From the NCBI RefSeq assembly GCF_009805585.1, contig NZ_VHIN01000005.1:1-64000 (forward strand): a stretch of DNA of 64,000 nucleotides, given 5' to 3'. The DNA comes from Glutamicibacter sp. JC586. Lineage in GTDB: Bacteria > Actinomycetota > Actinomycetes > Actinomycetales > Micrococcaceae. Numbering within the stretch: the stretch's first letter is position 1; the number at the start of each line of letters is the position of its first letter. A program made the position numbers and the translations under genes. Shown one piece after another: positions 1 to 64,000 of this stretch. Under the pieces are notes generated by a model. It saw only the letters and a program-made list of their open reading frames with translations. It had not been told where the DNA came from and searched no databases.

Positions 1-46
1 CGGCATCGGCATCGGCATCGGCATCGGCATCGGCATCGGCATCGGC
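1..46. repeat. CGGCAT hexanucleotide tandem repeat
   Basis: Seven perfect CGGCAT units plus a partial eighth, starting at the window edge, so the full array may be longer. Read on the minus strand it encodes alternating Asp and Ala near the C-terminal half of the DUF222 protein. Because the unit is six bases, copy-number change would alter protein length without a frameshift. Confidence 0.95.
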
Positions 47-1126
47 CCATGGTGGCATAGGTTCATCGCTACGTAGCCATTCCGGCGCATCGTGCGCTGA
101 TGGAGCAGACTGTGCGTCTTCCTGATCCGCGTCCTTGTCCGTGTCCGTGTTTGAAACCTCGGGATCAGTGCCCGCGGCGCGGTCCTGTGTGGGGCGACGA
201 TCAGCCCTTCCAGCTTTGGTTCGCGGATTACCAGAACGGGCCGCAACCGAATGCAGCAACTGAGCATCTGTAGCGTTGGTACGAAGCAGAAAGGTGTGCA
301 CCCCAAACTTGACGCCGCGAATAAATAGACCGAGCTTGGGCGGGAGGTTTTTGCCGTTGAGCTCCCTGTAAGTCTTGATGTCGGCGTTGATTTGTTTCCG
401 AGCCTCGCGTGGTGAGCGCTGCTGTAACAGCGTCGCAGCGGACTCATCCAGAGTCTTGCCATCCACACCGTGGGCCACCAGTGAGGTTGGTATTCCCTCA
501 AAGGTGGTGTCTTCGGGTTCTAGCTGATCTAGTTGACGGGCTACGGAGGTCACTGCGCGTCGGTTAGCGGTACCGTCGGCATAAAGCTGAGCCAGATGCT
601 CAAAACGTGGTGCGCAGATCTGTCCTTCAGCATTCCGTCGTCCGATCAGTAGATGCGCGTCATTAAGGCGTTGTTGTGCCTCAAAATAGGGGATACCGTG
701 CCATGCGGCTAGCAGCTCGCCAGTATTTTTGTAACAGGTTCGGCCGGAAACCAGCTGCGGCTGCCCGCGAAATACCTGCTCGTTCACCAGTGCTTCAACT
801 TCGACATCCTCTTGGCCCGGTGATCGCACGGGACGCAAATCCGCATAGGTCTGCAGACTTAGCGCGTGGGCACCGGTAACTTCGGCATCGAGGGCAGCGC
901 ACAGTTGGCTTTTGTGGATTTGCGCGGCGAAACGTTCAACCAACTCGCCGTGCGCCAGGACCAGGCGCGGATCTGCGCAACGGTGTACCAGCGCGCTGAT
1001 GGCGGTGAACAGCGCAAGCATGAGGTACCCCAAACGCAGAAGCATCGCCGCGCTAAGCCCCGGCCCAAGAATGAGCGGGGAGCTGCATGCGGTGCGCAAG
1101 AGTCCAATCAGTGCCAAGCTGTTCAT
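1..1126 (-). CDS. DUF222 (13E12-type) protein, 3' end beyond left edge
   Basis: An open frame on the minus strand runs without a stop from an ATG at 1126 to the left edge, about 375 codons. The central part (motif ELLAAWHGIPYFEAQQRLND, then a helical stretch around HLAQLYADGTANRRAVTSVA) resembles the DUF222 domain of actinobacterial 13E12-repeat proteins, which usually carry a C-terminal HNH nuclease domain; that part would lie outside the window. After the domain the protein turns acidic and low-complexity and ends at the edge in Asp-Ala repeats. The start is uncertain: a GTG lies upstream in frame and internal ATGs lie downstream. It is divergent from leuS. Family assignment rests on pattern recognition. 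The function of DUF222 proteins is not established. Confidence 0.6.
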   Translation of the reverse strand, partial: MNSLALIGLLRTACSSPLILGPGLSAAMLLRLGYLMLALFTAISALVHRCADPRLVLAHGELVERFAAQIHKSQLCAALDAEVTGAHALSLQTYADLRPVRSPGQEDVEVEALVNEQVFRGQPQLVSGRTCYKNTGELLAAWHGIPYFEAQQRLNDAHLLIGRRNAEGQICAPRFEHLAQLYADGTANRRAVTSVARQLDQLEPEDTTFEGIPTSLVAHGVDGKTLDESAATLLQQRSPREARKQINADIKTYRELNGKNLPPKLGLFIRGVKFGVHTFLLRTNATDAQLLHSVAARSGNPRTKAGRADRRPTQDRAAGTDPEVSNTDTDKDADQEDAQSAPSAHDAPEWLRSDEPMPPWADADADADADADADA

Positions 1127-1258
1127 ACGGCCATGATCGAACACGGAAAATACCCGGTGAGGAACAAAGCGCCGATTGTGGAGAAGTAGCAGCTCAGCAA
1201 AAATGGTTGTGTCGAATCTTGCGCTTCATCGATGCACCCGTGGCCGGGTGACATGCGA

Positions 1259-1264
1259 TAGAAT
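1259..1264 (+). promoter_or_regulatory. putative -10 element before the leuS leader
   Basis: TAGAAT lies seven bases upstream of the ATG at 1271, a spacing that would put transcription initiation on the A of that ATG (leaderless). No good -35 hexamer is visible 17-18 bases upstream, so support is modest. Confidence 0.4.
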
Positions 1265-1270
1265 CGCGGT

Positions 1271-1297
1271 ATGAATTCCCAGCACAACCTAGCCTAA
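1271..1297 (+). CDS. putative leaderless leader peptide MNSQHNLA upstream of leuS
   Basis: An eight-codon ORF starts exactly where the TAGAAT -10 element would place the transcription start. Its seventh codon is CTA for leucine, the codon that also dominates the leuA leader in this window. It is followed by a 5-bp GC hairpin at 1301-1314 and by a terminator-like hairpin. The arrangement suggests ribosome-dependent attenuation of leuS, but a single leucine codon is weak evidence. A leucyl T-box is the main alternative; a TGGAACC string at 1352-1358 resembles part of a T-box, but no specifier loop was recognised. Confidence 0.35.
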   Translation: MNSQHNLA

Positions 1298-1316
1298 GCG
1301 CGGCCAACCGGCCGTA

Positions 1317-1345
1317 CCCCCGAGTGGAAATTTGGGGGCTTTTGT
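1317..1345 (+). terminator. terminator-like hairpin in the leuS leader
   Basis: CCCCC (1317-1321) pairs with GGGGG (1334-1338), followed by CTTTTGTT. It lies between divergent genes and inside the presumed leuS 5' leader, so it cannot end an upstream plus-strand gene. An attenuator role is the simplest reading. The stem is only five pairs. Confidence 0.4.
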
Positions 1346-1411
1346 TATGTCTGGAACCAAAAACAAGTTTTTCCAATAGGAAATTTCTGCAAGGCGTGTG
1401 AGAAGAGCAGC

Positions 1412-3901
1412 GTGACATCATCGACGAACGAACCTAGGACCTACGACTTCAAGGACATTGAGTCCAAGTGGCTGCCGGTATGGGACGAGCTAGAAGTGTT
1501 CAAGCCTGCCGACGATGGCAGCAAGGAACGTCGCTACGTGTTGGACATGTTCCCTTACCCATCCGGTGACCTTCACATGGGTCACGCCGAAGCTTTTGCC
1601 ATGGGCGATGTTGTCTCACGCTACTGGCGCCTGCGCGGATACGATGTGATGCACCCGATCGGCTGGGATTCCTTCGGCCTGCCGGCAGAAAATGCTGCGA
1701 TCAAGCGCAATGCGCACCCTGCTGAGTGGACCTACAAGAACATCGACACCCAGGCCGCCAGCTTTAGGCGCTACGCCATTTCCGCGGACTGGGATCGCCG
1801 CCTGCATACTTCGGATCCTGAGTACTACCGCTGGACCCAGTGGCTGTTTAACAAGTTCTATGAGAAGGGCCTGGCCTACCGCAAAGACCACCCGGTGAAC
1901 TGGTGCCCTAAGGACCAGACCGTGCTGGCTAACGAGCAGGTCGTCAACGGCGCCTGTGAACGTTGTGGCACCGCGGTAACTAAGAAGTCCTTAAACCAGT
2001 GGTACTTCAAGATCACCGATTACGCTGATCGCCTGCTCAACGACATGGAGCAGCTCAAGGGTCACTGGCCTGAGCGTGTGCTGCTGATGCAGAAGAACTG
2101 GATCGGCCGCTCCGAAGGTGCAGAAGTCACCTTCGAAATTGAAGCAACCGAAGCCCAGAGCGCGGTAAAGATCCCGGTCTTCACCACCCGCCCGGACACC
2201 CTGTACGGTGCGACCTTCATGGTCGTGGCCGCCGACGCTGACTTGGCTGGCGAACTGGTCACCGAGGAAAACCGCGCTGCCCTGGAGGAATACCAGGAGC
2301 AGGTCAAGGCGCTGAGCGAAATCGAACGCCAGTCCACCGAGCGTGAAAAGACCGGCGTGTTCACCGGCCGTTACGGCATCAACCCACTTTCCGGTGAGAA
2401 GCTGCCGATCTGGGCTGCCGACTACGTACTGGCCGACTACGGCACCGGCGCCATTATGGCCGTGCCTGCTCACGACCAGCGCGACCTGGACTTCGCCAAG
2501 AAGTTCGACCTGCCAGTACGCGTGGTGGTCGAAACCGGGTTGGAAGACCCTATCGAGACCGGCACCGCCACCGCAGGTGAGGGCCAGCTGATCAACTCCG
2601 GTGAGCTGACCGGGTTGGAGAAAGCCGAAGCGATCGCCAAGGCAATCGAGATCGTGGAAGCTGCCAGCACCGGCAAGCACACCATCAACTTCCGCCTGCG
2701 CGACTGGCTGCTGAGCCGTCAGCGCTTCTGGGGTACCCCAATCCCGATCATCCACTGCGCCGATTGTGGCGAGGTTCCAGTTCCTGATGACCAGCTGCCG
2801 GTACGCCTGCCAGATAATCTGCGCGGCGAAGCATTGGCTCCCAAGGGCACCAGCCCACTGGCTGCCGCCGAAGAGTGGGTGAACGTCGCCTGCCCTAAGT
2901 GCGGGGCGGATGCTAAGCGCGATACCGACACCATGGACACCTTCGTGGATTCCTCGTGGTACTTCCTGCGCTTTGTTTCCCCGAACTACACCGAAGGTCC
3001 GTTTGATCCAAAGGCCGTGCGTGACTGGATGCCAGTGGGTCAGTACGTCGGCGGTGTTGAGCACGCGATTTTGCACCTGCTCTACTCGCGCTTCTTCACC
3101 AAGGTTGTGCATGATCTGGGCCTGATCGACGTCGACGAGCCGTTTAGCGCTCTGTTGAACCAGGGCCAGGTACTCAACGGCGGCAAGGCCATGAGCAAGT
3201 CCCTTGGCAACGGTGTTGACTTAGGCGAACAGCTGGATAAGTTCGGCGTGGACGCGGTACGTCTGACCATGGTCTTCGCCTCGCCTCCAGAGGACGACGT
3301 GGACTGGGCCGACGTGTCACCTTTCGGCTCGCAGAAGTTCTTGGCGCGCGCCTGGCGCATCGCCCAGGACACCACCAGTGAAGTCGGCGTTGACTACACC
3401 ACCGGGGATAAGGCGCTGCGCCAGGTCACCCACCGCACCGTGCATGAATCCGCGCAGCTGCTGGATTCGGGCAAGTTCAACGTGGTGATCGCCAAGACCA
3501 TGGAACTGGTCAACGCCACCCGTAAGACCATCGACTCCGGTGCCGGCGCCGCGGACCCAGCAGTGCGTGAAGCAGCCACCGTGGTCGCCCAGCTGCTGAG
3601 CCTGTTCGCACCGTACACCGCCGAGGACATGTGGGAAGCACTGGGCTACGAGCCAAGCGTTGTCACCAGCGCCTGGCCAGAAGTTGATGAGTCGTTGCTG
3701 GTCGATGACACCGTCACCGCCGTCGTACAGATCAAGGGCAAGGTTCGTGCGCGCCTTGAGGTTCCGGTAGACATTAGCGAGGATGAACTGCGCGATCAGG
3801 CCCTGGCCCATGAAGCAGTCATCAAGATGCTCGATGGCAAGGCGCCGCTGAAGGTGATTGTGCGTGCGCCGAAGCTGGTGAACGTAGTTCCTGCCCCGTA
3901 A
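1412..3901 (+). CDS. leuS: Leucyl-tRNA synthetase
   Basis: Class I aminoacyl-tRNA synthetase that charges tRNA-Leu in the cytoplasm. At 829 aa it has the usual bacterial length. The HIGH-type signature is HMGH at residues 55-58 after FPYPSGDL, and the KMSKS-type loop is AMSKS near residues 593-597. The CP1 editing domain contains TTRPDTLYG near residue 257 and the class-specific [13 protein letters not shown] block follows. Zn-type cysteine pairs (CPKD/CERCG; CADCG/CPKCG) are visible. The start is GTG, with a GAGAAGAG Shine-Dalgarno just upstream. A leader of about 140 nt with a small ORF and hairpins precedes it, so regulation by leucine or Leu-tRNA charging is plausible. The degV gene follows after nine bases. 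Confidence 0.97.
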
Positions 3902-3910
3902 GCTCGATTC

Positions 3911-4849
3911 ATGAACGAACGAGGGAAAAGCTCGCGCGCGGGTTGGCTACCAAAGTGGCTGGCCCCGCGCGGGCTTTCGCGTCCCCTGATCGGGATCGTG
4001 AGCGATTCGGCATCCTGTCTGCCCGAAGCCTACCGCGATCGTCCCGGGTTTATTGAGGTCAACGTCCCCATCATTGTGGACAACCAGGTCTTGGGTGATG
4101 ATTCCCAGGCCCTAATGATGGGCCTGGCCATGGGTAGAAGTGTTAAAACCTCGCGCCCGGCCCCGGGGGAATTTGAGCGGGCTTATCGTGCGCTGCTTGA
4201 GGTTGGCTGCCAGCAGGTGCTCTCCATCCACTTTTCTTCGCGCCTTTCGGGCACGGTTGATGCAGCGCGGCTGGCCGCAACTCAGTTCCAGGACCAGGTC
4301 ACGGTCCTGGATTCCCACACCGTTGCCCTCCCACTGGGTTTTGCCTTGGCCGATGTGCTCGATGCCCGCGATGGCGGGGCACCGATCGACGTTCTAAAAT
4401 CCATCGTCGAACAGGCCACAGAAAACACGGTGTACTTTGCTGTGCCCAGCTTGGAGCAGTTGCGCCGTGGCGGGCGAATTAGCGCAGTATCCTCGGTCCT
4501 TGGCAACCTGCTCAACGTCAAACCCATCCTGACGATCGAGCAGGGCAGTATCACCGCGTTAGAAAAACCGCGGTCTTTTGCTCGCGCCCAGGCCCGACTG
4601 GTATCCCTCGCATTACGCGATGCCAAGCAGGCCGGTGGAGCCACCCGTCTTGGTGTGATGCATTTTGGCGCGCAAGAATTGGCCACCGAGATCGCCACTG
4701 AACTGGCCCCGTTTAGCTGCCAACCGGTAGTGATTGAATCTTTGCCTTCGGTCCTCGCGGCTCATACCGGCATGGGAGTACTCGCAGTCTGCGCCGCTAC
4801 CCTTGATCCACAACCGGTCGATAACACCCCGGAGACGCTCAACCCTTAG
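3911..4849 (+). CDS. DegV family fatty-acid-binding protein
   Basis: DegV/FakB-family protein, 312 aa; the family binds fatty acids in an alpha/beta fold and in Firmicutes presents them to a fatty-acid kinase. Family marks are IGIVSDSASCLP near residue 27, KTSRPAPGEF near 79, SIHFSSRLSGT near 107, QLRRGGRIS near 189 and the C-terminal AAHTGMGVLAV segment. It starts nine bases after leuS and precedes comEA, so it may belong to the leuS transcript. No clear Shine-Dalgarno precedes the ATG. No DAK-type kinase partner lies in the window, so the biological role here is open. Confidence 0.9.
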   Translation: MNERGKSSRAGWLPKWLAPRGLSRPLIGIVSDSASCLPEAYRDRPGFIEVNVPIIVDNQVLGDDSQALMMGLAMGRSVKTSRPAPGEFERAYRALLEVGCQQVLSIHFSSRLSGTVDAARLAATQFQDQVTVLDSHTVALPLGFALADVLDARDGGAPIDVLKSIVEQATENTVYFAVPSLEQLRRGGRISAVSSVLGNLLNVKPILTIEQGSITALEKPRSFARAQARLVSLALRDAKQAGGATRLGVMHFGAQELATEIATELAPFSCQPVVIESLPSVLAAHTGMGVLAVCAATLDPQPVDNTPETLNP

Positions 4850-4864
4850 CCCATACTCTGGGAC

Positions 4865-5533
4865 ATGGGCCGTCACGATTTTTTCAGCAAGTACGCGCCA
4901 CGTCCGGGCCGTCTGCGGTTCGCGATTTCGCGTGTGGCGGTGCTGGCGTTGGTCATCGTGGTGCTCGGTTGGATCGCCATCTCCATTCTGTTGGCCCCAC
5001 CGCCAAAGACCAACGAATTAGAAACTGTTCCGTTGGCTGCCGATCCAACTTCCAGCTCTTCCGCCTCGGCCGCAGCGCCCGGTCCATCTGCTCCCTCTGA
5101 AGCGACAGTTGCTCCGCAGGTGACGGTCCACGTGGTGGGAGCGGTCAAAAAACCGGGTGTTTATCAACTGCCTGAGGGGTCTCGGATTACCGATGCAGTG
5201 CAGGCCGCCGGGGGAGCCACCACAAAAGCCCAGCCACAATTGGTGAACTTGGCTGCCAAGCTGGTCGACGGGCAACAGATCATCCTGCCTGGCACCGGCG
5301 ATAGTTCCTCCGCCCAACAAATGCCTGTCCCCAGTGCCGAGGCCAAAATTTCGATCAACAGCGCCGACGCACAGGCCCTACAAGAACTCCCCGGAATCGG
5401 CCCGGCGCTAGCTGATCGCATTATCGAATTCCGTACCAAAAATGGACCTTTCAAGACCGTAGAGGAACTCGATGCAGTCTCCGGGATTGGTCCGGCCATG
5501 TTGGAAAAACTGGGCGACTTGGTGGTGCCATGA
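4865..5533 (+). CDS. comEA: Competence protein ComEA (SLBB + helix-hairpin-helix DNA receptor)
   Basis: Membrane-anchored DNA receptor of the natural-transformation machinery, 222 aa. A single transmembrane helix lies at about residues 22-44, followed by a Ser/Ala/Pro-rich spacer, an SLBB domain (VVGAVKKPGVYQLPEG) and two helix-hairpin-helix motifs at the C-terminus (LPGIGPALADRI; VSGIGPAMLEKLG). The stop overlaps the comEC start (ATGA), which implies translational coupling. No Shine-Dalgarno is evident; CATACT seven bases before the ATG could be a -10 of a leaderless transcript, but this is speculative. Confidence 0.93.
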   Translation: MGRHDFFSKYAPRPGRLRFAISRVAVLALVIVVLGWIAISILLAPPPKTNELETVPLAADPTSSSSASAAAPGPSAPSEATVAPQVTVHVVGAVKKPGVYQLPEGSRITDAVQAAGGATTKAQPQLVNLAAKLVDGQQIILPGTGDSSSAQQMPVPSAEAKISINSADAQALQELPGIGPALADRIIEFRTKNGPFKTVEELDAVSGIGPAMLEKLGDLVVP

Positions 5534-7797
5534 ACACCGATTTTCGTGGTCTGTGGCTTCTTGCCGGTGCGTGGGCGGCAGCCTATTTTCAGCCTGCGCC
5601 GTTAGTGTTGCTGATCGTCCTCTTAGCCTTGGGGATCTTGCTGGCTTTGCTGTTGCGGCAACGACATGATGCAGCCCATTCAACCCCGTGGTTTACCGGA
5701 GCTATTGTCTTGCTATTGGGTGCCCTGGCCGTGGGCTTCATAGGGACGCAACACCGAGAATGCGCCTTACCAGAATCGGGGGAGCAACAGCTACGCGCTG
5801 TGATCAGCTTTGATGACCGGGCGATCAAACCCAAGGACGGCTCGCTTAAGGGTGCGGCTACCATCGAGAGCTACTGGGAGCAGACCGGATGGGTGCAGTG
5901 CCAAGTACCGATCTATTTAAGCGTCGACTACCCGCTGCCAGCGCATACCGGTTCCTTTGAAACCATCGTGGGCCTACAACCAGCTGATGCTGGCACCTTC
6001 GCATGGTGGGCTCGCGCAACCAGCGAACCCAAGGTTGTCTCCGAAGCACAATCGAACGCGGCAGACTATTTGAAACAGCGATTCACCCTCGCACTAAAGC
6101 ACCTTCCCGAAAATGCTCAAGCGCTGCTACCCGGAATGCTCTATGGTGACAGGTCCGGGCAAGACGATGCCCTCTCTGAAGCCATGAAGACCAGCGGGCT
6201 GAGCCACCTCACGGCTGTCAGCGGTTCGAACATCGCGTTGATTGCGGCCATTATTTTGTCGTTGTTGCGCGTATTTTCTATTCCCCGAGCACCCAGCGCG
6301 GTACTCATGATCGGCGCGGTAGCCTTGTTTACCTGGTTTGTCGGACCAGATCCTAGCGTGCTTCGAGCCAGCCTCATGGGCAGCATTGCGGTGCTTTCCC
6401 TGTTGGCCGGAAGAGGACAAGTTTCCTTGGGGATTCTGTCCCTGAGTGCCACGATCCTGCTGATGATTGACCCCGGTTTGGGCGTGGAGCCAGCCTTTGC
6501 ACTCTCGGTGCTAGCAACTTTGGGGATCATCATGCTCTCTCCAGCCCTCACCGAAATCTTCCTCCAGTTCTTACCTTCGTGGTTAGCAGAGTTGACCGCT
6601 ATTTGTTGCGCAGCGCAGTTCACCTGTCTACCGGTAATCGTCGCGCTGAACGCGAATTTCAGTTTGTACTCTCTTCCCACCAATCTGGTGGTCGGCCCTT
6701 TATTACCGCTGATCACCATGGTCGGAATGATCTGTCTACTGCTGTGTACCGCGCTGCCCACTGTGGCGCAGTTTCTATTATGGATCCCGGGGCTGCCTGC
6801 TGAATTTATTGGTAGAACAGCCCAGTTTTCTACCCAACTCCCCGGTGCAGCTCGCCCGTGGCCATCAGGGCTCCCGGGAATACTCTTGGCAATTTTCTTA
6901 GCCACCGTTTTATGCACTTTGATCATTACCGGTCGCGAGACGGAGCATGTCAGGGTGCGACAAGTCTCCCTAGGTTTAACGGGGGCACTGTTAGTTTTCG
7001 CGGCGGCCTTGGTCTTGCCGGCTACCTTGTTTTATCGAGTTCCTGTTGATTCAAACTGGAATATAGCTATGTGCGACGTAGGACAGGGCGATGCCCTAGT
7101 CATCAATTTGGGAAATCACCAGGGGTGGTTAATAGATGCAGGTCCGCCAGATAGTGGTGTCGTGCAGTGTTTGCGGCGGTTGAACATCGATGAACTGCCA
7201 GCGGTGTTTATTACGCATTCGCATGCCGACCATTTTGGGGGAGTGCCACAGCTGGAATCTTCTGGCATCAAAATCGATCGTCGCGTGGTGTCGGCAGGCT
7301 TTGAACTTGAAAAGTGGCCGGGGGCGCAGCTAATGGAGTCTGGATCAAGCGAAACTCATGGCGCCGTCAGCTACCGTGTCTTTGGCCCAGATACGAGTGC
7401 GGCTAAAAGAGCCGAGCCCAACGACACCTCGTTAGTTATGCGTTTCCAGTTTCATCGCCCAAGTGGAAATGTCGATTTTTTTAGCGCGGGGGACATGGAG
7501 GTTGATGCGATGCACCAACTTCTGCAACGCTATCCGCAGTCTGAGGCGGCCGTCCTGAAAGCCTCACACCACGGTGCACGAAATGGTGGAACCGAGATTA
7601 TCGAGAAAATTTCCCCTGAAGTCTTGCTGATCTCAGACGGCAAAGATAATTCCTATGGACACCCACATCCCGAAACGTTGAGGGCAGCCCAAGAAGTTGG
7701 CGCCAAGATCTTCCGAACCGATCAGTCGGGTACGGTGCTTCTCACATTTACGGAGCAGAGCGTGAGAAGTTCCTCCTTAGGTTCGCCAGTTCGGTAG
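5530..7797 (+). CDS. comEC: DNA internalisation protein ComEC/Rec2
   Basis: Polytopic membrane channel that carries single-stranded DNA into the cell during transformation, 755 aa. Several hydrophobic helices at the N-terminus are followed by a DUF4131-like extracellular part, then the competence core with the signature GLSHLTAVSGSNIAL around residue 222. The C-terminal metallo-beta-lactamase-like domain contains HSHADHFGG near residues 563-571 and KASHHGARNGGTE. The gene overlaps comEA by four bases and is followed by holA, an arrangement common in actinobacteria. The full domain set suggests a functional gene. Confidence 0.94.
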   Translation: MNTDFRGLWLLAGAWAAAYFQPAPLVLLIVLLALGILLALLLRQRHDAAHSTPWFTGAIVLLLGALAVGFIGTQHRECALPESGEQQLRAVISFDDRAIKPKDGSLKGAATIESYWEQTGWVQCQVPIYLSVDYPLPAHTGSFETIVGLQPADAGTFAWWARATSEPKVVSEAQSNAADYLKQRFTLALKHLPENAQALLPGMLYGDRSGQDDALSEAMKTSGLSHLTAVSGSNIALIAAIILSLLRVFSIPRAPSAVLMIGAVALFTWFVGPDPSVLRASLMGSIAVLSLLAGRGQVSLGILSLSATILLMIDPGLGVEPAFALSVLATLGIIMLSPALTEIFLQFLPSWLAELTAICCAAQFTCLPVIVALNANFSLYSLPTNLVVGPLLPLITMVGMICLLLCTALPTVAQFLLWIPGLPAEFIGRTAQFSTQLPGAARPWPSGLPGILLAIFLATVLCTLIITGRETEHVRVRQVSLGLTGALLVFAAALVLPATLFYRVPVDSNWNIAMCDVGQGDALVINLGNHQGWLIDAGPPDSGVVQCLRRLNIDELPAVFITHSHADHFGGVPQLESSGIKIDRRVVSAGFELEKWPGAQLMESGSSETHGAVSYRVFGPDTSAAKRAEPNDTSLVMRFQFHRPSGNVDFFSAGDMEVDAMHQLLQRYPQSEAAVLKASHHGARNGGTEIIEKISPEVLLISDGKDNSYGHPHPETLRAAQEVGAKIFRTDQSGTVLLTFTEQSVRSSSLGSPVR

Positions 7798-7831
7798 GAT
7801 CAATGTATCGATCGAAGTACGAAGGAGCTCG

Positions 7832-8824
7832 ATGGCACGCGCCCAAGCAAACCCCGGCATCTCATGGCGGGAGTTGTCCCCTCAACCGTTGATTTTACTT
7901 AGCGGTTCAGAAGATTATTTGGCTTCCCGTGCCTTTGAGTTACTCCGCTCCCAAGCTGCGCAGCGGGAGGACATTCAGGTGACTCGGCTTGATGCTGCCA
8001 AGTATGAACCGGGCGAACTGCTCTTAGCAACGAGCTCGTCGTTGTTCTCTAGTGCCAACCTCGTAGAAGTTCACGAACTGGCGCAAATGAATGAGTACTT
8101 CCTCAAGGACGCCATGAGTTACCTCAAGGACCCTGCTCCCGAGAATGTGCTGATCCTGCACTACTCCGGCGGAACGCGCGGTAAGAAACTCATCGATGCC
8201 ATCAAGGGCGCGGGCGCACTGATCGTAAACTGTCAGCCGTTGAAAAAAGATGCCGAGAAAATTGAGTTCGTGCAAGCAGAATTCAAATCTGCGAAACGCC
8301 GAATCACGAATGATGCCGTGAAAGCATTGGTGGCTGCGGTTGGTAATTCATTGGCCGAACTTGGCTCCAGCTGTTCGCAATTGATCCAAGACACCACCGG
8401 CACCATCGACCAAGACACGGTTGATCGTTACTACGGTGGTCGAGTTGAGGCCACCGCCTTTAAGGTCGCGGATGCAGCGATTTCTGGAAATGCTCAGCTG
8501 GCCCTGCGGACTCTTCGGCATTCTTTGGGTACCGGAACTGATCCGATTCCGATCGTAGCGACGTTGGCTATGAAGGTGCGTCAGCTGGCTAAGGTGCTCG
8601 GAGTTAATGAGCCTGCGGCATCATTGGCCTCCGAGCTAGGTATGGCTCCATGGCAAGTTCAGCAGGCGCAGCAGCAAGCGCGCGGGTGGAAGCGCAGCGA
8701 CCTGGCTTTGTGCGTTGAGCAGATCGCCAATACTGACCGCATGGTTAAGGGCGGCAGTCGTTCACCTGGCTATGCCTTGGAGCATGCCATCATGTTTATC
8801 GCGGGCAAAGCACCCAAACGATAA
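7832..8824 (+). CDS. holA: DNA polymerase III delta subunit
   Basis: Clamp-loader subunit that opens the beta sliding clamp, 330 aa, the usual length. The N-terminal AAA-like region carries LILLSGSEDYLASRAFE in place of a strong P-loop, as in other delta subunits. The C-terminal collar region has ALRTLRHSLGTGTDPIPIVA and a conserved helical end (SPGYALEHAIMFIAG). The ATG has an AAGGAGCTCG Shine-Dalgarno. It lies 34 bases after comEC and converges with rpsT. Confidence 0.92.
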   Translation: MARAQANPGISWRELSPQPLILLSGSEDYLASRAFELLRSQAAQREDIQVTRLDAAKYEPGELLLATSSSLFSSANLVEVHELAQMNEYFLKDAMSYLKDPAPENVLILHYSGGTRGKKLIDAIKGAGALIVNCQPLKKDAEKIEFVQAEFKSAKRRITNDAVKALVAAVGNSLAELGSSCSQLIQDTTGTIDQDTVDRYYGGRVEATAFKVADAAISGNAQLALRTLRHSLGTGTDPIPIVATLAMKVRQLAKVLGVNEPAASLASELGMAPWQVQQAQQQARGWKRSDLALCVEQIANTDRMVKGGSRSPGYALEHAIMFIAGKAPKR

Positions 8825-8904
8825 TTCCCAAATCTGCTTCATTCCGCACGCGTCTTGCCCAGATTCACTCGCGCGGCGCTAGGCGAGTAGAAAGTTAAAA
8901 AAGA

Positions 8905-8940
8905 CTGGCCCTTCGAAACTCGAAAGTTTCGAAGGGCCAG
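8905..8940 (-). terminator. rho-independent terminator of rpsT
   Basis: A perfect 16-bp stem (CTGGCCCTTCGAAACT and its complement) with a CGAA loop. On the minus strand it is followed by GTCTTTTTTAAC, so it is oriented to end rpsT. It may also stop holA read-through. Confidence 0.93.
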
Positions 8941-8958
8941 CTGAAGTCTAAGCTTGGC

Positions 8959-9219
8959 TTAGAGGGCGCTAACCTTCTTGGCAATTGCCGACTTGCGGTT
9001 TGCAGCGTTGTTCTTGTGCAGAACACCCTTGCTAACAGCCTTGTCGAGCTTCTTGCCAGCCAGGCGCAATGCCTCGGTTGCCTTTTCCTTGTCACCGGCG
9101 ACTACTGCCTCGTTGACGTTACGGATTACGGTCTTAACCTCGGAACGGACAGCTACGTTACGCAGACGTGCCTTTTCGTTGGTCAGGATACGCTTCTTCT
9201 GGGACTTGATGTTAGCCAC
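8959..9219 (-). CDS. rpsT: 30S ribosomal protein S20
   Basis: Small ribosomal subunit protein that binds 16S rRNA, 86 aa. It begins with [10 protein letters not shown] after a GTG start, continues with the basic helices typical of S20 ([17 protein letters not shown]) and ends [11 protein letters not shown]. It is a single-gene unit with its own strong terminator and converges with holA. Confidence 0.97.
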
Positions 9220-9389
9220 TTTAATAAACTCTCTCGTTTATCGTCTTATACGGTCGGTAGAGGGTTCATCCTTCAGGCCATCGACTGAGCGGTGTGGGGC
9301 ACCTATGGCGACCCGAAGGGGGCGTGTCGCCCAACCTGCGCGACACACAAGGATTAACTCTACCAGAAGCGGGCCTTTACAACGAGTAA

Positions 9390-9950
9390 TTAGCCGCGTT
9401 CGTTTAGGGCGTTCACCACAATTGAGAATCGCTCTTTATCAAGGATTGCGCCTTCGCGGCGTACGGACTGATCGCTCAGGCGAATAATGCGGTCCAACTT
9501 CACTTCGCTCGGACGTCGCTCGCGATCCCAATCGCCGGTGCCAATGTCCAGGTAATCAGGGTTGTGCACACTGGAATTATTCTTGTCTTTGCTAGTGAGC
9601 ATGAGACCCAAAAGCCAGCCATTGTCGCGACCTACGATAAGCACCGGGCGGTCCTTGCCTTGTGAGTAGTCCTCCTCATAAGGAACCCAGCCCCAAACAA
9701 TTTCCCCTGGATCTGCGTTACCGTCCATCGACGGCTGGTATTCGTAATTAATAGTGCCCCGGTAGTCGCCTGGATATCCGCTGGCATTCGATGTACCAGT
9801 GTTTTGGCGAGGCGACGGAGTTCGAGTGCCGCCACTGGCTGTTCGATTGTTTTGGTGGTTGTTGTTCCCTGAGGTCTTGGCGCGAGTCGAATTGACCTGC
9901 TTGATCACGCGCATCACAAGACGGAATATCTTCTCTGGATTCACTGCCAT
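9390..9950 (-). CDS. PemK/MazF-like protein without a visible antitoxin
   Basis: 186 aa from an ATG at 9950 (an in-frame TTG lies at 9959). The C-terminal half has the MazF/PemK fold signature: PGEIVWGWVPYEED, then GKDRPVLIVGRD, GLMLTSKDK and a C-terminal RREGAILDKERF. The first ~75 residues contain a basic helix and a long Asn/Thr/Ser/Pro-rich linker, unusual for a free MazF toxin. No antitoxin-sized gene is adjacent: rpsT lies downstream and lepA is divergent. Canonical MazF is an mRNA endoribonuclease, but orphan PemK-like proteins of this kind in Micrococcales have unproven activity, and a housekeeping role beside rpsT and lepA is possible. Confidence 0.8.
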   Translation of the reverse strand: MAVNPEKIFRLVMRVIKQVNSTRAKTSGNNNHQNNRTASGGTRTPSPRQNTGTSNASGYPGDYRGTINYEYQPSMDGNADPGEIVWGWVPYEEDYSQGKDRPVLIVGRDNGWLLGLMLTSKDKNNSSVHNPDYLDIGTGDWDRERRPSEVKLDRIIRLSDQSVRREGAILDKERFSIVVNALNERG

Positions 9951-10063
9951 GAACGACAAACTACCAGCTACGGACAGTCGAAATACGTGATGACTCGGAA
10001 ATCATGACAGAATGGAGGCTAATTCAACTATGTCTTTTTAGCCAGCTAGTGAGGTCTGTTTAG

Positions 10064-11911
10064 GTGTCTCCATTGGCCCGCACCGCTCAGGTGCCTGCCG
10101 CGACCGATCCGTCGCTTATTCGTAACTTCTGCATCATTGCCCATATCGACCACGGTAAGTCCACCTTGGCCGACCGTATGTTGCAGTTGACCGGCGTTGT
10201 CTCGGCCCGCGATATGAAGGCCCAATATCTGGATCGCATGGATATTGAGCGCGAGCGCGGCATCACCATTAAGTCCCAGGCAGTGCGTATGCCCTGGGAA
10301 TCTGAAGACGGCACCGCATTTGCCTTGAACATGATCGACACTCCCGGTCACGTCGACTTCACCTACGAAGTTTCACGTTCATTGGCGGCGTGTGAAGGCG
10401 CTATCTTGCTCGTCGATGCAGCACAGGGCATCGAGGCTCAGACCCTCGCCAACCTGTACCTGGCCATCGAAGGCGACTTGACCATTATTCCGGTGCTCAA
10501 CAAGATCGACCTTCCCAATGCTCAGCCGGAAAAGTACGCAGCAGAATTGGCGAACCTTATCGGCTGTGAGCCAGAGGAAGTGCTGAAAGTTTCGGGCAAG
10601 ACCGGTGAAGGCGTGGAAGCTTTGCTCGATGAGGTCATCAAGCAGCTACCACCGCCCGTTGGCGATGCCAAGGCTCCGGCCCGCGCGATGATCTTCGACT
10701 CGGTGTACGACACCTACCGCGGTGTGGTCACCTATGTTCGTGTGGTTGACGGTAAGCTCTCACCGCGCGAAAAGATCCAGATGATGTCTACTGGCACCAC
10801 CCACGAGCTGTTGGAAATTGGTGTCTCTTCGCCGAACCCGGAGCCAACCAAGGGCTTAGGCGTGGGCGAGGTTGGTTACCTGATTACCGGTGTGAAAGAT
10901 GTACGCCAGTCCAAGGTGGGTGACACGGTCACCAATTTCCACAAACCTGCTAGCGATTCGCTCGGCGGTTACGAAGAAGCCAAGCCAATGGTCTTCTCCG
11001 GCCTTTACCCAATGGACGGCACAGACTACCCAGTTTTGCGTGACGCGCTAGAAAAACTTCAGCTAAATGATGCGGCGTTGACCTATGAACCAGAAACTTC
11101 TGTCGCGTTGGGCTTTGGCTTCCGCGTGGGCTTCCTCGGTCTTCTGCACCTAGAAATTACTCGCCAGCGTCTGGAAACCGAGTTCAATCTGGATCTGATC
11201 TCAACGGCACCGAACGTGGTGTACGAGGTCATGGTTGAAGATAAGACGATGATCACGGTGACCAATCCTTCCGAGTTCCCGGACGGCAAGATCCTCGAAG
11301 TTCATGAACCAATGGTCTCCGCGACCATTTTGGCACCCAGTGAATTCATTGGCGCAGTCATGGAACTGTGCCAAACTCGACGAGGCACCATGCGCGGCAT
11401 GGACTACCTTTCCGAAGACCGCGTTGAAATGCGTTACCACCTCCCGTTGGCGGAAATTGTGTTCGACTTCTTCGACCAGCTCAAGTCCAAGACTCGCGGG
11501 TACGCGTCGCTGGATTGGAAGGCTGACGGCGAGCAGGTCGCCGATTTGGTCAAGGTAGACATCTTGCTTCAAGGCGATCAGGTGGACGCGTTCAGTGCCA
11601 TCACGCACCGAGATAAGGCCTATGCCTATGGCACGATGATGACTTCTAAGCTGCGCGAGCTGATTCCTCGCCAGCAGTTTGAGGTTCCAATTCAGGCTGC
11701 CATCGGTTCGCGCATTATTGCCCGAGAAAACATTCGCGCAATCCGTAAGGACGTTCTGGCCAAGTGCTACGGCGGCGACATTAGCCGAAAGCGCAAGCTT
11801 CTGGAAAAGCAGAAGGAAGGCAAGAAGCGCATGAAGATGGTTGGTCGCGTGGAAGTTCCACAGGAAGCCTTCATTGCAGCCCTTTCCACCGACGAGCCGA
11901 AAAAGAAGTAA
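10064..11911 (+). CDS. lepA: Elongation factor 4 (back-translocating GTPase LepA)
   Basis: Ribosome-bound GTPase that acts on stalled or mis-translocated ribosomes, 615 aa. G1 is AHIDHGKS at residues 26-33, G3 is DTPGHVDF near residue 92 and G4 is NKID. The LepA-specific C-terminal domain follows ([19 protein letters not shown]). The start is GTG, with GAGG about ten bases upstream. The stop is followed directly by the hemW ATG, indicating an operon. Confidence 0.97.
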
Positions 11912-13141
11912 ATGCCTTCAGTATTGCCTGACGGCGATCCGGCTCCGGCCGATGGTCTGCTCCCTGCCTCATGTTCGCATGGGGCAACGGAGCGGACCAT
12001 GTCCTTTTACGTACATATTCCTTTCTGCACGGTCCGTTGCGGCTATTGCGACTTCAATACGTACACCGCCACCGAACTAGGTTCTGGCTCAAGCCAAGCA
12101 ACTTATGCGGCGACAGTGGCCCAAGAAATTCGTTTCGCCCGTGAGGTGATGGATTGTTCTGGTCAGCCACACCGTGAAATCGAAACGGTCTTTTTTGGCG
12201 GTGGCACCCCTACCTTGTTGCCAGCCAGTGATCTAGTATCCGTGCTGGCACAGATTCGCAACGAATTCGGGCTGAAGCCGGGCGCTGAGGTCACCACCGA
12301 AGCCAACCCTGATTCGGTAACGCGTGAGAGCTTAAAGGAACTTGCAGATGGAGGTTTCACCCGCGTGTCCTTTGGCATGCAGTCGGCGGTACCTCACGTG
12401 CTCAAGGTCCTTGAGCGAACTCACGATCCCAAGCGTGTGCCACAGGCCGTTGCGTGGGCCCGCGAGGCTGGCCTAGATGTCAGTGTTGATCTGATTTATG
12501 GCACTCCGGGGGAGTCGCTTGCAGACTGGCGCACCAGTATCGAGGCTGCTCTGAGTTACGAGCCGGATCATATTTCCGCCTACGCGTTGATCATCGAGGA
12601 AGGTACCAAGTTAGCGGGTCAGATTCGTCGCGGCCAGGTCCCGAATATCGACGATGACGATCACGCTGAAAAGTATCAATTGGCTGATGACATGTTCGCG
12701 GCCGCCGGTTTCTCGTGGTATGAGGTCAGTAACTGGGCCAAGTCACCAGCCAATGCCTGCCAGCATAATATCGCTTATTGGAAGGGCGGAGACTGGTGGG
12801 GCGCGGGACCGGGAGCGCATTCTCATGTGGGTGGTTTGCGCTGGTGGAATGTTAAACATCCAGCGGCGTATCAGCAACGCATTGATGCAGGAATCTCACC
12901 CGGACACGGTCGAGAGTATCCGGACGCCGACGCAGTTCAGCTAGAACGCACGATGCTGCTGACCCGTCTGAGTTCCGGAATGCAGATTAGTGAGCTCGAT
13001 GAAGTCGGACGCAAAAAAGTTGCCGGTTTGATCGCAGATTCGCTCATTGATCCGAAAGCTGCGTTCGCCGGAACATTGGTGTTAACGCAACGAGGCCGGC
13101 TATTAGCCGACCTCGTGGTGCGAGAACTTCTCGATTTCTAG
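11912..13141 (+). CDS. hemW: Radical SAM heme chaperone HemW
   Basis: Radical SAM protein of the coproporphyrinogen-III-oxidase-like family, 409 aa; HemW proteins bind heme and deliver it to targets such as respiratory enzymes. The 4Fe-4S motif is C39, C43, C46 in FCTVRCGYCDF, followed by FFGGGTPTLL and the C-terminal HemN domain. The chosen ATG abuts the lepA stop; an internal ATG at 12001 is less likely because the preceding residues (PSVLPDGDPAPADGLLPAS) resemble those of Arthrobacter HemW. It converges with the DUF4870 gene eleven bases downstream. Confidence 0.93.
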   Translation: MPSVLPDGDPAPADGLLPASCSHGATERTMSFYVHIPFCTVRCGYCDFNTYTATELGSGSSQATYAATVAQEIRFAREVMDCSGQPHREIETVFFGGGTPTLLPASDLVSVLAQIRNEFGLKPGAEVTTEANPDSVTRESLKELADGGFTRVSFGMQSAVPHVLKVLERTHDPKRVPQAVAWAREAGLDVSVDLIYGTPGESLADWRTSIEAALSYEPDHISAYALIIEEGTKLAGQIRRGQVPNIDDDDHAEKYQLADDMFAAAGFSWYEVSNWAKSPANACQHNIAYWKGGDWWGAGPGAHSHVGGLRWWNVKHPAAYQQRIDAGISPGHGREYPDADAVQLERTMLLTRLSSGMQISELDEVGRKKVAGLIADSLIDPKAAFAGTLVLTQRGRLLADLVVRELLDF

Positions 13142-13152
13142 AGTCTCTCGTT

Positions 13153-13554
13153 CTACTTCATTAAGCGCAAGTTGTACTTGTAACGGTAAGGGTTGCCCTT
13201 GTTGGCCTGGATCGCCGCAATGGCACCCGAAACCGTCATGAAGACCCACAATGCCACGGCGAGGATGGAGAAGATCCAACCAATGACCGGAATGATCGTA
13301 AGCACGTTGAGCACGATCGCCAGGATTGTCAGTGGGAAAGTGAAGTTGAATGCTTCTTTGGATTCCTGTGCGGTGAATGGACCACGATCTCGGAATACGG
13401 CAAAAATGATAGCCGAGGGAATGCAGCCGAGTACCGCGCCGAAGTGTGCCATCGTTGACCATTGACGATCCTCGGTAGGAGTCAATGGCTGCGCAGAAGA
13501 TACGGAGCCCTCAAAGCGAGATTCGTCCGATGACTGCTTCTGACCTGAAGTCAC
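13153..13554 (-). CDS. DUF4870 membrane protein
   Basis: 133 aa from a GTG start. A polar N-terminus leads into three or four hydrophobic helices. The family pattern DRQWSTMAHFGAVLGCIPSA, then GPFTAQESKEAFNFTF and IPVIGWIFSILAVALWVFM is typical of DUF4870. The C-terminus is basic (GNPYRYKYNLRLMK). These are small inner-membrane proteins of unknown function. It is a single gene between convergent hemW and the DUF3097 gene. Confidence 0.85.
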   Translation of the reverse strand: MTSGQKQSSDESRFEGSVSSAQPLTPTEDRQWSTMAHFGAVLGCIPSAIIFAVFRDRGPFTAQESKEAFNFTFPLTILAIVLNVLTIIPVIGWIFSILAVALWVFMTVSGAIAAIQANKGNPYRYKYNLRLMK

Positions 13555-13645
13555 TGTTATTCCTTGCTTTAGGCTGGCATTTCGTAGTTAATCATAGCCG
13601 GGTCGTGCACGCAGACCGTGACTTTGCCACTGGCAAATCCAACTA

Positions 13646-14515
13646 TTAGTTATTTGCTAGGTAACCATAATCTTCGGTCGTGAGGAAATCGATCAATTCT
13701 TCAATCCGGCCCAACAGCTGGGGTTCGAGCTGTCCGTAGTGCGAAACGGTGGACAGCAACCGCTGCCAGCCAATACCGATGTCCTCTGCCGTTTCATGGG
13801 GCCAGCCGAAAGCCGAGAGTATTCCGGTCTTCCAATCGGTTCCCTTAGGGATCACTGGCCATGCTTTGATGCCCAGGGTGGAAGGTTTGATGGCCTGCCA
13901 TACGTCAATGTACGGATGTCCCAGAATCAGGACGTTGTTGGCCGCTCCGGGAACTTTCAGCGCCTCGGCCACAATGTGGGATTCTTTAGAACCGGCAACC
14001 AAGTGATCGACCAGAATACCGAGTCGTCGTTGACTGGATGGGGCAAAGTCTCGGATTGCGCCCGCGAGATCGTCAACACCGTGTAGTGGCTCCACGACAA
14101 TACCCTCGACACGTAGATCATGACCCCAGACTTTTTCAACGAGCTCTGCGTCGTGTTTACCTTCAACCCAAATACGGCTGGCTCTGGCTTCACGTGCCTT
14201 GAGCCCGGCCACTGCTCGGGATCCCGAGGCCGAGACCAGATTTCTGGGGGCAGCGGATTTGGCTACGGGGTCGACCATTTCTACCGCCTCGCCCTCCAAT
14301 AGGAAACCGAATCCGGCTTGGAAGGAGCGTGACTTGCCATGCCGGTCTTCCAAGACGATGACGCGCATGCCACCGGATTTTTCGGTACTAATAATTTCAC
14401 CGACCCACCCAGAGGAAACATCTTCAAGAATCATGCCCCGTTCGATGGGGACCTGGCGGAGTTTTTTGGGTGCGGGTGCACTCAGATCTTGCGGTCCCCA
14501 GGAGTAATTTGCCAC
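13646..14515 (-). CDS. DUF3097 family protein
   Basis: 289 aa from a GTG at 14515 (AAGG-type Shine-Dalgarno; an in-frame TTG at 14548 would add 11 residues). Family marks are ANYSWGPQDLSAP at the start, GMILEDVSSGWVGEI, EDRHGKSRSF, SRIWVEGKHDAELVEKVWG, GVDDLAGAI and GILVDHLVAGSKES. The middle block resembles a TOPRIM-like nucleic-acid-related fold in layout, but I cannot show catalytic residues. DUF3097 genes commonly neighbour hrcA in actinobacteria, as here. No function is known to me. Confidence 0.88.
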   Translation of the reverse strand: MANYSWGPQDLSAPAPKKLRQVPIERGMILEDVSSGWVGEIISTEKSGGMRVIVLEDRHGKSRSFQAGFGFLLEGEAVEMVDPVAKSAAPRNLVSASGSRAVAGLKAREARASRIWVEGKHDAELVEKVWGHDLRVEGIVVEPLHGVDDLAGAIRDFAPSSQRRLGILVDHLVAGSKESHIVAEALKVPGAANNVLILGHPYIDVWQAIKPSTLGIKAWPVIPKGTDWKTGILSAFGWPHETAEDIGIGWQRLLSTVSHYGQLEPQLLGRIEELIDFLTTEDYGYLANN

Positions 14516-14582
14516 GTACGGCCTTTCGCTGTGATCGAATACGCTCAAAAACCAATGCTAGCAACCGTCGAACGTATTAGAC

Positions 14583-14609
14583 TTGGCACTTGACAGGTTA
14601 GAGTGCCAA
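14583..14609 (+). promoter_or_regulatory. CIRCE operator for HrcA
   Basis: TTGGCACTT-N9-GAGTGCCAA matches the CIRCE inverted repeat (TTAGCACTC-N9-GAGTGCTAA). It lies 35 bases upstream of the hrcA start and should bind HrcA to repress hrcA-dnaJ-rsmE under non-stress conditions. Confidence 0.92.
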
Positions 14610-14643
14610 ACCCTTCACACGGGGAATGCAAGGAGGTGCTGTT

Positions 14644-15657
14644 GTGAGTGAGCTAAGGCGTTTGGATGTTCTGCGAGCAATCGTGGAGGACTACGTCCAA
14701 TCCCGTGAGCCAGTTGGCTCAAAGGCACTGCTCGACCGGCACAACCTCGGCGTCAGTGCCGCGACCATCAGGAACGACATGGCCCTGCTCGAAGAAGAAG
14801 GGCTCATTGCAGCCCCGCATACTTCCTCGGGGCGTATCCCTACCGAAAAGGGTTATCGGCGATTTGTCGACGAGATTGGTGAGCTCAAGCCGCTCTCGCG
14901 GGCCGAACGCGATGCTATTAACAAGATCTTGGATAGTTCCAATGACCTTGACGAGATGCTCAAAAGCACGGTGCGGCTCCTAGCGCGACTAACCAATCAA
15001 GTCGCGATGATTCAGGTACCGCACTATGACATGGCGTCGCTGAAAAACCTCGAGCTGGTCGGTCTGGGCAGCACTCAGGTACTGATGGTGATGATTGCGT
15101 CCAATGGAACCGTGGATCAGCGCATGATGTCGGTAACTCGACTCTACTCGGACACGGAGCTCTCAGATCTGAAGCTGTGGCTATTGAACAGCTTCGAGGG
15201 TGTACAACTGGCAGACTTAATCGGAAGACTTAGTCGTGCCGGCCTGAATACCCAACAGCAATCCGATCCATTGGTTGATAGTGTTTTGCTGTCGCTGGAG
15301 GAAATGGCGCAGGCAGCCAACACACAGCGCATTATTCTCTCGGGTACAGCAAATCTGGCCCGTGTGGAAGGCGACTTCCCACTGAGCATTACACCGGTGC
15401 TGGAGGCTCTGGAGGAACAGGTAGTGTTACTTAAATTGTTCTCCGAGCTAGAGGCGGATTCGCGTGGTGTGGCCGTGGCGATCGGCACCGAGCACCACTA
15501 TGGTCAGCTTTCTGAAGCGGCGGTGATTGCCACCACCTACGGTTCGGATGTGCGTAACAAGCTGGGCGTGCTTGGTCCTACAAGGATGAATTATCCGACC
15601 TCAATGGCTTCGGTGCGGGCGGTAGCCCGCTACCTGTCGAAGATTTTGGCGAACTAA
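14644..15657 (+). CDS. hrcA: Heat-inducible transcription repressor HrcA
   Basis: Repressor of class I heat-shock genes that binds CIRCE, 337 aa. The N-terminal winged helix (SELRRLDVLRAIVEDYVQSR, then ATIRNDMALLEEEGLI) is followed by PHTSSGRIPTEKGYRRFVD and a GAF-like dimerisation domain. An in-frame ATG at 14626 is rejected as the start because it sits just before AAGGAGGT, an ideal Shine-Dalgarno for the GTG at 14644. The gene is autoregulated through the adjacent CIRCE element and heads the operon with dnaJ and rsmE. Confidence 0.95.
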   Translation: MSELRRLDVLRAIVEDYVQSREPVGSKALLDRHNLGVSAATIRNDMALLEEEGLIAAPHTSSGRIPTEKGYRRFVDEIGELKPLSRAERDAINKILDSSNDLDEMLKSTVRLLARLTNQVAMIQVPHYDMASLKNLELVGLGSTQVLMVMIASNGTVDQRMMSVTRLYSDTELSDLKLWLLNSFEGVQLADLIGRLSRAGLNTQQQSDPLVDSVLLSLEEMAQAANTQRIILSGTANLARVEGDFPLSITPVLEALEEQVVLLKLFSELEADSRGVAVAIGTEHHYGQLSEAAVIATTYGSDVRNKLGVLGPTRMNYPTSMASVRAVARYLSKILAN

Positions 15658-15723
15658 CAACGCTGGTGAGTGAACCAGCTTTATTTGAATTGTGCATTTT
15701 TAGGAAAGGACACGGCGAACAAC

Positions 15724-16851
15724 GTGAGCTCGCATTACGAGACCTTGGGCGTTGCCCAGGACGCGACCCCGCAGGAAATCAAGAGTGCCTACCGTAAGCT
15801 GGCGCGTAAGCTGCACCCGGACGTGAACCCTGGCGAGGACGCTGCAGATAAGTTTAAAGCGGTAACCCACGCTTACGAGATCCTTTCCGATCAGACAAAG
15901 CGGGCCAACTACGATGCGACCGGCGACGAAAACGGCAACGGTCACCCAGGCTTTGGTGGCGCCGGCGGCCAGGGCTTCGGCGGGTTCGGGGACATCTTCG
16001 AACAGTTCTTCGGCGGTGGCCAAGCACAGGGTCCAGCATCACGCACTCAGCCGGGTCGCGACGCGCTAATCACCATCACCATTGACTTGGAAGATGCAGT
16101 CAAGGGCACTGTGTACCCGTTGGAGATGGAAACCGCAGTAACTTGCAAGACCTGCAACGGTTCATGCACTCGCGAGGGAACCAGCCCGGTTACCTGCGAT
16201 ATTTGCCATGGTGCCGGTCAGGTCCAGCGCCCAGTGCGTTCGTTCCTGGGCCAAATGATGACCGTAGAAACCTGTGCAGCATGCCGCGGATTCGGCACCA
16301 CCATTCCCGACCCTTGCTTGGAGTGCAACGGTGAGGGACGCGTGCGCGAGCACGTCTCAAAGTCGCTGAACGTTCCAGCGGGTGTGGATTCGGGAACCCG
16401 TATCCAGTTACGCGGACAGGGCGAAGCAGGCCCCGGCGGTGGCCCCAACGGCAACCTATTTGTTGAGGTCGATGTACGTCGTCACAAGGTCTTCGAACGT
16501 GTCCAGACCGACCTGCACGCTAAGATCAGCCTGCCGATGACGGCCGCCGCATTGGGCTCAGAATTGAAGCTGGAAACCTTTGATGGCGAACAGGCAATCA
16601 ATGTTGAATCCGGTGCCCAGGACGGCGACACTGTCACCCTGCCAGGCCTTGGTGTTCCACGTCTGCGTGGCGGCAAGCGCGGAGACATCATCGTCCACCT
16701 ACAAGTCGAGACCCCAACCAAGCTCGATGCTGCCCAGCGCGACTTGCTACAGCAGTTGGCGAAGCTGCGCGGTGAGGAAATGAGCGCAGGACGTGTCGAG
16801 CACTCTGGCGGCATGTTCTCGCGTCTGCGCGACAAGCTGAACCAGCGCTAA
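15724..16851 (+). CDS. dnaJ: Molecular chaperone DnaJ (DnaJ2-type)
   Basis: Hsp40 co-chaperone that stimulates DnaK ATPase, 375 aa. The J domain has HPD in KLHPDVNPGED; a Gly/Phe-rich linker follows, then four zinc repeats (CKTCNGSC, CDICHGAG, CAACRGFG, CLECNGEG) and the C-terminal substrate domain. The first repeat ends in Cys, as in the hrcA-linked DnaJ2 of actinobacteria. The GTG at 15724 gives the family-typical SSHYETLGV start; the longer open frame from 15670 is not expected to be translated. It follows hrcA and precedes rsmE by two bases. Confidence 0.95.
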   Translation: MSSHYETLGVAQDATPQEIKSAYRKLARKLHPDVNPGEDAADKFKAVTHAYEILSDQTKRANYDATGDENGNGHPGFGGAGGQGFGGFGDIFEQFFGGGQAQGPASRTQPGRDALITITIDLEDAVKGTVYPLEMETAVTCKTCNGSCTREGTSPVTCDICHGAGQVQRPVRSFLGQMMTVETCAACRGFGTTIPDPCLECNGEGRVREHVSKSLNVPAGVDSGTRIQLRGQGEAGPGGGPNGNLFVEVDVRRHKVFERVQTDLHAKISLPMTAAALGSELKLETFDGEQAINVESGAQDGDTVTLPGLGVPRLRGGKRGDIIVHLQVETPTKLDAAQRDLLQQLAKLRGEEMSAGRVEHSGGMFSRLRDKLNQR

Positions 16852-16853
16852 GG

Positions 16854-17627
16854 ATGAGCAACCACAGCTTTGTCATTGACGCTGACCTGGCTCAGAACGC
16901 AGTGCCGGGGGACACCTTGGAACTCACGGGTGCCGAAGCCCACCACGCGGTGACCGTCAAACGTGTCACCGTTGGCGAGCAACTGGACTTGCTGGACGGG
17001 CAAGGTCTTCGCCTGAGTGTAGAGGTTCTGTCAACGGGCAAGGACTTCCTCAGTGCCTCGGTGCTGCGTAGGTCCCAAGAGGCCCTCAGCGAGCACCCGG
17101 TGACGCTGATTCAGGCCTTGTCCAAGGGTGACCGCGATTTACAGGCTGTTGAATCGGCCGTCGAACTCGGAGTGTTGGCGGTTCGTCCCTGGCAGGCTGA
17201 TCGCTCGGTCGTTCGATGGAATGCTGCCAAAGCGGACAAGGCTTTGGCGAAATGGCGAGCCCAGGTGCGTTCGGCGCAGAAGCAGTCCCGGCGTGCCTTC
17301 GAACCCGAGGTTATTGAGTTGGCTAACTCAAAAGAGCTGGCCAAATCCATTGCTGCTGAAGTAGGTTCCGGAGCCCTCGTCTTGGTGCTACATGAACAGG
17401 CCGAGAAGTCGGTATCACTTCATGTCACTGACTGGTTGGCTGGTGCCCATCCAGGACAGAAAGTGATCATGATTGTTGGCCCAGAAGGTGGCATCTCAGA
17501 TACCGAGCTCGCTGCCTTCGTCGAGGCAGGGGCGCTCCCCGCCTTATTGGGGCAGCACGTGTTGCGGGCTTCCACGGCTGGACCTGCAGCGTTGGTCCTC
17601 ATCCGGCACTTACTGGGCGAAATTTAG
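16854..17627 (+). CDS. rsmE: 16S rRNA (uracil1498-N3)-methyltransferase
   Basis: SPOUT methyltransferase that modifies U1498 of 16S rRNA, 257 aa. An N-terminal PUA-like part (TGAEAHHAVTVKRVTVGEQL) precedes the knotted SAM-binding end with VGPEGGISDTEL and LGQHVLRASTAGPAAL. The start lies two bases after dnaJ, with TAAGG at the junction serving as a weak Shine-Dalgarno. It is the last gene of the hrcA operon and is followed by a strong terminator. Confidence 0.94.
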   Translation: MSNHSFVIDADLAQNAVPGDTLELTGAEAHHAVTVKRVTVGEQLDLLDGQGLRLSVEVLSTGKDFLSASVLRRSQEALSEHPVTLIQALSKGDRDLQAVESAVELGVLAVRPWQADRSVVRWNAAKADKALAKWRAQVRSAQKQSRRAFEPEVIELANSKELAKSIAAEVGSGALVLVLHEQAEKSVSLHVTDWLAGAHPGQKVIMIVGPEGGISDTELAAFVEAGALPALLGQHVLRASTAGPAALVLIRHLLGEI

Positions 17628-17633
17628 ATTAAG

Positions 17634-17672
17634 AAAATATCGTGGGTACCCATCGGTACCCACGATATTTTT
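17634..17672. terminator. bidirectional terminator between rsmE and the lipoprotein gene
   Basis: A 17-bp perfect stem (AAAATATCGTGGGTACC and its complement) with a CATC loop. The A- and T-rich outer ends give U-tracts on both strands, so it can end rsmE (+) and the convergent gene at 17708 (-). Confidence 0.92.
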
Positions 17673-17707
17673 GTCCCAATCTTGTTGAGCCGGTGAGATC
17701 TTGGACG

Positions 17708-18634
17708 CTACTTAACTACAAATTCCGTCGATACTTCGCCGATCTTGGCGTCCGAGCCAGATTCAACACCCCAGAAACTTAATTGGTAAGACCCGGGGGA
17801 GAGTCGCTCAACGAGGCTGAACGAACCGTCATCTTGAATCTTGCCGTCGATGACCTGCTTTTGGGCAGTGATTATGCTGAGCTTTCCGTCGGCGTCTTTC
17901 TTCTGCAGCGAATAGAATGTGCCGATATCAAATTTTGTAGTGCGACCGTTGAACGTCACTTTTTCATCGTCCAGGGTGGTTCCAAACTGCGGGTCAATCA
18001 CCCAGATTGGTGCCATGAACTCTGTTTTGCGTTCATATGCGTCCTTGAGGCGATGTCCGCCAAAGACGGCCGCGTTGGCCTTTCCGTCGACCAAGATCTT
18101 CACTGTGGCCGGGGCCTGGCCCACCAGCAGTCCAGAACTAGCCGCCGCCGCGGTTGCGGTAAAGACCAGCTGCTGTATTGACCGTTCAGAAAGCCCCTCG
18201 TCGAGGTGCGCACTAAAGACCTTCGCTGGAAGATCCAAGGTAATAACATTGGTATTGCTGATGGACACGCCAATTTCGTCTGACGGCTTCATCAGCGTGT
18301 AGCGATGAGGTGCAGCCGGGTCAGCGGAAAGTAAGGTCCAGATCGCGTCACCAATCGGTTCACTGTGCCGAGTATCGTCGAGATATTCGCGGTACAGGAA
18401 GACACCCGATTCAGTGTTTTCCAGCCAGTAGACCGGCAGTCGGGTGAGTACATCCATTTGTTCACTAGCGTCCCCGGACACAGGGACGTTCATCGTTTCT
18501 GCGCTGGCATTAGCGGGCATCTCAAAGGAGCTCTCACGATTTGCTAGACCGCAACCAGCGGCAGCAACGAGAGCTGCAGCGATTCCGAGAACGCCGATCC
18601 GGCGCGGAATCTTCTGCGAGAACAATGAGTGCAC
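17708..18634 (-). CDS. GerMN-domain lipoprotein
   Basis: 308 aa from a GTG. A basic N-terminus and hydrophobic helix end in a lipobox at ALVAAAGC, so it is probably a lipid-anchored extracytoplasmic protein. Residues ~65-160 match the GerMN pattern: VYWLENTESGVFLYREY, an internal LSADPAAPHRYTLM block and GLSERSIQQLVFTATAAAA. The second half is beta-rich, with VFNGR-like strands and an ending SYQLSFWGVESGSD that resembles a Gmad2-type immunoglobulin-like domain. The known actinobacterial GerMN lipoprotein LpqB is longer and sits beside mtrAB, so this is a different protein. Substrate or partner unknown. Confidence 0.75.
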   Translation of the reverse strand: MHSLFSQKIPRRIGVLGIAAALVAAAGCGLANRESSFEMPANASAETMNVPVSGDASEQMDVLTRLPVYWLENTESGVFLYREYLDDTRHSEPIGDAIWTLLSADPAAPHRYTLMKPSDEIGVSISNTNVITLDLPAKVFSAHLDEGLSERSIQQLVFTATAAAASSGLLVGQAPATVKILVDGKANAAVFGGHRLKDAYERKTEFMAPIWVIDPQFGTTLDDEKVTFNGRTTKFDIGTFYSLQKKDADGKLSIITAQKQVIDGKIQDDGSFSLVERLSPGSYQLSFWGVESGSDAKIGEVSTEFVVK

Positions 18635-18866
18635 TACATACCAATCAAGGAGGAAATATCGTCAAAGGGGCGCCAAAACATTTTAGAGCCGCTGTCATAG
18701 CTTGCCATAACAATCGTTCAAAACGGCACAAAAAGTAGCAAGCCTACTAATCCGTAACCAAATCTATACCTTTGCGACCTGCTCTCATTAGGTTCATTCA
18801 AGATTACTTTCAGGTTCCGATCTTACGCTGAGACCTGAATTTTCACTCTAATTCTCGATGACTGGA

Positions 18867-18872
18867 TAGAAT
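18867..18872 (+). promoter_or_regulatory. putative -10 element of the phoH operon
   Basis: TAGAAT about 60 bases upstream of phoH, within the 296-base divergent gap to the lipoprotein gene. A TTTCAC-like -35 sits 20 bases upstream, slightly too far. Nothing else was recognised in that gap. Confidence 0.35.
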
Positions 18873-18930
18873 GGAACCAAGGACAAAGTAACATCACCAC
18901 CAAGCTCACAAAAGGGGCAACAAGCGCTGC

Positions 18931-19959
18931 ATGCACGTTGAACAGAACAAGACGCAAGCGGAAAGTGATTCCGCATCGCTCACCATCAGTTTTGAAACAG
19001 CTGAACTCATGATTGCCACCTTGGGCGCGAATGATGAGCTCCTGCGAATTCTCTCCGGCGCTTACCCGCTGGTTGGCTTCCGCCCCAACGGCCAGACTTT
19101 GGTTCTGGTGGGCGACCCTCAGCAAGTGCGCAAAGCTCAGCGAGTTGCAGAAGAGGCTCGTTCACTAGCTGCACGTGGCTCACGCATGAGCGCGGAAACC
19201 ATTGAGCAAATCATCAAGATGCTCGGTGCTGGCAACCCAGATGCACCTACCGATGTATTGGGTCTAAAAATCCTCTCAGGACGTGGCCGCTCTATTCGTC
19301 CCAAGACCGTGAACCAAAAGAGCTACGTCGACGCCATTGAAGACTCGACCATTACTTTCGGTATCGGCCCTGCGGGTACCGGAAAAACCTTCCTCGCCAT
19401 GGCTATGGCCGTTGCAGCTCTGCAAGACAAGCAAGTGAGTCGAATTATCTTGACTCGACCAGCCGTTGAAGCCGGCGAGAAGCTTGGGTTCCTACCTGGT
19501 TCGCTCACCGACAAAATCGACCCTTATCTTCGCCCGCTCTATGACGCGTTGCATGACATGGTGAATCCGGAAACCATTCCGCAATTGCTTGAAGCGGGAA
19601 CTATTGAGGTGGCCCCACTTGCCTATATGCGTGGACGCACCTTGAACGACGCTTTTGTGATTCTGGATGAAGCTCAGAACACGACCAGTGAACAGATGAA
19701 GATGTTCTTGACTCGTCTGGGCTTCGGCTCGAAGATGGTGGTCACTGGCGATATCACCCAGGTTGATCTGCCCGGCAACACCGTTTCTGGCCTTCGCATG
19801 GCTAGCGAGGTCCTAGAAGGAATCCAAGACATTAGTTTGTGCCGGCTGGATGCCTCTGATGTTGTTCGCCATCGTTTGATCGCGGACATTGTTTCTGCTT
19901 ACGACAGTTGGGATGAAACCCAACGCAAAGACCACAACCGGGGACGGCGCAGCAAATGA
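18931..19959 (+). CDS. phoH: PhoH family ATPase
   Basis: Predicted nucleotide-binding protein of the PhoH/PhoL type, 342 aa. Walker A is GPAGTGKT near residues 147-154 and Walker B is VILDEAQN near 244-251, followed by the MKMFLTRLG block. The N-terminal part resembles a KH-like RNA-binding region. PhoH-like proteins paired with YbeY are linked to RNA metabolism; here the two genes overlap by four bases (ATGA). The operon continues into corC and era. Confidence 0.94.
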   Translation: MHVEQNKTQAESDSASLTISFETAELMIATLGANDELLRILSGAYPLVGFRPNGQTLVLVGDPQQVRKAQRVAEEARSLAARGSRMSAETIEQIIKMLGAGNPDAPTDVLGLKILSGRGRSIRPKTVNQKSYVDAIEDSTITFGIGPAGTGKTFLAMAMAVAALQDKQVSRIILTRPAVEAGEKLGFLPGSLTDKIDPYLRPLYDALHDMVNPETIPQLLEAGTIEVAPLAYMRGRTLNDAFVILDEAQNTTSEQMKMFLTRLGFGSKMVVTGDITQVDLPGNTVSGLRMASEVLEGIQDISLCRLDASDVVRHRLIADIVSAYDSWDETQRKDHNRGRRSK

Positions 19960-20429
19960 GCATTGAAGTAAATAACGAAACCGAGTACGACGTCGATTTG
20001 CAAGACGTTTCCAACTTGGCCGAATCGGTACTCAAAGCCATGTTCCTGCATCCTGAAACGGAAGTATCGGTAGTTTTCATCGATGAAGACGCCATGAGTG
20101 CCTTACACGTTGAGTGGATGGATCTTGAAGGTCCAACGGACGTCATGAGCTTTCCCATGGATGAGTTGCGTCCAGGCACTGCCAAAGCCCCGGGGGAGAA
20201 CGGCATCCTTGGCGATATCGTCATCTGCCCGACCGTCGCCGAGGCTCAGGCCACAGCTGGTGGGCACAGCACCCATGATGAGATCCTGCTTCTAACCACA
20301 CACGGCCTTTTGCACCTGATGGGTTTCGACCACATGGAGCCTGCCGAAAAAGAAGAAATGTTCACCTTGCAGCGCAAATTGCTTGAGGCCTACACCGGAC
20401 GCCCTGCTCCGAAGGAAACGGTGGAATAA
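19956..20429 (+). CDS. ybeY: Endoribonuclease / rRNA maturation factor YbeY
   Basis: Zinc-dependent endoribonuclease involved in 16S rRNA 3' maturation and ribosome quality control, 157 aa. The metal motif is HGLLHLMGFDH near residues 115-125, preceded by the conserved TDVMSFPMDE strand. It overlaps phoH by four bases and is followed four bases later by the corC start, so the genes are probably translationally coupled. Confidence 0.96.
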   Translation: MSIEVNNETEYDVDLQDVSNLAESVLKAMFLHPETEVSVVFIDEDAMSALHVEWMDLEGPTDVMSFPMDELRPGTAKAPGENGILGDIVICPTVAEAQATAGGHSTHDEILLLTTHGLLHLMGFDHMEPAEKEEMFTLQRKLLEAYTGRPAPKETVE

Positions 20430-20433
20430 CCCC

Positions 20434-21729
20434 GTGGAAATACTTTTGCTGATTCTTGCCTTGGTTTTTATGGCCTGTTCCGCCGTGCTAACCGCCGCGG
20501 ATTCAGCCTTCTACGCATTGTCTCGGCACGCAGCTGAACGTCTGCGCGCGGAATCTAACTCAAAGTCGCTGTCGGCAATTTTGGACGACACCGAAACCCA
20601 TGCACAAGCCATCAAATTCTGGCGCATCTGGTTTGAAACCGCCTCGGCGGTAGCGGTGGCATTATTGGTGTCGCAGTGGATTGAAAACATATGGCTCATC
20701 GGCCTGATCTCGACCATCGCAATGGCGGCCCTAGGATTCGTTTTGGTCAGTGTTTCGCCACGACGTTATGGTCGATCTAACGCTGAGGGCGTTGTACAAA
20801 ACACCGCACCGTTGGTTCGGTTATTGCGTGTGGTTTTAGGACCGGTGACCGATTGGTTGGCCTCGATCGCGAAGGCGTTAAGCCCAGGCGGCACAGATGA
20901 AGCAGGCTACCTGGGCAAGGAGCGCCTGCGCGATCTGGTGGATCGCGCTTCCGAGGGAGAAGACCTAGACGAAGACTCAGCGGAGCTGATTTCGTCGGTC
21001 ATCGATTTGGAAGAAACCAGCGTGCGCTCGGTTATGGTGCCACGTACCGACATGGTGGTCTTTACCGAAAAAGAATCTTTGCACAGCGCCATGGAACTGT
21101 TCATCGCCTCGGGCTATTCGCGTATCCCGCTGATCGGCGAAGACACTGATGACATTCAAGGCATCATCTACCTCAAGGACCTGATCCGAGAAATCCACGG
21201 TCTGCAGCAGGCTCAAGGACTGGCAGATTTGGCCCGCAAGGTCCGTTTTGTTCCGGAATCAAAATCTGCTGCCGAGCTGCTTCAGGAACTTCAGCAAGAA
21301 TCAATCCACTTGGCCATCGTCGTGGACGAGTACGGTGGAACTGCCGGACTGGTGACGCTTGAAGATCTCTTAGAGGAAATCGTTGGTGAGATCGACGACG
21401 AGTATGATCGATCGAGGACCGAGCTGATCGAAAATCCAGATGGATCATTGTTTGCTGTTGCCTCAGCTGCGATTGACGACATTGCCGATCACTTCGACAT
21501 GCACATCGACGAGGAAGATGTAGACACCGTTGGTGGCCTGTTGTCCAAGGCCTTAGAATCGGTTCCGGTCCTCGGCTCTACAGCCGACGTCAACGGTCTG
21601 CGGTTGACCGTAGTTGCCTTAGCTGGGCGACGAAACCGCATTGGCAAAATCCATGTAGAGCGTCTTGTGACAGACGCATCCGACCATATTGAGAACGACG
21701 AGGATTCCGCACATGAGCGAAAACCATAA
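20434..21729 (+). CDS. CNNM/CorC-type transporter-associated protein (DUF21, CBS pair)
   Basis: 431 aa from a GTG at 20434. The open frame extends upstream into ybeY, but this start gives a clean first transmembrane helix ([20 protein letters not shown]). It has an N-terminal DUF21 membrane domain, then a CBS pair ([31 protein letters not shown]) and a C-terminal CorC_HlyC domain. These proteins are often called hemolysins; family evidence points to Mg2+/Co2+ efflux or homeostasis. The 3' end overlaps era by 17 bases. Confidence 0.92.
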
Positions 21730-22675
21730 CCTACTAGCGGCCAGCGGGTGGCCTGAGAACTACCGTTCCGGTTTCACCTCTTTCGTTGGACGACCAAACG
21801 CCGGAAAATCGACGTTGACCAACGCATTGGTTGGCCAGAAAGTCGCTATCACCTCGGCCAAGCCACAGACCACGCGCCACACTATCCGCGGCATCGTGCA
21901 CCGAGAAGATGCTCAGCTCATTTTGGTTGATACCCCAGGCCTGCACCGTCCGCGCACCCTGCTGGGCCAACGCCTCAATGACCTGGTAGCAGAGACCCTC
22001 TCCGAAGTTGACGCCATTGGTTTTTGCATCCCCGCGAACGAAAAAATTGGTCCGGGCGACCGTTATATCGCCACCCAACTAGCCCAACTGCAACGCAAGC
22101 CGATCGTTGCATTGGTGACCAAGGCAGACCTGGTCGACCGCGAACAATTGGCCCAGCAGCTGATCGCCGTGGCAGAAATGGGGACCCAAAACTTTGGGGA
22201 GAATGGCTTCGCCGCCATTGTCCCGGTCTCTGCGGTGAAGGAATTCCAGGTTCAGGAAGTTGCCAACGTACTAGTTGAGCAGCTACCCAAGGGCCCACCA
22301 CTGTATCCAGACGGCGAGCTCACCGACGAGCCAGAGGCCAAGATGGTGGCCGAACTGATTCGTGAGGCAGCCCTGGAAGGCGTTCGTGACGAACTGCCAC
22401 ACTCGCTGGCCGTAGTGGTTGAGGAAATGATTCCGCGCGAAGGTCGCAATGAAAATAACCCGTTGATCGACATTCACGTCTCGCTCTTCGTGGAACGCTC
22501 CAGCCAGAAGGCTATCGTCATTGGCCGAGGTGGCTCGCGTCTGCGCGAAGTCGGCTCCAATGCGCGTGCGGGTATCGAAAAGTTGCTGGGCACCAAGGTT
22601 TACCTTGACCTGCACGTGAAAGTTGCCAAGGACTGGCAGCGCGATCCCAAGCAACTTGGACGCCTAGGCTTCTAA
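21713..22675 (+). CDS. era: GTPase Era
   Basis: Essential GTPase that binds 16S rRNA and assists 30S assembly, 320 aa. G1 is GRPNAGKS at residues 26-33; DTPG and TKAD follow as G3 and G4. The C-terminal KH domain contains KAIVIGRGGSRLREVG. The ATG at 21713 is preferred over the in-frame 21689 ATG because it gives the usual short N-terminus. It overlaps corC and is followed by a terminator-like hairpin. Confidence 0.96.
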   Translation: MSENHNLLAASGWPENYRSGFTSFVGRPNAGKSTLTNALVGQKVAITSAKPQTTRHTIRGIVHREDAQLILVDTPGLHRPRTLLGQRLNDLVAETLSEVDAIGFCIPANEKIGPGDRYIATQLAQLQRKPIVALVTKADLVDREQLAQQLIAVAEMGTQNFGENGFAAIVPVSAVKEFQVQEVANVLVEQLPKGPPLYPDGELTDEPEAKMVAELIREAALEGVRDELPHSLAVVVEEMIPREGRNENNPLIDIHVSLFVERSSQKAIVIGRGGSRLREVGSNARAGIEKLLGTKVYLDLHVKVAKDWQRDPKQLGRLGF

Positions 22676-22690
22676 TCGTCTCGGAGTTTC

Positions 22691-22728
22691 TTTATCCCCG
22701 GTGGTCTACCCAGGCCCCCGGGGATAAA
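22691..22728 (+). terminator. terminator downstream of era
   Basis: TTTATCCCCGG (22691-22701) pairs with CCGGGGATAAA (22718-22728), followed by TGCTTTAAA. The U-tract is poor, but it sits 16 bases after the era stop and before the leuA promoter. Confidence 0.65.
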
Positions 22729-22788
22729 TGCTTTAAACGATCGAGCATGCCGGTTGTGTCCACAATGTGACACAGCGACGACATGAGT

Positions 22789-22819
22789 TTGAACCGAGCC
22801 GAACACTCGGTGTTATGCT
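22789..22819 (+). promoter_or_regulatory. leuA leader promoter
   Basis: TTGAAC (22789-22794) and TATGCT (22814-22819), spacer 19. The -10 element lies seven bases before the GTG at 22826, so the transcript would start on the leader-peptide start codon (leaderless). Confidence 0.6.
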
Positions 22820-22825
22820 CAACTC

Positions 22826-22885
22826 GTGCATTTCGAGCTTCTTCTACTACTACTTAGCCGCTGCGAGGATCCAAAGGACCGTTAG
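22826..22885 (+). CDS. leu leader peptide MHFELLLLLLSRCEDPKDR
   Basis: A 19-codon ORF with six consecutive leucine codons (CTT CTT CTA CTA CTA CTT, 22838-22855) directly upstream of leuA. The GTG start coincides with the predicted transcription start. Runs of codons for the pathway's own product are the hallmark of ribosome-mediated attenuation, and leucine leader peptides before leuA are known in actinobacteria. Slow translation at the leucine run when Leu-tRNA is scarce should change folding of the 22886-22972 region and relieve repression of leuA. Confidence 0.85.
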   Translation: MHFELLLLLLSRCEDPKDR

Positions 22886-22900
22886 TGGTCTACAGGCCGA

Positions 22901-24712
<1,812 letters not shown>

Positions 24713-24723
24713 CCATTAGCCCC

Positions 24724-24777
24724 GCGTGTGTGGGGGCACGAAGCCAAATTCTTCGTGCCTCTACGCACGCTATTTTT
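24724..24777 (+). terminator. terminator of leuA
   Basis: An inner stem GGCACGAAG/CTTCGTGCC and an outer GCGTG/CACGC pairing, followed by TATTTTTATG, begin 11 bases after the leuA stop. Confidence 0.85.
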
Positions 24778-24845
24778 ATGCCTTGACGACACTCGGACTA
24801 CCGCTAATTGCGCAGTTTCATCGGGGTAGTGGGAGAATATTCTTC

Positions 24846-25595
24846 GTGTCCAGATCAGGTTTCGCTTCGAAAAGTTACCACACCCGTGGTCTGGTCTTAC
24901 GTACCCATAAGCTGGGCGAAGCGGATAGAATCATCACTTTGCTTACGCCTACTGGAATAGTTCGAGCGGTTGCCAAGGGCGTGCGCCGCACGTCCTCAAG
25001 GCTTGGCGCCACGCTGGAACCTTTTATGGAGGTTCGGGCACTGCTGGTGATGGGCAGAAATCTGGATATCGTCTCGCAAGCGCAATTGCAAAGCTCATAT
25101 GGACATTTACTCGTGGCGGACTACCCGAGCTATACCGTAGCCAATGCAATGGCCGAAATCGCAGAGAAGCTTCTGGAAGCCGAAAGCGACAACATCGCCG
25201 AACAGTACCGCCTGTTCCACGGTGCGATCGCGTTACTCTCTAAACACCGAGTGGATTCCGGCGCCGTACTGGACTCGTACATTTTGCGTGCCCTAGCGTT
25301 AGCCGGTTGGGCACCTTCTTTCACCGATTGTGTACGGTGTGGCAAACCCGGCCCCCATCAATCTGTGCACGTTCAACTTGGCGGGGTGGTGTGCGCAGAT
25401 TGCCGGCCAGCCGGTTCACTTTCGCCGCATCCGATCACCATTGAGTACTTACAAGCGTTGCTCGTAGGCGACTGGGACACAGTTGCCCAAGCAGGCCCGC
25501 GCGCGCGTCAGCAGGCAGCGGACATCGTGGCAAACTATTTGCAGTGGCACCTTGAACGCGCAGTAACTTCCCTACGTCTCGTGGAGAGAAATTGA
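24846..25595 (+). CDS. recO: DNA repair protein RecO
   Basis: Recombination mediator of the RecFOR pathway that loads RecA on SSB-coated DNA, 249 aa. The N-terminal OB-fold begins [22 protein letters not shown]-terminal zinc site is formed by CVRCG near residue 162 and CADCR. The GTG at 24846 gives the family-typical start; the longer open frame from 24726 runs through the leuA terminator and is rejected. It overlaps uppS by four bases. Confidence 0.95.
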
Positions 25596-26398
25596 AAAAA
25601 CTTCCCAAGATTACCGGCCGTCCAGGTCCTGTGGCACCTTTTGCACATCCGGCTAATCCTCTGATGCCAGCTATCCCACGTGAACTGATTCCACAACACG
25701 TAGCCATCGTGATGGACGGCAACGGACGATGGGCCAATCAGCGCGGCTTGCCACGTACCGAGGGACACCGCGCCGGTGAGGCTGCCTTGCTTGACGTGAT
25801 TGCTGGTGCCATCGAGATGGGTATCAAGTATGTATCTGTGTATGCTTTCTCGACTGAGAACTGGAAGCGAAGCCCGGAAGAAGTTCGTTTTCTCATGGGC
25901 TTTTCTCGCGACGTTCTGCGTCGACAGCGCGACACTCTCAATTCCTGGGGTGTAAGAATTCGTTGGTCCGGTCGCGAACCAAAGCTCTGGAAATCGGTCA
26001 TCAACGAACTGAGGGTCGCTGAGGAAGCTACAGAACAGAACCTGGGATGTCAGTTGACGATGTGCGTCAATTACGGTGGTCGGGCCGAAATCGGTGATGC
26101 CGTCAGTGCTATCGCCAAAGATGTGGCAGACGGAAAGCTTCGTGCCAGTTCAGCTGGTGAGAAGACTATTGCTAAGTACCTCCATGCTCCAGAGTTGCCG
26201 GATGTCGATCTGTTTTTGCGTACCAGCGGTGAGCAGAGAACAAGCAACTTTTTGCTTTGGCAGTCCGCTTATGCAGAGATGGTTTTCTTAGATCAGTTAT
26301 GGCCAGATGTTGATCGGCGAACACTATTTACCGCGGTTGAGCAATATGCACGACGCGATCGTCGGTACGGCGGCGCCGTGGATAAACCTCAGGGTTAG
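25592..26398 (+). CDS. uppS: Isoprenyl (undecaprenyl/decaprenyl) diphosphate synthase
   Basis: cis-Prenyltransferase making the polyprenyl carrier lipid for cell-wall synthesis, 268 aa. [20 protein letters not shown] includes the catalytic Asp42, then [15 protein letters not shown] and [16 protein letters not shown]. The N-terminus [14 protein letters not shown] is typical of Micrococcaceae. The start is a TTG overlapping the recO stop (TTGA), preceded by GGAGAG. The stop lies one base from the end of the convergent hydrolase gene. Confidence 0.94.
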
Positions 26399-26399
26399 G

Positions 26400-27440
26400 C
26401 TACTTCCGCGAGCTTCCGATCATCCTCAGCCAGAGCCCTAGATCTTGATATGCCAAAGCACGAGCGGGTTCAGCAGAGGTAAAGACATCGTGCATGGCGC
26501 CTGACACCTCACACAGTGTGACAAAGCTACCTAACTTTGCCGCACGTGTTCGGGTCTGTTGTACGTCGATTACCGAATCGCAATGTTGCATATCGGGGGA
26601 GTAGCTTGCACCGATATGGGTGCGGTCTGAGGTCATGACCAGTACGGGAAGTTTCAGTCCCAGACCTTTTGCCACCATCGCGTGACCTTCAAAGATCGTC
26701 TTGAGCCATCCCGCCGTATTTGGGAACGCCAGTCTGGGTCGCCATAATCGGTGGACGTCCCATTGCCCTTGCCCTTGGCTGCTCAGCGACTGCCAATAAT
26801 GATCGAATTCTGGACCCATGAGCTTTCGCCGTGGATTGGTTCTGGTGATGGCCTCCATCAGTCCGTGGATGGGGATCCGCAGAAATGCGGTTCCTTGAAA
26901 TTCAAGCCAAGGCGAATTAAGCACTAGCGCCTGAATTCTTGGTTGAGTCCGAGCGATCCACAAACTCAAAATTAGCCCACCGGTGGAGTGGCCCTGTGCC
27001 ACAACCGGCAGACGAGGATGCTCCGCTGTCATGAGATTGAGGGCGGCCTCGATTTCCTGATCAAAAACCGAAAGATCGTCTACATATCCAGGAAGCTGAT
27101 GTTCGGCTCGGAGGCTGCGCCCATGACGCCGAAGGTCTAGCGCATAAAAATGGTAGCCCTGCGCGTGCCAGAATGCTGCCAGTTCCCGATTGTAAAAGTA
27201 GTCGCTCCAACCATGGATGCTCAGCACAATGCCCTGAGCTCTTCTCCCGAGCTGTTGTCGCCAGCCTGCGGGCGAGTAGCGAACCAGTGTCGCTAGTGCT
27301 GGGCCTTCATCATCAAATCCAAAATCAAATGTTCGTTGCTCAATGTCCGGTCCCATCGGGTCCGGCGCCCACTGCTCTGCGGCAGTTGAGCTCAGATAGT
27401 CTGGCCACGTCTCGCTGGCCGGGCTGAGAGGCAACTTCAT
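26400..27440 (-). CDS. Alpha/beta hydrolase (serine aminopeptidase S33-like)
   Basis: 346 aa with an alpha/beta hydrolase fold of the monoglyceride-lipase/lysophospholipase type. The oxyanion region is VLSIHGWSDYFYN, the nucleophile elbow is QGHSTGG with Ser near residue 152, an acid follows in LVMTSDRTHIG and the His is in SGAMHDVFTS. There is no signal peptide, so it is cytoplasmic. The start is taken as the ATG at 27440, with GAGGTGG upstream; a GTG at 27458 is possible. Substrate unknown. Convergent with uppS, divergent from pyrD. Confidence 0.85.
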   Translation of the reverse strand: MKLPLSPASETWPDYLSSTAAEQWAPDPMGPDIEQRTFDFGFDDEGPALATLVRYSPAGWRQQLGRRAQGIVLSIHGWSDYFYNRELAAFWHAQGYHFYALDLRRHGRSLRAEHQLPGYVDDLSVFDQEIEAALNLMTAEHPRLPVVAQGHSTGGLILSLWIARTQPRIQALVLNSPWLEFQGTAFLRIPIHGLMEAITRTNPRRKLMGPEFDHYWQSLSSQGQGQWDVHRLWRPRLAFPNTAGWLKTIFEGHAMVAKGLGLKLPVLVMTSDRTHIGASYSPDMQHCDSVIDVQQTRTRAAKLGSFVTLCEVSGAMHDVFTSAEPARALAYQDLGLWLRMIGSSRK

Positions 27441-27500
27441 ATCCTGAATACTACCCACCTCGAGTTGGCTGATGGAGGTAATTCACGGGAAAATGAATGT

Positions 27501-28565
27501 ATGCGCTTATACCCACTGGTCTTCAAACATGTGTTCACCAAAATGGATCCCGAGCAGGCTCATCATTTTGCATTCAACGCCATCAAGATTGCGCAGCGCG
27601 CAGGGCTAACTAAATTAACCCGAAAGTTCTTTGCTCCAGCACCTCAGCTGAAGCGAACGGTCATGGGTATCGACTTCCCGTCACCATTTGGCTTGGCCGC
27701 CGGATTCGACAAGGGTGCCACTGGGATCGTAGCTCTCAGCGATATTGGTTTCGGTCATGTGGAGATCGGTACCATCACCGGTCAGCCACAGCCAGGCAAT
27801 CCACAACCACGCCTCTTCCGTCTGGTTGATGACCGAGCAGTAATCAACCGCATGGGTTTCAACAACGAAGGCGCCGAGCGCGTCACTGCACGCGTGGCAA
27901 ATGCACGTCAGTCACTCAAAGCTGATTACAGTGATACGCGCCCGGTGATCGGTGTCAACATTGGCAAGACCAAAGTCGTTGAACTCGAAGATGCGGTAGG
28001 GGATTACCTAGCGTCGACTCGTCAGTTGGCAATCCATGCCGACTACCTGGTGGTCAACGTTTCAAGCCCGAACACCCCAGGGCTACGACTACTACAAAGC
28101 GTGGAGTCGCTTCGACCATTACTCACGCAGGTGGGCGAGCTGGCAGACAACGTCTCGGGTCGTCATATTCCGCTGCTGGTTAAGATCGCGCCTGATTTGA
28201 GTGATGAAGATGTCGCTGAGGTCGCCCAGTTGGCCACCGAACTTAAACTCGACGGAATCATTGCAACCAATACGACTATTGGCCGCGATGGACTTAAGAG
28301 CGATGACGCAAAGGTCCAGGAAATCGGTGCTGGCGGCCTCTCCGGTGCGCCTTTGAAGCAGCGGTCATTGCAGGTGCTACGTCAACTACGCTCCTTGGTT
28401 CCTGAAGACATGGCACTGATCGCCGTCGGTGGTGTTGAAAATGCACAGGACGTAAAGGATCGTTTGGACGCAGGCGCAAATCTTGTGCAAGGTTACACGG
28501 CGTTCTTGTACGAAGGACCATTCTGGGCACGCTCGATTAATAAGGGCCTGGAACGCTTGCTGTAA
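27501..28565 (+). CDS. pyrD: Dihydroorotate dehydrogenase (quinone), class 2
   Basis: Pyrimidine biosynthesis enzyme oxidising dihydroorotate to orotate and passing electrons to the quinone pool, 354 aa. The N-terminal helix ([19 protein letters not shown]) is the class 2 membrane-association region. FMN and catalytic parts include [18 protein letters not shown] and [11 protein letters not shown] with the class 2 Ser base. The ATG at 27501 is chosen over the extended open frame at 27465 because MRLYPLVFK is the family-typical start. A terminator follows. Confidence 0.96.
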
Positions 28566-28598
28566 TCAGCATCGCGACACTCAGGCTACAAAAGGACC

Positions 28599-28642
28599 GC
28601 GGGACGGGAGAATCATCGGATTCTTCCGCCCCGCTGTTTTTG
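28599..28642 (+). terminator. terminator of pyrD
   Basis: A GC-rich stem (GCGGG...GAGAATC with loop ATCG and GATTCT...CCCCGC) is followed by TGTTTTTG, 34 bases after the pyrD stop. The rest of the gap to 28846 is AT-rich and holds only the terminator of the next gene and a small AGCTTG/CAAGCT hairpin. Confidence 0.88.
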
Positions 28643-28798
28643 TATCAGCAAATACAAGATCGACAGAGACTGCTTCGGATGCAGGAGTACAAAGATATTG
28701 AGGTTTCCACCGATCGAGAGTTGCCGGCATCAAAAAACCTTGTAAGTAGAAAAACTATGTTTAAAGCTTGTATGGCAAGCTCGGTGGACATTAGAAAA

Positions 28799-28824
28799 GG
28801 GACAAGCTCACGCGAGCTTGTCCC
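28799..28824 (-). terminator. terminator of the DUF3043 gene
   Basis: A perfect 11-bp stem (GGGACAAGCTC and its complement) with loop ACGC. On the minus strand it is followed by TTTTCT, so it ends the gene at 28847. Confidence 0.88.
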
Positions 28825-28846
28825 TTAGTGGTTGACAGCAACCTAA

Positions 28847-29440
28847 TTAGTGAATTTTGGCGCCTCGGGCGACCTGTGGCTTCGGCAAACGAAGCTTGCG
28901 GAACTGCATTCCACGCATTGCTGCGTACATGCGAATACCTCGATCCATATGGCCAAACTTCGCTACGAGGCGACGCTTGAGCACGATTGATGTAAAGATC
29001 GCTTCAACGATAATCAGTGCGATAACAACCCACAGGGCGATCTGCACGATGACCTGAATTGAAAGGTTTCGTTGGAATACCAGTGAGACAACCAAGAAGG
29101 CCAAGATGATAAACATCATGAATTCGCCAAACATCCAGCGCGCGTCAATGAAATTGCGCGTATATCGCTTCTGTTCGCCTTGATCACGAGGCATCAGGTA
29201 GCGCTCGTCACCGGTTTCGTTAGCCAAGCGCAGACGGTTTTGCGCTTCGATGCGCCGTTGACGCTCCGCTTCCTTGGCAGCCTTGCGGTCAGTCGGCACT
29301 AGGGGCCGTTGACGATTTGCCTCCTGCGCGCTGCGCTTGGGCGTTGGCCCCGTTTTACGGCCATCCGTTGATTCCGGAGCCTGCTCTACGGGCTGTACAT
29401 TTACGGGGGATTGAGGTTCATCCTTCTTACGTCCAAACAC
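28847..29440 (-). CDS. DUF3043 membrane protein
   Basis: 197 aa from a GTG. A charged N-terminal half (PTPKRSAQEANRQRPLVP, then DRKAAKEAERQRRIEAQNRL) is followed by YLMPRDQGEQKRYTRNFIDAR, two transmembrane helices and a basic C-terminus. This matches DUF3043, an actinobacterial family of unknown function usually found near erpA and ctaC as here. It is divergent from the M20 dipeptidase. Confidence 0.88.
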   Translation of the reverse strand: MFGRKKDEPQSPVNVQPVEQAPESTDGRKTGPTPKRSAQEANRQRPLVPTDRKAAKEAERQRRIEAQNRLRLANETGDERYLMPRDQGEQKRYTRNFIDARWMFGEFMMFIILAFLVVSLVFQRNLSIQVIVQIALWVVIALIIVEAIFTSIVLKRRLVAKFGHMDRGIRMYAAMRGMQFRKLRLPKPQVARGAKIH

Positions 29441-29509
29441 CCCTCTATCTTAGCGGGAAATAGTCGCCCACGTGACATTCACTACCCGATGAATTGCTAG
29501 GCTGAACAT

Positions 29510-30919
29510 ATGAGCACAAATTCAACCTTCGATGCCGCAACGAACGGTGTCGATGTCCAGTCACTCAAGAACCATATTGATACACACTTCGAGCAGATCC
29601 TTGAAGAACTCAAGACTTTGGTTTCCATCCCGAGCATTGCTTGGGATTCATTCGATCCACAGAATCTCGAAAAGTCCGCCAAAGCGGTAGCTGAGTTGGC
29701 GAAAAACGCCGGCATGGAGACCGTAGAAATCCTTCGCGAACCAGCCGAGAACGGAGCTATGGGGGCGCCGGCTGTAGTAGCACGACGCCCGGCCGCCGCG
29801 GGCAAGCCAACGGTGCTGTTATACGCACACCATGACGTCCAGCCTCCCGGCAATGAAGCCGACTGGAACACCCCCGTCTTCGAGGCCACCAAGGTTGGTG
29901 ACCGTCTTTTCGGTCGCGGAGCCGCTGACGATAAGGCTGGCATCATGGTTCACATCGCTGCCTTGCGTGCAGTGTTGGATCTTGTGAGCGACTTCGGCGT
30001 GGGGGTCACCTACTTCTTCGAAGGCGAAGAAGAGGCAGGTTCCCCTTCCTTCCGCAACTTCCTCGAAGCCCATCAAGACAAGCTTGCAGCCGATGTTATT
30101 GTCGTCGCAGACTCGAGCAACTGGGCTGTAGGGACTCCTGCACTAACCAGCTCTTTGCGCGGCATGTGTGCAGCGGAAATTACCGTGCGGTCGCTGAACC
30201 ACGCGGTGCACTCAGGGATGTTCGGTGGACCTATTTTGGATGCTCCATTGCTGGCGGCCAAGCTCATTTCCACTTTCCATGATGAAGATGGATCTGTTGC
30301 GGTCAAGGGCTTGGTCTCCAATGAATCAGCCGACGTTGACTTTGATGAAGAGCAATTCAGAAGCGATTCAGGTGTCCTGGAATCCTTCAAGCTCGCGGGC
30401 ACAGGAAAAATCACCGATCGCTTGTGGAATAAACCTGCGCTGAGCGTCATTGGAATTGATATGCCTAGCGTTGATCAGTCATCGAATACTCTCATCGCTC
30501 AAACGCGATTTAAGGTTTCGATGCGCTTGGCTCCGGGGCAAGATCCCTCGAAGGCGCTGACTGCCCTCGAGGAGCACGTCAGGGGAGTGGATCTTCGTGG
30601 CGCTCAGGTTGACTTCAACGCGACCGAGGCGGGTAGCGCGTACAAGGCCGATCTAAATGCTTCGGCCAATGACACTGCTCGCTGGGCCTTGGAACAAGCC
30701 TGGGGCGTTGTACCAGTCAACATGGGGTTGGGCGGGTCCATTCCATTCATCGCCGATTTGCTGGACGTGTTCCCGAAAGCGCAGATCCTCGTGACCGGCG
30801 TGGAAGATCCAGATTCGCGTGCTCATTCAGCCAACGAGTCGCTTCATCTAGGAGACTTCCAGCATGCAATCGAGGCTGAAGCCTTACTGCTAGCCAAGAT
30901 CAACGTCGAAGGACTATAG
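29510..30919 (+). CDS. M20 family dipeptidase
   Basis: Zinc-dependent dipeptidase/aminoacylase-like peptidase, 469 aa. First metal motif YAHHDVQPPG near residue 105, then GRGAADDKAG with the bridging Asp, FFEGEEEAGSP with catalytic Glu residues and a C-terminal ITGV-like block ending RAHSANESLH (DSRAHSANE). The dimerisation lid lies between them. It is cytoplasmic by lack of a signal peptide. Likely role: peptide or dipeptide turnover; the exact substrate is unknown. It stands alone between the DUF3043 gene and erpA. Confidence 0.9.
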   Translation: MSTNSTFDAATNGVDVQSLKNHIDTHFEQILEELKTLVSIPSIAWDSFDPQNLEKSAKAVAELAKNAGMETVEILREPAENGAMGAPAVVARRPAAAGKPTVLLYAHHDVQPPGNEADWNTPVFEATKVGDRLFGRGAADDKAGIMVHIAALRAVLDLVSDFGVGVTYFFEGEEEAGSPSFRNFLEAHQDKLAADVIVVADSSNWAVGTPALTSSLRGMCAAEITVRSLNHAVHSGMFGGPILDAPLLAAKLISTFHDEDGSVAVKGLVSNESADVDFDEEQFRSDSGVLESFKLAGTGKITDRLWNKPALSVIGIDMPSVDQSSNTLIAQTRFKVSMRLAPGQDPSKALTALEEHVRGVDLRGAQVDFNATEAGSAYKADLNASANDTARWALEQAWGVVPVNMGLGGSIPFIADLLDVFPKAQILVTGVEDPDSRAHSANESLHLGDFQHAIEAEALLLAKINVEGL

Positions 30920-31049
30920 AGCGCGTCATGCGTTGTGACACAAGGGGAGAAATCCTAGCGGTTGCGACGTAGGATAGTAGCAAGAACAAGGGCTAAGTCT
31001 CGGGGATACCCTGAGGTGGACGCCACAACGAGCAGTATGGGAGGAAATC

Positions 31050-31424
31050 ATGACTGCAGCTGTTGACCAAACCAAGGGTGACCCAACCGAGTTGCCAACC
31101 CACGAGGTAAACATTTCCGACGTGGCCGCCGAGAAGGTGCGTTCACTGTTGGAGCAGGAAGGTCGCGACGATCTTCGTCTGCGCATCGCCGTTCAGCCTG
31201 GTGGCTGCTCGGGCCTGATTTACCAGCTGTACTTTGACGAGCGAATGCTCGACGGAGACGCTGTACGTAACTTCGATGGTGTCGAGGTCATCGTGGACAA
31301 GATGAGCGTCCCGTACCTTGCTGGTGCATCGATCGACTTCGAGGACACCATCTCGAAGCAGGGCTTCACTATCGATAACCCAACGGCTTCCGGCTCTTGC
31401 GCTTGTGGAGACTCTTTCCACTAG
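31050..31424 (+). CDS. erpA: Iron-sulfur cluster insertion protein ErpA (HesB/IscA family)
   Basis: A-type carrier delivering Fe-S clusters to apoproteins, 124 aa. The three family cysteines are visible: QPGGCSGLIYQL and the C-terminal SCACGDSFH. The ATG has a GGGAGGAAATC Shine-Dalgarno. It lies directly upstream of ctaC, a conserved actinobacterial neighbourhood, and is separated from it by a terminator. Confidence 0.94.
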   Translation: MTAAVDQTKGDPTELPTHEVNISDVAAEKVRSLLEQEGRDDLRLRIAVQPGGCSGLIYQLYFDERMLDGDAVRNFDGVEVIVDKMSVPYLAGASIDFEDTISKQGFTIDNPTASGSCACGDSFH

Positions 31425-31437
31425 GCCTAAGGGAACT

Positions 31438-31490
31438 AACGCCGCTGTTCAAACGTTGAAGAAATTTCTCGTTAGAACAGCGGCGTTTTT
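31438..31490 (+). terminator. terminator of erpA
   Basis: AACGCCGCTGTTC (31438-31450) pairs with GAACAGCGGCGTT (31475-31487), followed by TTTTTC. A 13-bp stem with a 24-base loop. Confidence 0.88.
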
Positions 31491-31539
31491 CGGCATTCTG
31501 ACCCCTAAGAGGGTAAGCTCTACGTTAAGTAGTAAAACT

Positions 31540-31599
31540 ATGTTTCTCTTCGTGAGCCACCTCACTGTGCAACTCGTTAAACCACGAGGTGACTTATGA
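31540..31599 (+). CDS. possible upstream ORF before ctaC
   Basis: A 19-codon ORF (MFLFVSHLTVQLVKPRGDL) sits between the erpA terminator and ctaC. Its stop overlaps an ATG at 31596 that is in frame with ctaC and has GAGGTG four bases upstream. It could be a leader peptide coupling translation, or chance. No Shine-Dalgarno precedes it; a leaderless start would need a better -10 than the TAGTAA seen. Confidence 0.25.
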   Translation: MFLFVSHLTVQLVKPRGDL

Positions 31600-31637
31600 A
31601 GACCACATTCTGCACCAACAAAGAGGAAGGGCCGTCT

Positions 31638-32519
31638 GTGAGTTCGCAAGACCGAACCGGCAGTCGCGGGTCTGCTAAAGCCAAAGTCTTGGCGTTAGTT
31701 GGCACTGGCGCACTGCTTTTGACGGGATGTTCAGCGGAGGCAAAACGCGGTTGGCTCCCAAACGTGGAGCGCGACACCACCAACCACACCGGTGCAATCC
31801 AGGACTTCTGGGTTCACTCGTGGATTGCCGTGGTCGTCATCGGTGTTTTGACCTGGGGATTGATGCTCTGGTGCATCGTCGCTTACCGCCGCCGTAAGAC
31901 TGACACTGGTTACCCACGTCAGCTGAGCTACAACATGCCACTGGAGATCTTCTACACGGCCATTCCTTTGGTCCTTGTTCTAGTCTTCTTTAGCTTCAAC
32001 AACACCCTTGAGAAGAGCATCAACAAGCCTGTTGATTCTCAGCTCGTTGTAGACGTTCGTGCCAAGCAGTGGTCTTGGGACTTCAACTACAGCTACCAGG
32101 GAACTGAGAAGCACTTCGCTGGCACTCAGGCTCACCTGCACACCGATGGCTCGGAAGGTGCTCGCGAAGAGCTACCAACCTTGTACTTGCCAGCAGGCAA
32201 GTCGGTACAGCTGGATCTGAACAGCCGCGACGTTATTCACTCGTTCTGGGTACCAGCCTTCTTGCAGAAGCTGGATATGATCCCGGGCAAGACCAACCAT
32301 ATCTACCTCACCCCACAGGTTGAAGGTAACTATGACGGTAAGTGCGCAGAGCTTTGCGGTGAGTACCACTCCGAAATGTTGTTCAACGTCAAGGTCGTCA
32401 GCGAAGCAGAGTTCAAGGCTCAGCTTGCCAAGATGGACGATGGACACATCGGTGAAGAGTACGACCGTCAGCCAGACGCCGTGAACGGCAAAGTAGTTAC
32501 GCACGGGGAAGGAGAGTAA
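31638..32519 (+). CDS. ctaC: Cytochrome c oxidase subunit II
   Basis: CuA-bearing subunit of the aa3 oxidase, 293 aa. A lipobox (GALLLTGC) ends the signal peptide, two transmembrane helices follow, then the periplasmic cupredoxin domain with [11 protein letters not shown] and the CuA motif [12 protein letters not shown]. The GTG at 31638 is preceded by GAGGAAGGG and yields the usual [10 protein letters not shown] start; the upstream ATG at 31596 also has a good Shine-Dalgarno and would add 14 residues. ctaD follows five bases later. Confidence 0.95.
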
Positions 32520-32524
32520 TCGTT

Positions 32525-34243
32525 ATGTCAACTTTTGAATATGCATCTGATGACTTCAATTCGATTTCCTCGGCCGTGGTCCCAAAGTCGAAGGGTCGCA
32601 TCTTTGTCGACTACATAACTTCGACTGACCACAAGAAGATCGGGTACATGTACCTGATTAGCTCGTTCATCCTGTTCTGCGTTGGTGGCGTTATGGCGCT
32701 GCTGATTCGTGCAGAACTTTTTGAACCAGGTATGCAGATCCTGCAGACCAAGGAACAATACAACCAGCTCTTCACGATGCACGGCACCGTGATGCTTCTG
32801 ATGTTTGCTACTCCACTGTTCGCCGGTTTCGCTAACGTCATGATGCCTTTGCAGATCGGTTCCCCGGATGTGGCCTTCCCACGTCTGAACGCATTGGCTT
32901 TCTGGTTCTTCGCAATGGGATCGGCAATCGCTCTGGCTGGCTACCTCACCCCACAGGGTGCAGCAAGCTTCGGCTGGTTCGCTTACGCTCCACTTTCGAA
33001 CACCACCTTCTCGCCAGGTGTCGGCGGTGACCTTTGGGTCTTCGGTTTGGCTCTGTCGGGCTTCGGTACCATCTTGGGTGCCGTCAACTTCATCACTACG
33101 ATCATCTGCCTTCGCGCTCCTGGTATGACCATGTGGCGCATGTCGATCTTCTCGTGGAACACCTTGATCACTTCGTTGCTGGTTCTGATGGCGTTCCCAC
33201 CATTGGCAGCTGCGTTGTTCGCACTGGGTGCAGACCGTCGTTTTGGCGCTCACATCTTCGATCCTGACAATGGGGGTGCCGTCCTATGGCAGCACTTGTT
33301 CTGGTTCTTCGGACACCCAGAGGTTTACATCATTGCTTTGCCGTTCTTCGGCATCGTTTCTGAGATCTTCCCAGTATTCAGCCGCAAGCCAATCTTCGGC
33401 TACAAGGGTCTGGTCTTCGCGACCATCTCGATTGCTGCATTGTCGGTTTCGGTGTGGGCACACCACATGTACGTCACCGGCTCGGTAATGCTTCCGTTCT
33501 TCGGATTCATGACCATGCTGATCGCTGTACCAACCGGTGTGAAGTTCTTCAACTGGATCGGTACCCTATGGCGCGGCTCGATTACTTTCGAAACCCCAAT
33601 GCTGTGGAGCATCGGCTTCATGATCACCTTCTTGTTCGGTGGTCTGACCGGTATTATCCTTTCAGCACCTGCATTGGACTTCCACGTATCTGACTCCTAC
33701 TTCGTGGTTGCACACTTCCACTACGTAGTCTTCGGTACCGTGGTCTTCGCAATGTTCGCTGGCTTCTACTTCTGGTGGCCAAAGTGGACCGGCAAGATGC
33801 TCAACGAGCGCCTTGGCAAGATTCACTTCTGGATGCTGTTCATCGGCTTCCATGGAACCTTCCTCATCCAGCACTGGTTGGGTGTCATGGGTATGCCGCG
33901 TCGTTACGCCGACTACATGCCTGAAGATGGGTTCACCACCATGAACCAGGTATCGACCGTCTTCGCATTCATCCTGGGTGCATCGATGATTCCATTCTTC
34001 TGGAACGTGTGGGTAACCCACCGAAACGCCAAGAAGGTTGAAGTTGACGATCCTTGGGGCTTCGGCGCATCGCTGGAGTGGGCAACTTCCTGCCCACCAC
34101 CACGTCACAACTTCCACTCGATTCCACGCATCCGTTCAGAGCGTCCAGCTTTGGATCTGCACCACCCGGAACTGAGCGGCCGAGTTACCCCGGAAACTCC
34201 TGTTGCAAAGATCTTCGGCCCTGCTGATCAGAAGGACGTGTAA
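32525..34243 (+). CDS. ctaD: Cytochrome c oxidase subunit I
   Basis: Catalytic heme a/a3-CuB subunit of the terminal oxidase, 572 aa with about twelve transmembrane helices. Conserved sites include [10 protein letters not shown] (heme a His), [14 protein letters not shown] (CuB His and the cross-linked Tyr), WAHHMYVTG (CuB His pair) and [11 protein letters not shown] (heme ligands). It is cotranscribed with ctaC and ctaF, with gaps of five and two bases. Confidence 0.98.
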
Positions 34244-34245
34244 CG

Positions 34246-34647
34246 ATGAAAATTGAATCTTGGATTTTCCTAGGTGGCGTTTTCTTCTTCGCACCAATTG
34301 CAGTCGTTTACGGCTACATGACCAATTGGAGCGAATGGGCTGGCCTTATGGGGCTGATAATGTTGGTAGGCCTTTCAGCCATGGTTGGCTGGTACCTGAT
34401 GTTCACCGCCAAGCGTGTTGGCCCTCGTCCCGAAGATCGTGTTGACGGCGAGATCCACGAGAACGCCGGTGACATCGGAATGTTCTCGCCTTGGAGCTGG
34501 TGGCCACTAGTGCTTGCTGGTTCCGCTGCAATTGGCTTCTTGGGCCTCGCAGTTGGCTGGTGGGTCTTCTACATCGGTGCAGGATTGGCCGTTGTAGGTA
34601 TCACTGGCTGGGTTTATGAATACAGCCGTGGAGACCACGCACACTAA
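34246..34647 (+). CDS. ctaF: Cytochrome c oxidase subunit IV (actinobacterial CtaF)
   Basis: Small accessory subunit of the actinobacterial aa3 oxidase, 133 aa with four transmembrane helices. It begins MKIESWIFLGGVFFFAPIAV and contains PRPEDRVDGEIHENAGDIG before the second helical pair, as in the family. It lies two bases after ctaD and is followed by a strong terminator. Confidence 0.93.
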   Translation: MKIESWIFLGGVFFFAPIAVVYGYMTNWSEWAGLMGLIMLVGLSAMVGWYLMFTAKRVGPRPEDRVDGEIHENAGDIGMFSPWSWWPLVLAGSAAIGFLGLAVGWWVFYIGAGLAVVGITGWVYEYSRGDHAH

Positions 34648-34656
34648 GCAGTACAC

Positions 34657-34700
34657 CTAATGGGGTGACAAGCAATTGCTTGTCACCCCATTAGTCTTTT
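34657..34700 (+). terminator. terminator of ctaCDF
   Basis: A 38-base perfect palindrome with arms CTAATGGGGTGACAAGCAA followed by TCTTTTA, starting nine bases after the ctaF stop. Confidence 0.92.
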
Positions 34701-34756
34701 AATATCAGTAAGGTCGATACGACTGTTTCGTCTTAGCTCACAGTAAGAGGTCAAGT

Positions 34757-35539
34757 ATGCGTCACGCCCCGCAACCTAAAGTTGAGGCCCACCTTGATCC
34801 CACCAGCAAACAGAGCAAGTACCGGCAGATCCGCGAGATCCTCAAGACCCACGCCCGCGAAGCTTGCAAGCCAGGGCATAAGCTGCCACCTGAACGTGAG
34901 TTGGCAGAGCACTTTGGCGTAGCAAGAAAAACCATCAGGCAGGCCATCGATGCGTTAGTCGATGAACAGGTTCTCAAACGCGTAGTGGGCATCGGGACTT
35001 TTGTTGTTCCAGAAAAACTCGACCTGCGAGTCAGGCTACATTCCTACTCTGAGGACATGATGCGCCGTGGCATGGTGCCTGATGCCCACGTTCTGGAATT
35101 CGCTGAAATCAAGTCCAACGCAAACCTTGCCCTGCAACTCATGCTGGAGGAGGGTACCCCGGTAGTTCAGTTCAAACGTCTGCTACTGGCCGACGGCACG
35201 CCAATGAGCTTGGATGAAAATTACATGCCGGCGGATCTGGTACCCGGCTTCGTTGACGCTGAGCCCCCGTCAAAGTTGTATCAGGCGCTCCACGAGCGCT
35301 ATGGGATCCTTTTGGAATGGGGCGAGGACCAGGTCGAAAGTACAGCTGCGAGCAAGCGACAAGCGCAACTGTTGGGTGTCGAGCCGGGTTTCCCACTACT
35401 TCAGATCACCAGGTATGCCTACATAGGCGAGCGGCTCGCCGACTACTCTGTTTCTCTCTACCGCTCAGATCGTTACAAGCTCTTCGTGCCACTGCAGCGT
35501 GTCGGTACAAGGACGCCACGGTACTCTGAGGACTTCTGA
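34757..35539 (+). CDS. GntR/HutC-family transcriptional regulator
   Basis: 260 aa. The N-terminal winged helix (YRQIREILKTHAREACKPGH, then KLPPERELAEHFGVARKTIR) is followed by a UTRA effector-binding domain (residues ~95-245, with LDENYMPADLVPGF and YSVSLYRSDRYKLFVP). HutC-type regulators usually sense sugar phosphates or amino-acid derivatives. It lies alone between ctaCDF and the convergent qcr operon. No dedicated target operon is adjacent, so its regulon cannot be inferred. Confidence 0.9.
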   Translation: MRHAPQPKVEAHLDPTSKQSKYRQIREILKTHAREACKPGHKLPPERELAEHFGVARKTIRQAIDALVDEQVLKRVVGIGTFVVPEKLDLRVRLHSYSEDMMRRGMVPDAHVLEFAEIKSNANLALQLMLEEGTPVVQFKRLLLADGTPMSLDENYMPADLVPGFVDAEPPSKLYQALHERYGILLEWGEDQVESTAASKRQAQLLGVEPGFPLLQITRYAYIGERLADYSVSLYRSDRYKLFVPLQRVGTRTPRYSEDF

Positions 35540-35826
35540 GTCGACCAGGAACGCTGCGTTTAGACTTCATCGCATTGCCTTCGTGGAAATATAGCGGGGG
35601 AGTTAGCCCAGCTATCGCCGCTTCAACCAGCTTGTTGCATTAGCGCCGGTGAGCGGTTCCTGAGACCGAATCAGAACTGTGGGCTACTGGCGACCGATCC
35701 AATGGGTTCCTTCGGGCGCTGCAGTGCTCTGAGAGCTGAGAGATCTCTAAATATACTCAGATACTCACAGGCAGTCACGAGATAGCCTTAGAGCACCGCT
35801 GACGGCTTTTGCTTGTGGGTTAAAGA
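35540..35826. other. non-coding stretch between the GntR gene and qcrB
   Basis: No credible gene. It contains an inverted repeat GTGCTCT/AGAGCAC about 60 bases apart (roughly 35724-35798) enclosing smaller GAGAG/CTCTC pairings, and ends in a strong hairpin. A small RNA is possible but unsupported beyond this. Confidence 0.4.
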
Positions 35827-35864
35827 AAACCGGGACACACCTTGTGGTGTGTCCCGGTTTTTGT
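35827..35864. terminator. bidirectional terminator at the end of qcrB
   Basis: AAACCGGGACACACC and its complement around a TTGT loop, with T-rich flanks on both strands, 19 bases beyond the qcrB stop. It ends the qcr operon and any transcript from the GntR side. Confidence 0.9.
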
Positions 35865-35882
35865 GACTAACGCGAGTCGGAA

Positions 35883-37553
35883 TTACTTCTCGATCGAGTC
35901 TGCTTTGTCGCCCTCAACCTCATGGTGACCGTGAGCGGCATGTGCTGCTTCCAGTTCCGATGGGGTTACCGGTGCGACGCGATCTTCGAAGAAGAACTTC
36001 GAGATCATTGCGCGGCGCTTCTCCGAACCGGAGATGTGACCCGCGGCGTCAGGCTCTGCCGGGATGTACTGGCGATCCACGAAGTTGGTCAAGAGGTAAC
36101 GCTTGTAAACGTCGATCTCTTCGTGCTTCTCTGTGAATGCACCTTCAGGGGACATCTGGATGATTCCAGCTTCACGGCCGTGCAAGACGATCTCGCGATC
36201 CTTGCGCTGCAGCGAAAGACAGATACGGCGAGTCAACCAGAAGGCGAAGATTGGGCCAAGGAAGAACAGCGCACGCAACCAGTAGGTCACATCGTTCAGT
36301 GCCACGTGGAAGTGAGTTGCGATCAAGTCAGAGGATGCAGCTGCCCACATCACGCTGTACAAGGTCACACCGGCCATGCCCATTGCGGTACGGAATGGAG
36401 CATTACGTGGACGATCCAGCAGGTGGTGTTCGCGGTTGTCCTTGGTTACCCAACGCTCAATCCATGGCCATGCGAACATGACCGCGAAGATTGCGCCAGC
36501 AGGAACCAGTGCAGGCAACAGAACCGAGAGAACCAGAGTATTGGTTCCCCAAGGGAACGGAATGTTCCACTCGAAGCTGAAGTTTCCAAGAACACCTGGC
36601 ATCAGACGCAACGCGCCGTCAACAAAACCGATGTACCAGTCAGGCTGGGTACCAGCCGAAACAGGGGATGGGTCATACGGTCCATAGTTCCAGATCGGGT
36701 TTATCTGGAAGAGGCCAGCGATCAGGGCAACGATACCGAAGACGATGAAGAAGAATCCACCGGCCTTTGCAGCGTAAACAGGACCAACTGGGAAGCCAAC
36801 AACGTTGTCGTTGGTGCGGCCTGGACCAGGGTACTGGGTGTGCTTGTGGGTCACAACCATGAACAGGTGGATAACGATCAGCAAGATGATCACTGCAGGA
36901 ACGATCATGATGTGCAGCGAGTACAGACGCTGAATGACATGCTCGCCTGGGAACTCGCCACCGAAGAAGAACATCGACAGGTAAGTACCAACGATTGGCA
37001 ACGCCTTCATAACGCCGTCGATAATACGCAGACCGTTACCGGAAAGCAGATCATCGGGCAGGGAGTAGCCGGTGAAGCCAGCGGCCATACCCATGATCAA
37101 CAGAACGCCACCAACAACCCAGTTCAATTCACGTGGGCGACGGAAGGCACCGGTGAAGAATACGCGCAGCATGTGCACGGACAGCGATGCTACGAAGAGC
37201 AGTGCCGACCAGTGGTGAACCTGACGCATGAACAGGCCACCGCGAACATCGAACGAGATGTCCATGGTGGAGGCCATAGCCGTGGACATTCCAAGGCCCT
37301 TCATTGGCACATACGAACCGTCGTAGACCACGTGGGCCATCGATGGATCGAAGAAGAAGGTCAGGAAGGTGCCCGAAAGTAGCAACAGTACGAAGGTGTA
37401 CATTGCGACTTCACCGAACATGAATGACCAGTGATCCGGGAAGATCTTGCGACCGAACTCCTTGATGATGCCAGAGGCACCAACGCGGGAATCAACGAAG
37501 TTCGCAATACGACCGGTAGCGGTCGATGGGGTGTATTCGTTAGATGCACTCAT
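35883..37553 (-). CDS. qcrB: Cytochrome bc1 complex cytochrome b subunit
   Basis: Membrane core of complex III, oxidising menaquinol, 556 aa. Heme b ligands are in FMRQVHHWSALLFV and SVHMLRVFFTG (first helix pair) and in SLHIMIVPAV and LIVIHLFMVVTHKH. The Qo site region has NPIWNYGPYDP (PDWYIGFVDG follows). The long cytoplasmic C-terminal tail is typical of actinobacteria. It is the last gene of ctaE-qcrC-qcrA-qcrB, two bases after qcrA. Confidence 0.97.
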   Translation of the reverse strand: MSASNEYTPSTATGRIANFVDSRVGASGIIKEFGRKIFPDHWSFMFGEVAMYTFVLLLLSGTFLTFFFDPSMAHVVYDGSYVPMKGLGMSTAMASTMDISFDVRGGLFMRQVHHWSALLFVASLSVHMLRVFFTGAFRRPRELNWVVGGVLLIMGMAAGFTGYSLPDDLLSGNGLRIIDGVMKALPIVGTYLSMFFFGGEFPGEHVIQRLYSLHIMIVPAVIILLIVIHLFMVVTHKHTQYPGPGRTNDNVVGFPVGPVYAAKAGGFFFIVFGIVALIAGLFQINPIWNYGPYDPSPVSAGTQPDWYIGFVDGALRLMPGVLGNFSFEWNIPFPWGTNTLVLSVLLPALVPAGAIFAVMFAWPWIERWVTKDNREHHLLDRPRNAPFRTAMGMAGVTLYSVMWAAASSDLIATHFHVALNDVTYWLRALFFLGPIFAFWLTRRICLSLQRKDREIVLHGREAGIIQMSPEGAFTEKHEEIDVYKRYLLTNFVDRQYIPAEPDAAGHISGSEKRRAMISKFFFEDRVAPVTPSELEAAHAAHGHHEVEGDKADSIEK

Positions 37554-37555
37554 GA

Positions 37556-38605
37556 TTAACCACGCTCCCAGTAAGCAGGGCCAACAGGTTCGTGGAAGTC
37601 GCTCTGCGCAACCAAGTAGCCGTCTGCGTCAACCGTAATTGGCAGCTGTGGCAATGCGTGACCCGCAGGACCGAAGACAACCTTGCATTCCTGCGTCAGG
37701 TCGAAGGTCGACTGGTGACAAGGGCACAGCAGGTGGTGCGTGTGCTGCTCGTACAGTGCGATCGGGCAACCAACGTGGGTGCAAATCTTGGAGTACGCAA
37801 CGATGCCGTCAACGTTCCAGTCTTCGCGACCCTCGGAGATCTGCATCTCGGCTGGATCCATACGCATCAGCAGGACCACGGCCTTGGCCTTCTCATTGAG
37901 AGGGTTTTCGGTCTCTTCGATGCCCTCTGGTACAACGTGGAACGCCGAACCGATCTGAACATCCGATGCCTTGATCGGGGTGCCCGAAGGATCGCGAGTC
38001 AGACGAATACCCTTGTCCCACATGGTGTGGCGCATTTGGTCAATCATCTGGTGTGCGTTCTTACCGGTGCGGTCCAAGTCGCGGAACATAAACACGGCTG
38101 GAATTGGAGCCAAAGCGATGGCACCAATCAGGGTGTTACGAATCAGCGGACGACGCTTGATACCGGATTCTTCGACAATGGTGTCCACGATCTCAACGGC
38201 GTCTTGACGGTCGGCCTCAGAGCTGATCTCGTGGCGCATTTCCATGAGCTCGTGATCTGGCATCAAGGTCTTGGCCCAGTGGACAACACCTACACCGATG
38301 CCAAGCATCGCGAAGCCGGTGCCCAAGCCCAGTGCAGCGTTCTGCACACGCAGTTCAGCGAAAGTCATCTCGCCCAGGTGGCCCAGGACGAAGTAGGCCA
38401 CGAAGAAGAAGAGCGTGCCGATGATGGAGATGGTAAATAGGAGCGCTACTTGACGCTCGTGTCGCTTGGCTGCGCGCGGATCGCGATCTGCGAGACGCGG
38501 ACGATGGGGTGGTAAGCCCGGATCGGGGAAACGATCCTGAGCTACATCGTCAGCCTTAGCAACGGTGCCCGAGTTTTCGGGACTGCCGTGACTATGGTCG
38601 CCCAT
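37556..38605 (-). CDS. qcrA: Cytochrome bc1 Rieske iron-sulfur subunit
   Basis: Rieske 2Fe-2S protein of complex III, 349 aa, with three transmembrane helices before the soluble domain, the actinobacterial form. Cluster ligands are in CTHVGCP and CPCHQS. The His- and Pro-rich N-terminus (GDHSHGSPENSG) is cytoplasmic. It lies between qcrC and qcrB in the operon and passes electrons from menaquinol to the diheme QcrC. Confidence 0.97.
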   Translation of the reverse strand: MGDHSHGSPENSGTVAKADDVAQDRFPDPGLPPHRPRLADRDPRAAKRHERQVALLFTISIIGTLFFFVAYFVLGHLGEMTFAELRVQNAALGLGTGFAMLGIGVGVVHWAKTLMPDHELMEMRHEISSEADRQDAVEIVDTIVEESGIKRRPLIRNTLIGAIALAPIPAVFMFRDLDRTGKNAHQMIDQMRHTMWDKGIRLTRDPSGTPIKASDVQIGSAFHVVPEGIEETENPLNEKAKAVVLLMRMDPAEMQISEGREDWNVDGIVAYSKICTHVGCPIALYEQHTHHLLCPCHQSTFDLTQECKVVFGPAGHALPQLPITVDADGYLVAQSDFHEPVGPAYWERG

Positions 38606-38674
38606 GTTTCTCTCTCATCCTTTTGTTAGGAATTTATGTACGTAGTGATGTTGCGGCTTGCGCCGCGCGTTGCT

Positions 38675-39469
38675 TTAGGAAGGACGCGAGGTCAACCAAA
38701 TGGTGAAGGCGATGATGATACCTAGACCAGCGGTCCAGGTGAACAAACCTTCAGCAACCGGGCCCAAGGAACCCAAGGCAGCGCCGCCAGCAGAACCATT
38801 AGCTTCAATGGTCTTCAGGAAGGTGATCACGTCACGCTTCTCGTCTGGGGTGATGTTGGAATCGTTGAACACTGGCATGTTCTGTGGGCCCGTAGCCATC
38901 GCTTCGTAGATGTGCTTCTCGGTGACGCCCGTCAAAGTCGGGGCGAACTTACCACGGGTCAGTGCACCACCGGCTGCTGCCGCGTTGTGGCACATCGCGC
39001 AGTTCACACGGAATACAGTTCCACCATGAGCGGCGTCGCCCTGGGTGGTATCTAGGTACTCTTCATCCGGGACAGACGGACCTGCACCCAGGCTGGCGAC
39101 ATAAGCTGCCAGCTGAGAGATCTGCTTGTCGTCGAACTGGGCTGGCTTAGCCTGAGCCTGTGGGCCCTGCATCTGCATTGGCATACGGCCAGTGCCGACC
39201 TGGAAGTCGACAGCCGCCGCGCCAACGCCGATCAGCGATGGACCGGAGTCAGAACCTTCGGCATGCATGCCGTGGCAGGTAGCACAGTTGGCGGCGAAAA
39301 GCTTTTGACCAGAATCAACATCGGACTGCGATGCTGCGGTGGTCTCCGCGGCCTTCGCTTCGCTGATGTTTCCTGCTGCGGTGTAGAGACTGCCGGTAAT
39401 CAGCAATCCAAACAGAAGCAGGGCCACAGCGGCGAGCGGGTGGCGGCGCTTTTTCGAAAGAGCCTTCAC
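38675..39469 (-). CDS. qcrC: Diheme cytochrome c subunit of the bc1 complex
   Basis: Cytochrome cc subunit that links complex III to the aa3 oxidase in actinobacteria without soluble cytochrome c, 264 aa. Two heme c motifs are CATCH at residues 62-66 and CAMCH at 157-161. There is an N-terminal membrane helix and a C-terminal anchor (FTWTAGLGIIIAFTIWL). The GTG at 39469 has GAGGA eight bases upstream; the GTG at 39484 would add five residues. It is downstream of ctaE. Confidence 0.95.
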   Translation of the reverse strand: MKALSKKRRHPLAAVALLLFGLLITGSLYTAAGNISEAKAAETTAASQSDVDSGQKLFAANCATCHGMHAEGSDSGPSLIGVGAAAVDFQVGTGRMPMQMQGPQAQAKPAQFDDKQISQLAAYVASLGAGPSVPDEEYLDTTQGDAAHGGTVFRVNCAMCHNAAAAGGALTRGKFAPTLTGVTEKHIYEAMATGPQNMPVFNDSNITPDEKRDVITFLKTIEANGSAGGAALGSLGPVAEGLFTWTAGLGIIIAFTIWLTSRPS

Positions 39470-39545
39470 TTGCTGGTTCCTCACTTAGTTTCTTAGGTGT
39501 GATGTTGCCGTACTTCTTGTTGAGGCAACCTATTACTAGAAGCTG

Positions 39546-40184
39546 CTACTTCAAGAAGTAGATGATCGCGAAAAGAGCGATCCAAACAACGTCAACGAAG
39601 TGCCAGTAGTAAGACACGACGATGGAACCCGTTGCTTCGAAGTGACCAAACTTCTTAGCCAACATTGCACGACCAATGATCAGCAAGAAAGCAATCAGGC
39701 CACCGGTCACGTGAAGTCCGTGGAAGCCGGTAGTCATGTAGAAGGCCGAAGCGTAGGAGTTCGAGTTCAGTGCTACACCCTCGTGAACGAGAGTGACGTA
39801 TTCAAAGGCCTGTACCGAGACGAAGATCGAACCAAGGATGAAGGTAAGAATGAACCATTCGATCATTCCCCATTCCTTGATGTTGAACAGTCCGCCGGAA
39901 CGACGAGGCTTGAATTCTTCGGCACGGAACACACCAAGCTGGCACGAGAATGAGCTGGACACCAGAATCAAGGTGTTAACCAGCGCAAACGGCACGTTGA
40001 GTTTGGCAGTTTCAGTCGCCCATAGTTCGGGCGCGGCAGCCCGAAGGCTGAAGTACATGGCGAAGAGGGCGGCGAAGAACATGAGCTCGCTGGAGAGCCA
40101 CACCATCGTTCCCACCGACACCATGTTTGGGCGGTTCGGCGCATGTGGCGCCGTCGTATTTGGGGCATGAGTCGCAGTTGTCAC
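39546..40184 (-). CDS. ctaE: Cytochrome c oxidase subunit III
   Basis: Five-helix subunit III of the aa3 oxidase, 212 aa, lacking the first two helices as in many actinobacteria. Conserved stretches include [39 protein letters not shown] and the ending [21 protein letters not shown]. The GTG start lies six bases after CATAAT on the minus strand, so the mRNA may be leaderless. It heads ctaE-qcrCAB and is divergent from trpD. Confidence 0.96.
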
Positions 40185-40189
40185 ACTGA

Positions 40190-40195
40190 CATTAT
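40190..40195 (-). promoter_or_regulatory. putative -10 element of ctaE-qcrCAB
   Basis: CATAAT on the minus strand, six bases before the ctaE GTG; a TTGGTA-like -35 lies 19 bases further upstream. The spacing suggests a leaderless transcript. Confidence 0.45.
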
Positions 40196-40433
40196 GTCTC
40201 TAAATGCCCCTCAGATACCAATGCAAATAGGGGTTGTCGGAGGTTTTTTGCACCACATAGCGACAACAACCGCGGAAACACGCGGAAGTATCACGAAAAC
40301 TCTTTCTACAATTCGTAGAGCTTGCATCGGCGAGTCTGGCGAAACAAACCCTTACGCAACATATGCCTGACCTATTTATCCCTGATTTCTCTGGGGATTT
40401 AGCGACTTATGCCACACCTGCTGGCTTCATCAA

Positions 40434-40463
40434 TTGGGGGAGTAGTGGCTTGCTCGATAGGCT
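40434..40463 (+). promoter_or_regulatory. putative trpD promoter
   Basis: TTGGGG (40434-40439) and TAGGCT (40458-40463), spacer 18. Initiation would fall at the GTG at 40471, giving a leaderless mRNA. No Shine-Dalgarno is present for that start, which fits. Confidence 0.45.
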
Positions 40464-40470
40464 TTCATTT

Positions 40471-41538
40471 GTGTCAACGAGCCTTGAATACGAAAAGTTC
40501 CCAACGTGGCCAGATCTTCTGGCCACCCTGATTAGCGGTGGCGATCTCAGTCGCGAACAGGCCGCTTGGGCTATGAATGAGATCATGAGCGGCGAAGCCA
40601 GCGACGTGCAGATCGCCGGCTTCCTAGTTGCGTTGCGTTCAAAAGGCGAAACAGTTGCCGAATTGACCGGTTTGGTCGACTCAATGGTCGCAAACGCGAG
40701 ACCGCTGGACATTGATGCACAAACATTAGACATTGTTGGAACCGGTGGCGATCGACAAAACACCGTCAACATTTCAACGATGGCAACTTTGGTCTGCGCC
40801 GGCGCCGGCATCAACATAGTTAAACACGGTAACCGTGCATCGTCGTCTTCATCCGGATCCGCCGACGTGTTGGAGGCGCTAGGGGTTCGTCTCGACGTAC
40901 CAATCGAGCGCCTTGTAGAGGTATACAACAAGGTCGGAATTGCGTTCTGCTTTGCCAATGTATTCCACCCTTCAATGCGTCATGTCGCCGGCGCGCGACG
41001 ACAACTGCGGGTTCCAACTGCGTTCAACTTCATGGGTCCACTGACCAATCCGGCGTTGCCGTCTGCATCAGCTGTTGGTTGCTCCGCCCTGACCATGGCG
41101 CCGATTATGGCTGGAGTTCTAGCCAGCCGTGGTTCCCGGGGACTGGTGTTCCGTGGCGACGATGGCCTTGATGAACTCACCACCACTGCGGCCAATCGGG
41201 TCTGGGAAGTCCGAGATGGCAAAGTTAATGAGTTCACTTTTGATGCGCGTGAACTTGGCATCAACCGGGTGACTATCGAGGAACTACGAGGTGGCGACAC
41301 TGTACATAATGCACAGGTTGTAAAGGACATAGTTTCTGGCGCCACCGGTCCCGTACGTGATGCCGTATTGCTCAACGCCGCCGCCGGAATGGTTGCCTAC
41401 GATCTCTCCAGTGAAGGTAGCTTCGTGGATCGCATGAGAACCGCCCTAGATCAAGCTGCGCAGTCCATCGATTCAGGAGCAGCAAAATCTGTTCTTGAAT
41501 CCTGGTCGCGAACAACTCAGGACATCGTGGGGGAGTAA
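40471..41538 (+). CDS. trpD: Anthranilate phosphoribosyltransferase
   Basis: Tryptophan pathway enzyme joining anthranilate and PRPP, 355 aa. The PRPP loop is [17 protein letters not shown], followed by [21 protein letters not shown] and the [20 protein letters not shown] block. The GTG at 40471 gives the family-typical N-terminus (about ten residues before WPDLLATLI); the longer open frame from 40363 carries 36 extra residues with no family resemblance and is rejected. It is not in a trp operon here but beside ctaE, as in mycobacteria. Confidence 0.94.
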
Positions 41539-41558
41539 AGACTGTTTTCAGTTACAAG

Positions 41559-41608
41559 TTCGCCTCCTGGTGAGTTGGTTTACAACCCTCCAGGAGGCGA
41601 ATTTGTTT
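41559..41608 (+). terminator. terminator of trpD
   Basis: TTCGCCTCCTGG (41559-41570) pairs with CCAGGAGGCGAA (41590-41601), followed by TTTGTTT. It lies between trpD and the convergent Lrp-domain gene. Confidence 0.9.
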
Positions 41609-41617
41609 AGCGCTAGT

Positions 41618-41899
41618 TTAGTCGTCTAGACCTAGAGAGAAGGCAGCCTCTAGGTCATGATCCGAATATGCGCGGAAGGCAATGTGGGTCTGAGTTCCTT
41701 GGATTCCAGGAATTTTAGAGAGTTTGTTGGCGATAACTTCGGCCAAGTCTTCGTGCTTGTGCACTCGCGCCACAGCAATCAGGTCCCAATCACCAGCCAC
41801 TGAGTAGACTTCACTGATACCCGATATTGCAGAGATCTGCTGGGCACACTCCGGGATGCTGTCATTTGCAGTTTGAATCATAACGAATGCGGTGACCAT
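41618..41899 (-). CDS. Stand-alone Lrp/AsnC ligand-binding (RAM) domain protein
   Basis: 93 aa, consisting only of the RAM/AsnC effector domain (VTAFVMIQTANDSIPE, then GISEVYSVAGDWDLIAVARV and IPGIQGTQTHIAFR) with no helix-turn-helix. Such small proteins may bind amino acids and co-assemble with full-length Lrp regulators. The ATG at 41899 has AAAGG seven bases upstream; the longer frame from 41914 would start inside that site. It is next to trpD, but a direct link to tryptophan is inference. Confidence 0.88.
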   Translation of the reverse strand: MVTAFVMIQTANDSIPECAQQISAISGISEVYSVAGDWDLIAVARVHKHEDLAEVIANKLSKIPGIQGTQTHIAFRAYSDHDLEAAFSLGLDD

Positions 41900-42060
41900 T
41901 GCTGCGCCTTTCACTACGCGGTCTCCATCGTGAAGACCTATTACTTAGCTTCAACTCTAGTCGAAAATAGCCTGAGGGCGAGCCAGCATCATCGAGATCC
42001 CATATCAAGTTACAGGCTTATAAAATTGTATAGACGTTTACAAAGTTATATAATTGTTCC

Positions 42061-42657
42061 ATGATCGTACTTACTATTGACCAGCGGCGTTCTCGTTCTT
42101 CCGAAGACAAGGTTCAAGCCCTCATTGAACAAGCGAATGCCACCGTGAGTGTTGTTCGCAAATTCGAGCGTACCGCTGGCGATGAAGTTCAGGCCGTATT
42201 GGACGATGCGTCGGAAGCCATCAGACTTGCTGTGATGATGGCTGCTTCGGGGGACTGGAGCGTCGGTCTTGGATTCGGTCAGGTGGAGACCCCGCTCCCA
42301 AAAGAGACCCGTGCCGGCCGGGGCCCGGCCTTTGAATATGCTCGCGTTGCCGTGGAACGCGCGAAGAACACCAATGCTCATCTCGCGGTCCATGGTCCTT
42401 CCCATGAAGCCACCCGGCTTGAAGCAGAACTCCAACTCACCGCGTGCATCATTTCTAAACGTCGAGCCACCGCGTGGGAGGCAGGGACTTTAGCGGATGA
42501 AGGTCTGACCCAGCAGCAGATAGCGAAAGAACTGGGAATCACGCAGCAAGCTGTCTCGTCTCGCCTGTCGGCGGCGTTATGGTTTGAAGCAAATCGAATG
42601 ATGGATGAGGCAGCAAAGTCCCTAACTCGCCAACTGAAAATGCTGGGGGAATCGTAG
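42061..42657 (+). CDS. SatD-like protein with C-terminal helix-turn-helix
   Basis: 198 aa. The layout fits the SatD family: an N-terminal strand with Asp7 in LTIDQRRSR (family form GDIVGSR), then GDEVQAVL with Asp41-Glu42, SVGLGFGQV near residue 67 and GRGPAFEYARVAVERAK. These match in order the metal-binding strands of class III nucleotidyl cyclases, but catalysis is unproven. Residues ~149-171 (LTQQQIAKELGITQQAVSSR) are a helix-turn-helix of sigma-70 region 4/MarR type. The next gene starts directly after the stop (TAG ATG) and encodes a membrane protein, so the two are coupled. Function unknown. Confidence 0.7.
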   Translation: MIVLTIDQRRSRSSEDKVQALIEQANATVSVVRKFERTAGDEVQAVLDDASEAIRLAVMMAASGDWSVGLGFGQVETPLPKETRAGRGPAFEYARVAVERAKNTNAHLAVHGPSHEATRLEAELQLTACIISKRRATAWEAGTLADEGLTQQQIAKELGITQQAVSSRLSAALWFEANRMMDEAAKSLTRQLKMLGES

Positions 42658-43200
42658 ATGTTTTGGATCGCGTGGAGCAGTCTTGGTTTCGCCACCGTTC
42701 TTTCTTGTTTAGCTGCCTATTCGGGGGCTAACGTTGGAACGCGTGTTGGCCGAAGAGAAATCCTGGTAGCTATCGCAGGTGTTCTGGCTATAGCGTCGGC
42801 GGTGGTTGCCGCGATAGCTAATGTTTCGGCCTTAGGTGCGAACGTGCCGCTGTTCTACGTTGTTGTTCTTTCATCCGTTTTTGCCATCAGTTTCGGCGGT
42901 CCATTTACAGAGTTGGTCTTTCGGCTGGCCGCCAAAAATGACTCTTCGCTTGTGAAAGACGAGTCCGATCCATCCCCACTTCGTGGTGGGTTATGGATCG
43001 GACTTCTAGAACGGGCCGCTATCCTAGGCAGCCTATGGGCTAGCTGGCCGGAAGGGATCGCGATCGTCATGGCCATCAAGGGACTGGGGCGCTTCTCAGA
43101 ACTCAAGGACCATCGTGCTGCCGAACAATTCATCTTGGGAACATTCGCAAGCGGACTCATCGCGGCCGGGTCTTATGGACTAGGCTTGCTGCTTTTGTGA
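42658..43200 (+). CDS. Membrane protein paired with the SatD-like gene (DUF3307-like ending)
   Basis: 180 aa with about five hydrophobic helices (residues ~3-24, 35-55, 62-84, 112-134, 155-178). The segment GGLWIGLLERAAILGSLWAS, then AIKGLGRFSELKDHRAAEQF and LGTFASGLIAAG resembles the C-terminal part of DUF3307 proteins, which are often found beside SatD genes. It has no spacing from the upstream gene, implying obligate co-expression. The last 21 bases overlap the convergent DUF3054 gene. Function unknown; a membrane partner or effector of the upstream protein is a reasonable hypothesis. Confidence 0.7.
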   Translation: MFWIAWSSLGFATVLSCLAAYSGANVGTRVGRREILVAIAGVLAIASAVVAAIANVSALGANVPLFYVVVLSSVFAISFGGPFTELVFRLAAKNDSSLVKDESDPSPLRGGLWIGLLERAAILGSLWASWPEGIAIVMAIKGLGRFSELKDHRAAEQFILGTFASGLIAAGSYGLGLLLL

Positions 43201-43563
43201 TCGTCGAGAGATCAATTGCGCCACGAGTCGCCGACCGAGCAAAAACAGTCCAAGCACAATGAGTGTCACAATGACAAAAGAGATAGCTGCTGTCTTGCCC
43301 ATCAAGATCCGCAGCGCCATGCCCACTGCCACGGTTCCCAACCACACGAGAATTCCGGTTGGCCAGAACTTGTTGATCGTCGCCCAAGGTTTGGACACAG
43401 CGGTCATAACAACATAGGCAATCAAGAACGGTAAAGCTGTTAACAGGATCCCGCCAAGGCCTAATCCATGCTCGTGTTCCCGACGTCCGAGCAGAGCGAA
43501 AAGAATAATAAGTACTACGTCGGCGACCGCCAACAGCGGCCACCTACTGATGTTTTGCTTCAT
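43180..43563 (-). CDS. DUF3054 membrane protein
   Basis: 127 aa with four transmembrane helices. DVVLIILFALLGRREHEHG, TALPFLIAYVVM and the WPTGILVWLGTVAVGMALR helix match DUF3054, a family of unknown function common in Actinobacteria and Haloarchaea. It is monocistronic and converges with the SatD-associated membrane gene. Confidence 0.88.
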   Translation of the reverse strand: MKQNISRWPLLAVADVVLIILFALLGRREHEHGLGLGGILLTALPFLIAYVVMTAVSKPWATINKFWPTGILVWLGTVAVGMALRILMGKTAAISFVIVTLIVLGLFLLGRRLVAQLISRRSQKQQA

Positions 43564-43981
43564 ACCTCAATCATAGAGACGAGCAGACTTAGTCGACTAA
43601 GCATTGCCCGAAATATGAGCTGTCGGTTCAGACACAGGCCACGATGGCTTTAGGGTTGGCTAGAATATTTGAGGTGATTCTCAAGTCAACTACCACCGTG
43701 GGAACCAAGCGAAGGCTAGGCCCGTAGGATCTCTGCTGCCACCGAGTATTTATTCATGCCCAACGCGATGGAACTCTAATGAGTGTGATTGGTGCAAAAT
43801 TTCACTAAATTTCGAATCGGCCGGGGGAGTCGGCCCCTGCAATTTTCGTACTCGCCAGCCTTATTCACTTAGCCAGTTTCCTGTCCGTGATGGTGGGTAT
43901 GCTCGGCGGATTGATCCTCAGTTCACTATGAGTCTTGACCTTCAGTGCTCATCAATTGGCGCCGTCGGACAGCAGCTAGTT
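43564..43981. other. gene-poor gap with a possible membrane-protein remnant
   Basis: About 420 bases without a credible complete gene. In one plus-strand frame around 43840-43931 a hydrophobic stretch (ASLIHLASFLSVMVGMLGG) ends in a TGA, but the frame has an upstream stop and no good start before the hydrophobic part. It may be a decayed membrane gene or chance. Confidence 0.3.
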
Positions 43982-44443
43982 TTAGCTTCCACCGCCAGGA
44001 GGGCCCATCACCAGCATCGATGAAAACACACCAACGATGACGACAAAAAAGATAATAAATGTCAGTACGGGGCGCGCCACGAGCCATCGCATTAGGGTGT
44101 CAAGCCACGACTTATCGCCAGGGTGATCCGTGGCATCTGTTCGCCAGTCTCCCTCCAGCTTTGATTTGCGTTCAAGCCACTTGTCGAACGGGATCGTAAG
44201 AAACGGAACAAAAGCCGTGCCAGCAGCTCCAAGAATCAAACGCTTACGCCAACGCTGATTCATGCCGACGAGTACAGCAGTAGCAATGTACGACAGGAAC
44301 ACAAAACCGTGGACAAACCCTGCAATCGACACGGGCCAATCGCCGACCTTGAATCCATATTTGAGAATCATGGCAATAATCAATAGAGCCCATGTAACAG
44401 CTTCCGCGCGTGCAACAGTCTTGTACAAACTACTGGGTGACAT
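43982..44443 (-). CDS. DUF3817 membrane protein
   Basis: 153 aa with three to four transmembrane helices. LYKTVARAEAVTWALLIIAM, KYGFKVGDWPVSIAGFVHGF and the Trp/Arg-rich middle are the DUF3817 pattern (integral membrane proteins related to YdzA). The C-terminal GPPGGGS tail is short and flexible. Function unknown. It is isolated, with gene-poor DNA on both sides. Confidence 0.87.
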   Translation of the reverse strand: MSPSSLYKTVARAEAVTWALLIIAMILKYGFKVGDWPVSIAGFVHGFVFLSYIATAVLVGMNQRWRKRLILGAAGTAFVPFLTIPFDKWLERKSKLEGDWRTDATDHPGDKSWLDTLMRWLVARPVLTFIIFFVVIVGVFSSMLVMGPPGGGS

Positions 44444-44956
44444 GGGTTGGTGCCAGTCCTTATAAATAGGGGAGTGCGCAAAGGGCGTTGGTCATGAACT
44501 ACCCTATCGCGAGATTCTGATGGCCATAACTTGGCGGACTCATCACGCAGCTTTCCCACCGACCAAGTTGTGAACATTCATTATCAAGTCCAGGCTAGCT
44601 ACCGATTCTATTAAGAGGTTCAAGAACAGAAACCAAGACTTTGGTCGCCCGCATGATTTTCCCGCGCAGTAACGTTCCAGTCGACCAACCGGCCTGCATG
44701 ATTCTAAGCCCAGCTCTGAAGATCGGCGTCCGAATCGATCGGTTTTGCACAAGCGAGAATGCTTGCAATTATAGCTCTGGCTGAAAACTGCATCGGCCCG
44801 GATCAACAGTCATACGGGACCAATAACGCATGGCGGGGGAAGCTCAGATTTCCACTACTTTACATAATGTAGATTATCGGCTTACTAGTAACCTAGTCAG
44901 AAGTAGATCGTTTAGCGTCCAAACACCTGACATGTACGGTGTTGAAACGTGCGTTT
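44444..44956. other. gene-poor gap between the DUF3817 and ArsR genes
   Basis: About 510 bases with only scattered small open frames that have no recognisable features and no ribosome-binding sites. Small palindromes include TACATAATGTA near 44864-44874 and GAAACGTGCGTTTC at 44943-44956, the latter abutting the ArsR stop and perhaps a weak terminator. Local base composition looks more AT-rich than in the flanking genes. Confidence 0.4.
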
Positions 44957-45307
44957 CTACGATACAGATTCCTGTACAGTGAGCCTGTATCGAGCAAAGT
45001 CGATGGTCTGATAAACGAACTCACGAGTTCGCTCGTCGTGCATTGAATAGATCGTTCGTCGGCCAGACTTGTTGGCTTGCAGTACGTTAGCTGCGCGCAG
45101 CTTCGACAGGAATTGCCCGGCAACCGTCGGGCTCACTCCAATTTGCTGCGCAAGCTCCGGCAACGACAGATCCTCACGACACAGCGCCCAAAGCATTTGC
45201 AGGCGCATTGGATCCGCCATGGTCTTGAGAACAAGAACGCTCATATCCGTCAAATCACTCGGTATTATGCCTTCACGAGTTTCGAGACGACCAAAGCTAC
45301 CAGCCAT
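44957..45307 (-). CDS. ArsR-family transcriptional regulator
   Basis: 116 aa. Winged-helix motifs are VLVLKTMADPMRLQMLWALC, SLPELAQQIGVSPTVAGQFL and SGRRTIYSMHDERTREFVY. The ATG at 45307 has GAAGGGAAA seven bases upstream; the open frame continues to 45565 but the extra 86 residues look random. No cysteine pair typical of arsenic or cadmium sensors is present apart from one Cys in the first helix, so the signal is unknown. No obvious target gene is adjacent. Confidence 0.85.
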   Translation of the reverse strand: MAGSFGRLETREGIIPSDLTDMSVLVLKTMADPMRLQMLWALCREDLSLPELAQQIGVSPTVAGQFLSKLRAANVLQANKSGRRTIYSMHDERTREFVYQTIDFARYRLTVQESVS

Positions 45308-45626
45308 CGAACTTTTCCCTTCGGAGTTACACCGCGGGAATATAGCCACATCACCCTGAGCATCACTCCCTTGAGTCCGTCCATTATGGTCACGTCGGAT
45401 CAAAAAGCGATAGGGTTGACCCAGATTCGCATGAGACTCGCGGGCCGGCACGGAAACGGACGTCGCTCCCCTGAATAATTCATCCGTATCGATATTTACT
45501 AAACCATATCTAACTAGTACCTTTTCATGGCAACGTAGATTCCGCCGATTGACGCGAAGGATCATTCATCGTCAATCTGAGCCTTCCAAAATTGGTTGCT
45601 GAATCGTAGGGTGGCAAAATCTAACT
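45308..45626. other. intergenic region between ArsR gene and zapE
   Basis: A 319-base divergent gap. On the minus strand TATATT (45344-45339) could be the -10 of the ArsR gene, giving a ~25-base 5' UTR with the GAAGGGAAA Shine-Dalgarno. No other element was recognised. Confidence 0.4.
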
Positions 45627-46679
45627 ATGCCCGAATCGTTGCCACATGACCCTTTGACTACTTCTCGTCGCCACAGCCTTCTTGAAGCTCTGACGGCACG
45701 TGGGATTGATTCTGATCAAAGTCAACGCATCCTGGTGGAGATTCTCGAAGGATTCATTGACTCTCAGGCAACTGACGGCCGACAGGGCGTTTATATTTAC
45801 GGCCCTCCTGGCAGAGGCAAAACACTAATCACGAATGCATTTGTCGCTCTGCAACCGGCCAGCACCACAAGAAGATTTCATTTCCACGAGTTCTTTAGAA
45901 TGCTGAATTCACCAACACACCACGTGGCCGGACAGCCCATGGGCGCCATCTTCAGCCAGGGCTTAGAGCGAGAACTGCACGGAGTGGATCTACTGGTCTT
46001 CGACGAGTTCCACTGCACCGAACCTGGTGACGCCATGCTCATGGGCAAACTCGTGAAGTACTGTAGCGAACACAACGTCCGCCTGATTACCACGTCAAAC
46101 TACGGGCCCGAAAAACTCCTTGACGACGACACCTTCCATCATTTGGTAAAGCCAACCATCGAACACATACGTCAAAACTTCGAGGTATTTGAACTCGATA
46201 ACGCTCAAGATTACAGATTCCTCGACGAGCTTAGCGCAGCAGATCGAACAGGATTCCGTTCCGGCTCGTTGACACGACTCCCCCAAGAATTTCCCGATTC
46301 AAACCAATCGGTATTGATCGAAATTGGCTACGACCGGATTGAAGCCGACGCTCTAACCGAAGACACGGTTTGGATTAGCTTCGATCAGATGTGCCGGACA
46401 CGTCGCAACACCGCGGATTATTTGGAACTAGCCAGCAGGTACTCACGATGGCACATTACTAAGATTCCCTCTAGTTCCACCATGCCAATGGACGAAGAAC
46501 GCCGCCTAGCAAACCTCATCGACGTCTTTTACGACAAAGATATAGAAGTTCACCTGCACGCCGAGGACGACCTTTCCGAACTAGGGCACATGCTTCACGA
46601 CACCGAAAAAGCTCGCCTCACTTCCCGCCTGGCTCAGCTAGAACGCCGCGAAACCGAACGGACAAACGCCTCATCATGA
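45627..46679 (+). CDS. zapE: Cell division protein ZapE (AFG1-like ATPase)
   Basis: AFG1/ZapE-family P-loop ATPase, 350 aa. Walker A is IYGPPGRGKT near residue 59, Walker B is LLVFDEFHCTEPGDAMLMGK and sensor 1 is LITTSNYGPE. In E. coli ZapE acts on the Z ring at late division; in actinobacteria the role is less clear. The gene overlaps def by four bases (ATGA), and def overlaps the methyltransferase gene, so the three form one operon. Confidence 0.88.
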   Translation: MPESLPHDPLTTSRRHSLLEALTARGIDSDQSQRILVEILEGFIDSQATDGRQGVYIYGPPGRGKTLITNAFVALQPASTTRRFHFHEFFRMLNSPTHHVAGQPMGAIFSQGLERELHGVDLLVFDEFHCTEPGDAMLMGKLVKYCSEHNVRLITTSNYGPEKLLDDDTFHHLVKPTIEHIRQNFEVFELDNAQDYRFLDELSAADRTGFRSGSLTRLPQEFPDSNQSVLIEIGYDRIEADALTEDTVWISFDQMCRTRRNTADYLELASRYSRWHITKIPSSSTMPMDEERRLANLIDVFYDKDIEVHLHAEDDLSELGHMLHDTEKARLTSRLAQLERRETERTNASS

Positions 46680-47317
46680 CTAACGAATATACGGCCCAGC
46701 AAATTCAATCAATCGTCAGCGAAGTGTTGGAGGCCGCCGACGAGAACGGAGTCCTGCCCATCGTTCAATTGGGCCATCCGGTTCTCAGGCAGCGTGCGAC
46801 CGCATACAAGGCCCAGCTTCCTGCCCAAATGCTTGAGGAACTTCTCGAAGCAATGCGCCAGACAATGTACGACGCACCTGGCGTTGGCCTTGCGGCACCG
46901 CAGGTAGGCATCCCACTGCAGATCGCAGTTTTGGAAGATCTTTATCTAATTCCTGAAGCCAGCGCATTAGAACGTGAACGCGAGCCTCTGGAATACTTCG
47001 AAATTTTTAACCCTACTTATGTCGCTTCATCTACTCGTCAGGCCGAGTTCTTTGAGGGTTGTTTGTCCTTTGACGGATTCCAAGGCGTAGTTACTCGACC
47101 CGCGGACATCTCAGCATCATTTGATGATCGCACAGGGAAACAGCACACAAGATCATTTAGCGGATGGCAAGCGCGCATCGTTCAGCACGAAACCGACCAC
47201 CTCTTCGGCACCGTCTACGTAGATAAGGTCGAAACTCGCTCGTTGATCAACGAGAGCGAATTGTGGCGCCATGATGCGCTGGACCTTCCCACTGCACGGC
47301 GGGTACTGAATTTCTAA
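46676..47317 (+). CDS. def: Peptide deformylase
   Basis: Removes the formyl group from nascent protein N-termini, 213 aa. The three family motifs are present: GVGLAAPQVG, EGCLSF and QHETDHLFG, supplying Cys and two His metal ligands plus the catalytic Glu. It overlaps zapE and the following methyltransferase gene. Actinobacterial genomes often have more than one deformylase, so this may not be the only copy. Confidence 0.94.
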   Translation: MTNEYTAQQIQSIVSEVLEAADENGVLPIVQLGHPVLRQRATAYKAQLPAQMLEELLEAMRQTMYDAPGVGLAAPQVGIPLQIAVLEDLYLIPEASALEREREPLEYFEIFNPTYVASSTRQAEFFEGCLSFDGFQGVVTRPADISASFDDRTGKQHTRSFSGWQARIVQHETDHLFGTVYVDKVETRSLINESELWRHDALDLPTARRVLNF

Positions 47318-48168
47318 TGACCCCGGAAACCACCAGCGCAACCTGTCCAGTGTGCGAACTGCCCCTGGTATTTAGTATTGAGCGTCAAAAGACCCTTACC
47401 TGCTCCAACGGCCATCGTTTTGACGCGGCGAAGCAGGGCTACTTCAACTTCCTCACCGGTAAAGGGACCAACTTCCTCGAAGACACCGCCCCCATGGTGC
47501 AGGCGAGAGAGGATTTTCAGGCCAAAGGCCACTACGCTCCGTTGGCGCAACGTCTCGCTGAACTGATTAATCAGCATCATCACCGCGACGTATTAGATAT
47601 CCTCGATGCCGGAGCCGGCACCGGGTACTACCTGGGTGAAGTCTTGACCGCCACGGCTAGCACCACTCATGACGCACTGGCCTTAGATATCTCGCGTTAT
47701 GCGATGCGTCGTGCAGCGAAGGTTCCTTCAACGTTGGCGATGGTCTGGGATGTGTGGCGCAGGCTTCCCACTGCCGATGCCTCGCGCGATGTCGTACTCA
47801 ATTGCTTCGCGCCGCATAACCCAGCAGAATTCCGAAGAGTGCTTCGCCCCAACGGGTTATGCCTGGTCGTGACTGGACAGCCAGATCATCTTCACGAGGT
47901 CATTGAACCGCTCGGTATGCTCTCTGTCGCTGAAGGTAAGCAAGAAATTTTGGTTGAAAAGTTCGGTGGCGAGCAATTGGAACATATGGCTTCCGAAAAT
48001 CTGAGCTACACGATGAAACTGGATTCCGTCGATTTGTACAATCTCGCGTTTATGGGTCCGGCCGGCCATCACCTCTCCCCACAAATCTTGCGTGACAAAG
48101 CTACTTCCCTCGGTCAACAAGAAGTGACCGCATCATTTGGAGTACATATTTTCTCGCCACAGGCCTAG
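47317..48168 (+). CDS. RlmA-type 23S rRNA (guanine-N1)-methyltransferase
   Basis: 283 aa. An N-terminal zinc ribbon (CPVCELPL and LTCSNGHRFD) is followed by the RlmA signature AKQGYFNFLTGKGT and a class I SAM-binding domain (DILDAGAGTGYYLGE). RlmA enzymes methylate G745 or G748 in helix 35 of 23S rRNA; the G748 type (TlrB) contributes to tylosin resistance. Position specificity cannot be told by eye. The start overlaps the def stop (TAATG). Confidence 0.88.
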   Translation: MTPETTSATCPVCELPLVFSIERQKTLTCSNGHRFDAAKQGYFNFLTGKGTNFLEDTAPMVQAREDFQAKGHYAPLAQRLAELINQHHHRDVLDILDAGAGTGYYLGEVLTATASTTHDALALDISRYAMRRAAKVPSTLAMVWDVWRRLPTADASRDVVLNCFAPHNPAEFRRVLRPNGLCLVVTGQPDHLHEVIEPLGMLSVAEGKQEILVEKFGGEQLEHMASENLSYTMKLDSVDLYNLAFMGPAGHHLSPQILRDKATSLGQQEVTASFGVHIFSPQA

Positions 48169-48262
48169 AAGATACCCCCAAATGACTACTCAATATTGAT
48201 AGTGCATACGGCAGAATATAGGAAACGGCCAAAGCACGTGGCCCTGTCCTAGGAGAAATTGG

Positions 48263-48748
48263 GTGGATTCCATGACTACAGCAGAGTGGATCATAAGTAA
48301 CGCTTGGGTTATCTGGCTCGCGCTGTTCTTACTGCTGGCCATCATTGAGATGCTCTCTTTGGATCTCTACTTCATCATGCTCGGAGTCGGTGCCCTCGGC
48401 GGTGTCACCGTAGCACTGCTGAACGGACCGATCTGGTTACAGGTAGTGATTTTCTGCCTCGTTTCACTCCTAATGATCTTCCTGGTTAGACCCATCGCCA
48501 TGAAGCATCTTAAGAAATCACCGGTCGGGTACAGGACCAATATCGAACGTCTCATCGGCGCTGATGCGTTAATCCTGGAACCTACTTCACGGCTTTCAGG
48601 CTCGGCAAAGATTCAGGGTGAGATCTGGACTGCACGGGCTGAACCCAGCGTGCCGACCATGTCGCCTGGTACCTATGCCGTAGTTTCCCGTGTTGAAGGG
48701 GCAACCGCATTTCTTGCTTCAAAGCCCGCCGAGCAGCCGGACTTCTAG
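48263..48748 (+). CDS. NfeD family membrane protein
   Basis: 161 aa with about three transmembrane helices (VIWLALFLLLAIIEML, YFIMLGVGALGGVTVALL, VVIFCLVSLLMIFLV) and a C-terminal OB-fold (GADALILEPTSRLSGSAKI). NfeD proteins are partners of SPFH proteins, and the next gene encodes one, so they probably form a membrane-microdomain complex. The GTG at 48263 has AGGAGA six bases upstream; an ATG at 48272 is the alternative. Confidence 0.9.
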   Translation: MDSMTTAEWIISNAWVIWLALFLLLAIIEMLSLDLYFIMLGVGALGGVTVALLNGPIWLQVVIFCLVSLLMIFLVRPIAMKHLKKSPVGYRTNIERLIGADALILEPTSRLSGSAKIQGEIWTARAEPSVPTMSPGTYAVVSRVEGATAFLASKPAEQPDF

Positions 48749-48801
48749 AGCTAGTTCAGAAATTTTTTTCATCACCCGGCACAACGAAAGTGAGTACGTC
48801 C

Positions 48802-49734
48802 ATGAATAACAATGGTTTCGGCTTGACTGTTGTGCTTGTCGTTCTGGCAATCTTCGTGATTGTCGTTCTACTTCGCAGTGTACGCATCGTGCCGCAGGCA
48901 CGCGCTGGCATTGTCGAACGTCTCGGCAAGTACAACCGCACCTTGAACCCCGGCCTGACGCTACTGATCCCATTTGTCGATCGCCTCTTGCCGCTACTGG
49001 ATCTGCGTGAACAGGTTGTCTCGTTCCCGCCACAGCCGGTCATCACCGAAGATAACTTGGTTGTCTCCATCGATACCGTGGTCTACTTCCAGATCACCGA
49101 GCCTCGTGCGGCTACCTATGAAATCGCAAACTACATCCAAGCTGTCGAGCAGCTAACCACCACGACCTTGCGTAACGTGGTTGGTGGCTTGAACCTGGAA
49201 GAAGCTCTTACCAGCCGTGACCAGATCAACGGACAGCTTCGTGGTGTCTTGGATGAGGCTACCGGCAAATGGGGAATCCGCGTTTCCCGCGTAGAGCTAA
49301 AGGCGATTGATCCACCCCTGTCCATCCAGGACTCGATGGAGAAGCAGATGCGTGCAGAACGTGACCGTCGTGCCGCTATTCTGACCGCCGAAGGTACCAA
49401 GCAGTCTTCGATCCTCACGGCCGAAGGTCAGCGTCAAGCTGAGATTCTAAAAGCCGAGGGTGACGCACAGTCTTCGATCCTTCGAGCTGATGGTGAAGCA
49501 CAGGCTATTCAGAAGGTCTTTGACGCAATTCATGCTGGTCGCCCGGATCACGAACTTCTGGCCTACCAGTACCTGCAGACCTTGCCAAAGCTTGCCGAAG
49601 GTACCTCAAACACCTTGTGGGTTATCCCTAGTGAGCTCACCGAGGCACTGAAGGGCATTGGCGGAGCTTTAGGTGGAAACGGTGCTTCTTCAGCGCCGAC
49701 TCCCCCTACTGCCCCACAAAGTGACGCCCAGTAA
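48802..49734 (+). CDS. SPFH/Band 7 (stomatin/QmcA-like) protein
   Basis: 310 aa. One N-terminal membrane helix (LTVVLVVLAIFVIVVLL), then the SPFH domain beginning VRIVPQARAGIVERLGKYN and containing LREQVVSFPPQPVITEDNLV. A long coiled-coil stretch with repeats of SILTAEGQRQAEILKAEG follows, then a Pro/Ala-rich tail. These proteins oligomerise on the membrane and organise microdomains or regulate proteases. It is coupled to nfeD upstream. The ATG at 48802 is preferred over the GTG at 48790. Confidence 0.92.
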   Translation: MNNNGFGLTVVLVVLAIFVIVVLLRSVRIVPQARAGIVERLGKYNRTLNPGLTLLIPFVDRLLPLLDLREQVVSFPPQPVITEDNLVVSIDTVVYFQITEPRAATYEIANYIQAVEQLTTTTLRNVVGGLNLEEALTSRDQINGQLRGVLDEATGKWGIRVSRVELKAIDPPLSIQDSMEKQMRAERDRRAAILTAEGTKQSSILTAEGQRQAEILKAEGDAQSSILRADGEAQAIQKVFDAIHAGRPDHELLAYQYLQTLPKLAEGTSNTLWVIPSELTEALKGIGGALGGNGASSAPTPPTAPQSDAQ

Positions 49735-49760
49735 GGGCAGTTAAAACAACTAGATCGCGT

Positions 49761-49797
49761 TCTGCGGCGAGGTGCATGCAATGCGCCTCGCCGCAGA
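49761..49797 (+). terminator. hairpin downstream of the SPFH gene
   Basis: TCTGCGGCGAGG (49761-49772) pairs perfectly with CCTCGCCGCAGA (49786-49797). There is no T-tract; instead GTATAATGG follows at once. It may act as a terminator with poor U-run or as a processing barrier. Confidence 0.6.
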
Positions 49798-49801
49798 CGC
49801 G

Positions 49802-49807
49802 TATAAT
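49802..49807 (+). promoter_or_regulatory. consensus -10 TATAAT upstream of rbpA
   Basis: A perfect TATAAT 108 bases before the rbpA ATG. Its -35 region would lie inside the GC-rich hairpin and no good hexamer is visible, so its activity is uncertain. Confidence 0.45.
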
Positions 49808-49847
49808 GGATGTTTTGGTACTTCGAGAAAACGGTCGCCGGTCGGCC

Positions 49848-49873
49848 GGAATTATTTCCGGATATCAAACGTT
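49848..49873 (+). promoter_or_regulatory. SigR/SigH-type promoter of rbpA (GGAAT-N18-GTT)
   Basis: GGAAT at 49848-49852, exactly 18 bases, then GTT at 49871-49873, matching the thiol-oxidative-stress sigma factor consensus of actinobacteria (SigR in Streptomyces, SigH in mycobacteria). rbpA is a known SigR target in Streptomyces. The predicted start is about 35 bases before the ATG. Confidence 0.75.
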
Positions 49874-49914
49874 GGTACGTTTAGCGAATTCTTCAAACAT
49901 CGCGGAGGGAAATC

Positions 49915-50262
49915 ATGAGCGATCGCAGCCTACGAGGCATGCGCCTGGGTGCACAGAGCATGGAATCTGAGGCAGGTGTGGAGCCGGCTGCCCGTCAGCG
50001 TGTGGAATACCGTACCGAAGACGGCGAGACCGTCTTCGTTGTCTTTGCAGCAGAAGCTGAAATTCCGGGCGTTTGGCACACCAAGAACGGCAAGGAAGCT
50101 AAGCTCGTCCACGGCGAAGCTCACGCCGAAGAAGTTAGCAACGAAAAGCCAGTTCGTACCCACTGGGACATGCTTCTGGAGCGTCGCAGTGAAGAAGAGC
50201 TAGAGAAGACTTTGGCAGATCGCCTCACGCAGCTACGTGCTGCTCGTGGAGAAGCCGTCTAG
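49915..50262 (+). CDS. rbpA: RNA polymerase-binding protein RbpA
   Basis: Actinobacteria-specific general transcription factor that binds RNA polymerase and the principal sigma factor, 115 aa. The N-terminus SDRSLRGMRLGAQSMESE, the core RYRT-like VEYRTEDGETVFVVFA with EIPGVWHTKNGKEA, and the sigma-interacting end RTHWDMLLERRSEEELE are diagnostic. The core position that is often a zinc Cys is His/Lys here (VWHTKNG), so it is probably a non-zinc form. The ATG has a GGAGGGAAATC Shine-Dalgarno. It is a single gene with a stress-type promoter and a terminator. Confidence 0.96.
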   Translation: MSDRSLRGMRLGAQSMESEAGVEPAARQRVEYRTEDGETVFVVFAAEAEIPGVWHTKNGKEAKLVHGEAHAEEVSNEKPVRTHWDMLLERRSEEELEKTLADRLTQLRAARGEAV

Positions 50263-50314
50263 CTCTCCCCCACCGCCGACCCTACTTGTTCTGTAGTGTC
50301 GGCCCTGGGCACGT

Positions 50315-50364
50315 TTGAGGGGCTGATTGTCGCAACATTTTGGTTGCTGCAATCAGCCCCTCAA
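50315..50364 (+). terminator. terminator of rbpA
   Basis: TTGAGGGGCTGATTG and its complement around an inner GCAAC/GTTGC pairing, followed by CTTTCC. The stem is strong and the U-tract poor. Confidence 0.75.
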
Positions 50365-50414
50365 CTTTCCCCAGGCAATGGAGCAGAGTTCATGCAGAAC
50401 TGAAGTTAAACAGA

Positions 50415-50450
50415 AGTGGTGCGCACCCACAGTTCTGGGCACGCACCACT
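50415..50450 (-). terminator. terminator of the mannosyltransferase gene
   Basis: AGTGGTGCG (50415-50423) pairs with CGCACCACT (50442-50450); on the minus strand TCTGTTTAAC follows. It begins nine bases beyond the stop at 50460. Confidence 0.7.
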
Positions 50451-50459
50451 AAATAAAAT

Positions 50460-51188
50460 CTACTTCTTTGAGGTCAGCTTCTTCCAACGTGCACCCATGC
50501 CCCAGCGGGTCACGTTCCACATTGCCTCAAAAACAATATTTCCGCTCATCTTCGAAGCGCCAAGTTCGCGCTCCACGAAGGTTACTGGAACTTCGACGAT
50601 CTTCTTGCGTAGCATGGCAACTCGGAAGGTCATGTCAACCTGGAAGCCGTAACCACGTGATTCAACGGCGTCAAAATCGATTGCTTCCAAGGTTTCGCGC
50701 TTAAATGCTCGGTAACCTGCGGTGATATCGCGCAGTGGCAATCCAAGCATGGTGCGAGAGTAGAAGCTGCCACCGCGGGAAATGACCTTGCGCAGCAATG
50801 GCCAGTTCACGACCTCGCCACCTTTGACCCAGCGTGAGCCGATCACTAGATCGGCGCCAGCTTCACTGGCCTCAAGTAAGCGTGGTAGTTGTTCTGGCAT
50901 ATGCGAGCCGTCGGCGTCCATTTCGACCAGAACATCGTAGTCGCGCGCTAGGGCCCATTCGAAACCGGCAATGTACGCAGCGCCCAAACCATCTTTACCG
51001 GTGCGGTGCAAAACGTGAATGTTTGCATCATCCGCCGACATCTTGTCTGCAAGTTCACCAGTGCCATCAGGTGAATTGTCGTCAACGATCAAGACATCTG
51101 AATCCGGAACGGCGGAGCGCAACCGTCCTACTGTTAGCGGGAGTGACTCCAGCTCGTTATAGGTCGGGATGATGGTAATGACGCGCAC
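50460..51188 (-). CDS. Polyprenol monophosphomannose synthase (GT2)
   Basis: Transfers mannose from GDP-mannose to polyprenol phosphate, the donor for lipoglycan and protein mannosylation in actinobacteria, 242 aa. The GT2 fold shows [28 protein letters not shown], the [11 protein letters not shown] metal region and [13 protein letters not shown]. There are no membrane helices, so this is the soluble catalytic (Ppm1 domain 2-like) type. The GTG at 51188 has AAAGGTG upstream and removes 20 non-conserved residues of the longer frame from 51248. Confidence 0.9.
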
Positions 51189-51598
51189 TCGGCGGCACCT
51201 TTCTGGGTATGCAACAAGAATGATCTCCCCTCCTGGGCACTGAGACAAGCTAATGTCTCGCGTGGCTGTAGGAAGAGATAGTCCAAGTTCTAATTGTAGT
51301 CAAAAATACTCGTGAAGCCCTAGGTGACACTGGATAAAACAACGATCCTCAGTGACTTCGGCCCTATCTTGCATGCTCGAGGCACACAAAATGTTATCTA
51401 AGGTCACTGAGGATCGTTGTTCAACTTGCGTCGTATCGAACGCAATGCTTGTGCATCACGAAGAGGCGCTTAGTTCAGCCTAGTGGGTACCCCACCCACA
51501 CTGTCAACCATGTAATGACTTCAGTCTTTATCTAGACTTCACAAGTCAAAGGCTAGTTCACCAGAATGATCTGACTGAAGCGATTGTTTCGCTGTCGG
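51189..51598. other. intergenic region with an 18-bp inverted repeat
   Basis: A 410-base gap with no gene. It holds the promoter region of the mannosyltransferase and the inverted repeat at 51339-51420. The segment 51421-51598 shows no further recognisable element. Confidence 0.5.
51339..51420. repeat. 18-bp perfect inverted repeat with 46-base spacer
   Basis: ACAACGATCCTCAGTGAC at 51339-51356 and its exact reverse complement at 51403-51420. No T-tract follows on either strand and no open frame lies inside. It could be an unusual terminator or processing stem for the amidohydrolase transcript, a small RNA, or a MITE-like element. Confidence 0.8.
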
Positions 51599-53197
51599 CT
51601 AATTTTCAGTATCGAGATTGTCAAAAATCGTCACGCCAGCACGCACGGTGCGCAGGCATTCAGGGATTTCTTCGTCCACCACCGGTAGCATCGGGGTGCC
51701 GGCTCTGGCATCGGTGCTCCAGGAACTAATACGCACATCTGGAGTCTGTACAGCTAGCTCAGAGGCGGTCCACACTGCGAAGGTGGCTTGTGCACCGATA
51801 GCCAGCTGTCCGGCCAATGGATTCATCTCGCCCATAGCGCGGTACGTAGATCGAGTCTGCGCCAAGAAGGCCGCACGAGCGGAGATGCGGGTGTGGGAGT
51901 TCGACATATTCATCGCTGCCCGAACAACTTCCCAACCATCAACGGTGGTGACCGGCGCGTCTGACCCCAAAACCATCGGAACACCAGCGGACAACATCGC
52001 AGAGAGGTTGTTCATCGACTCTGCACGCTGCCCCAGTCGCTGAGCGTACATGCCGTTCGAACCGCCCCAAGTCTGATCGAATACCGGCTGCATCGACACG
52101 GTGATCGAATATTGCAGCAATCGTTGGCGCGTTGCGTCGTCAACCATCTCAACGTGTTCGAGTCGATGGCGAGCCATTTGTAGCTTTGGCACACCAATTT
52201 CTTGGGCTGCCAGATCAAATCCGTCAAGGACTTCATCCAATGCACCGTCACCGATAACGTGGAATGACGCCTGAATGCCACGGCTGCTGCAAGCAATCAG
52301 GTGGGCTGCGATATCTGTTTTGTCTAAGTACAACGTGCCCTTGTGGCCCGGCTTGTCGCTGTAGTCTTCACGAAGATAGGCGGTGTGGCTGCCCAAAGAT
52401 CCATCGACCTTCAGATCACCACCGATACCTAGCAAGCGTCCTTTCGGGAAAGAAGCAAAGAGTTCGTCCGCCTCGTCGGCATCCGTCACCGCTTTGCCCC
52501 AGTAGGCGTACACCTGAGGAAGACTTGGCTGGTCATCGGCCAACAGTTGATCCAGGGCGGTGCGACCTTCAAGTTGCGGGGCCGCCATCTCCACGACGGT
52601 GGCAAATCCGCGCGAAGCGTAGTGTTCGAGGGCCAGACGCTGAAATTCGTGATCCGCTTTTTGAGTCTTGGCAATCGCCAGCCGTACCTCGTCGTGTTCA
52701 GATCCGAGAATGAGTCCAGCCTTCAGATCTCCAAGGCCAAGGAAATCAAGGAGTTCTTGATTCACTAGTGCGCTGTGAACATCTCGGCGGGCGAGGTAAT
52801 AGGAGCGACCATCGGTAGCGCTGGTGAGATCATTCGACTCGGGAAGAGTCTTATCGCGCCAATCGGAGTTGTCCCACCCGTGGGCCAGTACGATCTTGCT
52901 GGACTTTTGACCTTGAGCTGCTACGAGGGACAACAACGAGCTGGCGGACGTGGCTGAACTCAGGTCCGCTCCGGACAAGGTCCGGCCCAACGCGGCAAGG
53001 TGGGTGTGGGACTCAACGAAGGCTGGAGTCACCAGTCCCCCGCGAAGGTCGATTACTTCATCAACGTTCTCGGCGTGGCGGTCAGCTGCATCCTCACCGC
53101 CAAGCCATGAAATCGTGTCGCCATCAACAACAATGGCGGTCGCAAACGGATCCGCGGCCGAATAAACTGCCCCATTGCGGTACAGTGTTTTTGCCAT
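51599..53197 (-). CDS. Amidohydrolase family protein (YtcJ-like)
   Basis: Metal-dependent amidohydrolase, 532 aa. The N-terminal strand and metal site are IDLRGGLVTPAFVESHTHLA; further metal-site parts include SFHVIGDGALDEVLDGF, RHRLEHVEMVDD and LGSDAPVTTVDGWEV. This is the YtcJ (Amidohydro_3) layout. The N-terminus KTLYRNGAVYSAADPFA and the lack of a signal peptide indicate a cytoplasmic enzyme. Substrate unknown. It lies upstream of the mannosyltransferase gene across the inverted-repeat gap. Confidence 0.87.
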   Translation of the reverse strand: MAKTLYRNGAVYSAADPFATAIVVDGDTISWLGGEDAADRHAENVDEVIDLRGGLVTPAFVESHTHLAALGRTLSGADLSSATSASSLLSLVAAQGQKSSKIVLAHGWDNSDWRDKTLPESNDLTSATDGRSYYLARRDVHSALVNQELLDFLGLGDLKAGLILGSEHDEVRLAIAKTQKADHEFQRLALEHYASRGFATVVEMAAPQLEGRTALDQLLADDQPSLPQVYAYWGKAVTDADEADELFASFPKGRLLGIGGDLKVDGSLGSHTAYLREDYSDKPGHKGTLYLDKTDIAAHLIACSSRGIQASFHVIGDGALDEVLDGFDLAAQEIGVPKLQMARHRLEHVEMVDDATRQRLLQYSITVSMQPVFDQTWGGSNGMYAQRLGQRAESMNNLSAMLSAGVPMVLGSDAPVTTVDGWEVVRAAMNMSNSHTRISARAAFLAQTRSTYRAMGEMNPLAGQLAIGAQATFAVWTASELAVQTPDVRISSWSTDARAGTPMLPVVDEEIPECLRTVRAGVTIFDNLDTEN

Positions 53198-53260
53198 CAG
53201 CGTGCTTCCTTTTCTTGTGCAACGATTAGTAAGTTTTTCACTTGCCCACGCCCGAGGGCA

Positions 53261-56044
53261 CTAGGACAAAACATTTGAGTAGGCCACCACGCCACGCTTG
53301 ACCTGATCGACGGCTTTGTAGGCATTGCGCACCAGTATCGGCGGCAGATCCGAGTTCTTGGCGAACTGGTCTAAGGTGTCGATGACCTGCTTAGCCCAGC
53401 GTACGAAGTCGCCGGGCGCCATATCCGTGCCGCGTAACGCACTGTTCAGACTTGCTCCTCTGGCCCACTTGTACATCGGCCAAATCAAGCCGGATTCCGG
53501 TGGCGCGGTCGGATCAAGATTCAGTGCTTCCTCGGCGTCGGAGAGTTCTGCCCAGATCTTGATCGTACTATTCCAGATGTCCGCGATTTTATCCGTTGGC
53601 ATCTTTGGATCGGGTCGGTCGCCATCACGACGCGCTTGGTATACCAGGCTAGCCACCACCGCGCAGAGCTCATCAGAATTCAGCTTGGTGAGCTTGCCAG
53701 TTTCTAAGATTTGGCTGGTGAGCAGGTCTCGATCGCCGTAGATCCGTCGCAACCGACGTCCGGAATCGGTGAGCTTGAACCCGTCATCGCCTTGCGCTTC
53801 GGTGAGGTAGTCGAACTGTTCGAGGACCTTACAGACCTTGTCGAATTCTGTCGCGATGGTATTGGTCCGGCCGCGGATTGCCCGGCGGGCTTTGTCAGTA
53901 TCCTTTTTCAACTTCCAATAACGATCAGCCCAACGCATATGCTGGTCTTTTTCGGAGCAGGAATGGCAGGGGTGATCCTTGAGTTGCATCCGCAGCTCGT
54001 TGATTTCACGTTCTGTGGAGTCTGCCCCGGCATAATTGAAGCTCTGGGCGTCTATACGTGGCGGACGTTCCTCGTAGATTGCGTTGCGAAGGGACGCTGC
54101 TAGATCGCGTCGTTCCTTCGGGGCGCGGCCGCTGAAACCTTTCGGAATGCGGATGCGGGAAATAATCTCAACCGGACCGTTGAGGTCATCGGAGGAAAGC
54201 CGACGAAGCTGACCTTCCTCGGTAAGCACAGTATGGCGTGGGTTGTACATCGCTGTATCTAGCTCAACTACGACGGCGCGACCGAAGCGTCGGCCACCTG
54301 GCAGATCTACAACGTCGCCGCGGATCACCGCTTGCAAGGAGCGTTCAGCAGCCGAGCGTCGCTCGGTTCGCCGACTCTTGGCTGCTGTTTTTTCCGCAGT
54401 GGCCAAGTTTCGCTGCAATTTCAGGTACTCCGTGAAGTCACCTAAATGGCATTCCATCGACTTTGCGTAGCCAGCTAGTGATTCTTCTTTGGAACGCACC
54501 TGTCGAGCCATGCCGACCACCGAACGGTCAGCTTGGTACTGGGCAAAGGAGGATTCCAGAATCTGTCGTGTTTGTTCACGCCCGAATTGAGCCAGCAGGT
54601 TTGTGGACATGTTGTAGGTTGGGCGGAACGATGAATTAAGCGGATAGGTTCGCTTTGAGGCCAAACCTGCTAGCGCTTCGGGTTCGAGTTCTGGGTTCCA
54701 TACGACAATGGAATGTCCTTCAACGTCGATACCGCGTCGCCCGGCTCGACCGGTGAGCTGGGTGTACTCCCCCGATGAAATTTGTACGTGGGACTCACCA
54801 TTAAACTTCACCAGCTTTTCAAGGACCACTGATCTCGCCGGCATGTTCACGCCTAGGGCCAGGGTTTCTGTAGCAAACACCACCTTGATCAGATTTCTTG
54901 CAAAGAGGTCTTCAACGATCTCTTTGAAGATCGGAAGTAAACCTGCATGGTGTGAGGCGAATCCTCGGATTAGACCGTCACGCCATGCCCAGAATTCCAG
55001 GACGTCGAGGTCTTCGCTCGGAATCCGGTAGGAGACTTCGTCTAGGGCCTGCGCAATTTCCGCAGCCTCTTCGTTAGTGGTGAGTCGAAGGTCAGCCATG
55101 GCGCATTGTTGCACTGCCATGTCGCAACCCTTGCGAGAGAAAATGAAGAAGATTGCCGGCAGCAATCCCGCCCGGTCAAGTTTGCCAATCACCGATGGAC
55201 GATTGACTCGTTGCCCAAGACCAGAACCGCGCTGTGGTCCTCGACCACCCTTGCCACGGCCTCGTTGGACGCGACCACCTGAATTATGAGTGCGAACAAG
55301 TTTACGCAACTCGGGATTAACGCTGGCCTTAGCATCTCCTTCAGCAACCTTGTCAAAGGAAACGTCTTCAGCAAAGAGGTCCACAACGTTGGAACCAACC
55401 ATCACATGCTGGAACAGCGGAACAGGCCTGTGTTCAGAAACAATAATGTCGGTCTGTCCACGCACCGTGTCCAGCCATCCACCAAACTCTTCAGCGTTTG
55501 AGACTGTTGCTGAAAGTGAGATGATTTGGACGTTTGAGGGCAGGTGGATGATGACCTCTTCCCACACCGCGCCACGGAACTTATCTGCCAAATAATGGAC
55601 TTCGTCCATGATGACGTAACCCAAACCGTCAAGCGTCTGCGAGTCCGCGTAAAGCATGTTTCGCAGGACTTCGGTAGTCATAACGACGATCTCGGCCTCA
55701 GAGTTGATCGAGGTATCGCCGGTGAGCAGACCAACGTGTTGGGCACCGTAACGGTTCACCAGTTCAGAGTACTTCTGGTTGCTCAGGGCCTTAATCGGTG
55801 TGGTGTAAAAAGCTTTGCGATTTTCTCGCAAAGCCTGGAATATAGCGAACTCACCAACGACAGTCTTGCCGGCACCGGTGGGCGCAGCGACTAGAACGCT
55901 GTGACCTTCGGTGACTTTCTGGCAAGCTTCGGCTTGGAACGGATCCAAATCAAAAGAGATGCTGGCACGAAAATCAGGTAATGCAGTGCCCTGCTCGACC
56001 TGCCGTGTCTTGGAATTCGCGTATCGTTCCGCGGGTGAAGTCAC
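53261..56044 (-). CDS. helY: DEAD/DEAH-box RNA helicase, SKI2/HelY type
   Basis: SKI2-like helicase, 927 aa. Motif I is VAAPTGAGKTVVGEFA near residues 52-67, motif II is DEVH in VIMDEVHYLAD and motif III is SLSATVSN. The second RecA domain carries VVFATETLALGVNMPARSVV and TQLTGRAGRRGIDVEG (motif VI). A C-terminal DSHCT domain follows. An Arg/Gly-rich insert (GRVQRGRGKGGRGPQRGSG) suggests RNA binding. helY downstream of tatC is a conserved actinobacterial order. Start GTG. Confidence 0.93.
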   Translation of the reverse strand: MTSPAERYANSKTRQVEQGTALPDFRASISFDLDPFQAEACQKVTEGHSVLVAAPTGAGKTVVGEFAIFQALRENRKAFYTTPIKALSNQKYSELVNRYGAQHVGLLTGDTSINSEAEIVVMTTEVLRNMLYADSQTLDGLGYVIMDEVHYLADKFRGAVWEEVIIHLPSNVQIISLSATVSNAEEFGGWLDTVRGQTDIIVSEHRPVPLFQHVMVGSNVVDLFAEDVSFDKVAEGDAKASVNPELRKLVRTHNSGGRVQRGRGKGGRGPQRGSGLGQRVNRPSVIGKLDRAGLLPAIFFIFSRKGCDMAVQQCAMADLRLTTNEEAAEIAQALDEVSYRIPSEDLDVLEFWAWRDGLIRGFASHHAGLLPIFKEIVEDLFARNLIKVVFATETLALGVNMPARSVVLEKLVKFNGESHVQISSGEYTQLTGRAGRRGIDVEGHSIVVWNPELEPEALAGLASKRTYPLNSSFRPTYNMSTNLLAQFGREQTRQILESSFAQYQADRSVVGMARQVRSKEESLAGYAKSMECHLGDFTEYLKLQRNLATAEKTAAKSRRTERRSAAERSLQAVIRGDVVDLPGGRRFGRAVVVELDTAMYNPRHTVLTEEGQLRRLSSDDLNGPVEIISRIRIPKGFSGRAPKERRDLAASLRNAIYEERPPRIDAQSFNYAGADSTEREINELRMQLKDHPCHSCSEKDQHMRWADRYWKLKKDTDKARRAIRGRTNTIATEFDKVCKVLEQFDYLTEAQGDDGFKLTDSGRRLRRIYGDRDLLTSQILETGKLTKLNSDELCAVVASLVYQARRDGDRPDPKMPTDKIADIWNSTIKIWAELSDAEEALNLDPTAPPESGLIWPMYKWARGASLNSALRGTDMAPGDFVRWAKQVIDTLDQFAKNSDLPPILVRNAYKAVDQVKRGVVAYSNVLS

Positions 56045-56073
56045 TTGTGGCCGTTCTCTTTCTTGCCGGTGAT

Positions 56074-56940
56074 TTACGGCTGTGCGTTAGGTTCGTCGAT
56101 AGGGCTCGGCGCTTGAATGTCCGTGGAGTTTCCCTGCGCCAAACGCTCATTTTCAGCGTCCAAAGCAGCCTGTTTCTTTGCACGCTTTTTGTCGTTGAAG
56201 TAGCAGAAGACGGTAGCTCCGGCGAAGGTGAGGAACAATGGCCCTGCGAGGGCAAACATCGTAATCGCGTCGCCGCCAGGAGCAGCCATCGCAGCTACTA
56301 AGGCAATAAGGAAGACAGTGATTCGCCAGTTTTTCAGGATGATCTTGGCCGGCAACACGCCAACCATGTTCAGCCCCACCATGAGGACAGGCACGAGCAT
56401 CGCACAACCAAAAGCAAGTAAGAGCCGAATGATAAACGGCAAATACTCATTGATGTTGATCAGGTTGAGCGAGTTTTCTGGAGCCAGGCTGATAAAGAAG
56501 TGCAGTGCGAAAGGCAACACGAAATATGCCATCGCGACGCCACCGATAAACAGTGGCACGGATACTGCAACAAAGCTATAGCTCAGTCGCCGTTCGTTCT
56601 TTTTCAGCCCCGGAACGATAAACGCCCATAACTGATACAGCCAGACGGGCGACGAGATGAGAATTCCGACGAACAGCGCGACTTTGATCATGATGTCGAA
56701 GGGCGACATCACGGCCGTATAGTTCACTGATCCGCCCGCGGCCTGCACCGGGGCGATAATCAGTTCGAGAAGCCAGTCGTAAAGGAAAAACCCCGCGACG
56801 GTACCCAACGCCAACGCGATGAGCGAAATGAAAAGGCGGTTTCGGGCTTCTACCAGATGCTCTTTAAGAGACATCCGCCCTTCATCGTTCTTGACCCGCT
56901 TTTTCTTGGTGCGCGGTGTCTTGTCTTTATCTGTTGCCAC
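56074..56940 (-). CDS. tatC: Sec-independent translocase subunit TatC
   Basis: Receptor for twin-arginine signal peptides, 288 aa with six transmembrane helices. MSLKEHLVEARNRLFISLIA is the conserved N-terminal signature, followed by SPFDIMIKVALFVG and YFVLPFALHFF. The basic N-terminal extension (DKTPRTKKKRVKNDEGR) is typical of actinobacteria. The start is GTG, nine bases after tatA, so the two are cotranscribed. Confidence 0.96.
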   Translation of the reverse strand: MATDKDKTPRTKKKRVKNDEGRMSLKEHLVEARNRLFISLIALALGTVAGFFLYDWLLELIIAPVQAAGGSVNYTAVMSPFDIMIKVALFVGILISSPVWLYQLWAFIVPGLKKNERRLSYSFVAVSVPLFIGGVAMAYFVLPFALHFFISLAPENSLNLININEYLPFIIRLLLAFGCAMLVPVLMVGLNMVGVLPAKIILKNWRITVFLIALVAAMAAPGGDAITMFALAGPLFLTFAGATVFCYFNDKKRAKKQAALDAENERLAQGNSTDIQAPSPIDEPNAQP

Positions 56941-56949
56941 TGAGGAAAT

Positions 56950-57165
56950 CTACGAGTTGTTCTTTTCGTTTGGATTCTGATCGTTGACGGTACCGTCAAC
57001 AGTTTCAGATTTTGGATCATCATCCTTCATCTGACGCACTTCGGACTTAAAAATGCGCAGTGACTGACCCATGGAGCGTGCCAAACCTGGAAGCTTAGGA
57101 GCGCCAAAAAGAAGCAATGCCAAAACGATAATGATGACGATATGCCATCCCTGTAAACCACCCAT
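56950..57165 (-). CDS. tatA: Sec-independent translocase subunit TatA
   Basis: Pore-forming subunit of the Tat system, 71 aa. One membrane helix ([20 protein letters not shown]) is followed by the amphipathic helix [19 protein letters not shown] and an acidic, Asn-rich tail. It precedes tatC by nine bases and belongs to the pafBC-tatAC-helY cluster. Confidence 0.96.
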
Positions 57166-57197
57166 GTGATTTCCCTTCTCTCAAACTAAAGTCTACG

Positions 57198-57557
57198 TCA
57201 GAACAGGTGAAGATCCCGCATGTTTTGAGCTTGGCCACGTTGGGCTCGACGAGTCACACGACGCACGCGGCGCGCCTCGATCCGTTCCGCCTTGCCTGTC
57301 GTGCGTAAAGCCCGAATTTCTTCAGGATCACCGTGCGTTGCATCGGTTCCGTGCGGATAGCGTCGGGAACTCTGGTCGTACTCGACGACGGTGCCTGGGG
57401 TGCTCAGTCCGGAACTAACGTGATCTGCAGCCGCGCCCAAGGCATCAACGACTGACATGCCGCGCTTGAACAGCCTAAAACCAGCAAGCACGGCGACGAG
57501 CAGAGTTGCCAAAACTAGGACAGTCCACAACAGGATCCAAAACCACCAAGGAAGCAT
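57198..57557 (-). CDS. Small single-pass membrane protein
   Basis: 119 aa. An N-terminal membrane helix (PWWFWILLWTVLVLATLLV) is followed by a ~90-residue cytoplasmic part ending in a very basic segment (RIEARRVRRVTRRAQRGQAQ). I do not recognise a domain. It sits between pafBC and tatA, three bases after the pafBC stop, a position where actinobacteria often have a small uncharacterised membrane protein. A role in nucleic-acid or ribosome contact is possible from its charge but unproven. Confidence 0.8.
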   Translation of the reverse strand: MLPWWFWILLWTVLVLATLLVAVLAGFRLFKRGMSVVDALGAAADHVSSGLSTPGTVVEYDQSSRRYPHGTDATHGDPEEIRALRTTGKAERIEARRVRRVTRRAQRGQAQNMRDLHLF

Positions 57558-57560
57558 CTA

Positions 57561-59558
57561 TCAATCCTCATACATTCTGATGGCCTCGTCCAACCACAGC
57601 ACAACTTGTTCGCGCGTAGCGTCAGGAGAGACCACAGTTAGTTTACCGCCATGTCGTGCGATCAATGGTGCCGCGACCTGATGATCTGAGAAGCGAACCG
57701 TCGCCAAATACCCGTTATCAATCTTTCCTGTCGACCAGGAAACTGGGTGGAACGCCTCAATGACCGGTAGTATTTCGGCGTCAATATGGAGAATGACTTC
57801 TAGATCTTCGGCTTGGGCCTGGTAGTGAATCTGAACATCTTGTTGATCTTCATGTCGCTGTCCTGCCACGAAGTGTTCATCCAGCGTTTGCGCACTCAGT
57901 ACTCGATCGACTCGGAAAGTTAGCATGCTCTCACGGGTTCGACACCAGGCTCGCAAGTACTGTGTGGACCCGTCTTCAATCATCCGAACCGGCTCGACAT
58001 CGCGTAATTGGTGCGTACGAGAACTTGCGGAGTAGTAATCAAGACGCAGCACACGATGATTCTTGACAGCTTGAACGAGTTGTTGCGGAATGTCGTTTTC
58101 GCGCGCCTTGGACAGCGCAAATCCCAGTGCACCGTTCCATCCCTCAAAGCGAGCCACCGCAGAGTTGACTTTAGCCAGGGCGGAGGCCAACACATCTTGA
58201 TGTTCAAACTCTGGGATGCTGGCCAGCGCGTTTAAACCACCCAGAACGGCTACAGCCTCCATCGGCGCAAGCTTTTGTGGTTCAGCTAGCAGCGCAGCGT
58301 TAGAAATCGTGACTGTGTCAGATTCTAAGTCGCCATCGTTAACGTTGATCAATTCGTCATGTTGGCCATTAGGCACACCGCACATCATGATCATGGCCAA
58401 CTCTTCACGGACTTTGGAGACGCTCAGAGAATAACGAGCCGCTAGTTCTTCGATTTCCACCGCACCGTTGGCTGCGACGTACTGAATCATGTCAATATTC
58501 CGCATCACCTGAGTGGTGGTGGTCCCCCGACCCGTGGCCCTGTTGGGACGGAACTTCACAGAGGCGTAATCACTCATACCATGTTGTGCAGTTTGCGCAG
58601 ATTTGGCAGAGTTCAAGCGCTGTAGTACTTTCTGCGCTAGTTCTTCTGGCGCAAGCACCTGAACTGCCGGCCCATAGGCTGCAAGTTCTGCAGCAAAAGA
58701 TTCTGGGTCCGAGTAACCAATCTGAAGATCCGCGCTATCAGCGTTTCCATTCAGCGCTTGGGCGCGCAACGGGATCGCTTCATCACGGTGAAGTTTGATG
58801 GTGGCGATATGTCCTGGATGCTTGCGGTCGAAGTCCAGTAACACCTGATTCATTGAGAAGTCATCAGGGCGCGGATGATATTTACTCGTGCTTCCGTTGT
58901 GTCGGAAATTGGTGAAATTTCCCTGTACTCGCGATAGGCGAAACACACGAATATCCTCACGGCTGTGATCGAAGCCAGTGAAGTACCAGTTGCCGTAGCG
59001 CTGACCAATTCCCCATACATCGACAGTGCGTTCGGTCTGAGCGCTCTGCGAGGATATGTAGGAAAACTTCAGTGGCTTGCGGTTGAACACTGCCAACGCG
59101 CAGTCCTTGAAGTTTGGTTCATCCATCGACAAGCGTGGAACTAAAGATCCGGCTAGCGGCGAAACTGGCGTCATCGCATCGACCTGACCGGTGACACGAG
59201 CTGCTGCGTTGAGCCCGAGAGTCTGAAGCTTGGAGTCTTTCCAGAGGGTCGCAGCCAAAGCAATCATGCCGGCCTCGGCTGGGCTGAAGTTTACCGGGGG
59301 CAGGAACCAGTCGGTCGTATCCAGACTGTAAAAAGGAACGCCGTCGATGATTTCTTTGTTCAGTTGCAGACCAAAGTCATTGCGAATTTCTTCTTTGAGA
59401 CGATCAAGTGCCTTTTCACGTGTATCCGCTGAGCCTTCAGGCACAAGATACTCACCGATTCGCTCGGCGTTAAATTTCCGGGACTTGGTAGCCAGCGCAT
59501 AAATGAGGCTAGTGAGGCGTTCGGCCTTACTAGGTCCACTGGATTGCTTTGTACTCAC
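57561..59558 (-). CDS. pafBC: Fused PafB-PafC WYL-domain DNA-damage transcription activator
   Basis: 665 aa, two WYL-type regulators in one chain. Each half has a helix-turn-helix region and a WYL domain: the first ends near QVLLDFDRKHPGHIATI and AAYGPAVQVLAPEELAQKVL, the second begins around RNIDMIQYVAANGAVEIEEL and contains VLRLDYYSASSRTHQLRDVE. In mycobacteria PafB and PafC are separate proteins that together activate the LexA-independent DNA-damage response; a fused form is usual in Arthrobacter relatives. Downstream of the FKBP genes, start GTG. Confidence 0.92.
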   Translation of the reverse strand: MSTKQSSGPSKAERLTSLIYALATKSRKFNAERIGEYLVPEGSADTREKALDRLKEEIRNDFGLQLNKEIIDGVPFYSLDTTDWFLPPVNFSPAEAGMIALAATLWKDSKLQTLGLNAAARVTGQVDAMTPVSPLAGSLVPRLSMDEPNFKDCALAVFNRKPLKFSYISSQSAQTERTVDVWGIGQRYGNWYFTGFDHSREDIRVFRLSRVQGNFTNFRHNGSTSKYHPRPDDFSMNQVLLDFDRKHPGHIATIKLHRDEAIPLRAQALNGNADSADLQIGYSDPESFAAELAAYGPAVQVLAPEELAQKVLQRLNSAKSAQTAQHGMSDYASVKFRPNRATGRGTTTTQVMRNIDMIQYVAANGAVEIEELAARYSLSVSKVREELAMIMMCGVPNGQHDELINVNDGDLESDTVTISNAALLAEPQKLAPMEAVAVLGGLNALASIPEFEHQDVLASALAKVNSAVARFEGWNGALGFALSKARENDIPQQLVQAVKNHRVLRLDYYSASSRTHQLRDVEPVRMIEDGSTQYLRAWCRTRESMLTFRVDRVLSAQTLDEHFVAGQRHEDQQDVQIHYQAQAEDLEVILHIDAEILPVIEAFHPVSWSTGKIDNGYLATVRFSDHQVAAPLIARHGGKLTVVSPDATREQVVLWLDEAIRMYED

Positions 59559-59607
59559 CTGCTTAGACTAACCAACTTTCTGTGCCAGTGAGGACTATTA
59601 AGACAGT

Positions 59608-59637
59608 CATGGCCCCGATTGTTATATCGGGGCCATG
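59608..59637 (-). terminator. terminator of the small FKBP gene
   Basis: CATGGCCCCGAT and its complement around TGTTAT. On the minus strand CTGTCTTAATAG follows, a weak U-tract. It lies between the FKBP gene and pafBC. Confidence 0.75.
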
Positions 59638-59651
59638 AGGAAATCACTGAA

Positions 59652-60047
59652 CTACTTGGTACCGATGAGGTCCACTACGAAGATCAGTGCTTCATTAGGA
59701 GCAATAGCACCTGGGGCGCCACGCTCGCCGTAGGCAAGATCTGAAGGAATGTCCAGGCGGCGACGACCGCCGACCTTCATGCCCAGTAGACCCTGGTCCC
59801 AACCCTGGATGACCATGCCGACTCCAACTGGGAAGTCTAAGGTCTCTCCACGGTTCCATGAGGAATCAAATTCTTCACCGGTGGACCAAGCAACACCTAC
59901 GTAGTGTGCCTGAACGGTGGTGCCAGGAGTAACCTCTGCGCCGGTACCTTCGATTAGGTCAGTGATGACCAGTTCTTCTGGTGCGTCGGTGCCGGGGAAG
60001 TCGATTTCCGGCTTGGTGCGGTCGTAGTTGCGTTCTCCGAACGACAT
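59652..60047 (-). CDS. FKBP-type peptidyl-prolyl cis-trans isomerase (cytoplasmic)
   Basis: 131 aa, a single FKBP domain: KPEIDFPGTDAPEELVITDL, HYVGVAWSTGEEFDSSW, MVIQGWDQGLLGMKVGGRRR and AYGERGAPGAIAPNEALIF. Catalytic-pocket aromatic and Asp residues are all visible, so it should be active in proline isomerisation. No signal peptide. The ATG at 60047 has AAAGG eight bases upstream; the GTG at 60053 is too close to it. Confidence 0.94.
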   Translation of the reverse strand: MSFGERNYDRTKPEIDFPGTDAPEELVITDLIEGTGAEVTPGTTVQAHYVGVAWSTGEEFDSSWNRGETLDFPVGVGMVIQGWDQGLLGMKVGGRRRLDIPSDLAYGERGAPGAIAPNEALIFVVDLIGTK

Positions 60048-60080
60048 AGTCACGGCCTTTCTCAGTCGTGGTTAAGACGA

Positions 60081-61016
60081 TTACTTGCTGTCAGCAGCAG
60101 TAACAGATTCCAATTCTACGTAAAACACGAGGGTTCCCGTTGGCGAACCGTTGCTGGAAGTATTTCCGTAGGCCTTATCGGCAGGAATAGTCAGCAGTAC
60201 CTTGGAACCAGCCTTCAGACCAGTCATACCTTCGGTCCAGCCCTTGATCACGCCGTCGAGCGAGAATTCGGTGGAATCCTTACCGAAGTTTCCGTCGAAT
60301 TCTTTACCGTCGGCCCAAGTAACACCCGTGTACTTTGCCTTGACCTTTGAAGTGGCGGTTGCTGCTTCGCCCTTGCCCTCTTCGAGGACATCGACGGCCA
60401 AGTCCTTCGGAGCTTCAGTGTCCTTCGGGATGGTGATTTTTGGCGTGCCATCGGTGACCTTGACGGTAGGAAGTTTGCCTTCCTTCTTCTGCTTTGCGAC
60501 CTCATCCTTGCTCATGGTGCCGCTGGCAGCAGTGCTGTCTTCAATGTGCAAAACGATGATGCGTTCAGCCTTGGCTCCCTCGGCTGGTTCCGCCACGCTA
60601 CCGTCAGCCTGTGTCGTGCCTTCAACGGTGGAGTAGGCGATCCAGTCGCCCACCTTCGAGTCAGACAAACGATCGTAAAGCTCAGGCATTTGCTGCTTCA
60701 TCGAGTCATCCACAGTCATGTCTGTTGCGGTACCGGTGAAGTTATCGCCAGCGGACAAGCCGTCAATAGTCTTGTACAGTCCTGACTTGATGGAAACGGT
60801 ATCTCCAGGGTTGACGTCAGCACCGTCGCCCTGCTTGATATTCACCGCCTCATCTTTCTCCGTAGTGAATGGAGTATCGAAGGAAACCTCTGGCGCCGTC
60901 TTGTCGTCGGATGCTGGCTTTACCGAAATCTTGGACAGGTCAGACGAGGAACCAGAACCGCAAGCTGCCAGGGCTAGAACCGAAGCTGTTGCGCACAATG
61001 CCAATACTTTTCGCAC
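60081..61016 (-). CDS. FKBP-type PPIase lipoprotein with two FKBP-like domains
   Basis: 311 aa. The signal peptide ends in a lipobox (SVLALAACGSGS), so it is anchored outside the cytoplasmic membrane. Residues ~55-150 form a degenerate FKBP-like domain. The C-terminal domain is intact (VKAKYTGVTWADGKEFDGNF, then VIKGWTEGMTGLKAGSKVLL and AYGNTSSNGSPTGTLVFYVE). The first domain is likely non-catalytic and may aid substrate binding. It lies directly upstream of the cytoplasmic FKBP gene and downstream of pafA. Confidence 0.92.
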   Translation of the reverse strand: MRKVLALCATASVLALAACGSGSSSDLSKISVKPASDDKTAPEVSFDTPFTTEKDEAVNIKQGDGADVNPGDTVSIKSGLYKTIDGLSAGDNFTGTATDMTVDDSMKQQMPELYDRLSDSKVGDWIAYSTVEGTTQADGSVAEPAEGAKAERIIVLHIEDSTAASGTMSKDEVAKQKKEGKLPTVKVTDGTPKITIPKDTEAPKDLAVDVLEEGKGEAATATSKVKAKYTGVTWADGKEFDGNFGKDSTEFSLDGVIKGWTEGMTGLKAGSKVLLTIPADKAYGNTSSNGSPTGTLVFYVELESVTAADSK

Positions 61017-61135
61017 GAATCTTCTTTCGTTGAAATCAAAAATTGAATATTTGCTCGGGCGCTGGGCACACGAGCATCAAACTCACTGCTACTACCCTAG
61101 GTAAATTAGCTGTGAAAAGTCTTTCCGCCTGCTGG

Positions 61136-62509
61136 TTAAGCCCGCTGACTCATCATCTCTATAAGCTTGTCGACCTCGGGATCGTTGATCGCGAAGGGGT
61201 CTTTACACAGCACAATTCCTCCGGGTTCGTCCTCATATTTCATGTGAACCCAGTCGGCGCTGTAGCGTCGCCCGTTGGCACGTGCAGCGCGAATAAATTT
61301 ACTTCTTATCGCAGCGCGTGTCGTGGCCGGAGGGTTATTCACTGCATCGCGAATCTCGATGTCGCTCACTACGCTGGATGCTAGACCACGCCGTTTGAGC
61401 AAGTGGAATAGTCCTCGTGCTGGATCGATATCATGATAGGTCAGATTTAGTTGAGCCAGTCGTGGTGAGGACAGTTCAAGCGAATTCTTCTGGGCATAAC
61501 CCATCAACAACTTGTGCTTGATGGCCCAGTCGATGTCTTTGTCGATCAGCGAATAATCTTGAGTTTCAATTGCCCTGAGCGTACGTTCCCAGAGCTCAAG
61601 CACCGTATCAACCTGATCATGATGAGCCCCGTGGCGTGCCACAAATTCTTTAACGGATTCAAAAAGAATCCACTGAATTTGCAGAGCTGTAGGTTCGTCG
61701 CCACCCATCAGCCGCACGACGGTCTGCCCGTCGAAGTCATGGGAAATCTGGCGAATTGAACGAATCGGGTTTTCAAGACGAAGGTCATGATAAATTTCGC
61801 CAGATTCGATGAGGCGCAGCACCAGGTCTGTGGCACCAATCTTGAGCAGCTGGGTTGTCTCACTCATACTTGAGTCGCCCACGATGACGTGTAAACGTCG
61901 GTGATACTCCGCGTCAGCGTGTGGCTCGTCGCGCGTATTGATGATGGGTCGCGAGCGGGTGGTTGCTGAGGATACGCCTTCCCACATGTGGTCGGCGCGT
62001 TGGGAGAACACAAAGTTCGTCTGCTCATCTTCGGTAATCAGGTGCCCTGCGCCACATAGTAGCTGTCGAGTGACCAAAAACGGAATGAGCATATCGGCAA
62101 GTCGCTTAAACTCAATCTTGCGGGGAATCAGATAGTTCTCGTGGCATCCGTACGAATTGCCCGCCGAATCAACGTTGTTCTTGAACATATAGATTCGGCC
62201 TTCGTGGCCTTCATCCAATAATTGATCTTCGGCTTGATCTACCAGATCAAGCATGAAGGCTTCACCGGCACGGTCATGGGCGATCAGCTGACTGAGTTGA
62301 TCGCATTCAGCTGTTGCATATTCAGGGTGCGAGCCGACATCTAGATAGAGCCGTGAACCGTTTTCGAGGAACACGTTCGAGCTTCGCCCCCAGTTGACTA
62401 CGGGCTTAAACAGGTGCCTCGCCGCATCTTCGGGAGTCAGCCGACGCCCGTCCGATGGGACATAGGTCAGTCCGAATTCCGTTTCAAGACCGAAAATTCT
62501 GCGATCCAC
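61136..62509 (-). CDS. pafA: Pup-protein ligase PafA
   Basis: Attaches the Pup C-terminal glutamate to target lysines using ATP, 457 aa. The N-terminal nucleotide-binding strand is RRIFGLETEFGLTYV with the catalytic acidic residues, followed by GSRLYLDVGSHPEYATAECD, YMFKNNVDSAGNSYGCHENY and INTRDEPHADAEYHRRLHVI. It is homologous to Dop in the same cluster. It lies 77 bases downstream of pup with no gene between. Confidence 0.97.
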   Translation of the reverse strand: MDRRIFGLETEFGLTYVPSDGRRLTPEDAARHLFKPVVNWGRSSNVFLENGSRLYLDVGSHPEYATAECDQLSQLIAHDRAGEAFMLDLVDQAEDQLLDEGHEGRIYMFKNNVDSAGNSYGCHENYLIPRKIEFKRLADMLIPFLVTRQLLCGAGHLITEDEQTNFVFSQRADHMWEGVSSATTRSRPIINTRDEPHADAEYHRRLHVIVGDSSMSETTQLLKIGATDLVLRLIESGEIYHDLRLENPIRSIRQISHDFDGQTVVRLMGGDEPTALQIQWILFESVKEFVARHGAHHDQVDTVLELWERTLRAIETQDYSLIDKDIDWAIKHKLLMGYAQKNSLELSSPRLAQLNLTYHDIDPARGLFHLLKRRGLASSVVSDIEIRDAVNNPPATTRAAIRSKFIRAARANGRRYSADWVHMKYEDEPGGIVLCKDPFAINDPEVDKLIEMMSQRA

Positions 62510-62586
62510 GCGTGGTTACTTCCCCTCGACTGCACAGATAATTTGAGTTGATGTCAGTTGATCAATGCCCTGCCGGCATTGCGGGA

Positions 62587-62772
62587 CTACTGTCCACCTT
62601 TTTGTACAAAGCCACGAACAAATTCCTCGGCGTTAGACTCAAGAACCGAGTCGATTTCGTCGAGCAGGTCATCAACGCCAGCGGATTGTGCGTTGGTGTT
62701 AACTTGAATCTCTTCAGCTTCCTGCGACTGATTCTGGCTTGCGCGGCGAGCTGAGAAGCTTTCCTGAGTCAT
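62587..62772 (-). CDS. pup: Prokaryotic ubiquitin-like protein Pup
   Basis: 61-aa intrinsically disordered modifier. It has the helical C-terminal half [20 protein letters not shown] and ends RGFVQKGGQ. The terminal Gln means Dop must deamidate it to Glu before ligation by PafA. It lies between dop and pafA. Confidence 0.96.
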
Positions 62773-62834
62773 TACTATCTCCTAAAATCTAAAATCACGT
62801 CTATGAACTGAGATTCATACCTATTCTGCGCTGA

Positions 62835-64000
62835 TTATCGGCGTCGAGCCAATTCATCAATGAACTCCGAAATCTGCAGCTCAGCATCGAATAGATCTCC
62901 TACGCTCTTTCGCGTCCCGCCGAGTGGTTCGGCCATGTGGAAACGACTGATCTGCCGAGCACCTGGCACTGCAAAGGACAATGCGTCCCAGTTCGCTGCA
63001 ATCACGTAGGGCGCATAGCGTTGTAGGGCCATCCCCCGCAGATAAGCGCGGGTGTCTTCGGGTGGGTTCGTCACTGCTTGATTGATTTCGTCTTGGCTAA
63101 AGAGCGTTTGCATCGCACCTCGAGCCGCTAGGCGATAATACAAACCCTTCTCTGTGCGCAGATCGGCCCATTGCAAATCCATCATTGCGACCCTAGGGTC
63201 GGCAAGTGACAACTGGTGTCGGTCGGCGAATCCATTGATCAGCTTGTACTTTGCGATCCAATCAATTTGATCCGACGCTTCCAATGGATCGCGTTCTAAG
63301 ATGTCTAGAATGTTCTGCCAGCGTTCCAGAATTTCTGCGGTATCCGGATCATCAATTCCACGAGCAGCACAATACTTTTGACTGGCCTCGAAATAGAGCC
63401 ACTGAATCTCAATGGCTGTAAGTTCTCGACCATCTCGGAGCCTCACGGCAGTCTTCAGCGAAGGGTCATGACTAATTTGTTGGAGCGCTTGAACTGGTTC
63501 GGCCAGCTCAATGTCCGGTGCCATGTTCGCTTCAATCAGCGAGAGCACCAGATTGGTCGTGCCTACTCGGAGTAAGGTCGAAATCTGGCCCAGGTTTGCA
63601 TCCCCGATGATCACATGCAATCGACGATATTTGTCCCAGTTGGCATGCGGCTCGTCACGTGTATTGATGATGGGTCGGTTGATCGTCGTCTCTAGACCAA
63701 CTTCAGCTTCAAAAAAATCAGCACGTTGCGAGATCTGGAAGGCCGCCTTTTGGCCGAGCATGCCCTGTCCCACTCGCCCGGAACCACAGAAAATTTGTCG
63801 ACTCGCGAAGAACGGAGTTAATCCCTTGACGATGGAGGAGAATTCTACTTCTCGCGGAAGTAGGTAATTCTCATGAGAACCGTAGGAGACAGACTTGTTG
63901 TCGGTGTTGTTCTTGTATAGCAGTAATTCGCCACCGCCCAAACGTTGTGCCGTCGCTGCTGCGCGTCGCATCACCTCATCACCCGCTTGATCCCACAGAA
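62835..64000 (-). CDS. dop: Pup deamidase/depupylase Dop, 5' end beyond right edge
   Basis: The frame is open to the right edge (LWDQAGDEVMRRAAATAQ encoded at 63947-64000), so the N-terminal part with the nucleotide-binding start is missing. Diagnostic blocks are LLLYKNNTDNKSVSYGSHEN, ISQRADFFEAEVGLETTINR, PIINTRDEPHANWDKYRRLH and a C-terminal region related to PafA. Dop converts Pup-Gln to Pup-Glu and removes Pup from proteins. It is the first of dop-pup-pafA in this window; the proteasomal ATPase gene would be expected further upstream. Confidence 0.96.
   Translation of the reverse strand, partial: LWDQAGDEVMRRAAATAQRLGGGELLLYKNNTDNKSVSYGSHENYLLPREVEFSSIVKGLTPFFASRQIFCGSGRVGQGMLGQKAAFQISQRADFFEAEVGLETTINRPIINTRDEPHANWDKYRRLHVIIGDANLGQISTLLRVGTTNLVLSLIEANMAPDIELAEPVQALQQISHDPSLKTAVRLRDGRELTAIEIQWLYFEASQKYCAARGIDDPDTAEILERWQNILDILERDPLEASDQIDWIAKYKLINGFADRHQLSLADPRVAMMDLQWADLRTEKGLYYRLAARGAMQTLFSQDEINQAVTNPPEDTRAYLRGMALQRYAPYVIAANWDALSFAVPGARQISRFHMAEPLGGTRKSVGDLFDAELQISEFIDELARRR

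Follow-up and report, generated by a model that had tools for sequence, protein, structure and literature searches.

A SatD-like cyclase-fold protein and a DUF3307-related membrane partner: a possible autoregulated nucleotide-signalling module

Encoded side by side in the window (the whole 64,000-nucleotide stretch of Glutamicibacter sp. JC586 DNA analysed here) are a SatD-like protein and a helical membrane protein, members of a SatD–partner pair that travels together across actinobacteria and some archaea. The SatD-like protein likely has a class III cyclase/GGDEF-like fold, carries a C-terminal helix-turn-helix (HTH) and probably regulates itself through tandem palindromes. It is possible, if on the doubtful side of even, that the pair is an autoregulated nucleotide-signalling module with toxin–antitoxin-like behaviour, in which a cyclase-fold antidote controls a membrane effector.

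The gene pair and its chromosomal setting

Both open reading frames named in the sequence-only reading are present in the window's ORF list and abut with zero gap, the second being translated directly after the first:

42061–42657 (+): SatD-like protein, 198 amino acids (ORF with ATG; SatD PF16264 at 27.2 bits against a cut-off of 29; AlphaFold2 pLDDT 95.7)
42658–43200 (+): helical membrane partner (ORF2), 180 amino acids, homologous to the C-terminal half of DUF3307 proteins (ORF with ATG; alignments and profiles; AlphaFold2 pLDDT 87.5)

Purifying selection acts on both genes, with dN/dS of 0.015 and 0.033 between the window and locus L069, dS being saturated in most other pairs. Upstream of the pair are cytochrome bc/oxidase genes and a trpD-like gene (from a reading of the translations), and downstream are DUF3054 and DUF3817 membrane genes (Pfam); these flanking genes look like housekeeping genes. 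The named SatD loci examined are the 80 best of 413; of these, 25 have a trpD-like gene near SatD and 13 have a downstream gene of the same cluster as the DUF3054 gene of the window, the neighbours being named from the window's own matches and a reading of translations. The nearest of these loci, labelled Glutamicibacter and Arthrobacter, are 66–97% identical to the window's SatD, which has a counterpart in 18 of the 18 genomes of its genus searched, its own included. The pair is fixed in at least one genus, Glutamicibacter; given the recurrent trpD-like and DUF3054 neighbours and the presence of SatD in all 18 genomes, the earlier placement of the pair at the border of a possibly variable region is not supported. 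A constant place in the Glutamicibacter chromosome points to a role in housekeeping or stress. Next to the pair, window 41618–41914 (minus strand) encodes an Lrp/AsnC ligand-binding domain that stands alone, with no DNA-binding domain attached.

Distribution of the pair

In a survey of 246 genomes of the class, SatD was found in 76 and the partner in 76; at least one of the two is present in 79 genomes, and 73 have both. The two genes are adjacent in every one of these 73 (71 on the same strand, 2 convergent), and the co-occurrence that the sequence-only reading had put forward as a check is thus near-obligate. The SatD count in this survey applies a threshold of E 5.1e-17; relaxing it to E 0.001 raises the count to 128, and most of the additional matches listed cover the HTH only. 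In the phylum sample outside the class, SatD lies beside the partner in five of the five genomes that have the partner. Across the class survey and the phylum sample no true orphan partner was seen, whereas solo SatDs occur.

Directly 3′ of SatD and on the same strand is the partner in 76 of the 80 named loci (best 80 of 413), and in 52 of these 76 the two genes overlap by 4 nucleotides, with start codons chosen by script. The four loci without an intact downstream partner are L113, where the contig edge falls within the apparent start of the partner; L137, where SatD is intact and the partner reduced to a remnant; L141, with SatD and no partner; and L120, described below. Two plasmid records matched the window's SatD, and two other plasmids, archaeal, matched a distant SatD; annotated SatD and DUF3307 genes with a 4-nucleotide overlap are found on two haloarchaeal plasmids.

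The SatD-like protein

Similarity to the SatD family (PF16264) extends over residues 13–171 at 27.2 bits (E 3.6e-6), just under the curated cut-off of 29 bits, and relatives in the same alignment exceed that cut-off at 57.9 and 70.0 bits. The homology runs across the domain with shared motifs: S11, D41, E42, G71, G73, G88 and A155 are invariant in one alignment of 24 sequences, D7 is conserved at at least 90% in the wider 24-sequence SatD set, and an alignment of 71 SatD proteins shows no variation at D7, S11, G40, D41, E42, Q44, G69, G71 or G73. The motifs reported earlier, Asp7, GDE at 40–42 and GLGFG (69–73), are therefore in place, and both metal positions are conserved. Two regions can be delimited:

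42061–42396 (+): cyclase/palm-fold domain, residues 1 to about 112, with metal triad D7, D41 and E42 (model, Foldseek, conservation)
42496–42579 (+): helix-turn-helix, residues 146–173, with the recognition helix around QQAVS at 162–166 (Pfam Sigma70_r4; Foldseek sigma region 4 structures)

The AlphaFold2 model, built from 71 sequences (pLDDT 95.7), comprises strand 2–8, helix 18–28, strands 33–37 and 42–47, helix 50–63, strand 66–72 and helix 89–101, followed past residue 101 by a helical C-terminus containing the HTH. In class III cyclases and GGDEF domains the metal ligands sit on strand 1 and in the strand 2–3 hairpin; in the model D7 is on strand 1 and D41/E42 are in the strand 2–3 hairpin, and by conservation and modelled position SatD has carboxylates at the class III cyclase metal positions. 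The PDB Foldseek list is headed by class III adenylyl cyclases from mycobacteria (4wp3, E 0.022, probability 0.84; 1y10; 4wp9), with 1ybt and the GGEEF domain 6eib at ranks 9–10, which bears out, weakly, the cyclase-like fold of the sequence-only reading. None of the outcomes that this reading had named as refuting was obtained. The first eleven matches also include response regulators and two transcription regulators, 3onq and 9f80, the latter two with an r.m.s.d. near 15 Å; structures of sigma region 4 are on the list as well, as is mCpol 9nwn (rank 33, E 0.32). Zero matches at E < 0.001 were obtained from the PDB or from a viral structure library. Profile comparison by hhalign aligns the SatD motifs with their counterparts in class III cyclases at a probability of 63% and in GGDEF domains at 8%. 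We regard the fold class as likely and an enzymatic activity as putative.

Searched by sequence against solved structures, SatD gave matches (43 sequences) almost all in the HTH region. The C-terminal HTH noticed earlier is also recovered by Pfam (Sigma70_r4, 28.1 against 24.1 bits, residues 146–173).

The membrane partner

ORF2 is predicted to be purely helical, with six main helices and no β-barrel (pLDDT 87.5), and its helices are hydrophobic in sequence, in agreement with the multi-helix membrane protein described from sequence. It has no Pfam or PADLOC match up to E 1, and so no detectable N-terminal DUF3307 domain; its best NCBIfam (E 0.17) and PHROGs (E 0.028) matches are not convincing. 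Zero matches at E < 0.001 were obtained for its model in the PDB, and its sequence matched none of the solved structures.

In distant Actinomycetota, a profile of ORF2 relatives nevertheless matches DUF3307 proteins over their C-terminal half. One such protein, that of L059 (PF11750 at 54.8 bits, residues 8–120), shares 28 of 76 residues with ORF2 (two-sequence E 2e-8), and the DUF3307 proteins of the two haloarchaeal plasmids match the partner profile with best-domain E values of 1.6e-29 and 8.4e-29. It is the common C-terminal region and the pairing with SatD that link ORF2 to DUF3307, by a criterion of our own and not of Pfam. The most conserved part of the partner lies in this region:

42979–43152 (+): conserved partner C-terminal region, residues 108–165, LRGG..IG.LER ... 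A.KG.GR..EL ... E.FI.GT..S (invariant or nearly invariant columns in 68 sequences)

Invariant in the 68 sequences are, among others, G110, G111, G115, E118, R119, K141, R145, E156 and G161.

The metal triad and the neighbouring membrane gene

Across 166 distinct SatDs, the residues equivalent to D7/D41/E42 are DDE in 131/131 with the partner, 9/9 with only a PycTM gene (a Pycsar-type membrane effector), 1/1 at a contig edge and 9/25 solo; the triad is thus intact in 140/140 SatDs beside a membrane gene, be it partner or PycTM. In the remaining 16 of the 25 solo paralogs the triad is lost and the HTH region kept, and some of the intact solo SatDs (L052–L055) are distant, their partners possibly having been missed by the profile, while L137 has a remnant of the partner. 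On contig 21 of the window's own genome is a solo paralog of this kind (L032:3110–3712), with the triad lost and the HTH region kept, beside HAD-like and serS-like genes; it is perhaps now a plain regulator.

To place these states on a tree, 94 of the 166 sequences were used (all 25 solo, all nine PycTM and 60 random of the 131 partnered), with a quick method and the trait columns kept in. Membrane-gene presence changes six times on this tree, the triad twice, the recognition-helix residue once, the operator call twice and the PycTM label three times. Among independent pairs differing in membrane-gene presence the triad differs in one of six, and no sign test is significant. Because the triad losses are clustered, with two changes on the tree, the triad association, complete in one direction, rests on few evolutionary events. 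Fisher tests for the triad and for the operator half-site described below ignore ancestry, and we therefore set their p-values aside.

Alternative neighbours of SatD and of the partner

Six genomes from three lineages have PycTM next to SatD; in two of these lineages it replaces the partner. Four genomes of one genus (G268, G406, G581 and G602) have PycTM between two SatD genes, convergent with one of them; in L212 it scores 62.3 against 27.2 bits with PF18967 and E 1.9e-17 with the PADLOC PycTM model. In the family of that genus, SatD matches were obtained from 44 of 100 genomes; among the 30 best loci the usual partner is present in 24, PycTM in these four and neither in two. In Gordonia lacunae (L120), PycTM (64.0 bits) lies directly before SatD with a TAATG overlap. 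In the third lineage, represented by G120 (L058, L228), PycTM (59.8 bits) adjoins a complete SatD–partner pair and is convergent with the partner. The swap between PycTM and partner is not strict, since G120 has PycTM together with an intact pair, and mutual exclusion of the two, which we had considered, is ruled out by the same genome. Two effector types are present at this one locus, the PycTM at L228:945–1457. There is no general link between PycTM and SatD: of the 246 class-survey genomes 26 have PycTM, and in only 2 does it lie beside SatD.

Directly behind the partner in all three SatD-less partner genomes of the class survey (G412, G520 and G529) is a small gene with the motif GSGPLLxHGxR...DLDI, which we take to be NTase-like (L209:2040–2480, L210:2076–2522 and L211:2455–2904). 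These genes have no NCBIfam or PADLOC match (three tested) and no Pfam match (two tested), and the SatD-type palindrome is absent from the 120 nucleotides upstream of the partner in the three loci.

Probable promoter and operator

Immediately upstream of SatD, two putative regulatory features overlap:

42012–42057 (+): putative tandem operator, palindrome 1 at 42012–42029 (ACAGG-N8-ATTGT) and palindrome 2 at 42040–42057 (ACAAA-N8-ATTGT), from a pattern search
42026–42054 (+): probable promoter, −35 TTGTAT (42026–42031), 17-nucleotide spacer, −10 TATAAT (42049–42054), read from the sequence

Each palindrome is 18 bp long, the two are 28 bp apart, and the second ends 3 nucleotides before the start codon; the operator has one mismatch to the tandem pattern, with 0.15 occurrences expected per window at up to three mismatches. 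The −35 element is the right arm of palindrome 1 and the −10 element lies inside palindrome 2, only 6 nucleotides from the ATG, so that the SatD transcript is probably leaderless.

The consensus of the SatD upstream palindromes is [AT]CAAN-N8-NTTG[AT], in tandem at 28-bp spacing, the second mostly ending 3 nucleotides before the start. At least one palindrome was found in 64 of 76 SatD upstream regions, the same loci from which the pattern was derived (105 sites; 41 regions with two or more; 35 sites ending at −3 and 35 at −31), compared with a mean of 1.3 regions and at most 5 in 100 rounds of a dinucleotide-shuffle control. Among other loci to which the pattern was then applied, L020, L026, L027 and L029 have both sites and many have none. 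In the other SatD subfamily TGAAG...CTTCA palindromes precede many loci, 28 bp apart in L296 and L298.

Between the subfamilies the recognition helix changes with the half-site. In 145 upstream regions, 53 of them without an operator call, a Q163-equivalent glutamine goes with CAA/TTG in 69 and with GAA/TTC in 1, serine with GAA/TTC in 20 and with CAA/TTG in 1, and alanine with GAA/TTC in 1; as the residue changes once and the operator call twice on the tree, this is one switch and not many. That half-site and HTH residue differ together between subfamilies suggests that SatD probably regulates itself, and with the operator lying over both −35 and −10 elements it would most simply be a repressor of its own operon. 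The operator, like the link to the C-terminal region of DUF3307, is an addition to what had been read from the sequence before.

Palindromes were noticed at several other places. L283 and L284 have GDLVNSR-type SatDs and a CAA/TTG palindrome at about −18, and L284, with serine in the recognition helix despite CAA/TTG, is an exception to the half-site rule. The haloarchaeal SatD–DUF3307 operons L300 and L301 have a palindrome upstream of 3977, near the SatD start (ACCGAAC-N9-GTTCGGT in L300). A SatD regulon was sought in 58 relatives and set aside: the exact tandem pattern occurs at 18 places in 15 of them, 15 of these places being SatD promoters, and the backwards-pattern control gave 1 place; the window's own genome was missed by the exact pattern owing to its one mismatch. 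In two genomes of the window's genus (L317 at about 4476 and L318 at about 4488) an extra tandem palindrome lies just 3′ of a pyrD-like gene, and that of L317, one large hairpin, may be a terminator. A further tandem operator in G024 (L319, about 4490) runs up to the start of a gene for a YeiH-like membrane protein, which may be a second SatD target.

Phage and defence context

The suggestion that SatD/DUF3307 pairs are found in phages did not hold in the records searched: tblastn against 50,697 phage records gave no match for the window's SatD, its partner, a distant DUF3307 protein or a distant SatD, and scans of viral contigs confirmed no relatives of the pair. Phage origin or carriage of the pair was set aside after these searches. 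In a paper on a jumbo Ralstonia phage, the passage that lists a DUF3307-like ORF of 134 amino acids does not mention SatD (PMC8504454), so DUF3307 itself is not foreign to phages.

A defence island was likewise considered and set aside, PADLOC on eight window neighbours giving only Csa3/CARF matches to one ORF (44957–45565, minus strand). This ORF is a probable winged-helix regulator, whose Csa3 matches (best E 6.3e-9) probably arise through the winged helix alone. At the related loci, 108 flanking proteins of 11 loci were scanned (of 138 proteins and 14 loci drawn from the 80 named loci); at E 1e-10, 10 PADLOC models matched, as counts without a background sample, including mad3 in two proteins and mad8, AriA, ATPase-Toprim, PDC-M72A, PycTM and a 2TM effector in one.

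Comparison with known systems

We found no established function for the SatD or DUF3307 family in the literature searched, nor any description of the pair as a system in that literature, which left out most subscription papers. The sat genes of S. mutans were reportedly described around 2001. They are tied there to acid tolerance (as cited in PMC11323703). According to the same source, S. pyogenes satD is the sole accessory gene in the top quarter of essentiality; it scored as essential in emm1, emm28 and emm49 strains alike, although it is carried by 178 of 249 genomes; the word ‘antitoxin’ is absent from PMC11323703.

By the tests run, the pair is not a member of Pycsar or Panoptes. With Pycsar, in which cyclase products activate PycTM (PMC11224242), it shares a membrane protein alongside a cyclase fold that has metal carboxylates, and PycTM itself adjoins SatD in three lineages; the parallel drawn in the sequence-only reading stands to this extent. 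It fails as to membership: neither protein of the pair has a PADLOC PycC, PycTM or PycTIR hit, SatD being unmatched by the cyclase models and ORF2 by any, and SatD has an HTH and probably an autoregulatory operator. With Panoptes (mCpol + 2TMβ), in which constitutive 2′3′-c-di-AMP restrains 2TMβ (PMC12657230), the pair shares a palm-fold enzyme with a membrane effector, mCpol 9nwn being in the SatD structural list, and the antidote logic proposed here. It differs in that the window partner is modelled as all-helical, as against two transmembrane helices plus a β-barrel, and in the HTH of SatD. To class III cyclases and GGDEF domains SatD is similar in the Asp on strand 1, the GD(E) in the 2–3 hairpin and the Foldseek matches 4wp3, 1y10, 1ybt and 6eib, but the likeness is remote, as the hhalign and Foldseek scores indicate. 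Relative to the named families, SatD is homologous to PF16264 with a score just under the cut-off, and the partner resembles the C-terminal half of DUF3307 proteins (PF11750) while having no detectable DUF3307 domain.

Proposed mechanism and alternatives

Tight pairing, overlapping genes and probable autoregulation give the pair its likeness to a toxin–antitoxin operon, and the conserved metal site together with the changes of neighbour points to a nucleotide link. In the module that we tentatively favour, the C-terminal HTH of SatD would bind the two tandem palindromes over its own promoter and limit expression of the operon, while the N-terminal cyclase-fold domain would bind metal and a nucleoside triphosphate at D7/D41/E42 and make a small nucleotide product. 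By analogy with Panoptes, this product, or the nucleotide-bound enzyme, would keep the membrane partner harmless; when SatD activity, substrate or product drops, through stress or a nucleotide-removing phage enzyme, the partner would alter the membrane. Three observations favour restraint over activation: solo SatDs but no true orphan partners were seen, L137 has kept SatD but only a remnant of the partner, and satD is essential yet accessory in S. pyogenes (PMC11323703). The essentiality of S. pyogenes satD would, as a prediction, be explained by pairing with a partner there; transposon polarity could also explain it.

Operon order, gene overlap and palindromes over the promoter resemble those of type II toxin–antitoxin operons, and they suit a conventional antidote in which SatD binds the partner directly and represses the operon, catalysis being irrelevant. 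The intact triad in 140/140 SatDs beside a membrane gene argues against this, and PycTM beside the SatD family would require a second binding interface; we judge such an antidote quite improbable. The same 140/140 weighs against SatD as a one-component sensor, whose cyclase fold would bind a nucleotide ligand and alter operator binding, the partner being a regulated membrane stress or transport protein. The HTH and the tandem operator, the best supported features, favour the sensor, as do the 16 of 25 solo paralogs that keep the HTH region and lose the triad, the regulators 3onq and 9f80 (r.m.s.d. near 15 Å) in the first eleven Foldseek matches, the conserved chromosomal location and the link of the S. 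mutans sat genes to acid tolerance (as cited in PMC11323703); as PycTM takes the place of the partner and its Pycsar relatives respond to the product of a cyclase (PMC11224242), we judge a sensor unlikely.

A Pycsar-like abortive defence, in which a silent SatD would make a cyclic nucleotide upon infection and the activated partner would kill the cell, draws on the fold, the membrane partner and PycTM beside SatD in three lineages. We consider it improbable, given that the 108 flanking proteins of 11 loci provide no clear defence-island setting, that the window pair has no PADLOC cyclase or effector hit, that SatD is present throughout the genus, and that satD was scored essential and not dispensable in S. 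pyogenes (PMC11323703).

Implications

New in this work are the tandem operator, the association of the triad with a membrane gene, and the PycTM and NTase-like neighbours of SatD and partner; to the known scheme of a cyclase-fold enzyme plus a membrane effector, the autoregulated module would add feedback through DNA binding. SatD and DUF3307 are named families without an assigned function, found in bacteria and archaea. More broadly, they may belong to a widespread bacterial and archaeal module in which SatD makes a partner-restraining nucleotide and tunes the operon, with effectors (DUF3307-C, PycTM) and synthases (SatD, NTase-like) interchangeable, and which explains S. pyogenes satD, although we hold this generalization to be somewhat unlikely as a whole. 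If true, SatD/DUF3307 would be a nucleotide-signalling system of Pycsar/Panoptes-like logic with built-in transcriptional feedback, and would provide a possible explanation for the essentiality of satD in S. pyogenes, a puzzle in the published record.
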